DNA of 64,000 bases, taken from the NCBI GenBank assembly GCA_039801505.1, contig JBDRUV010000002.1, positions 186,001 through 250,000 on the forward strand. The letters are read 5' to 3'. The notes under the pieces are model-generated. The model saw only the letters and a program-made list of their open reading frames with translations, was not told where the DNA came from and did not search any database. A program made the position numbers and the translations under genes. Positions within the stretch are counted from its first letter, which is position 1. Every line of letters starts with the position of its first letter. This document shows positions 1 to 64,000 of the stretch, piece after piece. The DNA is from a candidate division WOR-3 bacterium (lineage in GTDB: Bacteria; Hydrothermota; Tepidihabitantia; Tepidihabitantales; CAIPLT01).

Positions 1-59
1 CTAACCGCCTCAAGTCCTTTTAATACATGTATTTGCGACGCGTCGTACTTTTGTGTCAT
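1..59 (-). CDS. gyrB: DNA gyrase subunit B, N-terminal fragment
   Basis: Only the first 19 codons are inside the window; the gene runs off the left edge. The start codon is the ATG complementary to 57-59. The visible protein contains YDASQIHVL followed by KGLEAV, the conserved N-terminus of GyrB, just before the RKRPGMYIG ATP-binding motif that would lie outside. GyrB is the ATPase subunit of gyrase, which introduces negative supercoils. Its promoter (66-94) puts the start codon 6 nt after the -10 box, so the mRNA is probably leaderless. The identification rests on a short but very characteristic stretch; ParE is the only realistic alternative. Confidence 0.85.
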   Translation of the reverse strand, partial: MTQKYDASQIHVLKGLEAV

Positions 60-65
60 TACAAT

Positions 66-94
66 ATTTTACTTGAAAAAGTTTCTAAAATCAA
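66..94 (-). promoter_or_regulatory. Sigma70-type promoter of gyrB, leaderless geometry
   Basis: On the minus strand TTGATT (94-89), a 17-nt spacer and TAAAAT (71-66) are followed after 6 nt by the gyrB ATG. There is no room for a Shine-Dalgarno sequence. Confidence 0.7.
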
Positions 95-125
95 GATTTT
101 TAATGTTATAATGAAAAGCGTATTT

Positions 126-134
126 TGTGGATAA
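126..134 (-). promoter_or_regulatory. Single consensus DnaA box
   Basis: The plus strand reads TGTGGATAA, the exact complement of the DnaA-box consensus TTATCCACA. It lies in the divergent gyrB/mutase spacer. Only one box was seen, so an origin is not claimed; it may regulate gyrB or be chance. Confidence 0.45.
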
Positions 135-197
135 TCCTTTAATTGTCAACGTCTTATCGAAATTGAGTCAGTTGGTTTAAAATTATTTTTTTATCTC

Positions 198-226
198 TTG
201 ACTTTACAAATATCCCTTATTACTAT
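198..226 (+). promoter_or_regulatory. Promoter of the methylmalonyl-CoA mutase operon
   Basis: TTGACT (198-203), 17-nt spacer, TACTAT (221-226). The GTG start at 236 follows after 9 nt, so the transcript should have almost no leader. Confidence 0.7.
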
Positions 227-235
227 TTATCTGTT

Positions 236-1792
236 GTGAAGGTTTTTTATCGTCCCGAGGATTTAGGTGATTTTTCATATGATAAACACTTAGGCGATCC
301 CGGTAGTTATCCGTTTGCCCGCGGCATTTACTCAAATATGTACAAAGGTAAACTATGGACTATGCGGCAATATGCTGGATACGGTGATGCATCTGAAGCT
401 AATCGCCGATTCCGATATCTTTTAGGGGAAGGGCAGACTGGGCTTTCTGTGGCTTTTGACTTACCTACACAACTGGGATACGATTCCGATTCGCCCAGAG
501 CTATGGGGGAAGTTGGTAAGGTGGGAGTGGCAATTAGCACTATCGATGATATGAAAGAGTTATTTCTAGGTATACCGTTAGATAAAGTTTCCACCTCAAT
601 GACAATAAATGCTACCGCGCCGATAATTTTAGCAATGTATATCGCTGTTGCTAATGAGGCCGGTATTTCTACTGAGAAATTATCTGGCACAGTCCAGAAC
701 GACATTTTAAAAGAATATATTGCCCGAGGTAATTATATTTTTCCAGTTCAGCCATCGATGAAATTAGCTGTCGATATTTGGGAATACGCCATTAGATATC
801 TCCCGCGATTTTATTTTATATCAATTTCTGGTTATCATATCCGAGAAGCTGGTGCTACTGCGATAGAAGAGTTAGCATTTACTTTTGCTAACGGCATTAG
901 TTATATTGAAGAAGCATTAAAAAGAGGATTGAAAGTAGATGAATTTGGACCGAGGCTTTCATTCTTTTTTGGCGCCCATAATAATTTTTTTGAGGAAATT
1001 GCCAAGTTTCGTGCCGGAAGACGACTCTGGGCTAAGATTATGCGGGAACGATTTGGGGCTCAGAACCCTAAATCATGGATGATGCGCTTTCACACCCAAA
1101 CCTGTGGTTCAACTCTTACTGCCCAAGAACCCGAAAATAATATTGTCCGGGTTACCTTGCAGGCCTTGGCAAGTGTTTTAGGAGGAACACAGAGTCTTCA
1201 TACCAATTCTTTTGACGAAGCCTTGGCTCTACCAAGTGAGGAGGCGGTAAAAATTGCTCTACGCACTCAACAGATTATTGCTTATGAATCACAGATACCA
1301 TTAGTTGCTGATCCTTTAGGTGGTGCATATTATCTTGAAGCATTAACGAATCAGATTGAAGTTGAAACCGAGCGGCTTCTTAATGAAATTGAAAACTTGG
1401 GTGGTGCAGTTAAATGTATTGAGGAAGGTTTTATCCAGCGTAAAATTGAAGAGTCGGCTTTTAACTATCAAAAGGAAATAGAAAATAACGCACGAAAAAT
1501 TATCGGGGTTAATATTTTTGCTACAAAGCCAGATACCAAGGAATACAAGCACAAGATTCTTAAGGTTTCTAAAGAGTTGCAAAATAGACGCAAGTTACAG
1601 CTTAGACAGTTTAAAATGAAACGAAGTAAGCTTCAAGTCCAAGCAAGTTTAGAGGGGTTAAAAAAAGCTATTGACGAAGATAAAAATCTTTTACCACCTA
1701 TTCTGGAATGCGTTAAAAATCAAGTGACCCTAGGTGAAATTTGTGATTTATTACGGGAAGTATATGGCGAGTATGATAAAATTAAGTATTAA
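236..1792 (+). CDS. mutB: Methylmalonyl-CoA mutase, catalytic (large) subunit
   Basis: This 518-residue protein carries only the substrate-binding TIM-barrel part of the B12-dependent mutase that interconverts (R)-methylmalonyl-CoA and succinyl-CoA. It shows RQYAGYG near residue 43 (a Tyr typical of methylmalonyl- rather than isobutyryl-CoA mutase), GLSVAFDLPTQ, TMTINATAP, the AHNNFFEEIAKFRA helix and GGTQSLHTNSFDEA. The separate cobalamin-binding small subunit, as found in archaea and many anaerobes, is not in this window. The GTG start gives a protein roughly 35-40 residues shorter at the N-terminus than usual homologues (from memory). The promoter at 198-226 leaves no room for a longer form. 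Downstream are the epimerase and a methionine gamma-lyase-like gene, which fits propionyl-CoA metabolism. Confidence 0.93.
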   Translation: MKVFYRPEDLGDFSYDKHLGDPGSYPFARGIYSNMYKGKLWTMRQYAGYGDASEANRRFRYLLGEGQTGLSVAFDLPTQLGYDSDSPRAMGEVGKVGVAISTIDDMKELFLGIPLDKVSTSMTINATAPIILAMYIAVANEAGISTEKLSGTVQNDILKEYIARGNYIFPVQPSMKLAVDIWEYAIRYLPRFYFISISGYHIREAGATAIEELAFTFANGISYIEEALKRGLKVDEFGPRLSFFFGAHNNFFEEIAKFRAGRRLWAKIMRERFGAQNPKSWMMRFHTQTCGSTLTAQEPENNIVRVTLQALASVLGGTQSLHTNSFDEALALPSEEAVKIALRTQQIIAYESQIPLVADPLGGAYYLEALTNQIEVETERLLNEIENLGGAVKCIEEGFIQRKIEESAFNYQKEIENNARKIIGVNIFATKPDTKEYKHKILKVSKELQNRRKLQLRQFKMKRSKLQVQASLEGLKKAIDEDKNLLPPILECVKNQVTLGEICDLLREVYGEYDKIKY

Positions 1793-1808
1793 TAACGGGG
1801 AGGTAAAA

Positions 1809-2231
1809 ATGCCATTTAAAAATCTTAATCATATTGGGATTGCTGTTAATTCTCTTGATGAGGCAGTTAAAATTTATTGCAATGTGTTTAAGCTGGGGGT
1901 ACCTAAAATTTTAGAGCTTAACGAAATGCAATTGAAAATTGCACTTTTTTATCTGGGCGAGGTAAAAATTGAACTAATTGCTCCTTTAAGTTCTGGTACA
2001 ACAATTGCGAAATTTTTAGAAAAACGCGGACCGGGTATTCATCATTTATGTTTTAATGTGGAAAATATTGAACGAACCTTAGAAGAATTAAAATCCCAGG
2101 GTATAACTTTAATTGACGAGAAACCCCGAATAGGTGCTCTAGGCAATAAAATTGCCTTTATTTCTCCTAAAAGCACCAGCGGGGTTTTAATTGAATTAGC
2201 CGAAGAAATTAACTATCAAGAAAAGGAGTAG
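1809..2231 (+). CDS. mce: Methylmalonyl-CoA epimerase
   Basis: This 140-residue vicinal-oxygen-chelate (glyoxalase-fold) protein begins LNHIGIAVNSLDEAV and contains GPGIHHLCFNVENI and a C-terminal GVLIELAE, all typical of methylmalonyl-CoA epimerase. The enzyme interconverts the (S) and (R) epimers so that the neighbouring mutase can use them. The frame is open further upstream (to 1734), but GGGGAGG at 1797-1803 sits correctly before the ATG at 1809, and the shorter protein matches the family length. Metal ligands visible are the His of the LNHIG motif, the paired His of IHHLCF and the Glu of IELAE. Confidence 0.93.
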   Translation: MPFKNLNHIGIAVNSLDEAVKIYCNVFKLGVPKILELNEMQLKIALFYLGEVKIELIAPLSSGTTIAKFLEKRGPGIHHLCFNVENIERTLEELKSQGITLIDEKPRIGALGNKIAFISPKSTSGVLIELAEEINYQEKE

Positions 2232-2234
2232 ACA

Positions 2235-3434
2235 ATGCAGAAAAAACACAAGATGCGTCGCAATATAGCTACGGAAGTCATTCATGGCAAACAAGTATTG
2301 GGTGATATTCACACCCGAGCCCTTTCGGTACCAATTTATCAAAGCGCGGTTTTTACTTTCGAGAGTGCCGAAGCTGGAGCCGAGATTTTTGCTAAAAAGC
2401 GTCCGGGATATTTTTACACGCGACTCGGTAATCCGACCATTGAGATGTTTGAAGAAAAAATGGCATATTTAGAAGAGGGTGAAGCTGCCTGTGCTTTTGC
2501 TTCTGGCATGGCAGCAATTTCCGGCGTTGTTTTAGGGGTTTGTGGAGCTGGTGATGAAGTAATTGCAGTGTATCCAATTTATGGATGCACTTATTCGCTT
2601 TTAACTGATTTGGTCAACCGTTGGGATATTAAAGTCAAGTGGGCTCGGACCGATAATTTTTTAACTAATTTACGGCGCCAAATTACTAAAAGGACCAAGC
2701 TTGTGCTAATTGAAACTCCAGTGAATCCTACCATCGATATTGTGGATATTAAGGCCACTGCAGACATTGCCCACCTGGCGGGGGCGGTTTTAGCGGTTGA
2801 TAATACTTTCGCGTCATTTTATAATCAAAAACCCCTAGTCTGGGGAGCAGACATTGTAATTTACAGCGCCACAAAGTATATTAGTGGTCACGGCGACACC
2901 GTTGGTGGCGTGGTAATTAGCAAAAAAGATTTTATTAGTTATCTTAAGGATTATATTATTCGAGATCTAGGTGGAATTATCAGCCCGTTTAATGCTTGGT
3001 TACTACTTCGTGGTCTGCGAACTATGGCGGTGCGTATGGAGCGTCATAACGAAAATGGTTTAGCTGTTGCCGAATTTTTACAAGAACATCCTAAGATTCA
3101 ATGGGTTAAATATCCCGGTTTAAGTACGCATCCTCAATACGAAATTGCGCGGCGCCAGATGACCGGTTTTAGTTCCATGATTGCATTCGAATTAAAAGGC
3201 GGCCGTGATGCGGGAAGAAAGCTGATGAACAACCTGAAGTTATGTATTTGTGCTGTGAGTTTGGGAGATGTCGCCACCCTAATTGAGCATCCGGCTTCCA
3301 TGACCCATTCTAGTTATTCTAAAGAAGCCTTAAAGGCTTCGGGAATTTCTGAAGGACTCGTTCGAATGTCTGTTGGCCTCGAGGCCAAAGAGGATATTAT
3401 TGCGGACCTCGAACAGGCCTTGGCTAAAATCTAG
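2235..3434 (+). CDS. Methionine gamma-lyase-like PLP enzyme (Cys/Met metabolism family)
   Basis: This 399-residue trans-sulphuration-family enzyme has the YTRLGNPT phosphate/substrate motif, the Schiff-base Lys in YSATKYISGHGD, and SMTHSSYS near the C-terminus. The stretch PIYGCTYSLL places a Cys where methionine gamma-lyase has its diagnostic Cys116 (Pseudomonas putida numbering). That favours cleavage of methionine to methanethiol, ammonia and 2-oxobutyrate over cystathionine synthesis or lysis. AAGGAG lies just upstream, and the gene starts 3 nt after the epimerase stop. In this operon, 2-oxobutyrate would yield propionyl-CoA, the source of methylmalonyl-CoA. O-acetylhomoserine sulfhydrylase remains possible. 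Confidence 0.8.
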   Translation: MQKKHKMRRNIATEVIHGKQVLGDIHTRALSVPIYQSAVFTFESAEAGAEIFAKKRPGYFYTRLGNPTIEMFEEKMAYLEEGEAACAFASGMAAISGVVLGVCGAGDEVIAVYPIYGCTYSLLTDLVNRWDIKVKWARTDNFLTNLRRQITKRTKLVLIETPVNPTIDIVDIKATADIAHLAGAVLAVDNTFASFYNQKPLVWGADIVIYSATKYISGHGDTVGGVVISKKDFISYLKDYIIRDLGGIISPFNAWLLLRGLRTMAVRMERHNENGLAVAEFLQEHPKIQWVKYPGLSTHPQYEIARRQMTGFSSMIAFELKGGRDAGRKLMNNLKLCICAVSLGDVATLIEHPASMTHSSYSKEALKASGISEGLVRMSVGLEAKEDIIADLEQALAKI

Positions 3435-3439
3435 TTAAG

Positions 3440-5146
3440 TTAGGCAGTTTTAATTTTAGCTAATTCTTCAAGACCCAGTTCTTTAATTAACATTTCGCGT
3501 AGTTTAAACTTCTGGATTTTTCCGGTTACGGTCATTGCCATCGAGAAGTTATCGACAAATTTCACATATCGAGGGATTTTGGGCCATTCCATCTTACCCT
3601 CGCACCGGGCTTTAATTTCTTCTAGGGTTAAGGTTTTATTCGGTTTAAGTTTAATCACGGCAGCCACGACTTCTTGAAGCACTTTATGAGGCACACCAAC
3701 ACAATGCACATCCATAATCTCATCGGCAAAAATAGTCCGAAGAGCCTCTTCAACTTCGACCGGATAGACATTATGGCCACCGACAATTACCATGTCTTTG
3801 TAGCGCCCTACGATCTTATAATAACCCTCAGCATCTCTGGTTCCTAAGTCACCGGTTCTAAGCCAACCGTCTTTGGTAATTACCTTACTGGTTTCTTCAG
3901 GTTTTTTATAATAGCCTTTCATGACATTATAACCCCGGACCCAGATTTCGCCTACCTCACCGACTCCAAGTTCCCTTTCAGTTATCGGATCAACGATTTT
4001 GGCCTCAACATGGTCTATGGGTCGGCCTACTGTGCTTACTCGGCGTTCAATGCTGTCATCAGGGCGAGTTTGATGGGTTATGGGGCTGGCTTCGGTCAGA
4101 CCATAGACAATGGTAATCTTTTTAGCTCCCATTTTATTAACCACATCTTTCATAAGTTCAATTGGGCAGGGTGCACCAGCCATAATTCCGGTTCGAAGGC
4201 TAGAGAGATTAAATTTTGCAAAATCCGGGTCATTAAGTTCATTAATAAACATTGAAGGCACACCATGCAATGCGGTGCAGCGTTCTTTCTCAACTGCAAT
4301 TAAGGTCTTTCGGGCATTAAAATGTTCTGCCGGGACGACCATTGTAGCACCGGTTGTGATACACAAGAGATTGCCTAAAACTGTGCCAAAACAGTGATAA
4401 TAAGGTACCGGTATACATACCCGATCCTGCGGAGTCAGCTCTAAATTCTCAGCCCCAGCTCGAGCATTATTAACCACATTATAATGGGTCAGCATGGCAC
4501 CCTTAGGAAAACCGGTGGTGCCAGAGGTATACTGAATCAGACAAACATCATCCGGGCTAACCACAGAGCAAGCCGTCTTAAATACCTCATCGGGGACATT
4601 TTGAGCTAGCCCTAGAAACTCTGACCAACTAAGTGCCCACCTTGGGACATTTGGAGTTTTATTAATCAGGATAATCTTTTTGAGCTCGGGAAAACGATGG
4701 AGTTTTAGATTTAGTCCTGTAGCCTGTTCTAATTCGGGACAAGCCTCCCTTAAAATCTCGATGTAATTATACCGATGCAGTTTCTCGCCACTCTTTTTCT
4801 CAAATCCTTCAATCATTACGAGCATCTTGGTATCTGATTGTTTTAGGGCATACTCAACCTCTGAAGACTTCCACTCCGGATTTACGGTGACCAAGGCAGC
4901 ACCAATCCGAGCGGTAGCTAATTGCGTTAAGAGCCATTCTAATTTATTCGTGCCCCAGATCGCTACATGGTCCTGACGCTTAATGCCGCAAGCCAATAGT
5001 GCTTTTGCGGTCCTGTCTGTTAGTTCTAAGAGTTCTTGCCAGTTGTAGCGGAGATTATCATCAACATAAACAATTGCTTCATGATTAGGATATTTTTTAG
5101 CATTCTCTTGTAAAATATCACCGATGGTTTTTCTAATTAACTCCAT
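3440..5146 (-). CDS. AMP-forming acyl-CoA synthetase (FadD-like)
   Basis: This ANL-superfamily ligase activates a carboxylic acid as acyl-adenylate and then acyl-CoA. Visible motifs are the P-loop YTSGTTGFPKGAML (about residue 190), VYGLTEASP, the hinge GWLRTGDLG, GGHNVYPVEVE and the catalytic Lys in the C-terminal TGKIQKFKLRE. With about 568 residues it matches medium/long-chain synthetases; the substrate cannot be read from sequence. Two ATGs are close together. The first (5152) directly abuts the AGAAAGGA ribosome site, so the second (5146), about 6 nt away, is preferred. The gene converges on the methionine gamma-lyase gene with only 5 nt between stops and no obvious terminator. Confidence 0.9.
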   Translation of the reverse strand: MELIRKTIGDILQENAKKYPNHEAIVYVDDNLRYNWQELLELTDRTAKALLACGIKRQDHVAIWGTNKLEWLLTQLATARIGAALVTVNPEWKSSEVEYALKQSDTKMLVMIEGFEKKSGEKLHRYNYIEILREACPELEQATGLNLKLHRFPELKKIILINKTPNVPRWALSWSEFLGLAQNVPDEVFKTACSVVSPDDVCLIQYTSGTTGFPKGAMLTHYNVVNNARAGAENLELTPQDRVCIPVPYYHCFGTVLGNLLCITTGATMVVPAEHFNARKTLIAVEKERCTALHGVPSMFINELNDPDFAKFNLSSLRTGIMAGAPCPIELMKDVVNKMGAKKITIVYGLTEASPITHQTRPDDSIERRVSTVGRPIDHVEAKIVDPITERELGVGEVGEIWVRGYNVMKGYYKKPEETSKVITKDGWLRTGDLGTRDAEGYYKIVGRYKDMVIVGGHNVYPVEVEEALRTIFADEIMDVHCVGVPHKVLQEVVAAVIKLKPNKTLTLEEIKARCEGKMEWPKIPRYVKFVDNFSMAMTVTGKIQKFKLREMLIKELGLEELAKIKTA

Positions 5147-5184
5147 ATTCATTCCTTTCTAACCGTTTTAAAATTTTAATAGAT

Positions 5185-5213
5185 ATTATAAAAAATTTTA
5201 ATTTATTAGTCAA
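5185..5213 (-). promoter_or_regulatory. Promoter of the acyl-CoA synthetase gene
   Basis: Minus-strand TTGACT (5213-5208), 17-nt AT-rich spacer, TATAAT (5190-5185). About 38 nt separate the -10 box from the preferred start, enough for a leader with a Shine-Dalgarno. Confidence 0.75.
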
Positions 5214-5420
5214 CTTGGTTTATAGAGCACTAAAACTTTCTACTTTAAACCATTAAGATCCCTGGTGCAAGAATGAAGGGACTAGGCTAATTTTTATTGG
5301 GTTCGTATTTTTATAACGCTTTGCTAATAAATTTTTTGGGCCCTAAAAGAATATAAAATCATAGCGTTAAGGATTGGGCTCATTTGAAAAATTCCAAATC
5401 GATTCCCAGTCAAATAACTA

Positions 5421-5443
5421 TACCGTGTGGGGACTGTACCCTA
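5421..5443 (+). repeat. Intergenic tandem-dodecamer repeat, copy A
   Basis: The core reads TACCGTGTGGG then GACTGTACCCTA, two diverged units of the element also seen at 21054, 29379, 39998 (minus) and 60764 (minus). It lies in the 475-nt divergent spacer between the acyl-CoA synthetase and asnS, 120 nt upstream of the asnS -35 box. The following segment (TTAATTAG, then TTTCA, TAATTACA and AAAAAT blocks) is also shared with copy C. Apart from the two promoters I recognise nothing else in this spacer. Confidence 0.6.
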
Positions 5444-5563
5444 TTTTAGGGCTTAATTAGATTAGTATTTTGATTTTCAAATAATTACAATAAAAATGCG
5501 CGCTTTCAGAGTGTTATTTATAATCAATATTTTTATAAATGGCCAAAGGGTTAGTTTTTGCTA

Positions 5564-5592
5564 TTGACTTTTGATAAATTTCTTCTTAAAAT
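5564..5592 (+). promoter_or_regulatory. Promoter of asnS
   Basis: TTGACT (5564-5569), 17-nt spacer, TAAAAT (5587-5592). It overlaps an in-frame upstream TTG (5571), which shows that the longer reading of asnS cannot be the translated one. Confidence 0.7.
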
Positions 5593-5621
5593 ATCTAAAA
5601 ACAACGAGAGAAATTTTGCAT

Positions 5622-6923
5622 ATGATAAAGAAGAAAGCGGTCCTGATTCGCGATATTGGGCGCTACGAAGGTCAAGAGGTTACTTTAGCCGGTTGGGTGT
5701 ATAATCGCCGGTCTTCGGGTAAAGTCCGATTTGTTTTAGTGCGGGATGGTACGGGTATCATCCAGTGTGTCTTCTCAGAAAAAGATGTGATCCCAGACAT
5801 CTTTGAACTCGCCGATCGCATTCCCCAGGAGTCCTCAATCTATATAAAAGGCACCGTGCGCCAAGATCCTCGCGCTCCGGGTGGTTATGAACTGGTGGTT
5901 TCAGACCTTGAGGTAATTCAACTGGCTGAGGATTATCCGATTACGCCTAAAGAGCATGGTATCGAATTTTTAATGAAGTATCGCCATCTTTGGCTGCGCT
6001 CTAAAAGACAGCATGCAATAATTCTAATTCGCGCCCGACTGATTCGGGCGATCCGAGATTTCTTTGATAATCAGGGGTTTATCTTGGTTGATACACCAAT
6101 TCTTACGCCAGCGGCTGTCGAAGGCACCACAACTCTTTTCGAGGTTGATTACTTTGGTATGAAGACCTATCTAACGCAGTCCGGACAACTTTATAATGAA
6201 CCGAATGCTGCGGCCTTTAATAAGGTTTATTGTTTTGGGCCGACCTTTCGCGCGGAGAAATCTAAAACTCGGCGGCACCTTACCGAGTTTTGGATGGTGG
6301 AACCTGAGGTTGCGTTTGCCGATTTAGAGGATATTATGGAGCTGGCCGAAGACTTTGTCTGCTATATTGTGGAACGGGTGCTTTCTGAATGCACCGAGCA
6401 ATTTAAGGTATTAGAACGCGATATCAGTAAACTGGAGGCAATAAAGAAACCTTTTCCGCGTCTTACCTATACGGAAGCTGTAGAGAAACTTAACCAGCAC
6501 GGAAATCCTACCCAGTGGGGCGATGATTTTGGAGGCGACGAAGAGACGATTCTTTCTTGCCTTTATGACCGACCATTAATGATTACCCATTACCCAGCGC
6601 AATGCAAGGCTTTTTACATGAAACGTGACCCAAATGACGAGAAATTGGCCTTAGGTGTTGATGTATTGGCCCCTGAGGGCTATGGGGAAATTATTGGCGG
6701 TGGTCAACGCGAGGACGACTTAAAGACTTTAGAAAAACGGATTGAAGAATATAATCTACCTAAGGAAGCGTTTGAATGGTATTTAGATACCCGAAGATAT
6801 GGAACCTTTCCACATTCGGGATTCGGACTAGGCGTCGAACGGACCTTAGCTTGGCTTTGTGGGCTTAGTCATGTTCGGGAAACAATTCCTTATCCGCGGA
6901 TGTTGGAAAAAATTTATCCGTAA
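5622..6923 (+). CDS. asnS: Asparaginyl-tRNA synthetase
   Basis: This 433-residue class IIb synthetase charges tRNA-Asn. The N-terminal OB fold (about 8-105, [18 protein letters not shown]) binds the anticodon. The catalytic core has motif 2 in [19 protein letters not shown] and motif 3 in [13 protein letters not shown]. The ending [17 protein letters not shown] and an uninterrupted core favour AsnRS over AspRS. The frame is open to 5571, but the promoter lies there; the ATG at 5622 starts the conserved sequence. The downstream EF-like and small basic genes are closely spaced, suggesting a translation operon. Confidence 0.93.
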
Positions 6924-6935
6924 AGGAGGTAAATC

Positions 6936-7196
6936 ATGATTGAAAAAAAGGTTGGTAAAGTTACACACTTTTTTGGGAAAATCAGTGTTGCTGTGGTTGA
7001 ACTTACGGACGATGCCCTGGCAGTTGGGGATACAATTCATATTAAGGGCCACACTTCAGATTTTACCCAGAAGGTTGAATCAATGCAGATTGAACATAAG
7101 AATGTGGAACGCGCCGAAGTTGGCCAATCAGTTGGACTTAAAGTGATTGCTCATGCTCATGAAAATGATATTGTTTATAAAGTAATCGAAAAGTGA
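6936..7196 (+). CDS. Translation elongation factor-like protein (EF-Tu domain 2-like)
   Basis: This 86-residue protein resembles an isolated domain-2 beta-barrel of translational GTPases: VGKVTHFFGKISVAVVEL, then VGDTIHIKGHTSDFTQKVESMQI and AEVGQSVGLKV. It has no GTPase domain. Small stand-alone proteins of this type are widespread in bacteria and archaea and are usually annotated translation elongation factor-like; their function is unknown. AAAGGAGG precedes the ATG at the correct distance, and the gene begins 12 nt after asnS. Confidence 0.75.
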   Translation: MIEKKVGKVTHFFGKISVAVVELTDDALAVGDTIHIKGHTSDFTQKVESMQIEHKNVERAEVGQSVGLKVIAHAHENDIVYKVIEK

Positions 7197-7198
7197 TT

Positions 7199-7366
7199 AT
7201 GGCCCGAACTAAAAGCAAACAAAAAAGAAAGCGATTTTTAATCAAATTAAAACACAAAAGACGGAAAGAAAAGAAAAAACTACTAATGGCCCAAGCTGCA
7301 CAAAGTGCGCCGGAGACCTCGGTGATTAGCGAAACTCCGACCTCCGACCAGCCCGTTTCTTCATAA
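7199..7366 (+). CDS. Small highly basic protein, unknown function
   Basis: This is a 55-codon ORF beginning 2 nt after the stop of the EF-like gene, so it is probably translationally coupled. The first 30 residues are dominated by Lys and Arg (MARTKSKQKRKRF, then KHKRRKEKKK); the last 25 are Ala/Ser/Thr/Pro-rich and uncharged to acidic. No known family is recognised. The composition suggests nucleic-acid or ribosome binding (inference). Its stop overlaps the start of a perfect 7-bp hairpin (7356-7375). Confidence 0.55.
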   Translation: MARTKSKQKRKRFLIKLKHKRRKEKKKLLMAQAAQSAPETSVISETPTSDQPVSS

Positions 7367-7375
7367 TCGAAGAAA
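7356..7375 (+). terminator. Short hairpin at the end of the asnS operon
   Basis: TTTCTTC (7356-7362) pairs perfectly with GAAGAAA (7369-7375) across a 6-nt loop. There is no U-run, so termination is only possible, not shown. Confidence 0.3.
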
Positions 7376-7411
7376 GCTTGGGCACGCATAATAATCTCTT
7401 CATTGTTTTCA

Positions 7412-10378
7412 ATGAAAGGTACAGTGTATTTAGTGCCGTTTGGCACCCAACGTACTACAGATTTCCTTTTTCGAGAAGCAATTAAGGACATCTCGGGAAA
7501 AGATTTTTCTGAGATTATTTATATTGGTCCAACAATTCAAAAGATTCGGGACGCCCAGGTTAGTTTTAATAAACTTGTGGGCTTAAAAGCCTATATTCCA
7601 CCGCGATTTTATACGATTAAACAATATGTGTTAGATGTATTCAACCAGTATCATTCAGCAGTTAAGGTTTTACCCGATTTTTTTAAACCGCTTTTGATTA
7701 CCCAATTAGCCAGGAAAGTTTTGCAGAGGAACGCCCAGGAGCAAACGCCATCATTGGGCTATGGTAAAATTATGGCGAAATTTATTCGAGAACTAAAACA
7801 ATATTTGCCAGATAAAACCGGTGACGACTTGGTTGATATCGTAAAAAATCTTATTACTAAAAGACGCATCACTGGAATTGACGAACGGGAAGAACGACTT
7901 ACCCAGGCGCTTAAAATATATCAGAAGTATAACCAGAAACTTAAAAAGATGAAATGGGTTGACACTGAAGATATTTTTCAATATGCAATTGGTTTCATTC
8001 GGAATAATGTTACTATAAAAACATTAATTTTAGACGGGTTTTTTTATGACTTAACAACTCTAGAAGAACAAGTTGTTGCTGCATTGATTAATAAGGCCCA
8101 AAAGGTATTCGCACTTTCTTTTTATGACTCCCGTAATCCCGATGCTTATGCTTTGCCTCAAGAGTTTTTAGTTTTTTTGCGAAAACTAAATCTTTTAGAA
8201 GAAAAGACCTGTGCGACTGGGACATTTTCTGAATTGCCCGAGATTCGTCAAGATCTGCCGTATTATGTATGCCCATCAATTGAGGAAGAAGTAGAGTTTA
8301 TTGCCCGGGAGATTAAAAGTCGGGCGATAAAGAACGAAATTGATTTAAATAAAACAATAGTTACATTTAGTCGTCTTGATGAATATGAAAATCTTGTTCG
8401 ACGAATTTTTAAGAAATATGGTATTCCATATTCGATTAGTGTTGGAAAAAGTTTATCGAGCACCCAACCAGTAATTGCTTTAATGGAACTGCTCAATATG
8501 GTTATTAATGATTACCCCAGACTTTCGGTGGTGAGTTGTATTACATCACCTTATTTTCGGCGATTTTCCCCAAAACTAAAAGAATCAATCAATTATTTTT
8601 CTAAAAAAGCGGGTATTTTTAAAGGATTTAAATATTGGAAAAATCTTTTCGTAAGTAATCGAAAGTCTCCTAAAAATGATCCTCAAAGAACCGGCAATTC
8701 TCAAGAATTAAATGAACTTCGTCAAGAATTCGCGGATTTTTTAAAACTAGTAAGCAAATTTAGCGATTTTGCTCAACAAAAACGACGCTTAAAAGATTTT
8801 GCTCATAATTTCAAGAAACTTATTACTCAATTTCAATGGTGCGTTGGTTTCGAAGACGATGAGACCATCGTTGAAATCCGTGCCATGGTGTATGACCTAT
8901 TAGGCCGCCTAGAACAATTTGAGAACGAATTCGGTTCATACCTGGTAAGTATTACTGAATTTCAGAAAGTACTTAAATATTACTTTGACCAGACAGAACT
9001 TTTACCGTCACCGGACCGATACGGTGTTTTAGTATTACCCTTTATGGACACCCGGGGATTAGATTGTGATTATCTTTTCTTTGGGGGTTTAAGCGAAGAT
9101 AAATTTCCCGGCACTACTTATTTTGACCCAATTGTTCCCGAATGGTTTAAAGAAGAATTAAATTTACCATCACTAAAAAAACATTTAATGCGTACCAAAT
9201 TTCATTTTTTTCGTTTAATTAATACCGCACGAAAGCAAACCATTCTTACTTACCATAATGCCAAAGAAGATAAATTGCTTTTGCCCTCTCCGTTTCTTGG
9301 TGATAACTGTCAACAAATGCCAGTATCTGATGCAATTTTTTCCTACGAAGATTATCAAAGATATCTTGGTGAACAAGAATTTTATCGAACTGGCAAAAAT
9401 TTGTTATTAGAAACAATGTCCTCGCTACCCAATTTTGATGCCGACCCCGAGGCCTTAGGGCTTGTTAAAAATCGTTTTAAAAACAATAAAGAAGAACTGT
9501 CGTTTCAAGTTACCGAATTAGAAAAATATGCCATCTGTAATTATCAATTTTATCTCGAACGAGTATTAGGGCTAGAACTATTAAAGGAACCCGAATATCG
9601 ACCGGATGCAACATTCTGGGGTGTAATTGTTCACGAGATTTTTTGTCGACTTTATAAAAAGGGTGCTCCGTCACTTGATGAATTACCAGGCAAATTAAAT
9701 AAAGCTCTTGAGGCGACACTAAAGGATAATAAAATTGGTGGTCTGCGGGCTGATATAATTAAAAAAATTATAACCGATTGCCAAAACGATTTTCTAAACA
9801 GGGAACAGGAACTAAGAGACCGAGGATTTTGGCCATACAGAGTTGAAAAAGAACTAAGTTGCAGTTTGGATTTGGATAAAGAAGAAGAACTAAGTTGTAT
9901 TTTAGGTAAAAATCTTATAATTTCTGGAAAAATTGACCGAATCGATGTGGCTTATAACAAGCAATGCTATATATTTGATTATAAAACTGGCCAAATCGAC
10001 AATTATACACTTGATAAAATCAAAAAGGGTGAAACCCTACAACTACCGCTTTATGCATTTTTGGTAAAAAAATGTTTAAAACTCGATGTTACCAATGCAG
10101 GAATTTACACTCTTCCCGATTGTAAGATAAATTGGCTTATTAAGAATGGTTCATTAGAGGAATATATCAGCGCAGCGCTTCAGACCGCGACACAGCTTAT
10201 AGGTGAAATAATCCAAGGACGTTTTACTAAAACCTCAGAAAAAAGATGTTATTATTGCCAATTTAGATTTCTCTGTCCAATTTTGCTTGGCGGTAAAAAG
10301 TCCCCCAAAAATGAGGAAATAAATGAAAAAGAAACAAAACAAATGAAAGATAGACAAAACGAAAATGATCAAGAGTAA
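7412..10378 (+). CDS. addB: AddB-type nuclease subunit, PD-(D/E)XK family
   Basis: This is the predicted second subunit of an AddAB-type helicase-nuclease for double-strand-break repair. The long N-terminal part is an inactivated helicase-like region. The C-terminal nuclease has GVIVHEIFCRLY, GKIDRID and the DYKTGQ catalytic Asp/Lys. Four Cys expected to hold a [4Fe-4S] cluster are visible: one in EKYAICNYQFYLERVLGLE and three in CYYCQFRFLC near the C-terminus. The ATG at 7412 is preferred over an upstream TTG at 7403. The protein has about 988 residues, shorter than Bacillus AddB (about 1,170). It overlaps addA by 14 nt. Confidence 0.8.
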   Translation: MKGTVYLVPFGTQRTTDFLFREAIKDISGKDFSEIIYIGPTIQKIRDAQVSFNKLVGLKAYIPPRFYTIKQYVLDVFNQYHSAVKVLPDFFKPLLITQLARKVLQRNAQEQTPSLGYGKIMAKFIRELKQYLPDKTGDDLVDIVKNLITKRRITGIDEREERLTQALKIYQKYNQKLKKMKWVDTEDIFQYAIGFIRNNVTIKTLILDGFFYDLTTLEEQVVAALINKAQKVFALSFYDSRNPDAYALPQEFLVFLRKLNLLEEKTCATGTFSELPEIRQDLPYYVCPSIEEEVEFIAREIKSRAIKNEIDLNKTIVTFSRLDEYENLVRRIFKKYGIPYSISVGKSLSSTQPVIALMELLNMVINDYPRLSVVSCITSPYFRRFSPKLKESINYFSKKAGIFKGFKYWKNLFVSNRKSPKNDPQRTGNSQELNELRQEFADFLKLVSKFSDFAQQKRRLKDFAHNFKKLITQFQWCVGFEDDETIVEIRAMVYDLLGRLEQFENEFGSYLVSITEFQKVLKYYFDQTELLPSPDRYGVLVLPFMDTRGLDCDYLFFGGLSEDKFPGTTYFDPIVPEWFKEELNLPSLKKHLMRTKFHFFRLINTARKQTILTYHNAKEDKLLLPSPFLGDNCQQMPVSDAIFSYEDYQRYLGEQEFYRTGKNLLLETMSSLPNFDADPEALGLVKNRFKNNKEELSFQVTELEKYAICNYQFYLERVLGLELLKEPEYRPDATFWGVIVHEIFCRLYKKGAPSLDELPGKLNKALEATLKDNKIGGLRADIIKKIITDCQNDFLNREQELRDRGFWPYRVEKELSCSLDLDKEEELSCILGKNLIISGKIDRIDVAYNKQCYIFDYKTGQIDNYTLDKIKKGETLQLPLYAFLVKKCLKLDVTNAGIYTLPDCKINWLIKNGSLEEYISAALQTATQLIGEIIQGRFTKTSEKRCYYCQFRFLCPILLGGKKSPKNEEINEKETKQMKDRQNENDQE

Positions 10379-13300
10379 AATTGTTTTATCTCCAGCCGGT
10401 TCAGGTAAAACCGAACGCCTTGCTCAACGTTATATAGAACTGTTGGAAAACGGTGTTTTACCCGAACGGATACTAACGATTACTTTTACAGAAAAGGCGG
10501 CAGCGGAAATGAAAGCGCGGATCTTACAAATTCTAAAAGAAAAAAATCCTGATGCATATAAAAAAATTCTTGAAAAATCATTTCTCTTACGAATTCAAAC
10601 CATCGATTCTTTTTGCTATTCACTTCTTCGCCGTTTTGCTCATCTCTGTGGATATGAGTATGATTTAGAAGTTCTTCCGGATAGTTCTTATCTTCAAAGA
10701 TTATCTATTGCTGGGGCGATGTCAAAAATCGAAAAATTAGGACCCGACTCTCAAGCATACCAGGATCTTTTATCAATAATAACTAATAAAGTAAATGATA
10801 AACAATTCCAGGGCTGGAAAATAATCGAAGAATTATTTGAAGCATTATATGCTAAACACATAAGTCAAGAACGAATCCAGCTGGCACCTATTGAAAGACT
10901 GAGCGAGTTACCACAAATTATTGAGGAATTAAAAAACCACCCGATAACAAACCAAAAAATAGAGAATTTCACACGTTTGATTCTAGATTCGCTTGAAAAT
11001 GAACGGATCGAGGAAATCAAAAAAAATCTTGAAGAAGTAAAGGGCACGTTTTTACAAAAATCAGGCAATCGTCGTACAAATAAAAAAAATTACTCTGAAG
11101 ATGAATGGTATCAGAAAATGTTTAATTATTATTTAATCGTAAATCAACTAAGCAGACAAATATGGCTTAAGCAAGTTTTAGATCTTTTTAAAAATTATTT
11201 TCTTGAAGAATTTTACCGTCTAAAGAAAGAAAATAATGTGGTCGACTTTGCGGATTTAGAAATTCTTACGTATAAAATTTTGACCGAAGATTCAAATTGG
11301 GCTAATATTCTTTATTTTTTTGATGAACACACAGATCATATTTTAGTAGATGAATTTCAAGATACAAGTTTTCTGCAGTGGGCAATTATTAAAAAACTTA
11401 CAGAAGAATGGTTTTCGGGTTTGGGGATCAAACAAGAACGGCAAATAAAGCCAACTATATTTTTGGTAGGCGACGATAAACAATCTATATATATGTTTAG
11501 AAATGCCCATGCCGAGATTTTCAATTATGCAAAATCATACCTAGAAAAATGTCTAAAAGATGAGTTTGATTTCGAAGAGGTTACTAGTAATTATCGGAGT
11601 CTTCGAGCTATAATTGATTTTACAAATCGATTATTTAGTCAATTGATGTCGCCCGATCCTCAATATATGTCTCGAAAAATTATATACAAACCATTTGAAT
11701 GTAAACGAAACAATTCTAATTGTGGAATCGTTGAAATTATTCTCATTCCTACTGACGGTGCAAAAAAAGATCGCAGGAAAGAAGCAGAAACTTTGGCCAA
11801 AAAAATCTTATCGATTGTTAATGCACCGATTGTTTACAATAAAGAAGAAAAACCCCAACAAGCTAAATTTAGAGATATAGCAGTGCTCCTTAGAAGTCGC
11901 ACATATCTCGATATTTACGAACAGGTGTTCAGGGAATACCGTATACCGTTTGTAGTAATTAAAGGTATCGGATTTTACTCGTCACTTGAAATTTCATTAC
12001 TCAGGGAGTTATTAAATGTTCTTGTTAATCCGGATAATGATTATAGTTTATATGTTATACTTAAAAGTCCCATTTTTGGCTTTACTGAAAAAGAATTGCT
12101 GAAAATTTCACAATACCAATACAATGGTATGATAAGCTCGCTCTGGCGACGGTTGCAAACCTGCGCAGCAAATGACCGATTTTATAAAGAATGTGTGGAG
12201 AAACTGACAAATTGGGTATCTGCAGTTGGACAGAAGCCAATTGGAGAAATTATCCGGGAAATTTTCGATACGCAAAACATGTGGAATGTTTTCTGGGAAG
12301 ATGAGAGGGCGGTGAACATAAAAAAATTTTTAGTTATAGTGGAAGAATTAGAAAAGGCCGGACTATCCCCGGTTTCTATTACTGATTATTTTGAAAAAGC
12401 CACTCGAAATACAGAAGAACCAAAAGCTAATGTTAATACAGAAGGAAGGGATGTTGTAAAAATAATGACAATTCATGCAGCAAAGGGGCTCCAGTTTCCA
12501 ATTGTATTTTTGCCAGCGCTCGACAAACGCATTGACAATGTAGAACAAAACAAAGAAGATGCTAAACTAATAATTACCGAAAAGGACGATACCCGAATAA
12601 TAGTAGCTTATGAGCCCGAAAGCGGATTTCGCAAGTTACTACAGATATATAAGGAAATAGACGATCAAGAAGCAGAAGAAGAAAAACGAATATTTTACGT
12701 TGGAGTAACTAGAGCACGAGATGTATTATATCTTTCAGGAATAGACAAAGTAAATTCAAACCCCAGCGAATCGTGGTTAAATTGGTTAAAAATTCACCTA
12801 GGGATCAATTATAACGAAAATAAATATCGGCTTGATAAGGATTATAATATAAAAGGATTGTCAATAACTACTGACCGAGAAATTCACGAATTTTTTGTTA
12901 ATCAAAATATAGAACTTCCCCAAATTGCGATTGCTAAAAAAGAAAGTTATATTCAGGAACTATTAGCGACAAAAGATTATGAATGGCGAGTTGTTACTGA
13001 AGAACTTCCCGAGGTGTCTTGTGAACTTCGTAGAAAACATGGCGAATATTGGTTAATAATTGGTGAAATTTTGCATAAAATATTTGAAGCTCTTTCACGA
13101 GGTCTCTTGAGTTTTAGACCAGACGAGATCGTTGAGTTTACACAAAAAGAATTGTTGTCAAAATATTTTTTGATAGATTCGACAGTTAAAAGTGTCGTTA
13201 TAAATGAAATAAAACGCCAAATGTCTGTAATTGAAACATCGGAAATACTTGAAATAATAATGCCTCCAAAAACTAATGAACAAAAAGCATTTTGCGAATT

Positions 13301-13553
13301 GCCTTTTATTTTTACTAAAAACGGTACAATATATAGTGGACGAGTTGATCGCGTAATTATTGATCAAAGCGGCGCTTTCGTTTATGACTATAAAACTTTT
13401 CCTGTTACCGACAAAGAAATCCCGGCATTGATAAATAGTTATCGAAAACAAATAAAACTATATGAAGGCGCAATAAGAGAAATATTTTCCGTAGCTACCA
13501 CCAGAGGTTTTTTAATTTTTACTGCGATAGGGAAAATCCGGGAGGTGTTGTGA
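10365..13553 (+). CDS. addA: AddA-type UvrD/REP helicase with C-terminal nuclease
   Basis: This 1,062-residue SF1A helicase-nuclease begins with Walker A SPAGSGKTERL. It has motif Ia ITFTEKAAAEM, Walker B ILVDEFQDTS, GDDKQSIYMFR (motif III), motif V VKIMTIHAAKGLQFP and motif VI FYVGVTRARDVLY. A RecB-type nuclease motif is present near the C-terminus (GRVDRVIIDQ, then VYDYKTF). With AddB it should resect double-strand ends and load RecA. The region is conspicuously richer in AAA/GAA codons than the 20-30 kb segment, but no other sign of transfer is visible. No recC or recD was seen. Confidence 0.85.
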   Translation: MIKSKIVLSPAGSGKTERLAQRYIELLENGVLPERILTITFTEKAAAEMKARILQILKEKNPDAYKKILEKSFLLRIQTIDSFCYSLLRRFAHLCGYEYDLEVLPDSSYLQRLSIAGAMSKIEKLGPDSQAYQDLLSIITNKVNDKQFQGWKIIEELFEALYAKHISQERIQLAPIERLSELPQIIEELKNHPITNQKIENFTRLILDSLENERIEEIKKNLEEVKGTFLQKSGNRRTNKKNYSEDEWYQKMFNYYLIVNQLSRQIWLKQVLDLFKNYFLEEFYRLKKENNVVDFADLEILTYKILTEDSNWANILYFFDEHTDHILVDEFQDTSFLQWAIIKKLTEEWFSGLGIKQERQIKPTIFLVGDDKQSIYMFRNAHAEIFNYAKSYLEKCLKDEFDFEEVTSNYRSLRAIIDFTNRLFSQLMSPDPQYMSRKIIYKPFECKRNNSNCGIVEIILIPTDGAKKDRRKEAETLAKKILSIVNAPIVYNKEEKPQQAKFRDIAVLLRSRTYLDIYEQVFREYRIPFVVIKGIGFYSSLEISLLRELLNVLVNPDNDYSLYVILKSPIFGFTEKELLKISQYQYNGMISSLWRRLQTCAANDRFYKECVEKLTNWVSAVGQKPIGEIIREIFDTQNMWNVFWEDERAVNIKKFLVIVEELEKAGLSPVSITDYFEKATRNTEEPKANVNTEGRDVVKIMTIHAAKGLQFPIVFLPALDKRIDNVEQNKEDAKLIITEKDDTRIIVAYEPESGFRKLLQIYKEIDDQEAEEEKRIFYVGVTRARDVLYLSGIDKVNSNPSESWLNWLKIHLGINYNENKYRLDKDYNIKGLSITTDREIHEFFVNQNIELPQIAIAKKESYIQELLATKDYEWRVVTEELPEVSCELRRKHGEYWLIIGEILHKIFEALSRGLLSFRPDEIVEFTQKELLSKYFLIDSTVKSVVINEIKRQMSVIETSEILEIIMPPKTNEQKAFCELPFIFTKNGTIYSGRVDRVIIDQSGAFVYDYKTFPVTDKEIPALINSYRKQIKLYEGAIREIFSVATTRGFLIFTAIGKIREVL

Positions 13554-14339
13554 AAAAATTGACAAGCAACCTTAAGATTAATATTCCTGCTTCTGGGATG
13601 TATGTAATAGCTGTAAACTAACGGGATTCTTTGTATGCGCAAAATACAACAAGTTAATTTTTTGATACTCAAAAACGCTATAAGCAACGAACTATTGCTT
13701 TTATAAACGAATAGAGTATGAGTAATTCGCGCAAAAATTGATTGCAAAGCATAATTGTCAAGTTCGGAAGAGTTTTTAATTGAACTATTAACGGACAACT
13801 CAGAACATTTAATAAAATTAAAGTGCGGATAATGCTACAGCTTTTTGAATACCATAATGGAATTGCTTTGTCCAATGATCGCTGATACTACGATGTTCAA
13901 TTTTCAATAAACTGTGTAGTAAAAGAATGGGGATTTTTGTTCCACAAAGAAGAACCTGAAAAATATTAGATCTTCTAAAAGCACTCACAGATGAAAATTC
14001 AGTATTTCTTGACAACTTACATAAAACACCCATGAAATTTTTAATTAGATGAAATTAATATAGTCAAAGCTTTACACAATTCCGAGTTTCGAAACCTGTA
14101 CAGTTATAGATAATTCTACGTTCGAATCGAGACGATTTCGTAACTAATTCATCCGCAACATCCAACTTTGGCGTTATATGAGCAATTAATAATTGAATAC
14201 ACTACATACTATACACAATTACTTTCATCGGAGATTTTTTCTTGATCGATTACCATTTTTATTATATTATTATACTTACTTATTGAAGTTTTCGATAATA
14301 TTCTAAGCAAAACAATTAATACTCTTGTATTTTAAACAT
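13554..14339 (+). other. 786-nt gap without a recognisable gene
   Basis: AT-rich and stop-riddled on both strands; the short open frames do not resemble proteins. A TTGACA with a poor TATTCC 17 nt later sits at 13559. The segment FLFHKEEPEKY can be read near 13933, but stops follow at once, so a decayed gene is conceivable but not shown. The intergenic dodecamer repeat found in the other long gaps is absent here. Confidence 0.5.
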
Positions 14340-14747
14340 ATGATAGAAAAAGGTAAAGTAATTAAAGTGTCCGAGGGAAAAATTACGGTAGCTATAATGA
14401 CTACTAGTGACTGTGCTCACTGTAGTAAAACTCATATCTGTAACTTGTTTGGAGAAAATAAGAGAATAATCGAATTATACAAAACAATACCTGTTCGAGA
14501 GGGGAATGAGGTAGTTATTGAAATCTCGCACAAATATCAGTTGCTTTCAATATTTTTGATTTTTTGTGTACCGGTAATTTTATTTGTTATTGGTGTAGTA
14601 TGGGGAGCTATATTGCAAAACGAGTTGTTCTCATTGATTTTTGGGGGTGTAGGGTTTATATTAGGGTTCACGATAGTTAAACTTATTAATAATTATCTTT
14701 CTAAAATTAACAGTAAAATAGCAAAAATTATCAAAGTTTTAAGTTAA
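14340..14747 (+). CDS. RseC/MucC-like membrane protein
   Basis: This 135-residue protein starts EKGKVIKVSEGKITVAI, followed by a Cys cluster (SDCAHCSKTHIC) and two adjacent membrane helices (about 66-87 and 92-112). That is the layout of RseC-family proteins, which modulate sigma-E signalling or SoxR reduction in Proteobacteria and are linked with Rnf-type electron transfer elsewhere. The Cys pattern could bind an Fe-S centre (inference). The ATG at 14340 is preferred to the upstream TTG. The stop overlaps the 3' end of the convergent Lon-like gene by 4 nt. No clear ribosome-binding site was seen. Confidence 0.7.
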   Translation: MIEKGKVIKVSEGKITVAIMTTSDCAHCSKTHICNLFGENKRIIELYKTIPVREGNEVVIEISHKYQLLSIFLIFCVPVILFVIGVVWGAILQNELFSLIFGGVGFILGFTIVKLINNYLSKINSKIAKIIKVLS

Positions 14748-17182
14748 AGCGAATTACTTGTTTCTTTACTGTGGTATTTTTGTAAAATAAGCGCAAGGTT
14801 TTTTAATTTTTCATTTACTAAGTAGTTGACAGTGCCTTCGGGATAATTACCACCTTGATCCTTGGTTCCAGCTGGTACACCGGTTAGGAGCTCAATACCT
14901 TCGTCAATTGTTTTTATTGCGTAAACGTGAAACTTATTTTGACTTATGCTCTCAATTATTTCATCACTAAGTACTAAATTTCCAACATTAGCTTCAGGGA
15001 TAATTACTCCTTGAGTTCCAGTAAGGCCTTTAGCTTTGCAGGTCACGTAAAATCCTTCGATTTTTTCGTTTATTCCCCCTACTGGCTGAATTTCGCCTTT
15101 CTGGTTAACTGACCCAGTGACGGCTAAGTCCTGTCTTAGTGGTAATTCAGCAAGACTTGAAAGTAATGCATAGAGTTCAGCTGAGGATGCACTGTCGCCT
15201 TCCACTCCAGAATATGATTGTTCAAAACAAATACTAGCAGTTAAAGTAAGAGGTTTGTCTTGGGCATACTTATCTCGCAAGTAACCCGAAATAATGTATA
15301 CACCCTTGTTGTGAATTGGACCTGACAGCTCAGCTTCGCGTTCGATATTGATTACTCCCATGGTACCGACGCCTATTTTGGCGGTAATACGCGAAGGTTT
15401 GCCGAATACATAATCACCTAGATCTAAGAGTGATAGGCCATTTACTTGCCCCACAACGCTACCATCAGTATCGATGAAAATTGTACCGTCACTGATCATC
15501 TTTTGAATTTTCTCTTCGATGAGTTTTACACGATCCTTTTGTTCCGCAATAGCTTTTTGAACGTAATATTCCGTAACTACGGTTTGATTGTCTTTTTGAG
15601 CCCAATAATTAGCTTCTCGTAAAATATCAGCAATTTGATTGAAACGAATTGACAACTTGTTTTTATGGCCACTTAGTCTTAAGGCATATTTAAGAACACG
15701 TTTTATTCCGGTACGATCAAATGGTAATAAGCATTCTTTTTCGCAAATTGCTTTTAATACTGCTAAATATTCCTTAAGGTTAGTTTCATTGAGAGGTATT
15801 TCCCAGTCAAAATCGGCCCGAATTTTAAATACTTTTCTAAAGTCTTCATCATAAGTATACAACAAATAATAGAGAGTCGGATCGCCGATGAGAATTACTT
15901 TTAAGTCTAAAGGTATCGGTTCTGGTTTCAAGGTGCTAAGCGGTAATAATGATATTTGGTCGGTGCTCGATATTTCTAAATAGCCGCTACGAAGTGTCCG
16001 TTTAAGGATATTCCAGACATTTGGTTCCAATAAAACATCGATTGCATTCAAAATTAAAAATCCCCCGTTGGCTAAAAGGATTGAACCAGCCTTGATCTTA
16101 GTAAAATCGCTCCGCCACTGTCCATAACGGTTCCAAGTTCGTTCAATTGTTCCGAAAAGATTTTTATAAGTTGGGGTGTTTTCAAAAATAATTGGCGCAG
16201 TTTTACATTGGGAATTATCAACTAAAACATTTACTCTAAATTCGATAAATGGATCGTGTTCTAATGCATCGGGTGATTTTTCCTTTGAGGGCACATCTTG
16301 GAGTAGCGGACGAAGAAACAGATCGAGGCGTTTGATTATCACTTTTTCAACATCACTTAAATATTTTTCTAGCTTGCGACTTGAAAAGCTTTCCCGAATT
16401 TCTGCGATGCGTTCGGTAACCACAGGCTGAATAGTTTTTTCATTTAATTCTTCTAACAATTTTTTCGTTTCCTTTTCTAAATTTCGGATTTTTTTAAGCA
16501 GAATCTGTAGTTCCTCGAGATATTTAATATATTTAGTTTTAATAAGCTCCCACTCTTCTTGCGTGATTTTACCTTCTTCAAAGAGAGTATTGAGACCAGC
16601 TAAATCGAAAGCCTGATTTTCAAACATATAAACTAACTCGACGCGGCCTCCAGGTGCCAGCGGTACCAGTTTAAAATTATCTTGTTGAATTTCTCGTTCA
16701 AACTTCTGGGCAATTAACTCTGACTTGGCTTTAAAATCGTTAATAATTTTATTCTTTTTCTCTAGGTAAATTTCGCTTTCTAAAAGTCCAGGTATTGTTT
16801 TAATTAGAAATTCAATTAATTCATTCATGGCCTGGGAGAGTAATTTTCCTTGGCCCGCTGGTAAAGTTATTAAAATCGGATAATCAGGTCGCTCAAAGTT
16901 ATTAACATATACAAGATCATCGGGAATTTTTTTAGACTTGACAATTTCATTTAACAAATAGCGAATCGTTGTTTTTCGGCCAGTGCCCAAAATACCGGTA
17001 ACAAAAATATTATACCCTGGGCTGTTTATCCCTAATCCCAAGCGCAACGCTTTAACAGCGCGTTCTTGCCCTAAAATAAAAGGTGACGATACCAGCTCTG
17101 TAGTGCTATTAAAAGGTAACCAGCTATCGGGTATATGCCCTGTTAGTTGCGAAATTGGGACACGATATTTATTAATCTCCAT
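14744..17182 (-). CDS. Lon-family ATP-dependent protease (AAA_32/Lon_2 type)
   Basis: This 812-residue protein resembles the YcbZ/LonC group rather than classical LonA. It lacks the LonA N-domain, has a Walker A variant GILGTGRKT (about residue 63), a long coiled-coil insertion (about 190-270) and an AAA domain split around it (GGFLILNAIDVLLEP). The C-terminal Ser-Lys protease domain has the nucleophile in GDSASSAEL (about 664) and the Lys in GGINEKIEGF (about 705). It should unfold and degrade damaged or regulatory proteins. The gene has its own promoter and an unusually folded leader of about 185 nt. AGGTGA lies 6 nt before the ATG. Confidence 0.85.
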   Translation of the reverse strand: MEINKYRVPISQLTGHIPDSWLPFNSTTELVSSPFILGQERAVKALRLGLGINSPGYNIFVTGILGTGRKTTIRYLLNEIVKSKKIPDDLVYVNNFERPDYPILITLPAGQGKLLSQAMNELIEFLIKTIPGLLESEIYLEKKNKIINDFKAKSELIAQKFEREIQQDNFKLVPLAPGGRVELVYMFENQAFDLAGLNTLFEEGKITQEEWELIKTKYIKYLEELQILLKKIRNLEKETKKLLEELNEKTIQPVVTERIAEIRESFSSRKLEKYLSDVEKVIIKRLDLFLRPLLQDVPSKEKSPDALEHDPFIEFRVNVLVDNSQCKTAPIIFENTPTYKNLFGTIERTWNRYGQWRSDFTKIKAGSILLANGGFLILNAIDVLLEPNVWNILKRTLRSGYLEISSTDQISLLPLSTLKPEPIPLDLKVILIGDPTLYYLLYTYDEDFRKVFKIRADFDWEIPLNETNLKEYLAVLKAICEKECLLPFDRTGIKRVLKYALRLSGHKNKLSIRFNQIADILREANYWAQKDNQTVVTEYYVQKAIAEQKDRVKLIEEKIQKMISDGTIFIDTDGSVVGQVNGLSLLDLGDYVFGKPSRITAKIGVGTMGVINIEREAELSGPIHNKGVYIISGYLRDKYAQDKPLTLTASICFEQSYSGVEGDSASSAELYALLSSLAELPLRQDLAVTGSVNQKGEIQPVGGINEKIEGFYVTCKAKGLTGTQGVIIPEANVGNLVLSDEIIESISQNKFHVYAIKTIDEGIELLTGVPAGTKDQGGNYPEGTVNYLVNEKLKNLALILQKYHSKETSNSL

Positions 17183-17204
17183 TGTTTCACCTACATGTTA
17201 AATA

Positions 17205-17329
17205 TTAGGCGGTTGAGGTCTTTTCTCAAAAGAGCCCTAATCATTTAATGATTATGGAGGTGGGTGTACCTCACAGCGCTCTTACAAGAGAAAAAATACC
17301 CACATTGGGTTTCCTCAACCGCCGCCTAA
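17205..17329 (-). ncRNA. Folded leader RNA upstream of the Lon-like protease
   Basis: TTAGGC (17205-17210) pairs with GCCTAA (17324-17329) and GGTTGAGG (17211-17218) with CCTCAACC (17313-17320), leaving a 3-nt bulge. A second stem pairs TTTTCTC (17221-17227) with GAGAAAA (17288-17294) and continues as AAGAGC (17230-17235) with GCTCTT (17278-17283). Inside are hairpins TAATCAT/ATGATTA and GAGGT/ACCTC, and ACCCA/TGGGT lies on the 3' strand. A minus-strand promoter (17373-17400) should transcribe it, and it ends 22 nt before the protease ATG. The rod with an asymmetric bubble recalls 6S RNA, but no 6S, SRP, RNase P or riboswitch signature was recognised. Strand assignment rests on the promoter. 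Confidence 0.6.
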
Positions 17330-17372
17330 TTCCTATTGTGCTGAATTGTTGTCTAAAGTTCATCTTATTTTA

Positions 17373-17400
17373 AGTATAATGTTTTATAAAGAAATGTCAA
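17373..17400 (-). promoter_or_regulatory. Promoter of the Lon-like gene and its leader
   Basis: Minus-strand TTGACA (17400-17395), 16-nt spacer, TATACT (17378-17373). Transcription would begin near 17366, about 185 nt before the start codon. Confidence 0.7.
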
Positions 17401-17420
17401 TATAAACATTTACAAGAAAC

Positions 17421-17449
17421 TTGACGGTTTTATTTAATCAGTTTATCAT
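17421..17449 (+). promoter_or_regulatory. Promoter of the Xer recombinase gene
   Basis: TTGACG (17421-17426), 17-nt spacer, TATCAT (17444-17449), then only 5 nt to the ATG: leaderless geometry. Confidence 0.75.
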
Positions 17450-17454
17450 TAATC

Positions 17455-18348
17455 ATGCCAATCTATCCAATTGATGAGCAAATTGGACAGTTTCTAAAAT
17501 ATCTTAGTATTGAGCGAAATTTTTCTGCTCATACTATCCGGTCTTATAGAGTAGATTTAGGACAATTTTTGGAATACTTAATGGACAGGAAAAATCATAA
17601 AAATTTACTAAAAGTAAAAAGAGACGACATTCGAGATTTTTTGGGGTATCTCTTTCAGTATGGTTATGACCGAAAGAGCATTGCTCGAAAGCTTTCGGCT
17701 CTAAAATCTTTTTATAAATTTCTGGTTCGTCGCAAAATTCTTACATTAAACCCAGCGCGGTATATTAAGACGCCCAAGGTCTCTAAGAAACTGCCAAGCT
17801 TTTTGAGTGAATATCAGATCCAAAAAATTTTAAACCTTAATGGTCAGGATGAGCGTAGTTTACGAGACCGCGCGATTTTAGAAGTTTTATATGGTGCTGG
17901 ACTTAGAGTTTCAGAATTAGTAGCCTTAAACATCTCCGATATTGATTTTTCTAGCGACACAATTCGCGTTATGGGGAAAGGAAGCAAAGAACGGATTGTG
18001 CCGATCGGAAGTTATGCTATACAGGCTCTTAAAGATTATTTAGCCGCAAGAAAAGACAAAGTAAATCCAGCGCTGTTTCTTAATTTGCGTGGGCAAAGAA
18101 TTTCCACTCGAGCAGTTTATACCATTGTTAAAAGAATTATTTCTTGTTTACCAGAAGCGACGAAGGCCAATCCCCATATTTTACGCCATTCCTTTGCGAC
18201 GCATCTTTTAGAACGCGGAGCTGATCTACGAGTAGTGCAGGAGCTTTTAGGACACAGTTCGTTACATGCTACTGAAGTATATACTCATATTACTGTGGAA
18301 CGACTTAAAAAAATTTACGATAAAGCCCATCCGCGTGCTGAAAAATAA
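17455..18348 (+). CDS. xerD: Tyrosine recombinase XerC/XerD
   Basis: This 297-residue site-specific recombinase should resolve chromosome dimers at a dif site. The N-terminal SAM-like domain (about 5-90) contains FLKYLSIERNFSAHTIRSY. The catalytic domain shows the Arg in GAGLRVSEL, the Lys in GKGSKER, HILRHSF, the His in LLGHSS and the Tyr nucleophile in EVYTHIT. Length and motif spacing are those of genuine XerC/D, not of integrases. XerC, XerD and single-protein XerH-type systems cannot be told apart without a tree; no second xer gene is present. No dif-like site was recognised nearby. Confidence 0.88.
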   Translation: MPIYPIDEQIGQFLKYLSIERNFSAHTIRSYRVDLGQFLEYLMDRKNHKNLLKVKRDDIRDFLGYLFQYGYDRKSIARKLSALKSFYKFLVRRKILTLNPARYIKTPKVSKKLPSFLSEYQIQKILNLNGQDERSLRDRAILEVLYGAGLRVSELVALNISDIDFSSDTIRVMGKGSKERIVPIGSYAIQALKDYLAARKDKVNPALFLNLRGQRISTRAVYTIVKRIISCLPEATKANPHILRHSFATHLLERGADLRVVQELLGHSSLHATEVYTHITVERLKKIYDKAHPRAEK

Positions 18349-18359
18349 ACTAAGTTCTG

Positions 18360-18387
18360 TTGACTATTTTTCTAATTGGTTTATAAT
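18360..18387 (+). promoter_or_regulatory. Promoter of ddl
   Basis: TTGACT (18360-18365), 16-nt spacer, perfect TATAAT (18382-18387), 11 nt to the ATG. The leader would be only about 4-5 nt. Confidence 0.75.
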
Positions 18388-18398
18388 GCTTTAAATCG

Positions 18399-19349
18399 AT
18401 GAAAAGAATCATTAACACGCTTAAAACCAAAAAAATTGGAGTTTTAATGGGAGGTTGGTCAAGCGAACGCGAGATTTCCTTGCGATCGGGCGAAAATGTT
18501 TATCAGTCTCTAAAACGGCAGGGGTTTAAGGTAGTAAAAATCGATATTCAACGAAATTTTCCTGAACAAATAAAGCAAGCTCAAATTGACATTGCCTTTA
18601 TCGCACTTCATGGTCGACCCGGAGAGGATGGGACTATTCAGGGATTTTTAGAACTTTTAGGAATTCCTTATACTGGTTCTCGGATAGCCGGTTCAGCGAT
18701 TGGGATGGACAAACTTATTACCAAGCGTCTGTTACTTAGTGCCCAAATTCCTACCCCTCGGTTTATTTACTTCTGTAAAAAAGAACCAATTCCCCAGAAT
18801 AAAACAATTCTTGAGCGACTTAAGAAGGTCGGGATTTCGTTGCCGGTAATTATAAAGCCCCGATCCGAAGGTTCTAGTGTCGGTTGCGTCGTTGTTGAAG
18901 ATAGTTCCAAATTGGCCGGTACTGCTCGAAAGATTCAGAAGCAATATGGAGACATTTTAATTGAAGAGTTTATTCCGGGAACTATTGCAACGGTGGGAAT
19001 TTTAGGGAATAAAGTTTTACCGATTTTAGAACTTGTGCCTAAACGTTCTTTATTCTATGACTATGAAGCAAAATACACAAAAGGTGCTACGGAATTCATT
19101 ATCCCCGCGCGATTTTCCAAGGTTTTAACAAGGGAAATAACAGAGCTGGCGTTACGGGCATTTATGGTGCTTGATGCTTATGGCTTTGGCCGATTGGATT
19201 TGATTGTTTATAAAGATACGCCGTACTTTTTAGAAATAAACACCATTCCCGGGATGACTGAAATCTCTGATCTACCAGCCCAGGCCCGAGCTACCGGTAT
19301 TAGTTATGATGAGCTGGTTTTAGAAATATTAAAATCAGCGATAAGTTAA
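18399..19349 (+). CDS. ddl: D-alanine--D-alanine ligase
   Basis: This 316-residue ATP-grasp enzyme joins two D-Ala for peptidoglycan precursors in the cytoplasm. It begins KIGVLMGGWSSEREISLRSG, followed by ALHGRPGEDGTIQGFLE, the IKPRSEGSSVGC ATP-binding loop and the C-terminal FLEINTIPGMTE metal-binding motif. Length is normal. It is separately promoted and lies between xer and recF; no other mur genes are nearby. Confidence 0.95.
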   Translation: MKRIINTLKTKKIGVLMGGWSSEREISLRSGENVYQSLKRQGFKVVKIDIQRNFPEQIKQAQIDIAFIALHGRPGEDGTIQGFLELLGIPYTGSRIAGSAIGMDKLITKRLLLSAQIPTPRFIYFCKKEPIPQNKTILERLKKVGISLPVIIKPRSEGSSVGCVVVEDSSKLAGTARKIQKQYGDILIEEFIPGTIATVGILGNKVLPILELVPKRSLFYDYEAKYTKGATEFIIPARFSKVLTREITELALRAFMVLDAYGFGRLDLIVYKDTPYFLEINTIPGMTEISDLPAQARATGISYDELVLEILKSAIS

Positions 19350-19373
19350 TCAAAAGTTTAATATCCAACCTGT

Positions 19374-20471
19374 ATGATTCTAAAACACTTAGCGTTTGAA
19401 GGATTTCGAAATCTTGTGGATGGCGAAGTTGAGTTTCATCCGGAAGCAAACTTAATCATTGGTGAAAATGCCTCAGGCAAGACATCGCTGCTTGAGGCCA
19501 TATATTATTTGGCCTTCGGTCGATCGTTTCGAACCAATCGTGATCTGGAGCTTAAAAAAATTGGGGCACAGTATCTAAAAGTACAAGGCATTGCCCAAGG
19601 TCCGCAGGGTGAAAGCTCGGCTCAAATTGCTCTTTATGACGGTACCAAAATATTATTATTAGCCAACCAGAAGATCTCTAAGCTTTCAGATTATTTGGGT
19701 TGGTGTCCGGTTATCACCATCCTTTTAGGAGATATCGAACTTATTATTGGGGCGCCCAAGGTCCGACGGAATTTTATGAATTTAGCAATTGCCCAGCTTA
19801 ATCGGGATTATCTCAAGGACTTAATTGAATATCGAAAAGCACTGCTGGAGCGTAATAAATTATTAAATAATAAGGCTGATGAAGACTACTATGAGATTTG
19901 GGAACGAATTCTGGCGCAAAGGGCCTGTAAAATCATCGAAGAACGCAAAAAAAAACTTCCCAAGCTTTTAAGTTATGCTCAGAAATATTCCGAACTATTA
20001 TTCGAAGCGAAGAAGATTAGATTTCACTATAAAAGTAACTATAATTTAGATAAATTTGACGACGCCAGTGAACTTGAAAATAACCTTTTAGAATTGCTCA
20101 AGACTCATCGGAGCCGTGATATTGAGTTAGGTTATACAACGGTGGGACCGCACCGGGACGATATTGTCATTGTAGAGATAACAGGATCGGGCGAAGAATT
20201 ACCATTAGCCAAGTATGGCTCAGAAGGGGAACAACGATTATGCGCCTTAGCCCTAAAATTAGCCGAAGCCCAGATGATCCAGGAGTACCGCAAGCTGAAT
20301 CCAATTTATCTATTAGATGAAGTCGCTGCAGAGCTTGATCCGGAAAACACTAAAAAACTCTTCAGGCTACTTACCGGCCAGGTATTTTATGCCACAGCTA
20401 AAGAAAATAGCAGCTTAGAGCTTCCGGCCGGTAAGGTCTTTAAAATTACTAAAGGGTTTGTAACCAATTAA
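19374..20471 (+). CDS. recF: DNA replication/repair protein RecF
   Basis: This 365-residue SMC-like ATPase directs RecFOR loading of RecA at single-strand gaps. Walker A is GENASGKTSLLEAIYYL, the signature region is KYGSEGEQRLCALALKLAEA and Walker B is PIYLLDEVAAELDPE. The order recF-dciA is common, but here the block is separated from gyrB by about 19 kb, whereas many genomes keep recF next to gyrB. RecO is also present at the other end of the window. A TAATAT at 19359-19364 lies 9 nt before the ATG, but no convincing -35 was seen. Confidence 0.93.
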   Translation: MILKHLAFEGFRNLVDGEVEFHPEANLIIGENASGKTSLLEAIYYLAFGRSFRTNRDLELKKIGAQYLKVQGIAQGPQGESSAQIALYDGTKILLLANQKISKLSDYLGWCPVITILLGDIELIIGAPKVRRNFMNLAIAQLNRDYLKDLIEYRKALLERNKLLNNKADEDYYEIWERILAQRACKIIEERKKKLPKLLSYAQKYSELLFEAKKIRFHYKSNYNLDKFDDASELENNLLELLKTHRSRDIELGYTTVGPHRDDIVIVEITGSGEELPLAKYGSEGEQRLCALALKLAEAQMIQEYRKLNPIYLLDEVAAELDPENTKKLFRLLTGQVFYATAKENSSLELPAGKVFKITKGFVTN

Positions 20472-20764
20472 TGAAGTCTTTAAAACCGATTGGAGAATTA
20501 TTAAAGAAATTTATCGCCAACCGAAAACTAAAGCAACGACTGAATGAAGCCCAGGCTATCATGAAATGGTCCGAAGCCACGGGCGAGAAGATCAGTGAAA
20601 ACACTATGCCGGTGCGCGTTAAAGATGGTGTGCTTTTTGTGTCGGTTAAAGATTCTATTTGGTTACACGAACTAAATCGCCTTAAACCGTCGATAATTGA
20701 AAATGTAAATAAATCGGTTGGTCATAAGACGATTAGAGATATCAAATTTTTTCTTAAGTATTAA
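20471..20764 (+). CDS. dciA: DciA-type replicative helicase loader (DUF721)
   Basis: This 97-residue protein shows the DUF721 layout: an N-terminal helix, KWSEATGEKISENTMPVRVKDGVLFV, then the typical S.WLHELNRLKP.I...N. DciA proteins interact with and help load the replicative helicase DnaB in bacteria lacking DnaC. Its ATG overlaps the recF stop (TAATG), indicating translational coupling. Confidence 0.85.
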   Translation: MKSLKPIGELLKKFIANRKLKQRLNEAQAIMKWSEATGEKISENTMPVRVKDGVLFVSVKDSIWLHELNRLKPSIIENVNKSVGHKTIRDIKFFLKY

Positions 20765-21053
20765 TAAGCCTTTTTTAATTAATAAACTGGGGGCTACTAC
20801 TTGGATATGTGCCCGTGGTTGATATTGTAATTTTAGTTCTGATGTATCACGAACTTTCTAAGGTATTTAGCCAAGGAACCGGTTTTACTCTGAGATTACT
20901 CTTTTTGGTTTAGCGATGCCTAATATCAAGGATTCCAACCTCAAACTGTCCAGAGTAGTATCACCAAGTAACACTTAAGTCCTACAGGGCTCATAAAATT
21001 CTGATTTATCGTTCACTAGCGCCTTGAGTTTTATAAGTCATTATTGCCATATA

Positions 21054-21077
21054 GACCGTGTAGGGGACCGTATAGGG
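21054..21077 (+). repeat. Intergenic tandem-dodecamer repeat, copy B
   Basis: GACCGTGTAGGG is followed immediately by GACCGTATAGGG, the cleanest tandem pair of the family; TAGCAGG follows, as in copy E. It lies in the 486-nt gap after dciA, 136 nt upstream of the next -35 box and in the same orientation. The rest of this gap (20765-21053 and 21078-21213) holds no gene or RNA that I recognise. Confidence 0.7.
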
Positions 21078-21213
21078 TAGCAGGGTTGGTAAGAATAAGA
21101 ATTCTTTCGGGCAGGTTATCTGCTCGATGGGTTTCATATATTAATATAGATGCTTAATCTAGCACTGATGGGGAATCAATTTGGGTGGATCTTATAAATT
21201 AGATTTATCTTGC

Positions 21214-21242
21214 TTGACTTTTGTAAGGTGTTATTTTACAAT
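21214..21242 (+). promoter_or_regulatory. Promoter of the outer-membrane operon
   Basis: TTGACT (21214-21219), 17-nt spacer, TACAAT (21237-21242), then 8 nt to the ATG: leaderless geometry. Confidence 0.75.
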
Positions 21243-21250
21243 CTTGGGAT

Positions 21251-22072
21251 ATGAAACAAGTTATGATATCAGTATTTATTTTGCTGACTGCGGTATATGG
21301 GGCATTTGAAGATTTATACACGACACCACGTGGCGAAGGCTTGGCGCATGCCTTTTCAGCCTTAAGTAATGATCTTTCAGCCCTCCAATATAATCCGGCC
21401 GGACTTAAAGAGTTAACAAATATTACTACCACTGGTTTTTATAAGTTGTTATATGGCGGCTTAGGAGTTAATCTTCATCATTTGGGATTCAGTTTGGGAT
21501 ATCCGCTTAAAGAATTGGCCGGCACTATTGCGCTTGGTGTTCAAGAAATCGGGTTTTCTTTACACTCTGAGAAAATTTTAAGTATAGGTTATGGACGTAA
21601 TTTAGCCAAAGATCTATCCTGGGGTGCAGTTTTACGAGGTTACACACTTAGTCAAAATTATTACGGCCAAGGATTTAGCTGGGGCTTTGATTTTGGGGTA
21701 TTAGGGCGCGTATACCGGCGCTGGCAGTATGGATTTGTGGTCCACAATCTTAATTATCCTGAAATTGGCCGGGATGTTAAATACCGCTTGCCTTGTAAGA
21801 TCAATGTTGGGTTACTTTATCAGCCCACCCTAGGGATTAATTCGCTAGTAGAAATTACTAAAGAAGTTGGTAAACCAACCCGAATTGCCGCAGCTCAGGA
21901 ATTAACGATTGTGGAAAATTATCTGACATTACGCGCCGGGCTGGCCACAGAACCTGCCCAGTTTAATTTTGGACTTGGCACCGGTATTAGTAATCTCTGG
22001 TTCGATTACGCCCTAAATTGGAAATCCGAGTTGCCCCTAACCCATAACTTAGGGGTGTCCTATAGTTTCTAA
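21251..22072 (+). CDS. PorV/PorQ-like outer-membrane beta-barrel protein
   Basis: This 273-residue protein has an N-terminal signal peptide (MISVFILLTAVYGAF) and the hallmark opening of PorV/PorQ barrels, TPRGEGLAHAFSALSNDLSALQYNPAGL. Alternating hydrophobic strands follow (VNLHHLGFSLGYPL, LSWGAVLRGYTL) to a C-terminal aromatic ending (NLGVSYSF). In Bacteroidetes such proteins help type IX secretion or sit near it; here the exact role is unknown. It opens a same-strand run of six genes up to 29276, and its stop lies 3 nt before the next start. Confidence 0.7.
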   Translation: MKQVMISVFILLTAVYGAFEDLYTTPRGEGLAHAFSALSNDLSALQYNPAGLKELTNITTTGFYKLLYGGLGVNLHHLGFSLGYPLKELAGTIALGVQEIGFSLHSEKILSIGYGRNLAKDLSWGAVLRGYTLSQNYYGQGFSWGFDFGVLGRVYRRWQYGFVVHNLNYPEIGRDVKYRLPCKINVGLLYQPTLGINSLVEITKEVGKPTRIAAAQELTIVENYLTLRAGLATEPAQFNFGLGTGISNLWFDYALNWKSELPLTHNLGVSYSF

Positions 22073-22075
22073 AAG

Positions 22076-24493
22076 ATGGATTATATAACCCGATATTTTA
22101 AACTCTTTTTGTTGCTAACAGGTACGATAAGAATTTTACTCGGTGCTTATGAACAACTTGATATCAATAACGGCCCGTTAACCAGATTAGAGGAATTACC
22201 AATTTCCCAGGCTGCGAAGGAAAAACTTTATGAATACTTGCTACATTATGGAGCCCTAAGAAGTATTTATGAATTGCGCAGGATAACAGAAATTACTCCA
22301 GAGGAATTTGAAACCTTAAAGTTAATGATAAAGATTACCCCACCTGAAAGTATTACGGGTGATTATCTCAGTATCTATCGAATCCAAAAATCACTAGCTA
22401 CTGAAGAAGGAGTTACTAAACCGGCCGTAGAGGAATGGCAGGACCTATTAATAAATCCAATTAATGTCAATAAAGCCCGGTTCGACGAGCTAGCGATACT
22501 TCAAAATGTTTCGTTAATTGATGCTGCGGCAGTTATTAAGCATCGCCGGTGGGGTCGGGAACTTAAAAACTATCGCGACTTACGAGATGTCTCGGGACTC
22601 TCTAGTTATGGTTTTCGAAACATGCGGAATTTTGTGTGCTATAGCGATTCCACGGATATAAAATTCCAGGGCAATTATCGGATAAATTTGGAATATGGCC
22701 AAGCTTATGACCAGGCCTTCGATCCGGAAAATTTAGTTTCATCAATTCGCCAGGCATATAATAAGTTAAACGGACGCCGGACTTTTTACCAACAAGGATT
22801 TTCTGATTATGAGCTAGAACAATATTATTACCGACTTCGAGAAAATGAGCAGTATTTAAGTTCTCTTAGACCAGCACTTGATTATTCCCATCGGCTACGA
22901 CTGCGTATCGGAAATAATTTGATCGTCGGCGCTCGTTTCAAGGATCGGTTTCCTAGCACCAAGCTCGATTCAGAAAGCCGTGGCTATCTCCAGGTGTATA
23001 AAAAGGGATTAATAAATAAACTTTTTTGGGGGGACTTTCGTGTGGTCTGGGGACAAGGATTGCTCTTAGATAACGCTTCGGAGTTTATGGCCCGAACTTA
23101 TACGCACACCCAGGGTATTTATGGTGATCTGGGGAGTGATAGTTATCTGGGATTTCGAGGTGTTGGCGGTGAGCTTATTTATGACCGGATAGATGTAATG
23201 GGTTTTTACTCGCAAAAATGCCGCGATGGGATTATTAATCCCGATGGGACAATTTATTACTATATTATTTCAAACCCCCGGTTGCCAACAAATGCCGATA
23301 AATTTTTAGAAAAAAATTATGGTACACGTGTCCAATATGATCTTTCATCTGTTTTGAGTTTTGTGCCAATTGGTACAGCCTTGGGTATTAATTTTTTGAC
23401 ATGCCAGTATGACCAAAGTTTTAACCCCCAAGTAAAATGGGTTGATCTACCAACGGATAATACGTTTTTTGATGATCCAAATATCTTAAGTCTTTTTTCC
23501 GGTCAAAACCGAAGATACTACGGATTTGATTTTCGGACTGTACTGGAAAATATGTCGCTTGAGGCTGAATATGCCCAAATGTCTAATAAAGCTAAAGCTT
23601 ATTTATTGCAATCTCGGGTGCAGTATGAATATCTGTATCTTTTGGGAATTGTTAGACACTATGATGTCGAATATGATAACCCTTATAATCGAGGATTTGC
23701 TGAACAGAAACGCTTTGAAGATACTCCTTTTGAAAAACCGTATCGGTTAATTGATCCGATATTTACCGCGCTACAAAATTTCCCCATGCCCAAGGCCGAA
23801 GAGGGGATATATTTAGAAACTCGTTATCAGATTTCCCGGCAGATTACCTTTACCCGTGTCTACTTCGATATCTGGCGTAATCTCGGTTATAATTTTACGA
23901 ATTATCGCGGTCAAGGCGAAGTTGAATATCGGCCAGTTTTTCCATTGCGATTTCGAATTCGCTATAAATATCAATATAAAAACCTACCTAAACAAACCCA
24001 ACCAACTGTTTCTCAAACTCATGAGGCTAGTTTTCGAATCCTGGTTAGTCTTACCGAAAGAAATTTTCTTTCCTGTGAACTACGCCGAGGCTTAGTAGAC
24101 CTTGTGCCATCAATGGCTTATAATAATGAGAAAGTAATCTGGGGTGATTTTGTCGCTGCTACCTGGGAACATAATTTTTCTGAAGCTTTGGCCTTAGAAG
24201 CCGGTGTTGCGGCGTGGAAATGTGATGGACTCAGTCAGTGGATTTTTGAGGATATTGGTATTGATTTTCTGGATGGACAAGGAATGCGGTATTATTTTGT
24301 AATTACCAAACGTCCGGCGAAATTTTTAATGCTTCGATTGAAAATACGGGGAAAATACACCACAATTCCCTATACCGGTATTCAGAATGCCGAAGGATTT
24401 CATTATTCCAATGGTCAAGCTGTAACCCTGCGGGATTTTTGTATAAAAAAGGAGCTTTTAAACATTGCATTACAATTAGACTTTCTATGGTAA
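22076..24493 (+). CDS. Helix-hairpin-helix / outer-membrane beta-barrel fusion
   Basis: This 805-residue exported protein has a hydrophobic N-terminus. Two ComEA-like helix-hairpin-helix segments lie at about residues 35-90 (LTRLEELPISQAAKEKL, then ITEITPEEFETL) and 125-195 (INVNKARFDELAIL, then DLRDVSGLSSYGFRNMRNF). A long series of amphipathic strands typical of an outer-membrane barrel follows (FRVVWGQGLLLDNAS, YRPVFPLRFRIRYKYQYK). HhH motifs usually bind DNA without sequence preference. HhH-barrel fusions are common in Bacteroidetes-like genomes, but I know of no established function. With the downstream nucleotidase and PHP genes, a role in surface DNA handling is a reasonable hypothesis only. 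Confidence 0.7.
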   Translation: MDYITRYFKLFLLLTGTIRILLGAYEQLDINNGPLTRLEELPISQAAKEKLYEYLLHYGALRSIYELRRITEITPEEFETLKLMIKITPPESITGDYLSIYRIQKSLATEEGVTKPAVEEWQDLLINPINVNKARFDELAILQNVSLIDAAAVIKHRRWGRELKNYRDLRDVSGLSSYGFRNMRNFVCYSDSTDIKFQGNYRINLEYGQAYDQAFDPENLVSSIRQAYNKLNGRRTFYQQGFSDYELEQYYYRLRENEQYLSSLRPALDYSHRLRLRIGNNLIVGARFKDRFPSTKLDSESRGYLQVYKKGLINKLFWGDFRVVWGQGLLLDNASEFMARTYTHTQGIYGDLGSDSYLGFRGVGGELIYDRIDVMGFYSQKCRDGIINPDGTIYYYIISNPRLPTNADKFLEKNYGTRVQYDLSSVLSFVPIGTALGINFLTCQYDQSFNPQVKWVDLPTDNTFFDDPNILSLFSGQNRRYYGFDFRTVLENMSLEAEYAQMSNKAKAYLLQSRVQYEYLYLLGIVRHYDVEYDNPYNRGFAEQKRFEDTPFEKPYRLIDPIFTALQNFPMPKAEEGIYLETRYQISRQITFTRVYFDIWRNLGYNFTNYRGQGEVEYRPVFPLRFRIRYKYQYKNLPKQTQPTVSQTHEASFRILVSLTERNFLSCELRRGLVDLVPSMAYNNEKVIWGDFVAATWEHNFSEALALEAGVAAWKCDGLSQWIFEDIGIDFLDGQGMRYYFVITKRPAKFLMLRLKIRGKYTTIPYTGIQNAEGFHYSNGQAVTLRDFCIKKELLNIALQLDFLW

Positions 24494-24504
24494 GGAGTTG
24501 AAAA

Positions 24505-25659
24505 ATGAAATTAAAATTAATAATTTGGTATTTAGTCACATTTGGGGTGACTTTGAATTATTGCATGCTACCGCGGGATTGGTATTATGGCCGGGAGTTA
24601 AATTTTACCTCTGTAGCATCAATCGCTACCGGGGGTGTGGAACTTTTTGAACCTTCAGCTGTGATGCCTAATCCTCTATCGATAAGCCGGCCGAAATTTA
24701 TTTTTTCTGGAGCTTATCAATTGGGGATGCTTGGGGAACGACGGACCCGGTTTGTTTTTGACCAATATGATAATACTGTTGGTGAGATTGCGATTGCGGA
24801 AAACAATTCGCTTTATGGTCAAATAGGGCAGTTTGCATTTCTATTACCGACACCGCTATTAAATTTAGAGTTTACAACTGCCCCAGCCATCAATTATCAC
24901 TATTATTTTTATCGTGAGTTTCGGGACGATTTTTATACCCTAATCGCCACTGAGGAAGTTAGATTAAGTGGAATACTGTATAAGTCATCTTTAATTTTAG
25001 GTAGACAATGGTGTAATAAATTTGGATTTGCTTTCGGTCCAATTTATTTTTTTGGTTCCCGAGATTACCACTATTATAGGTCCGCGGTCTTAAATAATCC
25101 GGATATTATTATTGATACCCCAGGCGCACCTTGGGGCTGGGGTTATACTTGCAAGATTTCTTATACTCCAATTGAAAAATTGAGCGCAACTCTCTATTAT
25201 ACCTCATCGACAACCCTAAAAGATTTTATTAGAGGGCAGACTGCCGTTTATTATCCCTGGAGTGTGAGACTAAATCTTTGTTACTTAGCGAGCGGGGAGA
25301 TTCCGACAAAGCTTGGGGCTTTTGCCTCCTATACTAATTGGCAGAGGTTAAATATTAATAATTTTAATAAAGTGTTAAACCTGGGCATTGGTATCGAACA
25401 TACCCTACTGAATATGGTTGCACTACGTTATGGTTTTCGCATTGAACCATCATTTACAAAACCGACAGTGATTTGCGCTGTTTTTACGGCCGGCTGGGGT
25501 TTTGAGGTAAGTTCCATGAAACTTGATGTTGGGGCGGAAATCGGGCGGCGCGAACTCTATCCGGAGCATTTTTTATACATTACTGATACTGATCGGATTT
25601 ACCAAAATATAGTTACAATTTTAGGGGGATTAAAAGTACCAATCGAACTGCCATGGTAA
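24505..25659 (+). CDS. Predicted outer-membrane barrel protein, unknown function
   Basis: This 384-residue protein has a signal sequence (LIIWYLVTFGVTLNYC), is rich in Tyr/Phe, and has a repeating beta-strand pattern (ATLYYTSSTTL, WSVRLNLCYLA). The segment PSAVMPNPLSISRPKFIFSGAYQLGM recalls the plug-like start of PorV-type barrels but is not diagnostic. AAGGAG lies 9 nt before the ATG. It sits between the HhH-barrel gene and the 5'-nucleotidase gene and overlaps the latter by 7 nt, so it is probably co-expressed. No family is recognised. Confidence 0.55.
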   Translation: MKLKLIIWYLVTFGVTLNYCMLPRDWYYGRELNFTSVASIATGGVELFEPSAVMPNPLSISRPKFIFSGAYQLGMLGERRTRFVFDQYDNTVGEIAIAENNSLYGQIGQFAFLLPTPLLNLEFTTAPAINYHYYFYREFRDDFYTLIATEEVRLSGILYKSSLILGRQWCNKFGFAFGPIYFFGSRDYHYYRSAVLNNPDIIIDTPGAPWGWGYTCKISYTPIEKLSATLYYTSSTTLKDFIRGQTAVYYPWSVRLNLCYLASGEIPTKLGAFASYTNWQRLNINNFNKVLNLGIGIEHTLLNMVALRYGFRIEPSFTKPTVICAVFTAGWGFEVSSMKLDVGAEIGRRELYPEHFLYITDTDRIYQNIVTILGGLKVPIELPW

Positions 25660-27167
25660 ACAGATTATTAACGATCTTTATTATTAGTTGCACCCCTCTT
25701 TTAGCAATGCCATCCGAATTATGGATAATTCACATAAATGATGTTCATGGCGCTTTAGCTCCTACTGAAGCCTATTGGATGAATCCTAATTTCCCACCGC
25801 CCTTAGGTGGTGGTGCTGGCGCGATTACGGTAATTAAGGAGATTCGGCAAGAAGCGAAAAAACAAGGTATTCCAACAATTACCGTGGATTTAGGCGATTG
25901 GTTTTCTGGAACCCCCCTTGGTGATTTTTCTTACGGCCGATCAGTGATTGAATTTTTAAACACAATTGGTATCAATGCTTCAGTGATTGGGAACCATGAT
26001 TTCAGTTTCGGATTAGACACACTAAAGGCCTTAATTCGCTCGTTAAATGCTCCAGTGCTGTGTGCTAACCTAATTGATAAGAATTCCGGCGAAGTGCCTG
26101 ATTTTCTTAGACCGTATATGATGCTAGAGTTCGATGGACTGCGGATTGGGATGTTTGGGCTCATAACTCATTATTTGAGCGGTATGGTGGCACCAGAGCA
26201 CATGTCCGGTCTTGAGGTTTTAAAACATTATGTGGGTGCCGAGCGAAGTGTTCGTGATCTTAAAGCTCAAAATGCCGATATTATTATCGGGCTTACCCAC
26301 TCTGGTTTCAGCCACGACCGACGACTAGCCGATTCGGTTCCGGGTATCGATGTTATTGTCGGTGGCCATAGCCATTCCGGTATCGAACCACCGTATGAGA
26401 CGCCTCGATATCATACTATTATTGTGCAAGCTTACTCGCGACTTTCAGCGGTTGGTCTTTTGAAGTTAAAAATCGAGAAGACCACTAAGAAAATTAAGGG
26501 ATACGAAGGTGAGATGATTACTATCTATGGCGAGGCGATTCCGTTAAACAAAGACTATCTAACAAGGCTGGAGAGCTGGCGGCGCGAAGTCGAGAGAGGA
26601 TTTGATGAGGTGATTGGGATATCAAAGCGCGAGCTGGTGCGTTCGGCATTTAGTGAATCACCAATTGGTAATTTAATTACCGATGCCATGCGAGAATTTG
26701 CTCAAGCCGACATTGCTGTGACTAACTCGGGTGGTATTCGAGCTAATCTGCCGCAAGGCGAGATAACCTATCGAGATCTTTATAAGATTGAAACCTTTGG
26801 CAATACCGCGGTTACGATGATTATGACCGGTCGGCAAGTTTGGGAAATGCTTGAGATCTCGGTGATCGGCTATCATGCGATTTTTCAGGTCTCGGGGTTA
26901 AAAATGATCTATAACCCGCACGCGCCACCAAAACACCGCTTGATTTCAGTGGAAATCGACGGTAAGCCGATCGATTTTGATAAGGAATATAAAGTAGTCA
27001 CCAATAATTTCTTAGCTGCCGGCGGTGGTGCATATGGTATCTTTAAAGAGGCGAAAGAGGTCGAAGATACCTATAAATTAATTCGCGATATTTTAGCCGA
27101 ATATATTAAAAAACATTCACCAATTGATTATAAAATCGAGGGGCGAATTATCGCCAAGGTTCAATAA
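25653..27167 (+). CDS. Exported 5'-nucleotidase / UDP-sugar hydrolase family protein
   Basis: This 504-residue metallophosphoesterase has a signal peptide (MVNRLLTIFIISCTPLLAM). Metal-binding motifs are visible in order: HINDVHGAL, DLGDWFSGTP, SVIGNHDFSFG, THSG and GGHSHSG. The C-terminal substrate-binding domain contains NSGGIRANLPQGEITYRDLY and the adenine-stacking-type region AAGGGAYGIFK. Such enzymes hydrolyse nucleotides outside the cytoplasm to nucleoside and phosphate. The neighbours suggest scavenging at the outer surface or periplasm. Exact substrate unknown. Confidence 0.88.
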   Translation: MVNRLLTIFIISCTPLLAMPSELWIIHINDVHGALAPTEAYWMNPNFPPPLGGGAGAITVIKEIRQEAKKQGIPTITVDLGDWFSGTPLGDFSYGRSVIEFLNTIGINASVIGNHDFSFGLDTLKALIRSLNAPVLCANLIDKNSGEVPDFLRPYMMLEFDGLRIGMFGLITHYLSGMVAPEHMSGLEVLKHYVGAERSVRDLKAQNADIIIGLTHSGFSHDRRLADSVPGIDVIVGGHSHSGIEPPYETPRYHTIIVQAYSRLSAVGLLKLKIEKTTKKIKGYEGEMITIYGEAIPLNKDYLTRLESWRREVERGFDEVIGISKRELVRSAFSESPIGNLITDAMREFAQADIAVTNSGGIRANLPQGEITYRDLYKIETFGNTAVTMIMTGRQVWEMLEISVIGYHAIFQVSGLKMIYNPHAPPKHRLISVEIDGKPIDFDKEYKVVTNNFLAAGGGAYGIFKEAKEVEDTYKLIRDILAEYIKKHSPIDYKIEGRIIAKVQ

Positions 27168-27169
27168 GC

Positions 27170-28492
27170 ATGAGGATAAAAGTATTTCTAATAGTACCGG
27201 CCTTATTATCAGTTTTACTGAATCACCAAATTGCATGGGGCGCAAACATTTATTGGGCTAATTTACATTCCCATACCTCATTATCGGATGGACAAGGACT
27301 GCCAGCCGAGGCCTACTTGTATGCCCGGGATTCTGCTGGGATTGATGTTTTAGCCATAACCGACCACACGCATTATTTATCCGAAATTAGCTACCAGTAT
27401 ACTAAAAATATTGCCCGACAATTTTGCGAACCCGGGCGCTTTATTGCGTTATGTGGGCAAGAATTCGGTTCATTAGGAGCATTTGGACACTTTTCAATAT
27501 TTGAAGCTGAAAGTCTTTATCCCTATTCGGTTAATAATTTAGCCCAGTTTTATCGATGGATTTACGAGCGTAAGGTTGCGGCGCAATTCAATCACCCTCG
27601 AAATACGGATTTTAATTATTTCACCTACGATCAATATGGTGATAAATACGCAACTATGATCGAGGTGGTTAACGGCAGTGGACTTTATACTTCTTATTAT
27701 GAAGAGCTCTATATCAACGCGCTTAATCAAGGTTGGCATTTAGCCCCAGTGGCTAATCAGGATAATCACAACCGCCAGTGGGGTAATGCTACCACTGTCG
27801 ATGGTCAGATCCCCTTAACTGGGATTTGGGCTGATAGCCTAACAAAAGAGAATATTCTACAAGCAATGTCTTTACGAAGACTATATGCGGTTGAGGTAAA
27901 ACCAGCTTATGACCGCATATGGCTGTGGGATTTTTCAATTGGTGAGGCCAAGATGGGCGACATCTATTATACCAAGAATTCGACCCATCAGATTAACTTG
28001 CGGGTTAGTGCGGTTAATAAATTCGGTCGGATCTATTTATATCGTAATGGGGTAATATTCGACTCTAGCGTTGTCGATACTAATGATATCCAGCTAGTCT
28101 TTACGGATACGATGAGTAATGGCTATTATTTTATTAAAGGTGTCCAGCAGGATGGTGACCGGTTCTGGTCGGCACCAATTTGGATCTCTTATTCTCCAGT
28201 CCCAACAACTATTGAAATTTGGCCACATCCGATTCGCGAACGTTCCCGAATTATTGTTCCTCAGGCTAATATGACTTCCGGGAGCAAAGAGCTTTCCGTG
28301 TATACTATGGACGGCACCCGGGTTTACCATACCCGTAAAGATTATTCTGAAGAACTCTTTTGGGATGGTCGGGATAATTCCGGTAATATCTTACAAAACG
28401 GCATTTATTACTTAGTAGTAAAGATCCAAAACGGCAGCGGTGTTCAGGTATATAAAACTAAAGCAGCCCTCTTAAGACAGAATGAATACTAA
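27170..28492 (+). CDS. Secreted PHP-type metallohydrolase with C-terminal sorting domain
   Basis: This 440-residue protein has a signal peptide ending near residue 25. The PHP/CehA-like domain (about 27-250) has NLHSHTSLSDG, ITDHTHYLSE, GQEFG, QFNHPRNTDF and NQDNHN as metal-ligand motifs. The last ~90 residues (IEIWPHPIRERS, then LFWDGRDNSGNILQNGIYYLVVK) form a FlgD/type-IX-like C-terminal domain shared with the proteins at 49731 and 61094. Likely a phosphoesterase; the substrate is unknown. It follows the nucleotidase after 2 nt and overlaps the next gene by 11 nt. Confidence 0.8.
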   Translation: MRIKVFLIVPALLSVLLNHQIAWGANIYWANLHSHTSLSDGQGLPAEAYLYARDSAGIDVLAITDHTHYLSEISYQYTKNIARQFCEPGRFIALCGQEFGSLGAFGHFSIFEAESLYPYSVNNLAQFYRWIYERKVAAQFNHPRNTDFNYFTYDQYGDKYATMIEVVNGSGLYTSYYEELYINALNQGWHLAPVANQDNHNRQWGNATTVDGQIPLTGIWADSLTKENILQAMSLRRLYAVEVKPAYDRIWLWDFSIGEAKMGDIYYTKNSTHQINLRVSAVNKFGRIYLYRNGVIFDSSVVDTNDIQLVFTDTMSNGYYFIKGVQQDGDRFWSAPIWISYSPVPTTIEIWPHPIRERSRIIVPQANMTSGSKELSVYTMDGTRVYHTRKDYSEELFWDGRDNSGNILQNGIYYLVVKIQNGSGVQVYKTKAALLRQNEY

Positions 28493-29276
28493 AAGCTACG
28501 TTTATCTTGTATATATCTTAATCATTGTTAATATCGGCCTCGGGCTTGGGTATCAAATGCCGTATTCAGCCCGATCAATCGGATTAGCCGAAGCGAATGT
28601 CTCTTTTTTAGGTGATATCGGAGCTATAGCTTATAATCCCGCAGTCCTTATGGAAAATATGATAGGCTTTAATCTTACTGAATGGTTTATCGACAGTCGT
28701 ATCGGCTCAGTCATTGGCAGTTATAATGTCAAAGATAAATTCCTCATCGGTGGCGCGTTCAGTTATCTGTACTACGGGGTTATGCCGATTTATAATGAAC
28801 TAGGCACCAACGAAGGCCAGATGAGTGCTGATTTATATAGTTATCAATTAGCGATTAAGAAAGGATTTTTCAACAGCAAACTCTCCTGCGGCGCCAGTAT
28901 TAAAGGCTTAGTGGAGCGAATTGCCCAAAATAAAACCCAAGCCTTGTATCCGCAAGTTGGAATTATCTATACTACCAAAATCTTTCATTTTGGAGGCAGT
29001 GTTGCGATTACTTCCCACCCGATAAGCCAGGTAGGTTTAACGGCGAAATTACCCTATCGATTTATTCTTTTGGCAGCCACTAGCTACCAAGCAAAGCTTG
29101 ATTTTCGGCTTGGCTTAGAATCTCAAGTTAATAAACTTGCCTTCCGCGCTGGTTGGTCTCCTAAAGCTCTATCATTGGGTATTGGATATACCGAAGGAAA
29201 TTACCAGTTTGATTACGCAATTCGAAATTATAAAGAACTTGGTCCAGTCCATAGTTTTTCGCTAACCATTCGCTAA
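28482..29276 (+). CDS. PorV/PorQ-like outer-membrane protein
   Basis: This 264-residue barrel protein with a signal peptide opens YSARSIGLAEANVSFLGDIGAIAYNPAVL, the PorV/PorQ signature (compare 21251 and 46949). It ends in an aromatic/basic strand HSFSLTIR. It closes the outer-membrane operon. Two PorV-like proteins bracket the HhH-barrel, nucleotidase and PHP genes, and the PHP protein carries a sorting domain. That fits a dedicated export or surface-attachment partner, by analogy with Bacteroidetes PorV (inference). Confidence 0.68.
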   Translation: MNTKSYVYLVYILIIVNIGLGLGYQMPYSARSIGLAEANVSFLGDIGAIAYNPAVLMENMIGFNLTEWFIDSRIGSVIGSYNVKDKFLIGGAFSYLYYGVMPIYNELGTNEGQMSADLYSYQLAIKKGFFNSKLSCGASIKGLVERIAQNKTQALYPQVGIIYTTKIFHFGGSVAITSHPISQVGLTAKLPYRFILLAATSYQAKLDFRLGLESQVNKLAFRAGWSPKALSLGIGYTEGNYQFDYAIRNYKELGPVHSFSLTIR

Positions 29277-29378
29277 GCTATTAAATAATAAATAACGCCC
29301 GTACTTTTATAAAACCCCGTAAACTTAAGACTACGACGACCAAAATTCCTATAAACCCATAATATCTCATAAATAAGA

Positions 29379-29402
29379 GACCGTGGGGGAGACTGTAGGG
29401 TC
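29379..29402 (+). repeat. Intergenic tandem-dodecamer repeat, copy C
   Basis: GACCGTGGGGGA then GACTGTAGGGTC. GGGTCAT follows the second unit as in copy D, and the downstream blocks CTATATGA, AGGTAA (shared with D) and TAATTACA, AAAAAT (shared with A) are kept. The core lies 129 nt upstream of the hrb -35 box. Upstream, CGTACTTTTATAA resembles CGTATTTTTATAA of copy A. The rest of the 310-nt gap shows nothing else. Confidence 0.65.
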
Positions 29403-29531
29403 ATCTTATCACCAGTTTAATTAGCTATATGAATTTCAGGTAATTACATCAAAAATTCCTCAAGATAAAGGTTGCCTTCCAGTGAAACCTTAACGGGCTG
29501 CGGTGAACATGACTTGATACAGCCGGTTTCC

Positions 29532-29560
29532 TTGACAGGGTTTATATTAGCGGGTATAAT
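29532..29560 (+). promoter_or_regulatory. Promoter of the hrb-hcp-fprA operon
   Basis: TTGACA (29532-29537), 17-nt spacer, TATAAT (29555-29560): both boxes perfect. A 26-nt gap to the ATG contains AGAAGGGAG, a ribosome site. Confidence 0.8.
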
Positions 29561-29586
29561 TTCTTACGCTCTAGAAGGGAGTTGGT

Positions 29587-30279
29587 ATGGACTTAACGAC
29601 GTTACAAAAAATTAATTATGGAATGTATATTATAAGTGCTCAAAAAAATGGCCAGTTTAATGGCCAGGTGGCTAATGCCTTAATCCAAGTAACTTCAGAA
29701 CCACCACAAATTGCCGTGGGTATCAATAAACAGAACTTAACCCATGAATTTATCACCGAAAGCCGCGTTTTTACAATTTCAATTCTTAGTGAAGAGACCC
29801 CGATGAACTTTATCGGTCGATTTGGATTTAAGTCCGGCCGTGAGTTTAATAAATTTGAGGGCATAAATTTTAAAATTGGGATAACTGGAACCCCAATTGT
29901 GTTGGACTATACTGTGGGATATATCGAATGTGAGGTGACTAAGACCGTAGATTGCGGTACCCATACTTTATTTATCGGGCGGGTCCTTGATGCCCAAAGT
30001 GTTGCTGATAAACCGCCCATGACTTATGCTTATTATCATATAATTAAAAAAGGCAAGTCCCCCAAGACAGCACCAACTTATCTAAAACAAGAAATCAAAC
30101 AAGAAAGCGAGGTGAAAACAATGACTAAGTATCGCTGCACAGTATGTGATTATATTTATGACCCGGCCGTTGGCGATCCAGAGTCTCAAGTTCCGCCCGG
30201 CACGCCATTTGAGGCATTACCCGAAAACTGGGTATGTCCGGTTTGTGGTGCCGATAAATCTCAATTTGAGCCGGTGTAA
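29587..30279 (+). CDS. hrb: High-molecular-weight rubredoxin (flavin reductase-rubredoxin fusion)
   Basis: In this 230-residue protein, residues 1-155 form an FMN-binding split-barrel flavin-reductase domain ([38 protein letters not shown]). The C-terminal ~52 residues are a complete rubredoxin with iron ligands in [12 protein letters not shown] and [10 protein letters not shown]. This matches Hrb of Moorella, which passes electrons from NAD(P)H to the flavodiiron protein FprA. FprA is encoded two genes downstream. An internal ATG (30121), preceded by GCGAGG, could allow separate translation of the rubredoxin domain. The perfect promoter suggests strong expression. Confidence 0.88.
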
Positions 30280-30313
30280 TTTAACGATTTAGAAAAAACT
30301 TAGGAGGTAGATT

Positions 30314-31621
30314 ATGAACGAAACTTTAAAGATGTTTTGTTATCAATGTTCCCAAACAGCCAAAGGCACTGGCTGCACAGTGCGAGGAGTTTGCGGCAAA
30401 GAGCCAACTGTGGCTCGGCTTCAAGACAATCTGTTGTTTGCGATTAAGGGGATCTCAGCCTATCTTTATCATGCTCGAGAGCTTGGCGTCTCAGACAGGG
30501 AAATCGATTCGTTCCTAGAAATGGGATTTTTTAGCACGCTGACCAATGTTAATTTTGATCCTACCCGTTTTATAGAACTTGCCCTAAAAGCCGGTAAGAT
30601 GAACATTAAAACCATGAAGTTACTTAAAGATGCCCACATTAAGGAATACGGCGAACCTACCCCGACAAAAGTACGAACTACAACAGTCAAAGGTAAAGGC
30701 ATCATTGTCACCGGACATAGTCTTAAAGCATTGCATGAACTTCTTAAGCAAACCGAAGGCACCGGCATCAATATTTATACCCATTCTGAGATGCTACCAG
30801 CTCATGGTTATCCGGAATTAAGAAAATATCAGCATCTTGTCGGCAATTTAGGCGGAGCCTGGCATGATCAACGAGAACTTTTTGCGCACTTTCCTGGTGC
30901 TATTCTTGCTACCTCTAACTGTGTACTTTTGCCCACGGACGCCTACAAAGATCGAATCTTTACTATGGGTGTTACCGGCCTACCGGGTGTAAAACATATT
31001 GATGGTTTTGACTTTACACCGATAATTGAAAAAGCTAAAACTTTGCCCGATCTAGAAGATCGGCCCTCAGGACAATTTTTAACCACTGGATTTTCTAAAT
31101 CTGTGATATTGGCCCTTGCCGATAAAATAAAAAGATTACTTGTTGAGGGGCATCTTAAACATATCTTTTTAGTTGGTGGATGCGACACACCGGGCAAGAA
31201 AGGCGAATATTACCGTAAATTCGTAGAACTTTTACCGAAAGAGACTTTAGTCATTACTCTAGCCTGCGGTAAATACCGATTTAATAACTTAGATTTAGGC
31301 GAACTAGATGGTATCCCGCGTCTAATTGACTTAGGACAATGTAATGATACGGTCGTGGCTCTGGAGATTGCTGAAGCTTTTTGTGCCCTTTTAGGTGTAT
31401 CAATTGATAAATTACCTTTAAGTTTAGTTTTAACTTGGATGGAACAAAAAGCAGTAGCAATTCTTTGGAGTCTATTGGCATCGGGTTTTAAAAATATTTA
31501 TCTCGGGCCAATTATTCCGGCTTGGATTAATAAAGAAATTTTAGAAGTGCTGATAAATAATTATCAGATAAAATTAATCTCAAAACCAGAAAAAGACCTA
31601 CAAGAGCTCTTAGGAGGATAA
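30314..31621 (+). CDS. hcp: Hybrid cluster protein (class III Hcp; hydroxylamine/NO reductase)
   Basis: This 435-residue protein is about 110 residues shorter than class I/II Hcp, as in the class III proteins of thermophiles and methanogens; it is not truncated. The N-terminal [4Fe-4S] motif is CYQC-x8-C-x5-C. Hybrid-cluster ligands are visible in order: the His of TGHSL, the Glu of [12 protein letters not shown], then [27 protein letters not shown] and [10 protein letters not shown]. Hcp enzymes reduce NO or hydroxylamine and protect against nitrosative stress. It lies between hrb and fprA; AGGAGG precedes the ATG. Confidence 0.92.
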
Positions 31622-31623
31622 TA

Positions 31624-32805
31624 ATGTTTCGAGAAATCAAGCCAAGAATTTTTTATGTTGGTGCCTTAGACTTTGACCGCAGGCTTTTTGACGAACTAAT
31701 ACCTCTACCGTATGGCACAAGCTATAATGCGTATGTTATACAAGGCAGCGAAAAAACTGCTCTAATTGATACGGTCGATCCAACTAAAGAAAATGTTTTA
31801 ATTGAAAATCTAAAGCATCTCGGATTAAGCCGCATTGACTATGTTATTGCGCATCATGCTGAACAGGACCATTCCGGTGTAATTCCTGTAATCTTAAAGC
31901 ATTTTCCTGAAGCCAAGGTTGTTACTAATGCGAAGTGTAAAGAACTTTTAATCCGCTTGCTTTTAATACCCGAAGAACGGTTTTTGGTCATCCGGGATCA
32001 CGAGACGCTTTCTTTGGGTAATAAAACCTTAGAATTTATCTTTGCACCTTGGGTTCATTGGCCAGAAACAATACTGACATATCTAAAAGAAGATAAAATT
32101 CTTTTTACTTGTGATTTCTTGGGATCTCACTTGGCTACTAGTGATCTATTTGTGACCGATGAATGTCGCTACTACGATTCGGCAAAGAGATATTATGCTG
32201 AAATTATGATGCCCTTCCGGACTAATATTAGACAGCACCTAGAAAAGCTTAAAGACCTTCAAATAGAGATAATTGCTCCAAGCCATGGGCCACTTCATAA
32301 TCGACCGGACTTTATTATTAATGCTTATCGTGACTGGACCTCTGATAGAGTAAAAAACGAAGTAGTGATTCCTTATGTCTCGATGCATGGGGCAGTTGAT
32401 GCGATGGTGGAGTATTTTTGTGATCGCATTATCTCTTTGGGGATTTCAGTAAAACCTTTTAATTTAACAACTACAGATCTAGGTGAATTAGCCATGGCTT
32501 TAGTTGATGCCGCAACCTTGATAATTGGGACTTCAGCCGTGTTGGCTGGCCCGCATCCTCAGACAATTTTCGCGGCCTATTTAGTAAATGTCTTGCGTCC
32601 TAAAACTAAATTTTTATCGATAATTGCCTCATACGGTTGGGGCGCCAAAATCGTAGAAAAACTTACCGAGTTAACTAGTAATCTTAAGGTTGAGGTACTA
32701 GATAGCGTTATTGCCCATGGTTATCCTAAAAAAGAAGACTTTATGAAATTAGATGCTTTGGCTGAAAAAATCCAAATAAAACATAAAGAACTTGGTATTC
32801 TGTAA
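31624..32805 (+). CDS. fprA: Flavodiiron protein (FprA-type O2/NO reductase)
   Basis: In this 393-residue protein the N-terminal metallo-beta-lactamase domain carries the diiron ligands in HHAEQDHSG, the His of PWVHWPET, the Asp of FTCDFLG and the His of APSHGPLH. The C-terminal flavodoxin domain (about 250-393) begins VIPYVSMHGAVDAM. It reduces O2 to water and/or NO to N2O with electrons from rubredoxin, here presumably Hrb. AGGAGG is provided by the end of hcp. Together with Hcp this is an anaerobe's defence operon. Confidence 0.92.
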   Translation: MFREIKPRIFYVGALDFDRRLFDELIPLPYGTSYNAYVIQGSEKTALIDTVDPTKENVLIENLKHLGLSRIDYVIAHHAEQDHSGVIPVILKHFPEAKVVTNAKCKELLIRLLLIPEERFLVIRDHETLSLGNKTLEFIFAPWVHWPETILTYLKEDKILFTCDFLGSHLATSDLFVTDECRYYDSAKRYYAEIMMPFRTNIRQHLEKLKDLQIEIIAPSHGPLHNRPDFIINAYRDWTSDRVKNEVVIPYVSMHGAVDAMVEYFCDRIISLGISVKPFNLTTTDLGELAMALVDAATLIIGTSAVLAGPHPQTIFAAYLVNVLRPKTKFLSIIASYGWGAKIVEKLTELTSNLKVEVLDSVIAHGYPKKEDFMKLDALAEKIQIKHKELGIL

Positions 32806-32806
32806 A

Positions 32807-34018
32807 ATGCCTCTGGTATATTTAGATAATCATTCAGCAACTAAACTTGATATGCGAGTGCTTGAAGCGATGCTACCGTACTTTACCGAATTTTATGGCA
32901 ACCCGCTGAGCTTTCATCCTTTAGGGCAAAAATCGGAGCAGGCGAGAGAGACAGCACGCCAAGAAGTTGCCAACTTGTTATCAGTCCAACCAGATGAAGT
33001 TTACTTTACTTCTTGCGGCTCGGAAGCTAATAATTGGGCAATTAAGGGTATAGCTTGGGCTTATCAACATAAGGGACGGCATATCGTTACTTCTAAAATT
33101 GAACATGTCTCAGTGCTTAATACCGTGAAATATCTCGAACAACAGGGTTTTGAAGTTACTTATCTGGATGTTGATCAGTATGGCTTAGTAGATCCGGATG
33201 ATTTAGAGAAGGCTTTGAAAGATACTACGATCTTAATATCAATTCAACATGCTAATCCTGAAATTGGGACTATTCAGCCAATACCGGAATTAGTAAAAGT
33301 TGCTAAAAGCCACGGAATTTTATTCCACACCGACGCTGTGGCTAGTTGTGGTATCATCCCGGTCGATGCTAACAAGTTAGGAGTTGATCTTTTAAGCTTA
33401 TCGGCATCCACCATGTATGGCCCCAAAGGTATTGGTGCCTTATTCGTAAAAAAAGGAATAAAGATTACACCCCTAATTCATGGCGGTATCCAAGAACATA
33501 ATAAGCGAGCTGGCACCGAAAATATTCCGGGAATTGTTGGTTTCGGTAAAGCCTGTGCTTTAGCCAAAGCCGAGATGTCTATGCGACATAATACACTTTG
33601 TCGGCTACGCAACAAACTTATTGCGGAAATTCCTCAAATAATTGAATATGTTTATCTAAACGGACACCCAGCAAACAGATTGCCCAATAATATAAATTTT
33701 TCCTTTGAATTTGTTGAGGGGGAAAGTATTACTTTGCTTTTAGCCGAAAAAGGCATCTATGTAAGCAGTGGTTCTACTTGTAGTTCAAGAGCCTTAAAGA
33801 TGTCTCATGTACTTGAGGCATTAAGGATTGATCCAGCTGTTGCTCAAGGTACGATTACTATGACCTTAGGGATCGATCTGACAGATAGTGATATTGCTTA
33901 TGTATTAGAAAAATTGCCGCCGATCATTTATCATCTTCGAGAGCTTTCACCGCTTTATGATCATTTTAAGAAAACTGGGCAAAGAAAAATTGCCGGCCCG
34001 CGATTACGTCACGAATAA
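32807..34018 (+). CDS. IscS/NifS-like protein lacking the PLP lysine
   Basis: This 403-residue class-V aminotransferase-fold protein is otherwise close to cysteine desulfurase: YLDNHSATK, TSCGSEANNWAI, IEHVSVLNT, FHTDAVA, RAGTENIPGIVGFG and the catalytic Cys325 in SSGSTCSSRALKMSHVL. But the Schiff-base motif, normally SGHKIYGPKG, reads SASTMYGPKG, so the PLP Lys is Thr202. The PLP-contacting Gln after TDA(V/T) is Ala. It should therefore not make sulphur from cysteine by the standard route. An IscS of Archaeoglobus fulgidus with the same type of loss is known to cooperate in Fe-S assembly (from memory). It lies 1 nt after fprA; no iscU is adjacent. Confidence 0.85.
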   Translation: MPLVYLDNHSATKLDMRVLEAMLPYFTEFYGNPLSFHPLGQKSEQARETARQEVANLLSVQPDEVYFTSCGSEANNWAIKGIAWAYQHKGRHIVTSKIEHVSVLNTVKYLEQQGFEVTYLDVDQYGLVDPDDLEKALKDTTILISIQHANPEIGTIQPIPELVKVAKSHGILFHTDAVASCGIIPVDANKLGVDLLSLSASTMYGPKGIGALFVKKGIKITPLIHGGIQEHNKRAGTENIPGIVGFGKACALAKAEMSMRHNTLCRLRNKLIAEIPQIIEYVYLNGHPANRLPNNINFSFEFVEGESITLLLAEKGIYVSSGSTCSSRALKMSHVLEALRIDPAVAQGTITMTLGIDLTDSDIAYVLEKLPPIIYHLRELSPLYDHFKKTGQRKIAGPRLRHE

Positions 34019-34031
34019 ATAAAAAAAATAT

Positions 34032-34059
34032 CTTGACAACGGCTAGTTGATTATTATAA
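34032..34059 (+). promoter_or_regulatory. Promoter of the 34127 outer-membrane gene
   Basis: TTGACA (34032-34037), 16-nt spacer, TATAAT (34054-34059). The 67 nt to the ATG include a hairpin and an AAAGGAG ribosome site. Confidence 0.8.
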
Positions 34060-34066
34060 TTAGCCT

Positions 34067-34092
34067 GGATAAAGGCAACGGCCGACCTTTAT
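34067..34092 (+). promoter_or_regulatory. 5'-UTR hairpin
   Basis: GATAAAGG (34067-34074) pairs perfectly with CCTTTATC (34085-34092). It starts at or within a few nt of the predicted transcript 5' end, a placement that commonly stabilises mRNA. Confidence 0.5.
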
Positions 34093-34126
34093 CTGTTTTA
34101 CCATAAACTGGCCAGAAAGGAGCCTT

Positions 34127-35668
34127 ATGCCTAAAAAACGAATAATTAACGCGCTAGTGGCAATTTTGCTTTTTATTGCTACCGCACCTCTTAAAGCGCA
34201 GACACCATTTCAGTTTAAGCTGTCAACGACAGCCCCGGAAGCTGGACTTTTCTTTGCTAATCCTGGATATATTACTCCAGCTCTATCTTGGGGACCTTAT
34301 GGAATTTTCTGTAATCCCGCAGCCTTAGGATTTCAACTGGATTATGGTTTGGCATTTGCTTTTGGTATTCCAAGTAAGCCGCAAATTAATGCCGACTTAA
34401 CACTATTTCAACAGACTAATTATATGAGCCAAATTACGGTACCATTGGAGTTAACTATTGAGGATAAGGGTGGTTTGAATTTTATAGGACTTATGGGACG
34501 AGCCGGTCCAGTTGGTATTGGTTTGGGGTTGATGCAAAAGTCAGCCTCAGGTTTGAGTTTTGACTTCCAGCAAACCCAGACAATTAATATCAATTATCAA
34601 ATTACTCAGACAATTCGGGCACGCATAAATCCAACTCTTGATACTGCAGTGCCGATTACAATTGACATTAATGCCCCAGTTCAACTAAGTCTTGACGGCG
34701 ACGGAGCATTAGAAGTTGGTCGCATGCCATTATTTATTGGCGCAGGCTATGCTTTAGGAAATGCTTTTGGCGTAGGATTAGGGACAAAAATTTATCAATA
34801 TACCGGCAACTTAAGATCGGGTATTGATTTTGACTTTCGAACTAATGTATCCTGCGTTGGAAGAGCTCAACCCCCCTTTCGAGGTGCAATTACCGGTAAT
34901 GCTTTTGTAGCCGATACTATATTCCATGTTTTGGGCAACGGTGATTTTAATGCCTCTCAATTGGCAATAACCTTGGGGACGTTACTTAGAGCCGGGTTCT
35001 TTAGGATGGGTCTTACATTAGAACAGGGGTTACCCACCGAACTTTCTGGTAATTACTCTCTTACTACTTTTCGTCTAACTGACATGCCTGATAGCATGCG
35101 GGTCGATAGTAACTATGTTAGTTTTGTACTGCCAGATAGTATTTATGGGCGCTTGGCGATTTCGGTTCTGCCTGGTATAAGAGATTATGATACAATTGGT
35201 GGGACCCAAACGCTTTCCCTTAAGGGATATACTGATTTAAACCTGGGCTTGTCCTTTTCAATACTTGATTTATATCTGGGTGGCCGAGTTCCTAATCCTC
35301 ATGATATTAATAGTGCTAAATTTGGATTGTTGTTGTCGGTGCCAGTTTCACCAGTTACAGTTCGGACCGGTCTTTTGGCTAGTATGGATTATTTATATCA
35401 AGTAAATAATAACACACCACTTTTGCCCCTACGCGTCCTCGTATACGGTGGGCTAGGTGCATCTTATAAACAAACTCTTAGTTTCCTTGAAGGGCGGCTC
35501 AATTTCCTTCCCAGGTTGCCTGAAGTGCAGATTGATTTGGCGGTTAAAACCAATGCATTACCTTGGGGTGCGCGATTTATTCCTAACAATTCGTTAGTTT
35601 CCAATATTCAATCTCCGGGCTTTATGTCCCTTTTGAACTTTAATCTTGGTCTGGGGATAAACATTTAG
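34127..35668 (+). CDS. Predicted outer-membrane protein, unknown function
   Basis: This 513-residue protein has a clear signal peptide (NALVAILLFIATAPLKAQ). The barrel-like body is rich in Gly, Tyr and alternating hydrophobic residues (GPYGIFCNPAALGFQLDYGLAFAF, VGIGLGLMQKSASGL), and it ends in a strand-like FNLGLGINI. The motif FCNPAALGF recalls the NPA motif of PorV-like barrels, so it may be a distant, larger relative. A perfect promoter, hairpin leader and strong Shine-Dalgarno suggest an abundant protein. It is monocistronic, followed by a strong hairpin at 35683-35712. Confidence 0.6.
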   Translation: MPKKRIINALVAILLFIATAPLKAQTPFQFKLSTTAPEAGLFFANPGYITPALSWGPYGIFCNPAALGFQLDYGLAFAFGIPSKPQINADLTLFQQTNYMSQITVPLELTIEDKGGLNFIGLMGRAGPVGIGLGLMQKSASGLSFDFQQTQTININYQITQTIRARINPTLDTAVPITIDINAPVQLSLDGDGALEVGRMPLFIGAGYALGNAFGVGLGTKIYQYTGNLRSGIDFDFRTNVSCVGRAQPPFRGAITGNAFVADTIFHVLGNGDFNASQLAITLGTLLRAGFFRMGLTLEQGLPTELSGNYSLTTFRLTDMPDSMRVDSNYVSFVLPDSIYGRLAISVLPGIRDYDTIGGTQTLSLKGYTDLNLGLSFSILDLYLGGRVPNPHDINSAKFGLLLSVPVSPVTVRTGLLASMDYLYQVNNNTPLLPLRVLVYGGLGASYKQTLSFLEGRLNFLPRLPEVQIDLAVKTNALPWGARFIPNNSLVSNIQSPGFMSLLNFNLGLGINI

Positions 35669-35682
35669 CCTTTTAAGACCAT

Positions 35683-35712
35683 CGGGAGGTAAGTTATGTT
35701 GCTTGCCTCCCG
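35683..35712. terminator. Bidirectional hairpin between convergent genes
   Basis: CGGGAGG (35683-35689) pairs with CCTCCCG (35706-35712), extended inward by AAG/CTT. It lies between the stops of the 34127 gene and the minus-strand FAD oxidoreductase gene. U-tracts are weak on both sides. Confidence 0.55.
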
Positions 35713-35715
35713 GCT

Positions 35716-36849
35716 CTATTTCATTAACTCTTTACGGCTAAAATCCCGATTATAAGAAAACTCTTCTAAAGAAATTGAACTTTTACCTTCGGTAATTAAG
35801 TCAGCTAGTAATTTACCTAAAGCCGGACCAAACATAAAACCATGGCCACACATACCAGCCGAGACATAGAATCCGTCTATTGGAGTAGCACCAACAATCG
35901 GATTGCCATCAGGGGTCATTTCATAACTTCCAGCCCATTGGCGGAGAACCTTTAGATGTCTAAGTTTAGGTAGAAGACGGACCATTCGTCTGGGCATTTC
36001 CGTAAGAAAAGTACTTGAGGCGTCAAGATGGTCCCCCGGATCGTTAGGGATAGGAGTGTAACATCCGATAAAATGCCCGGTTTTATAATTTTGAACAAAA
36101 TAACAACCGTCAGGCCGATAATCGACAATCATGGGATCAAAAAGTCTTTCGCAAGCCTCGGTAACTAAACTTTCATGGCGTTCGGGTTCGATAGGTAAAC
36201 TTAATCCTACAAGTTCGCCGATTTTTTTTGCCCAGGGGCCAGCAGCATTAACAATAACTGGTGCAAAGTATTCTTCGTTTTTATCGGTAACTACAGAGGA
36301 GACCTTTTCGCCTGTAAGATTAATTTTTTTAATTTCGGTATAAGTAAAAATTTTCCCTCGGTGTTTTTTTATTCCTTCTAAATAACCATAGGTAACTGCA
36401 AACGGATTTGCTTGCCCGTCATATGGGGAATAAGAACCACCTAAAAGATCTTCGCAATTTAGACCCGGGACAATTCGACTACATTCTTCTGGTGAGATGA
36501 ATTCTACCGGAAGACCGAACTGTTTTTGTAGCTTAATTGCCTCTAGATAAGTTCTCTTTTTTTCTTCAGTATGAGCCAAAAAAAGATAACCCCCTTGATA
36601 CCATTCAACATCTCGGTTCAATTCATCTCTAAGTGTTGAAAAGATTTTAATACTCTCGATCATCACTTGTATCGATAAGGGATGAGCATATTGGGCTCTA
36701 ATGCCGCCGATGCATCTGCCGGTGGAACCATAACACGGAAAGGCTTTCTCAAAAACATAAACCTTTAGCCGTTTTTTTGATAAATAATATCCAGTAGCAG
36801 CACCAATTATCCCTGCCCCAATAATAATCACATCAGCAGTCTTATTCAT
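35716..36849 (-). CDS. FAD-dependent amine/D-amino-acid oxidoreductase (DadA family)
   Basis: This 377-residue flavoprotein has a Rossmann motif ADVIIIGAGIIGAATGYYL, GGIRAQYAHPLS, VNAAGPWAKKIGEL and the C-terminal GFYVSAGMCGHGFMFGPALGKLLADLI. That is the DAO/glycine-oxidase pattern of sarcosine, proline, hydroxyproline and D-amino-acid dehydrogenases; the substrate is unknown. The ATG at 36849 is preferred over an upstream TTG (36864); it overlaps the stop of the preceding 2Fe-2S gene by 8 nt. In known complexes this subunit works with a BFD-like 2Fe-2S protein and a 4Fe-4S protein, both present in this operon. Confidence 0.83.
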   Translation of the reverse strand: MNKTADVIIIGAGIIGAATGYYLSKKRLKVYVFEKAFPCYGSTGRCIGGIRAQYAHPLSIQVMIESIKIFSTLRDELNRDVEWYQGGYLFLAHTEEKKRTYLEAIKLQKQFGLPVEFISPEECSRIVPGLNCEDLLGGSYSPYDGQANPFAVTYGYLEGIKKHRGKIFTYTEIKKINLTGEKVSSVVTDKNEEYFAPVIVNAAGPWAKKIGELVGLSLPIEPERHESLVTEACERLFDPMIVDYRPDGCYFVQNYKTGHFIGCYTPIPNDPGDHLDASSTFLTEMPRRMVRLLPKLRHLKVLRQWAGSYEMTPDGNPIVGATPIDGFYVSAGMCGHGFMFGPALGKLLADLITEGKSSISLEEFSYNRDFSRKELMK

Positions 36850-37135
36850 TCCGGTTCTTGTCAAGACTTTTGTGGTATTGCGCTAAAATTCCTAAAGCGA
36901 TTGGCTTCAACGGCGGTCGCGAAGTTGGAAAGCGTATTTCCGAAAGTGGTTTACGGTTATATTTACTGATTAAACGAGCAATAACTGGAAGACAGCTACG
37001 TCCTTGACAATGCCCCATGCCACATCGCAAAATTCGTTTAATTTCATTTAAACTCGTATACCCTTGCTTTATTACTTTTACAATTTCTTCTTCGGTAACT
37101 TCTTCACAGCGGCAAATGATGATTTCTTTTTTCAT
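36842..37135 (-). CDS. BFD-like [2Fe-2S] protein
   Basis: This 97-residue protein has the cluster ligands CRCEEVTEEEI and RCGMGHCQGRSC, giving a C-x-C plus C-x4-C-x4-C pattern of bacterioferritin-associated-ferredoxin-like domains. In D-amino-acid/hydroxyproline and related dehydrogenases this domain relays electrons from the FAD subunit encoded next to it. The gene starts 7 nt after the sppA stop, so it is probably co-translated with the operon. Confidence 0.83.
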   Translation of the reverse strand: MKKEIIICRCEEVTEEEIVKVIKQGYTSLNEIKRILRCGMGHCQGRSCLPVIARLISKYNRKPLSEIRFPTSRPPLKPIALGILAQYHKSLDKNRNE

Positions 37136-37142
37136 ATTTGTT

Positions 37143-39320
37143 TCATAGGTTAGTTAGCATATTAAAGAGCAACCTGGTAAGGCTATGAATGGAAAATTTT
37201 TCTTTAGGCAAAATTTCGACAATTACCTCGCGTTGGTGTATTAAATCTTTAGCATACTCCAAGGCGGTCCAGAGACTACCGAGGGAGTCGACTAACTTAT
37301 GATCCAGTGCTTCATTGCCAGTCCAAATTCTTCCTTGTCCGACGGAATCTACATAAGCTAATGAAAGATTTCTTGCATTAGCCACCTTACTGATAAATTG
37401 CTCATAAAACGAACTTAACTGTTCTTTTAGAACCATTCGTTCGTCTTCGGTAAATGTGCGCTCTTGGGAAAACATATCAGCATGCACACCGCGTTTTAAT
37501 TGTATTCTTTTAATTCCAATTTTCTCGTATAATCCCTGCGTGACAAACTTCATGCTAAACACACCAATAGAGCCAGTTATTGTTGTCGGCATCGCAAAAA
37601 TTTTATTACCAAGCATTGCAATATAATAACCGCCAGAAGCTGCTACCGATCCCATGGAAACAATTACCGGTTTTTTATTCTTTGTTAAATATAGTTCACG
37701 CCAGATTAAATCTGAGGCAAAGCCATCACCACCCGGCGAATCGATTCTAAGTATAATAGCCTTGACTTCAGGATCGGCGCGTGCTTCCTCGAGAAGTTTC
37801 TTAATGGTTTTTGCCCCACAATTTCTTGTGCCCGTAAGAGGATTAAATCGACTTTCGCCTTCGGTAATCTCGCCTTCAGCATAAATTATTGTGATTTTCG
37901 GTAATGGACGCCACCGGTAGTTATAAGATTCTTGCTGATAGTTGTTTTGGGATATTTTCTTGAATTTACCAAATTCCGCCTTAATAAAACTATCTAATTG
38001 ATCTTCATATAAAACAAGATCAATTAGTTTTTGTTCTTTAGCTTTAGAACTTGTAAAAAGACCACAATCGAGGTCAGCGATAACTTCTTCTTCGGATTTG
38101 TTTCGAGCTCGGGCGAAAGTCTTGACGATCTCTTGATAACAATTGTCCAAGATGGAATTTAATACTTCATAGGTTTCAGGGCTGAGACTATCCTGGGCGT
38201 AAAACTCCGGAGCATTTTTATATTTGCCAATCCGCTCGTAGTCAGCTGTTATCCCTAATTTATCCAAAGCACCTTTCATCAAGGTAGCCTGGGTTGTGAT
38301 ACCTAAAATAGCCACCTCGCCTACCGGGTGGATAATAATTTTATCAGCATTACAAACCAAATAGTAGTTGGTCAGGTTTAAATTCGGGGCATATACAAAA
38401 ATTTTTTTGCCTCGAGCCCTAAAATCATCTAAGGCAAGTTTCAGTTCCTGGGTAGTTGAGAATCCCATTTGGGGATTTTGTAACCGCAAAATAATTCCAG
38501 AAACCTCATTATCGTCTTTAGCTTTGTTTATCAGACTTAAAAGTTCGTAGATTGTAAAACTAACCGGCGCACCGAATAAACTAAAACCGGACTTCTGTTC
38601 ATCAATTCGACCATGTAGGGTTATTTCTAAGAGATGATTTTTACTTCGTAAAAGTTTATGACGAATTTCTTTATGAAAACTTAAATAGCCGATAGCTTTA
38701 TCAGCGAGGTTTTGGTTCTTTTTGTAAAATAACCCCAAGCCGTATTGAGCCTGGCTGATACCAATTTGGAGGGCAACTGTGCGATCTGGGGAATAATAAC
38801 CTTTTAGTTGTAATCCAGCAATGGGTTCGGTTTCTAAGCCCAACATGAGTTTTTTCTTATGATAACTGTAATCAGCCGTTACAGTCCAACGCTCATTTAT
38901 TGGCCGAATCCCAATTCCCACAAGATAATTAGCGGGTCTTCGGTGCGCAATGCTTTCAATTACAAGACCAATTGACAAATAGCGATTGGGTCGAGCCAAT
39001 ATTCCGATATCCCCAAAGTGTCTTCCGACTACTTTGTAATAACTTGCACCCAAAGAAAACGATTTTGAAAGACTTCCGCCCAGGCTAAATTTTACCCCTC
39101 TAAGTTCACTTACAGCTAAGCCGAAGTTTTTTACCTGTAGGGCTACTGAGTGGTTCTGATTGAAGTTTTGCCCAGAGAAATTATACAAATAATAAAGATT
39201 AAAATTTCGTGCAGTACTGAGTCCGGCTGGGTTTATGAAATTTGCCAAAGCGTCATCTGTTGAGCTTACTGGTAGGAAAAGATTTATGGCGATTAAAAAT
39301 CCTAAAATTATTTGGGTCAT
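37143..39320 (-). CDS. sppA: Beta-barrel / SppA signal-peptide-peptidase fusion
   Basis: This 725-residue protein has a signal peptide (LGFLIAINLFLPVSS). Residues ~22-215 look like a PorV-type barrel (DALANFINPAGLSTARNF, SFSLGASYYKVVGRHFGDIGIL). Then follows a full two-domain SppA of the 67K type: general-base Lys in ERIGKYKNAPEF (about 364), IDSPGGDGFASD, and the Ser nucleophile in GSVAASGGYYIAM (about 555). Classical SppA is a membrane-anchored periplasmic serine protease cleaving leftover signal peptides. Here the anchor seems replaced by a barrel, which would place the protease at the outer membrane. It overlaps the upstream Fe-S gene by 4 nt. Confidence 0.8.
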   Translation of the reverse strand: MTQIILGFLIAINLFLPVSSTDDALANFINPAGLSTARNFNLYYLYNFSGQNFNQNHSVALQVKNFGLAVSELRGVKFSLGGSLSKSFSLGASYYKVVGRHFGDIGILARPNRYLSIGLVIESIAHRRPANYLVGIGIRPINERWTVTADYSYHKKKLMLGLETEPIAGLQLKGYYSPDRTVALQIGISQAQYGLGLFYKKNQNLADKAIGYLSFHKEIRHKLLRSKNHLLEITLHGRIDEQKSGFSLFGAPVSFTIYELLSLINKAKDDNEVSGIILRLQNPQMGFSTTQELKLALDDFRARGKKIFVYAPNLNLTNYYLVCNADKIIIHPVGEVAILGITTQATLMKGALDKLGITADYERIGKYKNAPEFYAQDSLSPETYEVLNSILDNCYQEIVKTFARARNKSEEEVIADLDCGLFTSSKAKEQKLIDLVLYEDQLDSFIKAEFGKFKKISQNNYQQESYNYRWRPLPKITIIYAEGEITEGESRFNPLTGTRNCGAKTIKKLLEEARADPEVKAIILRIDSPGGDGFASDLIWRELYLTKNKKPVIVSMGSVAASGGYYIAMLGNKIFAMPTTITGSIGVFSMKFVTQGLYEKIGIKRIQLKRGVHADMFSQERTFTEDERMVLKEQLSSFYEQFISKVANARNLSLAYVDSVGQGRIWTGNEALDHKLVDSLGSLWTALEYAKDLIHQREVIVEILPKEKFSIHSLTRLLFNMLTNL

Positions 39321-39820
39321 TTTCTTGATTTTAATTTAATAAATCGTACTTTATTGTAATATTTTTTGGGCACAGCAATAGTGATTACTGCGCATCGGTC
39401 ATTAGCTTTGCTGTCGAGGACTTTTTCGACGCGGGCGCGGCATACTGGTTGTCCATAACGGTCGGTCGCGGTAACAATCTCGCCAACTTTAGGCCGGGGC
39501 AGAAATTCATAAGGAAATGATACTGTGGCTTCTTTTTCGTTGTAATTCTTGTTGACCACAAAAATTGCCAGTCCCGGACACCGGGCTATACAACTGCCAC
39601 AGCCGTTACATAACTCAAAGTCAATTTGTGGAAGATTAGTAATTATTCCGGGAATCTTGATCGCCTTACGGGGACAGGCATACATACAGGGATTGCAGGG
39701 GATATTTTCGATGCACTCAATTATCGCCACCGGTCCTTTTTCTAAACGTTCTTTTGAAGGAAGTAAGCCGGCTTTTTTTAGGTCCGCCTCGGTTAATACG
39801 CCGGTTTTTTTATAGCGCAT
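39317..39820 (-). CDS. Dicluster 4Fe-4S ferredoxin-like protein of amine-dehydrogenase type
   Basis: In this 167-residue protein, after the lead TGVLTEADLKKAGLLPSKERLEKGPVAIIECIE come IPCNPCMYACPRKAI and FELCNGCGSCIARCPGLAI, two 4Fe-4S motifs. A C-terminal domain of about 75 residues (RPKVGEIVTATDRYGQPV) follows. Proteins with this opening accompany FAD/2Fe-2S D-amino-acid, hydroxyproline or sarcosine-type dehydrogenases in clostridia, which fits the downstream genes. It heads the four-gene minus-strand operon from a leaderless promoter. The usual large NAD/FAD alpha subunit is absent. Confidence 0.82.
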   Translation of the reverse strand: MRYKKTGVLTEADLKKAGLLPSKERLEKGPVAIIECIENIPCNPCMYACPRKAIKIPGIITNLPQIDFELCNGCGSCIARCPGLAIFVVNKNYNEKEATVSFPYEFLPRPKVGEIVTATDRYGQPVCRARVEKVLDSKANDRCAVITIAVPKKYYNKVRFIKLKSRK

Positions 39821-39828
39821 ATCTGTTT

Positions 39829-39856
39829 ATATTAATGAAAATATTACAAATGTCAA
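39829..39856 (-). promoter_or_regulatory. Promoter of the Fe-S/sppA operon
   Basis: Minus-strand TTGACA (39856-39851), 16-nt spacer, TAATAT (39834-39829), then 8 nt to the ATG: leaderless geometry. Confidence 0.7.
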
Positions 39857-39997
39857 CGCCTAACTAACACGATTTTGAGCTGAATATTATCTGTTGCGAG
39901 TTCTTTTAAAACATTATTTATAACTAATGTTTGCTTTGTAGTTATTTTTTACCTAATGTCATATAGTTCAGGTGCTTAGGTAATATGATATGTTAAT

Positions 39998-40021
39998 GAC
40001 CCCACCGTCTACCCCACGGTA
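39998..40021 (-). repeat. Intergenic tandem-dodecamer repeat, copy D
   Basis: On the minus strand: TACCGTGGGGTA then GACGGTGGGGTC, followed by ATTA and, further on, CTATATGA and AGGTAA as in copy C. It is 141 nt upstream of the -35 box of the minus-strand Fe-S operon and in its orientation. It lies in the 373-nt divergent spacer with nfo; nothing else was recognised there. Confidence 0.6.
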
Positions 40022-40159
40022 TGGCTCTAGGTTTGTCTTAATAGCCAACAACTGATTTATTTTGCCGTTAGTAACACTAGATGGTTTACCACAATAGCTA
40101 CGTAACTCTTTGATAACGATGTGATACAAGTACAAATGGCGAACGGTGTAATATTTTTA

Positions 40160-40187
40160 TTGACGGCTAGGTTTTTTATTGTATACT
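40160..40187 (+). promoter_or_regulatory. Promoter of endonuclease IV gene
   Basis: TTGACG (40160-40165), 16-nt spacer, TATACT (40182-40187), 6 nt to the ATG at 40194. An upstream in-frame start at 40179 lies inside the promoter and is excluded. Confidence 0.75.
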
Positions 40188-40193
40188 TACTTT

Positions 40194-41039
40194 ATGCGGT
40201 TTGGATTTCATATCTCAATCAGTGGGGGATTTCGAAAAGTCGTCGAGCGTGCCGTAGCTAAAAATTGTGAGACAATTCAACTATTTTCTCGTAATCCTCG
40301 GGGTTGGGAATTTGGCGATTTAGATTTAGAGGATGTGAAGGAATTTCGAGATAAAATAAAGACTTCTGGAATCAGCCCGGTAGTGGTTCATATGCCCTAT
40401 CTGCCGAATTTAGCGACAACGGCTCGGCTGGAGTTCGATAAGTCGCTTAAATCATTAATCGCAGAACTGGACCGGGCTCAGAAGCTTGGAGCTCAGTATT
40501 TAGTCATGCATATTGGCAAACGGCTCACCGCCAGTAAAGAAGAGGCCTTAAACCAAGTTGTCAAGGGAATAAATACCGCGTTTCAGAAAGTAAAAAACGA
40601 GGTGATTTTGCTTTTAGAAAACACCGCGGGGATGGGTTCTGAAGTTGGCTATAATTTTTCTCAGATTAAAATGATCTTTGATCAGGTTCGAGAACCGGAC
40701 CGGCTAGGTGTGGTGTTAGATACCGCCCATATTTTTGAGGCTGGTTATCCAATACATACAAAAGACGGGTTAGATAAAACCCTAAAAGAGTTTGATCGTC
40801 TTATTGGGCTTAAAAAACTTTATCTATTACACCTAAATGACTCTAAAACCGATTTAGGCTCACGAATTGACCGGCACTGGCATATTGGAGAAGGTAAAAT
40901 TGGCCGCGATGGTTTTCGCATCATTATCAATCATCCGCTTCTACGCCACCTACCGGGTATCATGGAAACACCGCGCAAAACCGACAATGATGATATAAAA
41001 AATATGAAGGTGATTAGAAGTTTAGTCAGCAAATCGTAA
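40194..41039 (+). CDS. nfo: Endonuclease IV (AP endonuclease)
   Basis: This 281-residue TIM-barrel enzyme nicks DNA 5' to abasic sites during base-excision repair. Metal-ligand motifs appear in the family order: FGFHISISGG, VVHMPYLPN, MHIGKR, LLENTAGMGSEVG, LDTAHIFEAGY, HLNDSK, DRHWHIGEGKIG and IMETPR. The length is normal with the ATG at 40194; this start gives MRFGFHIS, the typical beginning. It is monocistronic, with an 8-bp hairpin after the stop. Confidence 0.94.
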   Translation: MRFGFHISISGGFRKVVERAVAKNCETIQLFSRNPRGWEFGDLDLEDVKEFRDKIKTSGISPVVVHMPYLPNLATTARLEFDKSLKSLIAELDRAQKLGAQYLVMHIGKRLTASKEEALNQVVKGINTAFQKVKNEVILLLENTAGMGSEVGYNFSQIKMIFDQVREPDRLGVVLDTAHIFEAGYPIHTKDGLDKTLKEFDRLIGLKKLYLLHLNDSKTDLGSRIDRHWHIGEGKIGRDGFRIIINHPLLRHLPGIMETPRKTDNDDIKNMKVIRSLVSKS

Positions 41040-41043
41040 TAAT

Positions 41044-41066
41044 ATCTTTAGCTTATCCCTAAAGAT
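41044..41066 (+). terminator. Hairpin after nfo
   Basis: ATCTTTAG (41044-41051) pairs perfectly with CTAAAGAT (41059-41066). No U-run follows, so terminator function is uncertain. Confidence 0.4.
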
Positions 41067-41093
41067 TCTTAAGAGTATTATAAAATAAAATGA

Positions 41094-41125
41094 TTGACGA
41101 ACCCCTAAAATTTCTTTAATATAAT
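41094..41125 (+). promoter_or_regulatory. Promoter of hutH
   Basis: TTGACG (41094-41099) with TAATAT (41117-41122) at 17 nt spacing; an overlapping TATAAT (41120-41125) is 3 nt further on. The ATG at 41134 is 8-11 nt beyond, so the leader is very short. Confidence 0.65.
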
Positions 41126-41133
41126 AAGCTAAT

Positions 41134-42636
41134 ATGATTGAGATTCCCAAAATACCACTAACTGCCCAAGATGTGCTAAAAGTTGCTCGAAAAGAAGAGC
41201 AAGTTAGACTCTCCGTTCAAGCTCGGCATCAACTACAGGAGGCCCGTGCTATTATCGATACGATTCCTTACTCGGGCGCGGCAGTTTATGGGGTAAATAC
41301 CGGATTTGGGGCCTTAGCAAATGTTACACTTTCACCGGATCGATTGACTAGGCTTCAATATAAACTGATCGATTCGCATGCGGTCGGCTGGGGCGCGAAG
41401 TTAGAGCCGGAGATCGTGCGCAGTGCGATGTTTTTACGCGCAAATATGCTGGCTAAGGGGTATTCTGGGGTTCGGCCCGCAGTTGTTGAGATGCTAATAA
41501 AAATGTTAAATTACGATATCGTTCCGGTAGTCCCAGAAACCGGTTCGGTCGGTGCCTCAGGAGATTTAGCGCCTCTGGCGTTTATTGTTCAGGCGATGCT
41601 CGGTCGAGGAGAAGTTTACTTTAAGAACAACCGAATGTCTGCAGCTCGGGCGCTTAAGAAGGCAGGGCTTAAGCCCTTAGGGCTTGAAATTAAAGAAGGC
41701 TTATCTCTAATTAACGGTACTGAGATGATGGCTGGGGCTGGTGCCGTTATAGTAGAAAAAAGTAAATATTTAGTAAAATTATTAGATCTGGCTTCAGCTT
41801 TTAGTGTGGTTGCTCTTCAGGGCCAAACCCAACCATTTCGATTAGAACTAATGAAATTAAAACCTCATTTGGGGCAGATGGTTTCAGCGAAAAATTTAAG
41901 AAAACTACTCCAGGGTTATACTTTGTCTCAAAACAGAGTTCAAGATGCTTATTCGTTACGATGCATACCCCAGATCAACGGTGCCATTCGCGAAGGTATA
42001 AATTTTGCCCAGCGGATTGTAAATACCGAACTTAACTCGGTGACCGATAATCCGGTGCTTATTACACATAATAATAAAACAGAATTAATTTCTGGGGGTA
42101 ATTTTCATGGCCAGGCCATTGCTTTAGCCTTAGATACTTTAGCCATTAGTCTAACCAGTTTGGGAGTAAGTACGGAACGACGGATATTCCGAATGCTTGA
42201 TGATAAATTATCTGGACTTTCAGCTTTTTTAATCCAAGAGGCTGGCGAGAACTCTGGACTTATGATGCTTCAGGTTTTGGCCACGGCATTAATATCTGAA
42301 AACAAGGTTCTAAGTAATCCAGCATCGATTCATTCGTTACCAACTTCCGCATCCCAAGAAGATTTAGTAAGTATGGGCATGACAGCGGCTAACAAACTTA
42401 AGAAAATTTTGGAAAACTCATACGTGATTTTAAGTATCGAACTACTCTGTGCTCGACAAGCTATTGAACTTGGTGGCTTTAAGGTGCCAGATGGGCTCAA
42501 AATATTCTATGAAATATTCCAGAAAGAGATTCCTTTTATTACCGAAGACCGTCCATTTCAGTCCGATCTTGAGAAAGTTTTATCGATTATTAACAGCAAG
42601 AAGTTTGTCGGGTTAGTCGAAAATGAGATTTTCTGA
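41134..42636 (+). CDS. hutH: Histidine ammonia-lyase
   Basis: This 500-residue enzyme deaminates histidine to urocanate. The Ala-Ser-Gly that forms the MIO cofactor is in GSVGASGDLAPLA. Also visible are YGVNTGFGALANV, GLSLINGTEMMAGAG, QDAYSLRCIPQINGAIRE, NSVTDNPVL and SGGNFHGQAIALALD. These favour HutH over Phe/Tyr ammonia-lyases, although the split is not absolute. No other hut genes are nearby. Its last 14 nt overlap the V-ATPase subunit C gene, an unexpected operon partner. Confidence 0.88.
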   Translation: MIEIPKIPLTAQDVLKVARKEEQVRLSVQARHQLQEARAIIDTIPYSGAAVYGVNTGFGALANVTLSPDRLTRLQYKLIDSHAVGWGAKLEPEIVRSAMFLRANMLAKGYSGVRPAVVEMLIKMLNYDIVPVVPETGSVGASGDLAPLAFIVQAMLGRGEVYFKNNRMSAARALKKAGLKPLGLEIKEGLSLINGTEMMAGAGAVIVEKSKYLVKLLDLASAFSVVALQGQTQPFRLELMKLKPHLGQMVSAKNLRKLLQGYTLSQNRVQDAYSLRCIPQINGAIREGINFAQRIVNTELNSVTDNPVLITHNNKTELISGGNFHGQAIALALDTLAISLTSLGVSTERRIFRMLDDKLSGLSAFLIQEAGENSGLMMLQVLATALISENKVLSNPASIHSLPTSASQEDLVSMGMTAANKLKKILENSYVILSIELLCARQAIELGGFKVPDGLKIFYEIFQKEIPFITEDRPFQSDLEKVLSIINSKKFVGLVENEIF

Positions 42637-43426
42637 GGATCCTAACTATGGATTTGCGGTTGGTCGAGTCCGAGCCCGGGAAGTGTTTCTCTTGCGTCGC
42701 CCTGATTATGACCGATTAGTTAGCTTAGAAAACGAGGCCGAGCTTCTTAAAGAACTTCGAGGACGAATGCCGCTAGAATTTAGCGAAGAGCCGATCGTTA
42801 GTTTAGAAAATCTTTTAGAAGTGATACATACCGAAAACCGAGTTTTCTTTCAAAAATATTCACAAAATCCCGATTTATACGCCCTCATAACCGAACGAGC
42901 GGTTTTAGCTAAACCGATATTGTTTGAGTATTTAAGACGCCTGAATAACGATTTTTTAAACTATTATTTTAAAACCGCAATTGATTTGGAAAATATTCGC
43001 AATGCCCTACGCATAAAATATTTAATAGAAAAGACCGAAGATAACACGACTTCGATATTTAAAAACATAAACCGCATATGGCTAAAAGGTGGTGAATTTA
43101 CGTCTGAAGACGCTGTAAAATATTTTGTAGAACCTTGGTCGACAATAATTGAGTGGGTGGCTAAGACCAAATATGCCCTATGTTTAACTGAGGGCATTGA
43201 ATACCTTATCAGCCAAAACTCATTTTTGCGGTTAGAACGTAAAATCGAGGAAGAAAAGCAGAAAATTTTATTACTAACCAGGTATTTAGTCTTTGGATAC
43301 GAACCCCTAATTGCCTACTACCTGTTTAGAGAAAATGAGATTCGAAATCTCCGACGCATTGCGCTCGGTATTAAAGCCAAGATACCTCGAGAATGGTTAA
43401 AGGAAAATATCGTATGCGTGTTATAA
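42623..43426 (+). CDS. atpC: V/A-type ATPase subunit C
   Basis: This 267-residue protein is recognised by its opening NYGFAVGRVRARE, the central DLENIRNALRIKYL and the C-terminal GYEPLIAYYLFRENEIRNLRRIALGIKAKIPREWLKENI, which are characteristic of the C/d subunit linking rotor and membrane ring. It is somewhat shorter than typical bacterial or archaeal C subunits (about 320-350). It overlaps hutH by 14 nt and precedes F, A and B. Subunits E, I and K, which usually precede C, are not present in this window. Confidence 0.82.
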   Translation: MRFSEDPNYGFAVGRVRAREVFLLRRPDYDRLVSLENEAELLKELRGRMPLEFSEEPIVSLENLLEVIHTENRVFFQKYSQNPDLYALITERAVLAKPILFEYLRRLNNDFLNYYFKTAIDLENIRNALRIKYLIEKTEDNTTSIFKNINRIWLKGGEFTSEDAVKYFVEPWSTIIEWVAKTKYALCLTEGIEYLISQNSFLRLERKIEEEKQKILLLTRYLVFGYEPLIAYYLFRENEIRNLRRIALGIKAKIPREWLKENIVCVL

Positions 43427-43432
43427 TAATAA

Positions 43433-43461
43433 TTTACAAGTATAAATTTTTTTGGCATAAT
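43433..43461 (+). promoter_or_regulatory. Internal promoter of the V-ATPase F-A-B genes
   Basis: TTTACA (43433-43438), 17-nt spacer, CATAAT (43456-43461), then 5 nt to the ATG of the F subunit gene: leaderless geometry. It lets F-A-B be expressed apart from hutH-C. Confidence 0.6.
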
Positions 43462-43466
43462 ATAAA

Positions 43467-43763
43467 ATGATTGCGATATTAGGGCCAAAAGAAAAGGTGA
43501 CGAATTTTAAGCTTATTGGTATTGATCCTTTCCCTTGCGAACCGGATGAAGCGCCTAGGGTATTGGAAAAAATTTTAAACAATTACCAAATAATTCTATA
43601 TACCCAAGAAATTCATTCGGCGTTAAAACCTATCATCGAACGCGTCCAAAAACGAGCATTGCCGTGTATTGCCTTACTGCCTACTTTGGACGAAAAAATA
43701 ACCGAAGCACGAATTAAAAACTTAATTAAAAAAGCAACTGGCACTGATTTGTTAGCTAAGTAA
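43467..43763 (+). CDS. atpF: V/A-type ATPase subunit F
   Basis: This 98-residue protein begins MIAILGPKEKVTNFKLIGID, followed by IILYTQEIHSALKP and PCIALLPTLDEKITEARIKNLIKKATGTDLL, the small Rossmann-like F subunit that sits in the central stalk. Length is normal. The A subunit gene follows after 5 nt. Confidence 0.88.
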   Translation: MIAILGPKEKVTNFKLIGIDPFPCEPDEAPRVLEKILNNYQIILYTQEIHSALKPIIERVQKRALPCIALLPTLDEKITEARIKNLIKKATGTDLLAK

Positions 43764-43768
43764 ATTTT

Positions 43769-45526
43769 ATGGGAATCATTATTAAAGTTTCAGGACCATT
43801 AGTACTAGCCAAGGGAATGAGTGAATCCAAAATGTATGATATTTGTCGGGTTGGTGAAAAACGTCTAATTGGCGAAATTATTGGTCTTAAAGGCGACATC
43901 GCTTCTATCCAAGTGTATGAGGAAACCGAAGGCATCGGGCCCGGCGAAATTGTAGAACCCCTTAATATGCCTCTAACTGTTGAGCTTGGGCCGGGCCTTA
44001 TTGGTTCAATATATGATGGTATTCAACGCCCCCTCGATATTATCTACGAACGATACGGTTATTTTATACCTCGGGGTACCGAACTGCCAGCCCTGGATCG
44101 CACTAAAAAATGGCATTTTATCCCTACTCGCAAACCCGGTGAATATGTAACTAGTGGCGATATCATCGGCGAGGTTGAGGAGTCTGTATTAGTGACGCAT
44201 AAAATAATGGTGCCTTATGGAATCGAGGGTGAAGTTCTGGAAATTAAAGAAGGTAAGTATACCGTTACCGAGCCAGTGGCTATTGTTAAAACAAAAGATG
44301 GTCCTAAAGAGATCTTAATGATGCAGAAATGGCCGGTCCGTAAACCACGGCCGTATAAGCGGAAATTACCGCCTGAAGAACTTTTAATCACCGGGCAACG
44401 CGTAATTGATACATTTTTCCCAATTGGCAAAGGCGGCACCGCATGTGTTCCTGGGCCGTTTGGGTCGGGCAAAACGGTAATTCAGCATCAGTTGGCTAAA
44501 TGGGCTGATGCCCAAGTTATCGTTTTTGTTGGATGCGGCGAACGAGGTAATGAAATGGCTGATGTTCTTTTAGAGTTCCCCAAGTTAAAAGATCCTAAAT
44601 CTGGTGAACCATTAATGAAACGGACGGTGCTTATTGCTAATACATCAAACATGCCAGTAGCTGCCCGAGAAGCATCAGTCTATACTGGTATAACCATCGC
44701 AGAATATTTTAGAGACATGGGTTATTCAGTGGCCCTACAAGCTGATTCCACTTCACGATGGGCCGAGGCTTTGCGAGAAATTTCCGGTCGATTAGAAGAG
44801 ATGCCGGGCGAAGAAGGCTATCCGGCCTATTTAGGAACCCGAATTGCCGAATTTTACGAACGGGCTGGTAAGGTCGAAACCTTAGGAAGCGATACACGTG
44901 TTGGTGCATTATCAGTTATTGGTTCGGTATCGCCACCCGGTGGCGATTTATCAGATCCCGTAGTCCAGGCTACATTGCGCGTTGTAAAAGTATTTTGGAG
45001 TTTAGAAGACAAGCTAGCTTTTAAAAGACATTTTCCTGCAATTTCCTGGCTTAATTCTTATTCCCTGTATACAGATAGTTTACGAGGCTATATCGAAAAG
45101 ACAATTGGAGAGGTGTTTCGAAAAAATTCGGAGCAGGCATTATGGCTTTTAGAACGTGAAGCAGAATTAGAAGAAATCGTCCGATTAGTCGGAAAGGATA
45201 CGCTTACGGCACAAGATCGTCTAATTTTAGAAAGTGCCCGTTCAATTCGCGAAGATTTTTTACATCAAAATGCCTTTTTAGAAGTGGATACTTATTCAAC
45301 TTTGGACAAACAAGCAATGATGCTCGATGTTATTTTGTATTTCTACAATAAAGCTAAAGAATATTTAGATAAAATTCCATTAGATCAGCAAAATATTAAA
45401 ATGAATAAAATCGAAAAACTTCCAGTTCGAGAAAAAATCGCCCGAATGAAGTTTATTCCTGAAAGTGAAAAGGGATCAATCTTTAAGATAAAAAAAGAAA
45501 TCGACATCGCATTTGAAAATCTTTAA
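43769..45526 (+). CDS. atpA: V/A-type ATPase catalytic subunit A
   Basis: This 585-residue protein is the nucleotide-hydrolysing/synthesising subunit. It has the P-loop [50 protein letters not shown]-type sequence (here [15 protein letters not shown]), [31 protein letters not shown] and the A-type bulge region (about 115-190). It forms a hexamer with B. Whether the complex pumps H+ or Na+, or makes ATP, cannot be judged because the K subunit is not visible. Confidence 0.95.
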
Positions 45527-45528
45527 AT

Positions 45529-46917
45529 ATGCTTGAGTATCGAACCATAAAAGAAATATTTGGGCCGTTGGTGTTAGTGGAAAACACCGAAAATGTTAAA
45601 TATGGCGAATTGGTGGAATTGATTCTTGCAGATGGAAGTATACGGTCCGGGGAAGTATTAGAAGTTCATGAAGATAAAGCACTAATTCAGGTATTCGAAG
45701 GCACGGCCGGAATCGATGTCGTTAACACTAAGGTCCGATTTTTAGCCCAAGGGATTATGCTTGGGGTATCTCGAGATATGCTTGGTCGAATTTTTAACGG
45801 CTTAGGGAAACCTCGTGATGATAAACCGGAACTTATTCCCGAAAAATATTTACCAATTACTGGTTCGCCAATTAACCCGTATGCACGAGAGTATCCCAAC
45901 GAATTTATTCAGAGCGGCATTTCAGCGATTGATGGATTAAACACTTTAGTTCGGGGTCAAAAACTACCAATTTTTTCAGGTGCTGGACTTCCTCACAATC
46001 GATTGGTTGCTCAAATTATGAGACAGGCCAAAGTACTAAAGGGAGATGATTCTGCAGATGAAACTACAGACTTTGCTATTGTGTTTGGTGCTATGGGGGT
46101 AACTTTTGAGGAAGCCCAGTTTTTTATATCTAACATTAGAAACTCCGGGGCGATTGTTCGAACTGTTTTTTTCTTAAATTTAGCTGACGAACCTGCCATA
46201 GAACGAATTGCAACTCCGCGGGCGGCACTGACGACTGCTGAATATTTAGCATTTGAATGCGATATGCATGTATTAGTAATCCTGACCGATATGACAAACT
46301 ATTGTGAGGCTTTAAGGGAAGTCTCTACCGCTCGCAAAGAAATTCCAGGACGTAGAGGATATCCTGGGTATCTTTATACCGATTTAGCAACAATCTACGA
46401 ACGATGCGGAAGAATTAAAGGTAAACGTGGTTCAATAACCATGATGCCGGTCCTGACAATGCCTGAGGATGATAAAACCCATCCGATTCCAGATCTTACA
46501 GGATATATTACTGAGGGGCAAATCGTGCTATCTCGGAGTTTATACAAAAAAGGAATTTCACCGCCGATAGATGTTTTACCTTCCTTGTCGCGATTAAAAG
46601 ATAAAGGTATCGGGCCGGGTAAAACACGCGAAGACCATGCCGATCTATTTAACCAATTGTTTGCTGCCTACGCCCGAGGGAAGGAGGCTGAGGAGTTACA
46701 GATAATTTTAGGTGAGGCAGCCCTGACCGAGATGGATAAGATTTACTTAAAATTTGCTCAAGTTTTTGAAGAACAATATGTATCCCAAGGTGAATACGAA
46801 GATCGTTCGATTGAAGAAACGTTAGATTTGGGATGGAAGCTTCTAAAGATTTTCCCAAGAAGTGAGTTAAAGCGTATTCGAGAATCATTTATTGTAAAAT
46901 ATTTTGATAAATCTTGA
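45529..46917 (+). CDS. atpB: V/A-type ATPase subunit B
   Basis: This is the 462-residue non-catalytic regulatory subunit. It has [19 protein letters not shown] in place of a canonical P-loop, [58 protein letters not shown] and [19 protein letters not shown]. The gene starts 2 nt after A. Subunit D, which normally follows B, is absent; a PorV-like gene starts instead, its -35 box overlapping the B stop codon. Confidence 0.95.
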
Positions 46918-46942
46918 CATAAGAAGACTGAATGCATAAACT
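46914..46942 (+). promoter_or_regulatory. Promoter of the 46949 PorV-like gene, overlapping the atpB stop
   Basis: TTGACA (46914-46919) contains the TGA stop of subunit B; 17-nt spacer, TAAACT (46937-46942), 6 nt to the ATG. Confidence 0.7.
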
Positions 46943-46948
46943 AAATTA

Positions 46949-47875
46949 ATGGTAATTCCAGCTCTTTTATTGTGCTTTTTTATTACCACAGTTCTGCCGA
47001 ATGCTGGAAATAGTGGCTATTTATTTTTAAGAATTAACCCAGATGCGTACTCGTCAGCGATAGCGAACTCCGGGGTAGGTAAAGATTTTACTAAAGAAGC
47101 AAGTGTATTTAACTTCACTGTTAACCCGGCTTATTTAGTAACTAGCTCGAAGATAGGTATTACTTATCTTAATTATCTAGCCGGGGTACAAATTGGTGGG
47201 CTTTCATATATTCAGGCTAATCCGATTCCAGTTCTTAACTCGGGTGGTATTGGGCTTTTATACCTTAACTCTGGAACAATCAAAAAGACCGATGAATATG
47301 GATATGAATTGGGTAGTTTTACTGTTTCATATGTTAACTTAAATATTTTGGGAAGTTATGAATTAGTAAAAGAAAAATTATTAGTAGGTGCTAATGTAAA
47401 ATTTTTGAGGGGGGTCATTGATAGCTTTACAAGCCTAGGATTAGCTGGTGATTTTGGTGTTTGTTGGCGTTCGCCACTTGCGGGATTAAGCACTGGTGCG
47501 GTGCTTAAAAATTTTGGATTAGAAGTCAAAAGTTTTAATAATACTCGGGAAGAGTTACCGCTCGATGTTGTGTTAGGTTGTGATTATTGGATATTTTCAA
47601 ATGCCCATATCTTGTTTGAACTTTATAAACCATTTGGCAACCCCTTACAATTCAACATAGGTGGCGAATATGAAGCGCATCGGTATTTGACCCTAAGACT
47701 TGGGTACAATTCGCGTGGCAAATATTTTAGAGAAAATAGTAGCGATCTGCTCTCAGGATTGTCATTTGGATTTGGCATTCATTTTGCCCGAGGCCAGTTT
47801 GACTATAGTTTTGTGCCGATGGGAAGCCTTGGTTACACACACAATTTAACATTTTCCTTGCAATTTAGAAAATAG
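46949..47875 (+). CDS. PorV/PorQ-like outer-membrane protein
   Basis: This 308-residue protein with a signal peptide (VIPALLLCFFITTVLPNA) then shows FLRINPDAYSSAIANSGVGKDFTKEASVFNFTVNPAYL, a PorV-type opening. Repeated strands follow (VGANVKFLRGVIDSF, GLSTGAVLKNFGLEV) and a closing aromatic strand (LTFSLQFRK). It is the third such barrel in the window and the closest in style to the Bacteroidetes PorV family. It is expressed from its own leaderless promoter and followed after 6 nt by the YhaM-like gene. Confidence 0.72.
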   Translation: MVIPALLLCFFITTVLPNAGNSGYLFLRINPDAYSSAIANSGVGKDFTKEASVFNFTVNPAYLVTSSKIGITYLNYLAGVQIGGLSYIQANPIPVLNSGGIGLLYLNSGTIKKTDEYGYELGSFTVSYVNLNILGSYELVKEKLLVGANVKFLRGVIDSFTSLGLAGDFGVCWRSPLAGLSTGAVLKNFGLEVKSFNNTREELPLDVVLGCDYWIFSNAHILFELYKPFGNPLQFNIGGEYEAHRYLTLRLGYNSRGKYFRENSSDLLSGLSFGFGIHFARGQFDYSFVPMGSLGYTHNLTFSLQFRK

Positions 47876-47881
47876 TCCTGT

Positions 47882-48859
47882 ATGAAACAGCAATTTGTAA
47901 AAGATTTGAGTGTTGGGGTAAAAGTAAATGATATTTTCTATGTAGTAAATCGCTGGTATCGCGAAAAACGTGATGGAGATACTTTTTTAATCTTGGAGTT
48001 ATCGGATCGAACCGGAATTATCAACGCCAAAATTTGGAACAATCTCGAAACATTCAAATCAATTGCAACCCCGGGGAATTTTGTTCGCGTGGAAGGTGTG
48101 GTAAATGAATACAATGGCGAAAATCAAATTGTCGTTTCTGGTTTGCAATTTGTCTCGACCGATGAAGTTTCAACCCAAGATTTTATTCAACGCAGTGAGT
48201 TTGATGTTGACGAAATGTTTAATGAGTTCCGCCAGTTTGTTGGCAATATCGACGATCCAGATTATCGGAAATTAGTTGAAAATATTTTTTCACAAGATGA
48301 GATTGCTGGAAAATTTAAAACAGCCCCAGCGTCAACTGGTATTCATCACGCTTATCTTGGGGGACTCTTAGAGCATACGTTAGGGATGTTACGAGCTGCT
48401 TACGCAATATTAAATACCTATCCTGAGCTAGATCGGTCGTTGGTAATTACAGGTATTATCGTTCACGACATTGGTAAACTTTGGGAATACCAATATAATA
48501 GTGTAAATGTAATTGCTCACACTGACGAAGGATACTTACTGGGGCATATTGTGATCGGGTATGAGTTTGTAAAAAAAGAAATTACCCAAATCAGAAATTT
48601 TTCTAAAGAGAAAGCAGATCTGTTGTTACATATAATTTTAAGCCATCACGGCCAACGAGAATTCGGCTCGCCGGTAACTCCTAAATTTGCCGAGGCCTTT
48701 TTAGTCCACACGCTTGACAATTTAGATGCTCGACTGAATATGTTTAAATCTAGCATCGAAAAAAGTCGCAATGAACGTTGGTCAGACTTCAATCAATTCC
48801 TGGGCACCAGGGTTTTTATTAGAAAGGACCTTAAAAATTCCAACTCTTCCAACAGATAG
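47882..48859 (+). CDS. yhaM: YhaM-type 3'-5' exoribonuclease (OB fold + HD domain)
   Basis: In this 325-residue protein, residues ~5-95 form an OB fold (VKVNDIFYVVNRWYREKRDGDTFLILELSDRTGIINAKIW). The C-terminal HD phosphohydrolase domain has metal ligands in HHAYLGGLLEHTLGM, GIIVHDIGKLWEY and ILSHHGQREFGSP. This architecture is that of Bacillus YhaM/Staphylococcus Cbf1, which trims RNA and single-stranded DNA from the 3' end. The first ATG gives the expected family start. Confidence 0.85.
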   Translation: MKQQFVKDLSVGVKVNDIFYVVNRWYREKRDGDTFLILELSDRTGIINAKIWNNLETFKSIATPGNFVRVEGVVNEYNGENQIVVSGLQFVSTDEVSTQDFIQRSEFDVDEMFNEFRQFVGNIDDPDYRKLVENIFSQDEIAGKFKTAPASTGIHHAYLGGLLEHTLGMLRAAYAILNTYPELDRSLVITGIIVHDIGKLWEYQYNSVNVIAHTDEGYLLGHIVIGYEFVKKEITQIRNFSKEKADLLLHIILSHHGQREFGSPVTPKFAEAFLVHTLDNLDARLNMFKSSIEKSRNERWSDFNQFLGTRVFIRKDLKNSNSSNR

Positions 48860-48899
48860 AGTCTAAGGGGTCAGCTTTTTATAATACAAGAAACGAGAC

Positions 48900-49556
48900 A
48901 TGAACAATAATATTGATTACTATAAAATTTTAAAAGACTGGTGCCAAACTTTAGGATTAAAAATAACTGACGAGGAAATTAATAAATTTAGAGCATATGC
49001 GCAGCTTATTTGTAATTGGAACACCAAAATTAATCTTATTTCTCGAAAAGATGTTGATCGGATTGTTAGCTATCATTTTATTGATTCAGTCAGCTCGGTC
49101 GGTTTAATCTCCTACGGTGCCCAGGTGGCAGATTTAGGGAGCGGTGCTGGATTACCGGGTATACCTGTAAAAATTGTTCGACCGGATATAAACTTAACTC
49201 TTATCGAAAGTATTAAGAAAAAAGCTAGATTTTTAGAAGAGACGATTAAATTGCTCAATCTTTCTAATACTCAAGTTCTTGCAGCTCGGGCTGAAATGAT
49301 TTCAAATGGGCTATTTGATACTATGTTGGTGAGACTGGTTGGTAAGATAAAAGATATCTTAAAAATCGTAAGTCCGCTACTTAAAGTTAAAGGGTTAGTT
49401 ATCTTCTATAAATCCCAACAGGTTAACTCAGAAATAAAAGCCGCCCAGCGTGTGGCACTTAAAAAACATTTTGTCCTTAGCCAAGTTAACGAGGTTATAT
49501 TGCCGTGCACTCATATTATTAGGGAATTTGTAGTATATACCAAAGTATCGGACTAA
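48900..49556 (+). CDS. rsmG: 16S rRNA (guanine527-N7)-methyltransferase
   Basis: This 218-residue Rossmann methyltransferase has the N-terminal helix LICNWNTKINLISRKDVDRIVSYHFIDSV and the SAM-binding VADLGSGAGLPGIPVKI, followed by IESIKKKARFLEETIK and ARAEMIS, all typical of RsmG (GidB). It methylates G527 of 16S rRNA. A TATAAT at 48880-48885 lies 14 nt before the ATG, with a poor -35. Many genomes pair it with mnmG or parAB; here it follows the YhaM-like gene. Confidence 0.92.
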   Translation: MNNNIDYYKILKDWCQTLGLKITDEEINKFRAYAQLICNWNTKINLISRKDVDRIVSYHFIDSVSSVGLISYGAQVADLGSGAGLPGIPVKIVRPDINLTLIESIKKKARFLEETIKLLNLSNTQVLAARAEMISNGLFDTMLVRLVGKIKDILKIVSPLLKVKGLVIFYKSQQVNSEIKAAQRVALKKHFVLSQVNEVILPCTHIIREFVVYTKVSD

Positions 49557-49578
49557 ACAAGCATTTATTACAATGATA

Positions 49579-49607
49579 TTGACTTTTAAAATATTTTTTG
49601 TTATAAT
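49579..49607 (+). promoter_or_regulatory. Promoter of the large secreted protein gene
   Basis: TTGACT (49579-49584), 17-nt spacer, TATAAT (49602-49607). It leaves 123 nt to the start, with two Shine-Dalgarno-like sites (AAAGGAGG near 49656, AGGAGG near 49715). A 7-codon ORF (49711-49734) overlaps the start codon as ATGA. Confidence 0.75.
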
Positions 49608-49730
49608 TAACTTTAATGAATTTTTATTTTATAAGTAATAAGTTAAAAAAAACAGAAAGGAGGCGCCGTCTGTACCATAGCCTTACATTAATAAAAATAA
49701 AAAACAAACCATGCAGGAGGTAACGCAACG

Positions 49731-52337
49731 ATGAGTAAAAAAATATTAGTTATCTTAGCAGTTGGGATGGTCGCAGGTATCTATGCGAACAATATCTTCT
49801 CGACTGATCCCAATGCTGTGTTTAATAAAACCAGGCCGGTTACTTACTATTCATATCCTGAACCGCTTCAGAAAAGTGAAGACACGATTTATTACGATGG
49901 ACCTAATGCCAATAATGGTATTGGTCTTACTAATGGTGGCACATTTTATGGGGCGGTGCGCTTTACCGCTGTGGATGGTTGTACCCTAAAGTCCGCGATT
50001 TTCTTCCAATATCAAGCAGTTAGTGCTAGTGGCTGGATTTATGTTCATGCCGCCGGTACCTCATCAGCTCCCGGAGCCAAGCTTGACAGTGCTCCTTATA
50101 ATAACACCCCTGGAACTTGGGTGCGGGTTAACTTTCCAACCCCAATATATTTTCCCAGCGGGACTGACTTCTGGCTAAATGTTAAGATTACTCATACTTC
50201 TGGTACATATCCTTTTGGCGTCGATGCTGGTCCCTCAGTGACGCCGCCGCGGTCTTATGTATCTCTTGATGGCACAAGCTGGCAGACTCTAGTTTATTAT
50301 AATTTGAATTATAACTGGAATCTGCGCGCAATTGGCCGATTTGTTCGGTTTGCCAATGATGTTGGAGTTGATGAAATTATTGCGCCTGGCTCGACCCATC
50401 GGGTTAATACCCCAATGACACCAGTTGCTCGAGTCAAAAATTACGGCACAAACGCGCAGACCAACTTTTCCGTGGTTTGTAGTATCCTAGGCAGTGGGGG
50501 GACGGTCCGGTATACCAATACCCAGACCGTAGCTTCATTGGCCCCAAGTGCTACAGCCAATGTTAATTTTACGAGCTGGACCCCAACGATTGAAGAACAG
50601 GTAACAGTGATTATGAGAACGCTTCTCAGTGGTGATCAAAACCCCGCAAATGACCGTAAGACCAGAAATACTCAAATCGCTCAGGAATTACTATCCGAAG
50701 GATTTAATGATCCGACCTTCCCGCCGGCGGGTTGGCAGGCCGTAGTTATTAGCGGCACTTATAACTGGGAACGGTTTACCTCCGGTACTTATCCGACTTG
50801 CACGCCGTATGAGGGTGAAGGCATGGCTGGTTATCGGTCCTGGTATGCCTCTAGTGGTAGTCAGGCCCGGCTAATCACCCCAGCAATTACCCCCGGTGCT
50901 CCCACTCAGTGCACCTTGAAGTTTTACATGATGCATGATCCGGGTTATTCTACAGTGCAGGAGAGTGTGATTGTAGAGGTTTCAACTAATGGTACAACAT
51001 TTAATCGTGTAGCTGCCTTCCGACGGTATGAACCGACCCAGGGTTGGCAAGAGCATGCGGTCTATCTGGGTAATTTCTCGACGCCGTTCTATGTTGGTTT
51101 CCGTGCCCTTTCGGGATATGGTAACAATATGTATATCGATTTTGTGCGCGTGACCGGTGCTGCGCCAATGGCAAACGATATCGGAGTGGAAGCGATTCGG
51201 GCCCCGGGTGCTGTGCATCAGATAAACACCCCGATGACCCCAGTTGCCTTGATTAAGAATTATGGTACCAATACGGCGACTAATATTATGGTGCGTTGTT
51301 CGATTATCGGTAGTGGTGGCGCTGTGCGTTATACCTCAACGAATGATTACGGCTCGTTGGCACCAGGCGAAACTGCTCGAATTAGCTTTGCCTCTTGGAC
51401 GCCGACGATTTCTGAGAATGTCACGGTTATTATGCGGACATTCTGGGCACAGGATCAGAATCCCAACAATGACCGGTTGACTCGGACGACTTTAATTGGC
51501 GCGATCACTTATTATGATTTTGAGACCTCTGATGGTGGGTTTATACCGGATCCGGCCGCTGGTGGTTGGGAGTGGGGTGTGCCGACTTCAGGTCCTGGTT
51601 CAGCTTATTCTGGTCAGAAGCTTTGGGCTACGGTGTTGGGTGGCAATTATGTCAACAATGCGGACTGGAAGCTAACGACGCCGACCTTTACGGCTTCGGT
51701 GAATAATCCGGTTTTGAAGTTTTGGCACTGGTATTATATTGAGACTAACTGGGATGGTGGAAATGTGAAGCTGTCGACAGATGGTGGTGCAACTTGGAAT
51801 GTGATCAGTCCGGTTGGTGGTTATAATGGGGTTGCGAATACGGCTAATGTTGCGATACCTGGTGAGTCTTGTTATACTGGTTCGATGCAGAGTTGGAATG
51901 AGGCGGTATTTAATTTACCGGTGAATGCTGGGCAGCAGTTTAGTTTGCGTTGGCATTTTGGTTCGGACGCTTCGGTGGTGTATGCTGGTTGGTATGTTGA
52001 CGATGTGATGTTAATTGGTGCTGCAGCTGCTGGTATTAGTGAGGGTAAGACTGGTGGTGTTCAGGTGACTGCGCTTAAGGGTATTCGGAATCCGGTGCGT
52101 GGTGGTGGATATATTGGGTTTAGTTTAGCTGCGCCTTCGGATGTGCGGTTAAGTATTTATGATGCTTCTGGTCGACTGGTGCGGACCTTGGTGAGTGGTT
52201 ATCAAGGGGCTGGTGAGTATAATATCTTCTGGAATGGTCGGGATGATGCCAATCGTGAGGTGAGCGAGGGTATTTATTTCTATAAGCTTGAGACTACTGG
52301 TTACGCTCAGACGCGTAAGCTCATCTACACCCGCTAA
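49731..52337 (+). CDS. Large secreted repeat protein with C-terminal sorting domain
   Basis: This 868-residue protein begins with a signal peptide (ILVILAVGMVAGIYA). A jelly-roll-like region (about 45-205) precedes two CARDB-like beta-sandwich repeats at about 207-320 and 481-590, sharing TPMTPVA(R/L)(V/I)KNYGTN and (S/T)WTPTI. Each repeat is followed by a choice-of-anchor/MAM-like domain (about 325-478 and 593-760). The last ~85 residues (VRLSIYDASGRLVRTLV, FWNGRDDANREVSEGIYFYKLETTG) are a FlgD/type-IX-like sorting domain. No catalytic motif was seen; an adhesin, surface-layer or matrix role is possible. It is followed by a strong terminator. Third-position usage becomes G/T-rich after about 51300. 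Confidence 0.75.
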   Translation: MSKKILVILAVGMVAGIYANNIFSTDPNAVFNKTRPVTYYSYPEPLQKSEDTIYYDGPNANNGIGLTNGGTFYGAVRFTAVDGCTLKSAIFFQYQAVSASGWIYVHAAGTSSAPGAKLDSAPYNNTPGTWVRVNFPTPIYFPSGTDFWLNVKITHTSGTYPFGVDAGPSVTPPRSYVSLDGTSWQTLVYYNLNYNWNLRAIGRFVRFANDVGVDEIIAPGSTHRVNTPMTPVARVKNYGTNAQTNFSVVCSILGSGGTVRYTNTQTVASLAPSATANVNFTSWTPTIEEQVTVIMRTLLSGDQNPANDRKTRNTQIAQELLSEGFNDPTFPPAGWQAVVISGTYNWERFTSGTYPTCTPYEGEGMAGYRSWYASSGSQARLITPAITPGAPTQCTLKFYMMHDPGYSTVQESVIVEVSTNGTTFNRVAAFRRYEPTQGWQEHAVYLGNFSTPFYVGFRALSGYGNNMYIDFVRVTGAAPMANDIGVEAIRAPGAVHQINTPMTPVALIKNYGTNTATNIMVRCSIIGSGGAVRYTSTNDYGSLAPGETARISFASWTPTISENVTVIMRTFWAQDQNPNNDRLTRTTLIGAITYYDFETSDGGFIPDPAAGGWEWGVPTSGPGSAYSGQKLWATVLGGNYVNNADWKLTTPTFTASVNNPVLKFWHWYYIETNWDGGNVKLSTDGGATWNVISPVGGYNGVANTANVAIPGESCYTGSMQSWNEAVFNLPVNAGQQFSLRWHFGSDASVVYAGWYVDDVMLIGAAAAGISEGKTGGVQVTALKGIRNPVRGGGYIGFSLAAPSDVRLSIYDASGRLVRTLVSGYQGAGEYNIFWNGRDDANREVSEGIYFYKLETTGYAQTRKLIYTR

Positions 52338-52359
52338 TTAGCTTAATAAAATCTAACCC

Positions 52360-52403
52360 TGGGGTGCAGGTCTTATTTAAAGACTGCACCCCATAATTTT
52401 TTT
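52360..52403 (+). terminator. Strong intrinsic terminator
   Basis: TGGGGTGCA (52360-52368) pairs with TGCACCCCA (52385-52393), and GTCTT/AAGAC continues the stem past a one-base bulge; T7 follows at 52397-52403. It separates the secreted protein gene from phoB. Confidence 0.85.
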
Positions 52404-52414
52404 AAAAGGTTTAA

Positions 52415-53098
52415 ATGAGTAAGGTAATAGCCATCGTTGAAGACGAAGCTGATATTGTTGAGGTGATAACTTATCATTTAGAAAAAGAGAAATTCAAGGT
52501 CGAGAGTTTTTATAATGGAGAAAGTTTTTTAGAGTATTTAAAAGATCACCAACCCAGTTTGGTAATTCTTGACTTGATGTTACCAGGCATTGATGGGATT
52601 GAGCTTTGTAAAATCCTTAAAGCCGATCCCAAGACCCGAGCAATTCCGATTATTATGGTAACTGCTAAGGGTGCGGAAAGTGATCGGATCTTAGGGCTGG
52701 AATTAGGAGCTGATGATTATGTTGTAAAACCATTTAGCCCCAAAGAACTTATCGCCCGCATCAAGGCAGTTTTACGACGCCTCGAACGGAAGATCGCCGA
52801 GGAAAAGATTTTCAGTCACGCGGGATTAAAAGTTAATTTCTCTCGCTACGAAGTTTTAGTTGATAACAAACCAGTAAAACTGACAAGAACTGAATTCAAA
52901 ATATTACAAACTATGCTAATGCGGCCGGGATGGATTTTTAATCGAAAACAGCTGCTTGACGAAGTTTGGGACTACGATAAGATAGTCTCTGAACGTACTG
53001 TCGATGTCCACATTCGAAATTTAAGAAAAAAATTGGGCAAATACGGGCAATGGATAAAGTCAATATCGGGCATCGGTTACAAATTTGATGTTACATAA
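52415..53098 (+). CDS. phoB: Phosphate-regulon response regulator PhoB/PhoP type
   Basis: This 227-residue OmpR-family regulator has a receiver domain with acidic pocket VEDEAD, phospho-Asp in VILDLMLPGIDG, TAKG and the Lys of VVKPFSPKEL. The winged-helix DNA-binding domain has LTRTEFKILQTML and VSERTVDVHIRNLRKKLG. Assignment to PhoB rests on the adjacent PhoR-like kinase and Pst genes and on an 11-nt direct-repeat Pho box at 55279-55322. It lies just after the strong terminator, with no clear promoter; AAAAGG precedes the ATG. Confidence 0.87.
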   Translation: MSKVIAIVEDEADIVEVITYHLEKEKFKVESFYNGESFLEYLKDHQPSLVILDLMLPGIDGIELCKILKADPKTRAIPIIMVTAKGAESDRILGLELGADDYVVKPFSPKELIARIKAVLRRLERKIAEEKIFSHAGLKVNFSRYEVLVDNKPVKLTRTEFKILQTMLMRPGWIFNRKQLLDEVWDYDKIVSERTVDVHIRNLRKKLGKYGQWIKSISGIGYKFDVT

Positions 53099-53104
53099 AA
53101 TAGC

Positions 53105-54835
53105 ATGCCCACTAAGCTTATAAGGCGGTTTTTAGTTTATTACATAGTATTTATTCTAGTTCTATATGGTGTTTTACATTTTTTTTTGCATAAAGAAAAT
53201 AGAAGACAGCAAATTAATTTATTTACTAACAGAGCTAAGGAGATTACTGAAATACTTAGAGTTCATCTTAAGCCCCTCGTTATTCAGCAAAATAAAACGA
53301 GATTAAATGCCGAAATAAGAGAAATCGCCGAACGATTAAACCTTCGCTTAGCAATCATAGATGCTAATGGACAAATAATCGCATCGTCAGAAAGTATTCA
53401 TGCTATCTTGCCGCAAAAGGTTTTTACCCCAGAATTTGTCCAAGCGGTAAAATTCGGCGAAGGACGAGCAATTCGAAAGGATGCCAACCAAAAAATAACC
53501 TGGTTATATTATGTATTATCGATGCAGGAAAACGACAAAAATTGGGGATTTGTGAGAATTGGTATGCGTCTTGATCGTATCCCGTTTAAAATCCCCAATA
53601 TAATCTGGGGGCTTTTTACAATTTGTATATTATTTGGGGCGACAGTGATTTTTTTGTACCTTACCTTTCCGATCAGAAAAATAATTGATTCATTACATAA
53701 AATGGCGGCTGGTGAAGTCTTAACACGAAGTCTTACAAGAAGAAAAGACGAATTAGGGATTATAAATGAATTGATAAATGAATTAAACGAGAGAATGCAC
53801 GATTTAATACGCTCCGCTAGTGCCGAGAAAGAAGAACTAAGATTACTTATTTCTACGATTAGTATTGGCCTAATAGTATTAGATGAGCGGGGGAAAATTG
53901 TAGCAAGTAACGATAGTTTTAGAAAAATAATTGGGGATGTAGACATTATTGAAAGATATTATTGGGAAATTATTAATGCTCCGCAGTTTGAATGGTTCAT
54001 TAAAGAATTAAAAAATAAATCATTATTTACCCAGGAGTTTACACATAACGATCGGATATATCTATTAACCGGGAATGTTATTCAAAGGCATCCCGAAAAG
54101 TATATTATTGCCTTTAACGATATAACAGATATTAAAAAGCTATCAGAAATGAAATCCGAGCTTATTATTAATGTCTCCCATGAACTGAAAACTCCATTGA
54201 CCAGTCTTAAAGGTTCTATTGAGACCTTAAAAGAAAAAGCAACTAAGTATCAAATGCCGTTCATAAAAATTATGGAACGGAATATCAACCGAATGATAAA
54301 AATTGTTGAAGACCTTTTGTTAAGTGCTTTATTAGAACACCAGGTACAGGTAGATGAACAACTCGAGATAAGGCAAATAAATTTAACTTCTTTACTAAGG
54401 GAATTAAGGGGGCTTTTTAAGGATAAACTAAAAGAAAAAAAATTAAAACTTAAAATAAATATTGCCCGAGAGGCTAGAATCATTTACGGTGATTTATTTT
54501 TGATTGAAGAAATGTTTATGAACTTGATAGATAATGCTATTAAATACAATGTAGAAAACGGACAAATTGCTGTGGAGATTACCCAAGAAAATAATACCAT
54601 TACAATTGTTGTTGAAGATACAGGGATAGGTATCCCCAAAGAGCATTTATTAAGAATTTTTGAACGATTTTATGTAGTAGATAAGGCTCGTTCGCGAACT
54701 TTGGGCGGTACCGGTTTGGGTTTAGCTATTGTTAAGCAAATTGTTTTAAGACACCAGGGTGAAATTAGTGTTACAAGCGAAGTAGGTAAAGGTACCAGGT
54801 TTGTGATTAAATTGCCTCAATTAAAACAATTATGA
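53105..54835 (+). CDS. phoR: Phosphate-sensing histidine kinase PhoR
   Basis: In this 576-residue kinase, TM1 lies at ~8-27, an extracytoplasmic domain spans ~28-160, and TM2 at ~163-186. HAMP and PAS segments follow (TISIGLIVLDERGKIVASNDSF). HisKA has its His at about 358 in NVSHELKTPLTSLKGS, and HATPase_c has DNAIKYN, EDTGIGIPKEHLLRIFERFY and GGTGLGLAIVKQI. The layout matches PhoR. It starts 6 nt after phoB and overlaps arsC by 4 nt (ATGA). Confidence 0.88.
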   Translation: MPTKLIRRFLVYYIVFILVLYGVLHFFLHKENRRQQINLFTNRAKEITEILRVHLKPLVIQQNKTRLNAEIREIAERLNLRLAIIDANGQIIASSESIHAILPQKVFTPEFVQAVKFGEGRAIRKDANQKITWLYYVLSMQENDKNWGFVRIGMRLDRIPFKIPNIIWGLFTICILFGATVIFLYLTFPIRKIIDSLHKMAAGEVLTRSLTRRKDELGIINELINELNERMHDLIRSASAEKEELRLLISTISIGLIVLDERGKIVASNDSFRKIIGDVDIIERYYWEIINAPQFEWFIKELKNKSLFTQEFTHNDRIYLLTGNVIQRHPEKYIIAFNDITDIKKLSEMKSELIINVSHELKTPLTSLKGSIETLKEKATKYQMPFIKIMERNINRMIKIVEDLLLSALLEHQVQVDEQLEIRQINLTSLLRELRGLFKDKLKEKKLKLKINIAREARIIYGDLFLIEEMFMNLIDNAIKYNVENGQIAVEITQENNTITIVVEDTGIGIPKEHLLRIFERFYVVDKARSRTLGGTGLGLAIVKQIVLRHQGEISVTSEVGKGTRFVIKLPQLKQL

Positions 54836-55263
54836 GCATGAGAACGAAAAAGAAGGTTTTATTCATATGTACTCACAACTCGGCTCGCTCCCAAATGGCT
54901 GAGGGACTGCTTAATTATCTTTATGGCGACAAATATGAGGCATACAGCGCCGGGACAAAGCCAACTGTAGTCAATCCCTATGCAATAAGAGTAATGCATG
55001 AGATCGGGATTGATATTACTCACCACCGGTCTAAAAGCGTCCAGGAATTTTTCGACCAGGATATTGATTATGTTGTAACAGTTTGCGATCACGCCAATGA
55101 AACTTGTCCATTTTTTCCAGGTGGACGAATAAAAATGCATCAAGGGTTTAAAGATCCATCAAGTAATGGGGGTAGTGAGGAAGAAATTTTAAATGAATTT
55201 CGAAAAATACGGGACGAAATTAAAAATTGGTTAATCGAAACTTTTGGAAAGTATAGGCATTAA
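54832..55263 (+). CDS. arsC: Thioredoxin-type arsenate reductase (LMW phosphatase fold)
   Basis: This 143-residue protein has the P-loop CTHNSARSQMAEG. The Cys pair in VVTVCDHANETCPFFPG distinguishes thioredoxin-coupled ArsC from plain tyrosine phosphatases; GFKDPSS completes the active site. It reduces arsenate to arsenite. No arsenite exporter or ArsR lies nearby. Its coupling to phoR by ATGA overlap suggests protection against arsenate entering through induced phosphate transporters, or a phosphatase role in Pho signalling (both inference). Confidence 0.85.
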   Translation: MSMRTKKKVLFICTHNSARSQMAEGLLNYLYGDKYEAYSAGTKPTVVNPYAIRVMHEIGIDITHHRSKSVQEFFDQDIDYVVTVCDHANETCPFFPGGRIKMHQGFKDPSSNGGSEEEILNEFRKIRDEIKNWLIETFGKYRH

Positions 55264-55278
55264 ACTCACCCAAAATTT

Positions 55279-55333
55279 CTTAACAAAATCTTAATAAAAC
55301 CTTAAAGAATTTTTAATGCTAATAATTTAAGAT
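55279..55333 (+). promoter_or_regulatory. Pho box: four 11-nt direct repeats, with possible -10
   Basis: CTTAACAAAAT (55279), CTTAATAAAAC (55290), CTTAAAGAATT (55301) and TTTAATGCTAA (55312) are tandem with exactly 11-nt phase, the pattern bound by PhoB/PhoP-type regulators. A TAAGAT at 55328-55333 can serve as -10, with no normal -35, as expected of an activated promoter. It lies between arsC and the porin-pstS genes. Confidence 0.8.
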
Positions 55334-55387
55334 TCTCCCGTATGGTTAATAAAACCTACAGTTATAACTCAAATTTAGGAGGTCCGT

Positions 55388-56548
55388 ATGCACAATACAA
55401 ATAATAAAAATACAATAGCTACGATTATTCTACTACTCACTATCGTACTTACAGTACCTATTAACGCTTTAGAAGTTAAACTCACAAATGAGGTCTGGAA
55501 TCGGTATCTTTTAGAAAGAAAAGATGGCCAAACTGTAAAAAGCCAAATTAGCCTTGACCGAGGATACTTGACTTTGGAACCAAGTTTAAATGAACGAATT
55601 AAAGGACGTTTTACTCTTGATTTCTTCTCGAGCGATAAATATAATGATGGTGGAGGTTTGAAAGTGAAGTATGGTTATTTACAATTCGCAAAACTTCTGC
55701 CGTTTGTCGAAAACAACCTAGAAGTTGGTATCATAAAAAATTATTTCGGCGTAGTGTACGACTGGGAGTATCCGGTTATTGAAAAAGCCTTGGAAGATAA
55801 AGAAAAGGTAGTGGCTTCAGCCGATTACGGAATGGCATTCACAGGATTTTTGCCCAAAGGGTTTGGAGAATACACTCTAGGTATTTATAACGGTGAAGGC
55901 TATACTAAAACTCAAAGCAAAGTGAACAAAAATTTTGCCTATCTTTTAAATACTCGATTAATTCCGATAGCCGGAATTACCTTAGGCGGTTCGGTGCTTT
56001 TAGATCGCCCGGGGACGTTAGGGCTAGTAAGGCATATAACCACAGCTACCCGAGCTGAATCGTTATTTAAGAACATATATGACCGAAGAAGAGCTTTCAG
56101 TGTTATTACGAAAATAGCATTTGGCTTTTTAGAGGTCTGGGGCGAATATCTTAACAATTATTATGATTCGACAATTACCAAGAAAATTTCTCGTCCGAAC
56201 ATTCCCGATACCGTAACAGAAATTGGATATATTTATAAAAGCCATGGGTATTCAATAACTCCGATAATTACCATTTCGAATTTAATTAACTTCGATGGCG
56301 AATTAGTTTTTCGGTTTGATTTCTGGGATCCTAATCGCGATGTTAGAAATTATTCTAATGTAACTACTACTATGGGGTTTAATTATATCTTAGTCCGTAG
56401 TGCTGGGTTAACACCGATCCTTACACTTCAGGCAAATTGGTCGCGAAAATACTATCAAAAAGAATACTCCCAGGTTGCTAATAAAAAGCCCGAGGACCAA
56501 TTTGGTCTTCAGTTAAAATGGAAGTATAATGCCACAATACCTAATTAA
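55388..56548 (+). CDS. Predicted phosphate-regulated outer-membrane porin
   Basis: This 386-residue protein has a signal peptide (IATIILLLTIVLTVPINA). It then shows porin-like strands: LTNEVWNRYLLERKDGQTVKSQI, RFTLDFFSS, LEVGIIKNYFGVVYDWEYP and FGEYTLGIYNGEG. The last resembles phosphate-selective porin O/P family proteins. It lies directly behind the Pho box and before pstS, so its job is probably phosphate or phosphate-ester passage across the outer membrane (inference). AGGAGG stands 6 nt before the ATG. Confidence 0.7.
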   Translation: MHNTNNKNTIATIILLLTIVLTVPINALEVKLTNEVWNRYLLERKDGQTVKSQISLDRGYLTLEPSLNERIKGRFTLDFFSSDKYNDGGGLKVKYGYLQFAKLLPFVENNLEVGIIKNYFGVVYDWEYPVIEKALEDKEKVVASADYGMAFTGFLPKGFGEYTLGIYNGEGYTKTQSKVNKNFAYLLNTRLIPIAGITLGGSVLLDRPGTLGLVRHITTATRAESLFKNIYDRRRAFSVITKIAFGFLEVWGEYLNNYYDSTITKKISRPNIPDTVTEIGYIYKSHGYSITPIITISNLINFDGELVFRFDFWDPNRDVRNYSNVTTTMGFNYILVRSAGLTPILTLQANWSRKYYQKEYSQVANKKPEDQFGLQLKWKYNATIPN

Positions 56549-56579
56549 AAATGCTTAAAATTAAAAACAGGAGGAAAAA

Positions 56580-57395
56580 ATGAGATACCTTAGTAGTTTA
56601 TTGAGCATTATTTTGTGTGTGATTAACGCATCAGCTCTATATGGTGCCCAAAAAACAATTACCATCGCCGGTTCCACAACGGTGCTACCAATTGCTCAGA
56701 AGTGTGCTGAAGCTTATATGGATATAACCCCCAAAGTTAATATTAGTATTCGAGGTGGCGGTTCTGGTGTTGGGATTGCGGCGTTAATTTCTAAAACAGT
56801 TGATATCGCTAATTCGTCTCGTCCCATTAAGGACAAAGAGCTTAATACGGCACGGCAGAAAGGTGTAAACCCCTATGGAACTGTGATTGCCCTAGACGGG
56901 ATTGCCGTTGTTGTTCATCCTCAGAATCCTGTTAATGAAATATCGCTTAAGGTTCTGAAAGATATTTATACTGGTAAAATTACCAACTGGAAAGCTCTCG
57001 GTGGACCAGATCAAGAAATTGTTGTTATTTCCCGCGATGTTGCTTCTGGTACCTTTGAGGTTTTTAAGGAAAAAGTTTTGGGTGGTGAAAAGGTGAAAGA
57101 CGATGCCTTGATGCTCGCTTCTAATAAAGCGGTGGCGACTACTGTTAAGGATACCCGAGGTGCTATTGGTTATATTGGATTAGGATATCTTACTGAGGAT
57201 GTTAAGGTCTTAAAAGTTGAAGGAATCTTACCGAACGCTGAGGCGGTTCGTAATGGCAAATATAAGATTGCGCGTCCCCTGTATATGTATACCAACGGTG
57301 CGCCCAAGGGGCTTGTCAAAGACTTTATCGATTTTATCTTATCACCGAATGGTCAAAAATTGGTGGCTGATGCTGGATTTATCCCTTTAAATTAA
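56580..57395 (+). CDS. pstS: Phosphate-binding protein PstS
   Basis: This 271-residue periplasmic protein has a signal peptide ending near residue 23. Phosphate-binding motifs are AGSTTVLPIAQ, IRGGGSGVGI, ANSSRPIKDKE, VISRDVASGTFEVF and TVKDTRGAIGYIG. It captures phosphate for the PstCAB ABC importer. CAGGAGG precedes the ATG. A perfect 12-bp terminator hairpin follows, so pstS mRNA can accumulate independently of the transporter genes. Confidence 0.93.
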   Translation: MRYLSSLLSIILCVINASALYGAQKTITIAGSTTVLPIAQKCAEAYMDITPKVNISIRGGGSGVGIAALISKTVDIANSSRPIKDKELNTARQKGVNPYGTVIALDGIAVVVHPQNPVNEISLKVLKDIYTGKITNWKALGGPDQEIVVISRDVASGTFEVFKEKVLGGEKVKDDALMLASNKAVATTVKDTRGAIGYIGLGYLTEDVKVLKVEGILPNAEAVRNGKYKIARPLYMYTNGAPKGLVKDFIDFILSPNGQKLVADAGFIPLN

Positions 57396-57415
57396 AAAAT
57401 ACCCAATAAACCTTA

Positions 57416-57446
57416 AAGGGTGGGATAAAATGGCTATCCCACCCTT
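57416..57446 (+). terminator. Terminator/attenuator hairpin between pstS and pstC
   Basis: AAGGGTGGGATA (57416-57427) pairs perfectly with TATCCCACCCTT (57435-57446) over a 7-nt loop; a T-rich tract follows. Its 3' foot overlaps the pstC -35 box by two bases. Confidence 0.75.
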
Positions 57447-57474
57447 GACTTTTATATTTTGTTTTTAGTAAAAT
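57445..57474 (+). promoter_or_regulatory. Promoter of pstCAB-phoU
   Basis: TTGACT (57445-57450), 18-nt spacer, TAAAAT (57469-57474), then 7 nt to the ATG: leaderless geometry. Confidence 0.7.
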
Positions 57475-57481
57475 ACTGCCA

Positions 57482-58357
57482 ATGAAACTAAAAGAAAGTT
57501 TGTTTCGGACGATCGCAAGTTTTTGCGCATTTTCTTCGATCATTTTCCTTCTTGCGATTATTGTTTCAATTTTTAAAGAAGGATTGCCCATTTTTAAATC
57601 TTATGGAGTTTTAAGATTTCTCTTTACCACTAGTTGGCATCCCACGCATGAAGAGCCAACTTTTGGAATCTTAGCCTTAATTATTGGCTCATTGGCGGTA
57701 ACGGCGGGGTCATTAATCGTTGCCGTGCCTTTAGGAGTAGGCTCAGCGATTTATCTCTCAGAGATTGCTAATATTAAGACCCGTGAGCTTCTTAAACCAT
57801 TTGTGGAACTTTTAGCTAGTATTCCCTCGGTGATTTATGGACTGTTTGGCATGGCATTTTTAGCACCAGTGATAATGAAGATCTTTAAACTTTCGACCGG
57901 ACTAAATTTATTTACGGCGTCGATTGTGTTAGGGATAATGATTGTGCCGATAATTGCGAGTATTTCTGAGGATGTAATGTCGGCATTGCCTCAAGATTTA
58001 CGAGAGGCCTCGTATGCCTTAGGTGCTAATAAGTGGGAAACAATATCGCGAGTTATTCTGCCAGCTGCTAAGTCCGGCATTTTTGCAAGTATTATCTTAG
58101 GCTTTGGTCGAGCGATCGGCGAGACGATGTTGGTCCTTATGGTTGCCGGTGGTGCCGCAATCATTCCCAAATCAATTTTTTCACCAGTTCGACCCATGAC
58201 TTCAGCTATCGCCGCAGAAATGGGGGAGACGATTGTGGGCAGTGAGCATTATCATGCGTTATTTGGAATTGCGATTGTGTTATTTATCATTACTTTTGTT
58301 TCCAATATTATTACCGAACTTGTAAGACGTCGGGTAATGCGGGAATTTAATCTATGA
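57482..58357 (+). CDS. pstC: Phosphate ABC transporter permease PstC
   Basis: This 291-residue inner-membrane protein has six predicted helices. It has the family sequence FILTTSWHP-like region (here FLFTTSWHPTHEEPTFGIL), SIPSVIYGLFGMAFL and the EAA loop LREASYALGANKWETISRVILPAAKSG. It forms the channel with PstA. It is expressed from its own leaderless promoter in addition to any readthrough from pstS; it overlaps pstA by 4 nt. Confidence 0.93.
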   Translation: MKLKESLFRTIASFCAFSSIIFLLAIIVSIFKEGLPIFKSYGVLRFLFTTSWHPTHEEPTFGILALIIGSLAVTAGSLIVAVPLGVGSAIYLSEIANIKTRELLKPFVELLASIPSVIYGLFGMAFLAPVIMKIFKLSTGLNLFTASIVLGIMIVPIIASISEDVMSALPQDLREASYALGANKWETISRVILPAAKSGIFASIILGFGRAIGETMLVLMVAGGAAIIPKSIFSPVRPMTSAIAAEMGETIVGSEHYHALFGIAIVLFIITFVSNIITELVRRRVMREFNL

Positions 58358-59211
58358 GGCTCAAGCGTCAAATATTTCAAGTTTTCTGGCTAAATCTAAT
58401 TAGGTTAGCAATTTTTATTGCAATCTTATTTCTTTTAGCATTTTTGATAATGATCTTTGTTCCGGGTAGTAAGGTTCTGTCTTTGTCGTTTCTTTTAGAA
58501 TCGCCCCGGGAAGGAATGACCGAGGGTGGTATTTTCCCAGCAATTTTGGGAACTTTATATTTAGTTATTTTAACAATTATTTTTGCCTTTCCGTTAGGGG
58601 TTTTTTCGGCGATTTATCTTGCCGAATATGCCCCGAAGGGTTATTTAGTAAATCTAGTCCGAACCGCAATCAACACCCTGGCCGGTATTCCTTCGATTGT
58701 TTTTGGACTTTTTGGGTTAGCAGTATTTGTGAATCTGTTCGGATTTGGAGTTTCGTTACTTTCCGGCGCTTTAACCTTAGGAATATTAGTGCTACCGATT
58801 ATCATTAATGCCAGTGAAGAGGCGATTCATACCGTGCCGGATAGTTTTCGACAAGCCGCGTACGCCTTAGGTGCCACTAAGCGCCAGGTAATCACCAAGG
58901 TTGTTTTACCAACTGCTTTACCAAATATTCTGACAGGTGCAATTATTAGTGTTGGTCGGGCAGCTGGTGAGACAGCACCAATTCTTTTTACCGCAGCAAC
59001 CTTTTATACCCGAAAACTACCAACTTCGATTATGGATGAGGTGATGGCCCTGCCGTATCATATTTATGCTTTAATGACCGAGGGCACGGCGCCCCAAAGA
59101 CAAGTTCCGATTGCTTATGGTACAGCAGTGGTGCTTTTAGCTTTGGTCTTGTTTGTTAATCTAATTGCCATTATAATTAGATACCGAATGAGGATGAAGA
59201 AAAAATGGTAG
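58354..59211 (+). CDS. pstA: Phosphate ABC transporter permease PstA
   Basis: This 285-residue protein has six helices. [37 protein letters not shown] and the EAA loop [31 protein letters not shown] identify PstA. It pairs with PstC, overlapping it by 4 nt and the pstB gene by 7 nt, so stoichiometric translation is likely. Confidence 0.93.
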
Positions 59212-59990
59212 CCGAGAGAAATAATTATCAGAATAGTTGTGATGTTTTATGTGTTAAGGATCTAAACTTATGGTTTGGGGAAAAGCACGTCTTAAAAAAC
59301 ATTAATATGATTGCGCCGCGCAAAAAATTGACCGCGATTATTGGTCCTTCGGGTTGTGGTAAATCTACCTTGATTCGGTGCTTTAACCGGATGAACGATT
59401 TGATTCCCAATGCCAAAATTACCGGTAGTATCCTTATCGACGGTCAAGATATCTATTCCGATAAAATTGATGTTTACGAACTACGCATGAAGGTTGGTAT
59501 GGTCTTTCAGAAGCCTAATCCGTTCCCTAAATCAATTTTAGAAAATGTGCTATTTGGACTTAAGATTCAGGGTAAATTTTCTAAATCCCAGATGCTTGAG
59601 AAAGCCGAAAAGAGTCTTCGGGATGCTTGGTTGTGGGATGAGGTCAAGGACCGACTTCACGACAATGCCTTTAGTCTTTCCGGTGGTCAACAGCAAAGAT
59701 TATGCATCGCCCGAGCTCTAGCTACAGATCCCGAGATTTTGCTTCTAGACGAACCAACTTCGGCTTTAGATCCGCAATCTACCGCCAAAATTGAGGAACT
59801 ACTAGTTAGCTTAAAGGACACAATAACAATTATTCAAGTAACCCATAATATTGCCCAAGCGGCCCGGATCTCTGATTATACAGCATTTATCTATTTAGGC
59901 GAGCTAATTGAGTTTGATGAGACCAAAAAAATTGTCACAACCCCAAAGGATAAACGAACCGAAGCTTATCTAACCGGTAAGTTCGGATAA
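59205..59990 (+). CDS. pstB: Phosphate ABC transporter ATPase PstB
   Basis: This 261-residue ATPase has Walker [10 protein letters not shown], the PstB-specific [17 protein letters not shown]-loop [14 protein letters not shown], signature LSGGQQQRL and Walker [17 protein letters not shown]. It drives phosphate import. Several starts are possible; the ATG at 59205 overlaps pstA. Confidence 0.95.
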
Positions 59991-60045
59991 AATTTTATAT
60001 AAGGTATTGGGGTAGTAACATATGCCCTGATGCCGAGGAGTTATA

Positions 60046-60708
60046 ATGTTATTGGTAGAAGAAAAACTTACTAGCCTAAAGAAATCCCTAATTCAATACG
60101 CCAGTCTGGTTGAAAGTATGATTACCAAGAGTCTGCATGGTCTCTTAAAGCGCGATGGCGAAGTGCTTAAAGAACTTATTAACAAATACGAACCCTGGAC
60201 TAATGATTTAGAGTTAGAGATCGAAGAGAACGCTGTGAGCTTTATTGCCCAATATGAGCCTAAGGCTAAGGACTTAAGAACAGTCCTAATGATTCTGAAG
60301 ATTAATAACGACTTAGAACGAATTGGGGATCATGTGGCCAATATTGCCGAGAGTGCTCTGTTTCTAATTGAGCGACCACCGGTTAAGCCGCTAATCGATA
60401 TTCCCAAGATGGCCGAGATCGTTGGCAAGATGGTGCGGGAAAGTATTACGGCATTTATGAACGAGGATTCAAGTTTAGCGAAAAATGTATGCGAACAGGA
60501 CGCAATTGTTGATAATCTCTTAGAACAGATTATTCGGGAACTTATCACTTATATGATGTCTGATCCCAAGACTATTGAACGCTCTATGCATCTGATTAGA
60601 ATCGGTCATAATTTAGAACGGATTGCCGACCTTTCTACGAATATCGGTGAAGATGTGATCTTTATTGTTGATGGTAAGGTCATTAAACACGGCCGTGGCG
60701 AAGGATAA
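60046..60708 (+). CDS. phoU: Phosphate-signalling protein PhoU
   Basis: This 220-residue all-helical protein consists of two three-helix PhoU repeats, with metal-binding ends in MILKINNDLERIGDHVANIAE and LIRIGHNLERIADLSTNIGEDV. PhoU connects the Pst transporter state to PhoR and limits uptake. GAGGAG stands 6 nt before the ATG, 55 nt after pstB. It ends the phosphate block. Confidence 0.94.
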   Translation: MLLVEEKLTSLKKSLIQYASLVESMITKSLHGLLKRDGEVLKELINKYEPWTNDLELEIEENAVSFIAQYEPKAKDLRTVLMILKINNDLERIGDHVANIAESALFLIERPPVKPLIDIPKMAEIVGKMVRESITAFMNEDSSLAKNVCEQDAIVDNLLEQIIRELITYMMSDPKTIERSMHLIRIGHNLERIADLSTNIGEDVIFIVDGKVIKHGRGEG

Positions 60709-60763
60709 ATTCCCGGGGCCGAGAGGCATTCCAGAATATTTTTTAAACTTCCTAAGCCTGCTA

Positions 60764-60786
60764 CCCGATACGGTCCCGGGACGGTC
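60764..60786 (-). repeat. Intergenic tandem-dodecamer repeat, copy E
   Basis: On the minus strand: GACCGTCCCGG then GACCGTATCGGG, followed by TAGCAGG, TT and GGAAG blocks as in copy B. It lies in the 385-nt gap between phoU and the 61094 gene but points against both, so it is not simply part of a 5' leader. The remainder of the gap has only the 61094 promoter and leader. Confidence 0.6.
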
Positions 60787-60971
60787 CGGGGGATAACCCC
60801 TAGCTTATTGGTACAATTAATTTCGGGCGTAGTTTCCAGCGGCGAAATATTTTCTTTCTTAAGATTGTTAGCTACGATGTATTGCTAATTCTTTTAACTA
60901 ATCTCAGTTATATTGTTATGTTCAATCTAAGGCGAATAGTTGCGATCGATTGCCGGGATATTTTAAAATTA

Positions 60972-60999
60972 TTGACAACAGCAATTTTTATAGTAAAAT
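60972..60999 (+). promoter_or_regulatory. Promoter of the 61094 secreted protein gene
   Basis: TTGACA (60972-60977), 16-nt spacer, TAAAAT (60994-60999), 94 nt from the ATG. Confidence 0.75.
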
Positions 61000-61019
61000 A
61001 AAAGTGGCATCGCAAAATA

Positions 61020-61067
61020 GAGAACTTTAAGAGCCATAAATAAACACAAGGTCTCTTAAAAGTTCTC
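61020..61067 (+). promoter_or_regulatory. 5'-UTR stem-loop
   Basis: GAGAACTTTAAGAG (61020-61033) pairs with CTCTTAAAAGTTCTC (61053-61067) with one bulged A. CCAGGAGG follows before the ATG. Probably a stabilising or regulatory leader structure of an abundant mRNA. Confidence 0.6.
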
Positions 61068-61093
61068 AAAACAATTGCGAACCAGGAGGCGTT

Positions 61094-62932
61094 ATGCTAC
61101 ACATTGTATTAGTTATTATTACGGCCCTAACTAGTCCGTTGACTCTTTCGGAGTCTGTGACCAAAGGTGGCGGTGGTCCGGATGCCTATGGTTATCGCTA
61201 TATCGATAATGATACTGTGGCACCAAATGCCCCGGTCTTTCGCTGGATTGATATCACGAATGTTGGCACGCGTGTCACTGGACTGATGGATGATAATGTG
61301 GTTGGACCGTTTCCCATCGGATTTAGTTTTCCGTATTATTGGTATCGAGTCAATAGCTTTTATGTGAGTTCTAATGGTTATATTTCGTTTAGTGACAACT
61401 TTAATGGTGCCCATCCGTTCAGCAATGTGCCGAATCCGGCACGGCCGAACGATATTGTTGCGCCGTTAATGTCGGATTTAGATTTTTCTGCCGCACCCGG
61501 TGGTGATTCGGCCCGGTGTTATTACTGGACCAATCCCAATCATGATACTTGTGTGATTTCCTATATTAATGTGCGATGGTGGAATATGCCGACATCTCGT
61601 TGTACCTTTCAGATTATTCTTTCACGACCGGATAGTTCAATTACCTTCCAGTATAAGCGCATTGTCGGCACACCGTATCAAGGTTGGTCACCAACTAATA
61701 ACACCACAGGTATTGAAAATGTCTCAGGAACGGTTGGACTTAGTTATCTAAATGGCCTTGTGCCTTCCCAAAATACGCTGCACGAAACCTTAGCCGTTAA
61801 GTTTTATCCTCCAGAAAGCACTAGTTTTGCCGTGACCGATGTTGGCATTTTATATGCGATGAATCCGAACTCCGGTGGCTTCTTTATTCTTAACAATACC
61901 CCTAAGACCTTATGGGCTAAGGTCAAAAATAGTGGTAATCAGCCGGTTAGTGCCTGTACGGTATTCTGTCGGGTCCGTAATGCTGCCAATACAGTTGTTC
62001 ACTCCTCTAGTGTTGTGATTCCTCAGATGAGTCCGGCGCAGATCGAGTCAGTCAATTTTACCCCTTGGACGCCAACTGCGACTGGAGTTTATCGTAGCAC
62101 TTTCCGAGCTAAAATTTCCGGCGATATGTACGCCGGAAATGACTCGGTGACTATCGAAACCCGGGTTATTACGTTGCCGACGGAAATTGCGTTTGATGAT
62201 GGCGTATATGATTATGGCACCACTTGGTCCGGAAATACCGGTGGCATGGGAATTAAATTTACCCCGCCGGTTTATCCTTGTCGAATCACTAGTGCCCGGG
62301 CCTATCTATATTATTCGACATCACCGGTAACTTGCACGTTGTGGGTCTTAAAAGACGATGGTCCCAACGGTACACCGGGTACGGTGCTCGGTCGGGGTAA
62401 CATTAATGTCAATGCCACAACACCAACTTGGTATACGATTAATCTTGATGCCACAATAAACTCCGGCTCGTTCTTTGTGGGAGTAACCTCGAATGGTAAT
62501 CAGGAACCCGTATACTGTATGGATACTTCGTTTCCAATTTCCCGACAAACCTGGGAGTACACCGGCTCCTGGGCACCTTACCGGTCAGCTGATGAATACG
62601 ATGCGATGATGCGGGCCACTATTGCCCTGGGTGCTGGAATTGCGGAACTTTATCCATCCGGCAATTATTATTATCAGCCAGCACTTTTAGTGTCGCCTAA
62701 CCCATTTACTCAAGAGACTAAAATTTGGTTAGTTGGCAAATCTCTTAAGAACCAAGTAGTTGGGATTTATGATATCAGGGGCGAACTAGTAACTACTCTT
62801 ACGGCTAATAATGAGTTTATCACTTGGGATGGTCGCAATCAAAAAGGAGAGAAACTAGCACGCGGTGTCTATTTTGCGCGGCTAAATACGGATGTTTCGT
62901 TAAAACCGGTAAAACTCTTGCTCTTAAAGTAA
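61094..62932 (+). CDS. Secreted multidomain protein with C-terminal sorting domain
   Basis: This 612-residue protein has a short signal peptide (LHIVLVIITALTSPLTLS). Residues ~27-250 form a beta-rich domain (GYRYIDNDTVAPNAPVFRWIDI, NSFYVSSNGYISFSDNFNGAHPFSN), seen in secreted proteins of FCB-type candidate phyla. A CARDB-like sandwich (about 252-360) resembles those of the 49731 protein. A jelly-roll-like domain follows (about 365-510). The C-terminus LLVSPNPFTQETKIWL, IYDIRGELVTTL, WDGRNQKGEKLARGVYFARL is a FlgD/type-IX-like sorting domain. No catalytic residues were recognised. Confidence 0.72.
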   Translation: MLHIVLVIITALTSPLTLSESVTKGGGGPDAYGYRYIDNDTVAPNAPVFRWIDITNVGTRVTGLMDDNVVGPFPIGFSFPYYWYRVNSFYVSSNGYISFSDNFNGAHPFSNVPNPARPNDIVAPLMSDLDFSAAPGGDSARCYYWTNPNHDTCVISYINVRWWNMPTSRCTFQIILSRPDSSITFQYKRIVGTPYQGWSPTNNTTGIENVSGTVGLSYLNGLVPSQNTLHETLAVKFYPPESTSFAVTDVGILYAMNPNSGGFFILNNTPKTLWAKVKNSGNQPVSACTVFCRVRNAANTVVHSSSVVIPQMSPAQIESVNFTPWTPTATGVYRSTFRAKISGDMYAGNDSVTIETRVITLPTEIAFDDGVYDYGTTWSGNTGGMGIKFTPPVYPCRITSARAYLYYSTSPVTCTLWVLKDDGPNGTPGTVLGRGNINVNATTPTWYTINLDATINSGSFFVGVTSNGNQEPVYCMDTSFPISRQTWEYTGSWAPYRSADEYDAMMRATIALGAGIAELYPSGNYYYQPALLVSPNPFTQETKIWLVGKSLKNQVVGIYDIRGELVTTLTANNEFITWDGRNQKGEKLARGVYFARLNTDVSLKPVKLLLLK

Positions 62933-62952
62933 AAATTTAAACCTCTAAATCT

Positions 62953-62992
62953 AAGGGGGGAACAAATTTTTTGTCCCCCCCCTTTATTTTTT
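62953..62992. terminator. G/C-rich terminator between convergent genes
   Basis: GGGGGG (62955-62960) pairs with CCCCCC within 62975-62982, with ACA/TGT inside; T-rich tracts follow on the plus strand. It overlaps the last codons of recO. Confidence 0.75.
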
Positions 62993-63751
62993 ATCACCGG
63001 CATCAAAAAAGACATCAAACGCCCCGGCTAGCTGAGTTTCTAAATAATATTCACAATAACGATGTATAAGCTTAAAAGTTTCCTCAGGTATTTGTAATTT
63101 AAAGGCACTAGTTAAACTGTGAGTTAAAAGAAACCTCATCGGCTTTATCACATGAGCGGGCACAAGATCTTGTAATTCTGGATGGCGTTCAGTATTACAA
63201 ATTGCTCCACCGGCCGAGATACTAAAATAGTTTATATTTTTTAGCCGGCATTTGACACACTGATTAAGTTCGGGTCGATAACCTAAAATACTAATAGCCT
63301 TAAGATAATAACTTGCCAAAAATGACTGTAGATGTTTGGAGATGAAACGGTTATTTTGGTTTAATATTCTAAGCGCACTTAGGAGCAGATTATAAAGTTT
63401 AAAACTTGGTTCTTCCAACTTAGTACCGCGCAGGATAATTTCTAGCAACTCATAACCAGGAATAAATTTGGTAATAGATTTAAGGGACGAGAAATCTTCT
63501 AGCAGATAAGCGCTCGATAAAGTATATATTGTTTTGCGTTCTGAATGGTAAAAAATTACTACACATCGATTAAAGACCTCTAGGGCACCACCGAACTGAC
63601 TTTTAAGCCTTCGGGCACCTTTGGCTAAAAAGATCAATTTCCCGTAATCTTCAGTAAAAATTGTGACCAATTTACTTGTCTCTCTCCAGCGCTGAACATT
63701 TAGCACAATACCCGTAGTTTTTATGATTCTAGGCACCGGATTTAATGACAA
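62984..63751 (-). CDS. recO: DNA repair protein RecO
   Basis: This 255-residue protein has an N-terminal OB fold (KTTGIVLNVQRWRETSKLVTIFTEDYGKLIFLAKGARRLKSQFGG), a helical domain and a Cys cluster beginning NQCVKCRLKN with a later Cys (GGAICN), all in family order. RecO anneals SSB-coated strands and works with RecR and RecF (recF is at 19374). The listed start is TTG; a GTG five codons downstream (63736) is an equally good alternative, and neither has a Shine-Dalgarno. The gene follows the CBS-domain gene by 24 nt, so it is probably in its operon. Confidence 0.85.
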   Translation of the reverse strand: MSLNPVPRIIKTTGIVLNVQRWRETSKLVTIFTEDYGKLIFLAKGARRLKSQFGGALEVFNRCVVIFYHSERKTIYTLSSAYLLEDFSSLKSITKFIPGYELLEIILRGTKLEEPSFKLYNLLLSALRILNQNNRFISKHLQSFLASYYLKAISILGYRPELNQCVKCRLKNINYFSISAGGAICNTERHPELQDLVPAHVIKPMRFLLTHSLTSAFKLQIPEETFKLIHRYCEYYLETQLAGAFDVFFDAGDKK

Positions 63752-63775
63752 AAGAAATTTTTTGGTGCTACATTT

Positions 63776-64000
63776 TTAGGCTTCACTTCGAATTTCTCCA
63801 ACTAATTCTTCAAGTAAATCTTCTAAGGTGACAATTCCCAACATTTCTCCTAATTCATTTTCAACGACAGCCAAGTGTTCGCCACGCTGCGTCATCTCCT
63901 GAAGTACTACCGTGGCTTTGGTGTCAGAACCAATTCGATAGGGTGGCCGGATAATTTTTTTTAGGCTAAATCTTTTACTTTTTAGCCCATAGATAATATC
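63776..64000 (-). CDS. CBS-domain hemolysin C/CorC-like protein, C-terminal fragment
   Basis: The last 74 codons of a gene that continues beyond the right edge. The visible sequence KIIRPPYRIGSDTKATVVLQEM, QRGEHLAVVENELGEMLGIVTLEDLLEELVGEI is the second CBS domain of HlyC/CorC (TlyC) proteins. These have an N-terminal DUF21/CNNM membrane domain implicated in Mg/Co transport. The usual CorC_HlyC domain after the CBS pair is missing, because the stop follows VGEIRSEA directly. This is the short CNNM form. Confidence 0.8.
   Translation of the reverse strand, partial: DIIYGLKSKRFSLKKIIRPPYRIGSDTKATVVLQEMTQRGEHLAVVENELGEMLGIVTLEDLLEELVGEIRSEA

What the first reader, a model, noticed from the sequence alone, without database searches (positions are those of the whole stretch)
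32807..34018. IscS homologue without the PLP lysine but with the catalytic cysteine
The Schiff-base motif reads SASTMYGPKG, so Lys is Thr202, and the PLP-contacting Gln is Ala, while Cys325 and the rest of the fold are intact. Ordinary cysteine desulfuration is then impossible. A similar natural loss in Archaeoglobus fulgidus IscS suggests a scaffold role using external sulphide (from memory of structural work). Here it ends an O2/NO-defence operon rich in Fe-S/diiron enzymes, which suggests cluster repair.
Basis: partly seen in the sequence, partly recalled or inferred. Interest (0 to 1): 0.7.

Follow-up and report, generated by a model that had tools for sequence, protein, structure and literature searches.

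The report
Lysine-less IscS in Fe-S assembly
This gene encodes a relative of the enzyme that strips sulphur from cysteine, but it has lost the lysine and arginine needed for that chemistry while keeping its sulphur-carrying cysteine; related genes across many anaerobic microbes sit beside the iron-sulphur scaffold gene iscU, so it probably helps build or repair iron-sulphur clusters from another sulphur source.

Summary
Window 32807-34018 encodes an IscS-fold protein with Thr202 where the PLP lysine should be; Cys325 is kept. It is not a sequencing error: codon ACC is two changes from Lys, no Lys-less relative found has Lys there, and the gene is under purifying selection.

The substrate-carboxylate Arg (E. 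coli R354) and residues equivalent to H205, Q183, N155 and D79 are lost too. In 59 surveyed genomes of its class, every Lys copy has that Arg (59/59) and no readable Lys-less copy does (0/44). 42 of the 59 carry both types. Lys-less genes recur beside iscU, tusA, dsrE2, rubrerythrin-like, fprA and hcp genes.

In the window it ends a promoter-bounded operon (flavin reductase-rubredoxin, HCP, FprA, IscS*). The genome's only iscU lies elsewhere, in what looks like the other half of a split ancestral iscS*-iscU operon; the genome also has a normal Lys-IscS and no detected SUF, A-type carrier, HscB, TusA or DsrE2.

Closest known: A. fulgidus IscS (D199), which reportedly has no desulfurase activity and ligates IscU's cluster with its Cys. 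Best reading: an IscU partner using sulphide or sulfane sulphur, posted in a stress operon.

The parts
32807..34018 (+). IscS* : Lys-less IscS/NifS homologue, 403 aa (ATG start 1 base after the fprA stop codon)
33410..33412 (+). codon ACC, Thr202 in place of the PLP Schiff-base Lys (E. coli K206, A. fulgidus D199)
33779..33781 (+). Cys325, the mobile-loop sulphur-carrying cysteine, invariant in both groups (coordinates computed from residue number)
33857..33859 (+). Thr351 in place of the substrate-carboxylate Arg (E. coli R354) (coordinates computed from residue number)
   Evidence: role of R354 from PMC9978102
29532..29560 (+). perfect sigma-70-like promoter TTGACA-17-TATAAT upstream of the operon; AGGGAG ribosome-binding-like site before the first gene
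   Evidence: consensus match only
29587..30279 (+). flavin reductase-rubredoxin fusion, likely electron donor to FprA
30314..31621 (+). hybrid cluster protein (HCP, short form, 435 aa); hybrid-cluster ligand motifs kept
31624..32805 (+). FprA-type flavodiiron protein; diiron ligands kept
34033..34060 (+). second perfect promoter-like site, just after IscS*, before the unrelated ORF at 34127: marks the likely end of the operon

Best explanation
IscS* is a descendant of cysteine desulfurase that no longer desulfurates cysteine and works as the structural partner of the scaffold IscU in a minimal Fe-S assembly system. Shown by sequence: the Schiff-base Lys, the substrate Arg and several PLP contacts are gone together, while the fold, the mobile-loop Cys325 and the His/Asp of the pocket are kept; relatives are gene neighbours of IscU; the genome has a single IscU and a separate Lys-IscS. 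Inferred: IscS* docks IscU as in A. fulgidus (IscS-IscU)2, and Cys325 acts as a transient ligand or sulphur acceptor for the nascent [2Fe-2S] cluster. Sulphur comes from sulphide, or in relatives perhaps from DsrE2/TusA, while the Lys-bearing paralogue serves other sulphur needs. In this lineage the gene has moved into an operon with HCP and flavodiiron protein, which would make IscS* when O2 or NO destroys Fe-S clusters.
For: Joint loss of K206, R354, H205, Q183, N155 and D79 equivalents with C328, H104 and D180 kept; K and R354 go together in 59/59 Lys copies and 0/44 readable Lys-less copies. IscU adjacent to 34 of 45 Lys-less copies in the class and to 12 of 16 in genomes of other lineages. 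In the window's family and family f9, IscS* is away from IscU, but IscU sits with ferritin-like FerrA/FerrB (and, in the window's family, ThiBP), the genes found beside iscS*-iscU in related families: a split operon. IscU keeps its three Cys and the Asp. No SufB/D, A-type carrier or HscB found. Model pLDDT 92; A. fulgidus IscS (4eb5) at TM 0.92/0.98 and the highest identity of the listed hits, 48-49%. A. fulgidus IscS is reported to lack desulfurase activity and to give a Cys ligand to IscU's cluster (PMC7585200, PMC9769115). Sulphide feeds IscU in an E. coli iscS mutant (PMC13015791). Promoter-bounded operon.
Against: In the window itself IscU is not linked to IscS*. No biochemistry was found for this bacterial clade. 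The A. fulgidus clade may have lost Lys independently (AU p=0.465 leaves both readings open). The genomes are related, so the counts are not independent events. PLP may still bind, since His104/Asp180/Thr243 equivalents are kept, and a non-desulfurase PLP reaction is not excluded.
Confidence: 0.6

Rival explanations
1. Persulfide relay: IscS* is a sulfurtransferase whose Cys325 receives sulfane sulphur from TusA/DsrE2, or from the Lys-IscS, and passes it to IscU; it has turned from PLP enzyme into a rhodanese-like carrier.
For: tusA within 2.5 kb of 19 of 45 Lys-less copies in the class, and dsrE2-tusA downstream in several phyla; TusA is known to dock on IscS (PMC2854127 abstract). Cys325 is invariant; the Cys loop gains Lys/Arg at 328 and Lys at 331.
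Against: The window genome has no detectable TusA or DsrE2, so at least here the donor would have to be something else. E. coli TusA takes sulphur from IscS, the reverse direction.
Confidence: 0.2
2. Pseudoenzyme regulator: IscS* forms heterodimers with the Lys-bearing IscS, or competes with it for IscU, and tunes desulfuration under stress.
For: 42 of 59 surveyed genomes carry both paralogues, as do 14 of 16 genomes elsewhere. The residue that reaches across the dimer to PLP phosphate in IscS (Thr237 here; role from general knowledge) is kept.
Against: The two genes are almost never neighbours; the Lys-less copy is more often the one next to IscU (34/45 against 20/59). A few genomes show only the Lys-less copy, though some of these are incomplete.
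Confidence: 0.1
3. IscS* still binds PLP and catalyses a different, lysine-independent reaction, or slow desulfuration.
For: His104, Asp180 and Thr243 equivalents are kept; PLP is shown in the A. fulgidus 4EB5 structure (PMC9769115 legend); residual reactivity is speculated for E. coli K206A (PMC9978102).
Against: The substrate Arg, Gln183 and Asn155 positions are lost as well, and the Lys position varies (T/Q/V/M/P/S/D/A/N), which does not suggest a new catalytic residue there. K331 is conserved in the bacterial clade but is Gln in A. fulgidus; whether it could reach PLP was not testable here.
Confidence: 0.07
4. Artefact or decaying pseudogene: sequencing error or relaxed selection.
For: None found; the genome is a draft assembly in 57 contigs.
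Against: Two base changes would be needed to give Lys; orthologues in many genomes lack it; dN is low against saturated dS; identity to Lys-less relatives of other genera and phyla stays at 46-76%.
Confidence: 0.01

Closest known systems
Archaeoglobus fulgidus IscS (PDB 4EB5, 4EB7, 4HVK; D199)
   Same: Same fold (TM 0.92/0.98, 48-49% identity), Lys replaced, substrate Arg replaced by Leu, Cys kept; a close archaeal relative (L116) has the gene order tusA-iscS-iscU, as have iscS* operons of family f6 in the window's class.
   Different: Asp at the Lys site with Asn before it, and Asn155 kept; here Thr, Ser and Pro. The A. fulgidus type forms its own clade with f6 sequences (99% SH-aLRT). The window gene lies in an HCP-FprA operon, away from iscU.
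Methanosarcina acetivorans IscS1 (PMC7585200)
   Same: Reported to lack the catalytic Lys, in a genome that also has a Lys-bearing, active IscS2.
   Different: Encoded in an iscSU cluster; its sequence was not compared here.
Canonical IscS/NifS cysteine desulfurases (E. coli IscS, human NFS1, T. maritima NifS)
   Same: Fold, mobile-loop Cys, His104 and Asp180 equivalents, IscU-linked gene neighbourhoods in relatives.
   Different: Schiff-base Lys, substrate Arg, Gln183, Asn155, His205 and Asp79 all lost; below the NCBIfam NifS cut-off (500.8 against 530.75 bits).
MIS, minimal ISC system (MisS-MisU; as cited in PMC11559095, PMC12192291)
   Same: Two-part IscS-like plus IscU-like system without carrier; the window genome has IscU and no A-type carrier or HscB.
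   Different: MisS is described as a cysteine desulfurase; here the partner lacks that chemistry. The defining paper was not available, so the clade assignment was not tested.

Membership tests
Cysteine desulfurase IscS/NifS (class V aminotransferase fold) | Aminotran_5 fold and family profile | tested here: met
   PF00266 254 bits against cut-off 21.5; AF2 model TM 0.9 or more to solved IscS/NFS1
Cysteine desulfurase IscS/NifS (class V aminotransferase fold) | PLP Schiff-base lysine | tested here: not met
   Thr202; relatives T/Q/V/M/P/S/D/A/N there
Cysteine desulfurase IscS/NifS (class V aminotransferase fold) | Substrate-carboxylate arginine (R354) | tested here: not met
   Thr351; 0/44 readable Lys-less copies have Arg against 59/59 Lys copies
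Cysteine desulfurase IscS/NifS (class V aminotransferase fold) | Catalytic, persulfide-forming cysteine on a mobile loop | tested here: met
   Cys325, invariant; residues 325-329 have low pLDDT, consistent with mobility
Cysteine desulfurase IscS/NifS (class V aminotransferase fold) | Curated equivalog score (TIGR03402) | tested here: not met
   500.8 bits against 530.75
Cysteine desulfurase IscS/NifS (class V aminotransferase fold) | Cysteine desulfurase activity | not testable with these tools
   needs an assay
A. fulgidus-type Lys-less IscS | Lys replaced, Arg354 replaced, Cys kept | tested here: met
A. fulgidus-type Lys-less IscS | Common descent with A. fulgidus IscS apart from Lys-bearing IscS | tested here: inconclusive
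   two clades in the free tree; one clade not rejected, AU p=0.465
A. fulgidus-type Lys-less IscS | Gene linkage to iscU | tested here: not met
   not linked in the window genome; linked in 34/45 Lys-less copies of the class; split operon inferred
A. fulgidus-type Lys-less IscS | Complex with IscU, Cys as cluster ligand, no desulfurase activity | not testable with these tools
   needs purified proteins
MIS (minimal ISC system) | IscS-like plus IscU-like protein without carriers | tested here: met
   one IscU, no PF01521, no HscB, no SufB/D in a 96% complete genome
MIS (minimal ISC system) | Placement in the published MisS clade | not tested
   defining paper not held

The most novel reading that the evidence does not exclude
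A widespread bacterial Fe-S assembly system in which a former PLP enzyme serves as a non-enzymatic sulphur-relay and ligand subunit for IscU, fed by sulphide or by DsrE2 and TusA, running beside a normal Lys-IscS in the same cell and deployed with flavodiiron, HCP and rubrerythrin-like proteins for cluster repair after O2 or NO stress.
Probability: 0.25. Interest if true: 0.75.

Novelty: new variant of a known kind. Interest (0 to 1): 0.52.

Why it matters
Fe-S assembly on IscU is usually described as starting with a cysteine desulfurase. The archaeal exceptions, A. fulgidus IscS and M. acetivorans IscS1, could be taken for curiosities. Here the same catalytic loss, together with the substrate Arg, is found as the usual second IscS across much of one bacterial class and in other phyla, often as the copy next to IscU. 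If confirmed, many anaerobes would build clusters on IscU without this partner desulfurating cysteine. The proposal can be tested directly with two purified proteins and would bear on the sulphur source of early Fe-S assembly.

Tried and rejected
Sequencing error or pseudogene: rejected. Gln-to-Ala as diagnostic of the loss: rejected, because Lys-bearing IscS of the same lineage have it too. Another Lys in the motif as replacement: K207 of YGPKG occurs in both groups and is Pro or Arg in some Lys-less members, so it is unlikely; K331 is conserved in the bacterial clade but Gln in A. fulgidus, and no model coordinates were available to measure its distance to PLP. TusA/DsrE2 as sulphur donor in the window genome: not found there. 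Monophyly of all Lys-less proteins: neither shown nor rejected. A first translation of L001 on the wrong strand gave nothing (corrected). One tree row (L122b) was a spurious distant ORF and was dropped. The MIS and Pagnier papers are not held. Paper searches for a described bacterial clade of this kind found none, but subscription journals are mostly missing.

Full report
OBSERVATION. The ORF at 32807-34018 translates to a 403-residue protein of the class V aminotransferase fold (PF00266, 254 bits), nearest to the NifS/IscS models but below the NifS equivalog cut-off (500.8 against 530.75 bits). The Schiff-base motif reads SASTMYGPKG. Aligned with E. coli IscS and with the A. fulgidus IscS sequence of PDB 4EB5, Thr202 stands at E. 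coli Lys206 / A. fulgidus Asp199. The codon is ACC at 33410-33412; Lys would need two base changes. Gln183 is Ala179, but this is also so in the Lys-bearing IscS of the same genome, so it is not part of the signature by itself.

THE LOSS IS COHERENT. A first alignment set held 70 Lys-bearing and 33 Lys-less non-redundant homologues. Columns nearly fixed in the first group and lost in the second include E. coli K206, R354 (70/70 Arg against none), H205, Q183, N155 and D79 (to Asn). C328, H104, D180 and T243 are kept in both. PMC9978102 describes K206, H104, D180, Q183 and C328 as indispensable for activity and R354 as the residue that binds the cysteine carboxylate. The Lys position drifts (T, Q, V, M, P, S, D, A, N), as does the Arg position, while the cysteine is invariant: the pattern expected when catalysis is gone and the cysteine is still needed. 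The Cys loop gains Lys/Arg at 328 and, outside the A. fulgidus type, Lys at 331.

SELECTION. Against the same-genus copy (L017, 285 codons) pN is 0.15 and pS 0.73 (dN 0.16, dS saturated); the Lys-IscS pair gives 0.12 and 0.71. Both are under purifying selection.

DISTRIBUTION. In the window's class, hits from 59 genomes were read. 42 have both a Lys and a Lys-less copy, 3 only Lys-less, 13 only Lys, and one an Arg variant. Of Lys copies, 59/59 have Arg at the R354 position; of Lys-less copies, 0/44 readable ones (the Arg variant, which keeps R354, set aside). Outside the class, in 16 genomes whose records are labelled Elusimicrobia, Endomicrobia, Desantisbacteria, Deltaproteobacteria, Desulfarculaceae, Zixibacteria, Nitrospirota, Chloroflexi and Ferroglobus (an archaeon), 14 have a Lys paralogue as well; of the other two, one is a 0.4 Mb partial genome. 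These genomes are related and often incomplete, so the counts are descriptive.

NEIGHBOURHOOD. Within 2.5 kb on the same strand, Lys-less genes in the class have IscU in 34 of 45 cases, TusA in 19, rubrerythrin-like FerrA/FerrB in about 22, glutaredoxin/FTR-beta/thiamine-binding protein in 15, FprA in 6, HCP in 4 and DsrE2 in 3. Lys genes have IscU in 20 of 59 and none of the others (some flanks are shorter or cut by contig ends, and the Arg variant was taken out of the first count). DsrE2, TusA and the other families were confirmed by Pfam. FprA also stands next to or near iscS*-iscU in Elusimicrobia and Endomicrobia, and FprA plus HCP lie upstream in a Deltaproteobacteria MAG.

THE WINDOW OPERON. 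Flavin reductase-rubredoxin (29587), HCP (30314), FprA (31624) and IscS* (32807) are spaced by 34, 2 and 1 bases. A perfect TTGACA-17-TATAAT lies at 29532-29560 and another at 34033-34060 before the next ORF; consensus matches are not proof, but they bound the unit exactly. Hybrid-cluster and diiron ligand motifs are kept in HCP and FprA (motifs judged from general knowledge). The same order occurs in three other genomes of the family, G001, G002 and G004. Their public records L047 and L039 are labelled WOR-3 and L040 Latescibacterota, which places the window in or near the WOR-3 lineage.

THE MISSING IscU. The window genome (1.94 Mb, 96% complete) has one IscU, at C1:368356, next to FerrA, FerrB and a thiamine-binding-family gene. 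In the window's family and in f9 this IscU-with-ferritin-like arrangement recurs without IscS*, while in other families of the class FerrA/FerrB stand upstream of iscS*-iscU. The simplest reading is a split operon: iscU stayed, iscS* moved to the stress operon. IscU has all three cysteines and the aspartate. SufB/D, A-type carriers, HscB, TusA and DsrE2 were not found. A Lys-IscS is present.

TREE AND STRUCTURE. With pocket columns removed, Lys-less proteins fall into an A. fulgidus/f6 clade and a bacterial clade that holds the window. After thinning, two changes are needed and a single clade is not rejected (delta lnL 1.35, AU p=0.465). The AF2 model has mean pLDDT 92 with a low-confidence Cys loop; among the PDB hits listed, the A. 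fulgidus IscS entries have the highest identity (47-49%), TM 0.89-0.98.

MECHANISM. Shown: joint loss of catalytic residues, retention of Cys and fold, IscU linkage in relatives. Established elsewhere: A. fulgidus IscS lacks desulfurase activity and contributes a Cys ligand to the [2Fe-2S] cluster on IscU; M. acetivorans IscS1 also lacks the Lys (PMC7585200, PMC9769115); sulphide can feed IscU in E. coli without IscS (PMC13015791). Inferred: IscS* does the same here, with sulphide as likely donor, deployed with HCP and FprA under O2/NO stress. The TusA/DsrE2 relay is the main rival and may hold in relatives that have those genes.

VERDICT. Real, not an artefact, functionally coherent. Known in kind from two archaeal proteins; the extent, the paired paralogues, the Lys-Arg coupling and the stress-operon setting were not found in the papers searched, though the key MIS paper could not be read.

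Noticed in passing
L206 (G034), IscS ORF 2219-3661: An IscS with Lys replaced by Arg (TAHRIHGP) but substrate Arg kept, next to IscU, and the only IscS of this type read in that genome. Unexplained.
   Followed up: no
L119 1498-2040; also L212, L220: IscU of the window's family carries a C-terminal extension with CxxC pairs that look like zinc ribbons.
   Followed up: no
L134 6589-7107 (- strand) and relatives: Ferredoxin-thioredoxin reductase beta domain fused to a rubredoxin-like domain, downstream of iscS*-iscU-glutaredoxin.
   Followed up: partly
L157 2474-5020 (G003), L182 2498-4857 (G004): Tandem pairs of Lys-bearing IscS genes; one copy of each pair has an odd Cys loop (GSACETS, GYACAID).
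   Followed up: no
L001 1441-2604 (window genome C4): The Lys-bearing IscS itself has Ala at the PLP-contacting Gln position, as in several related families.
   Followed up: partly
window 34033-34060: A second perfect sigma-70-like promoter, before an ORF (34127-35668) with no Pfam or NCBIfam match.
   Followed up: no
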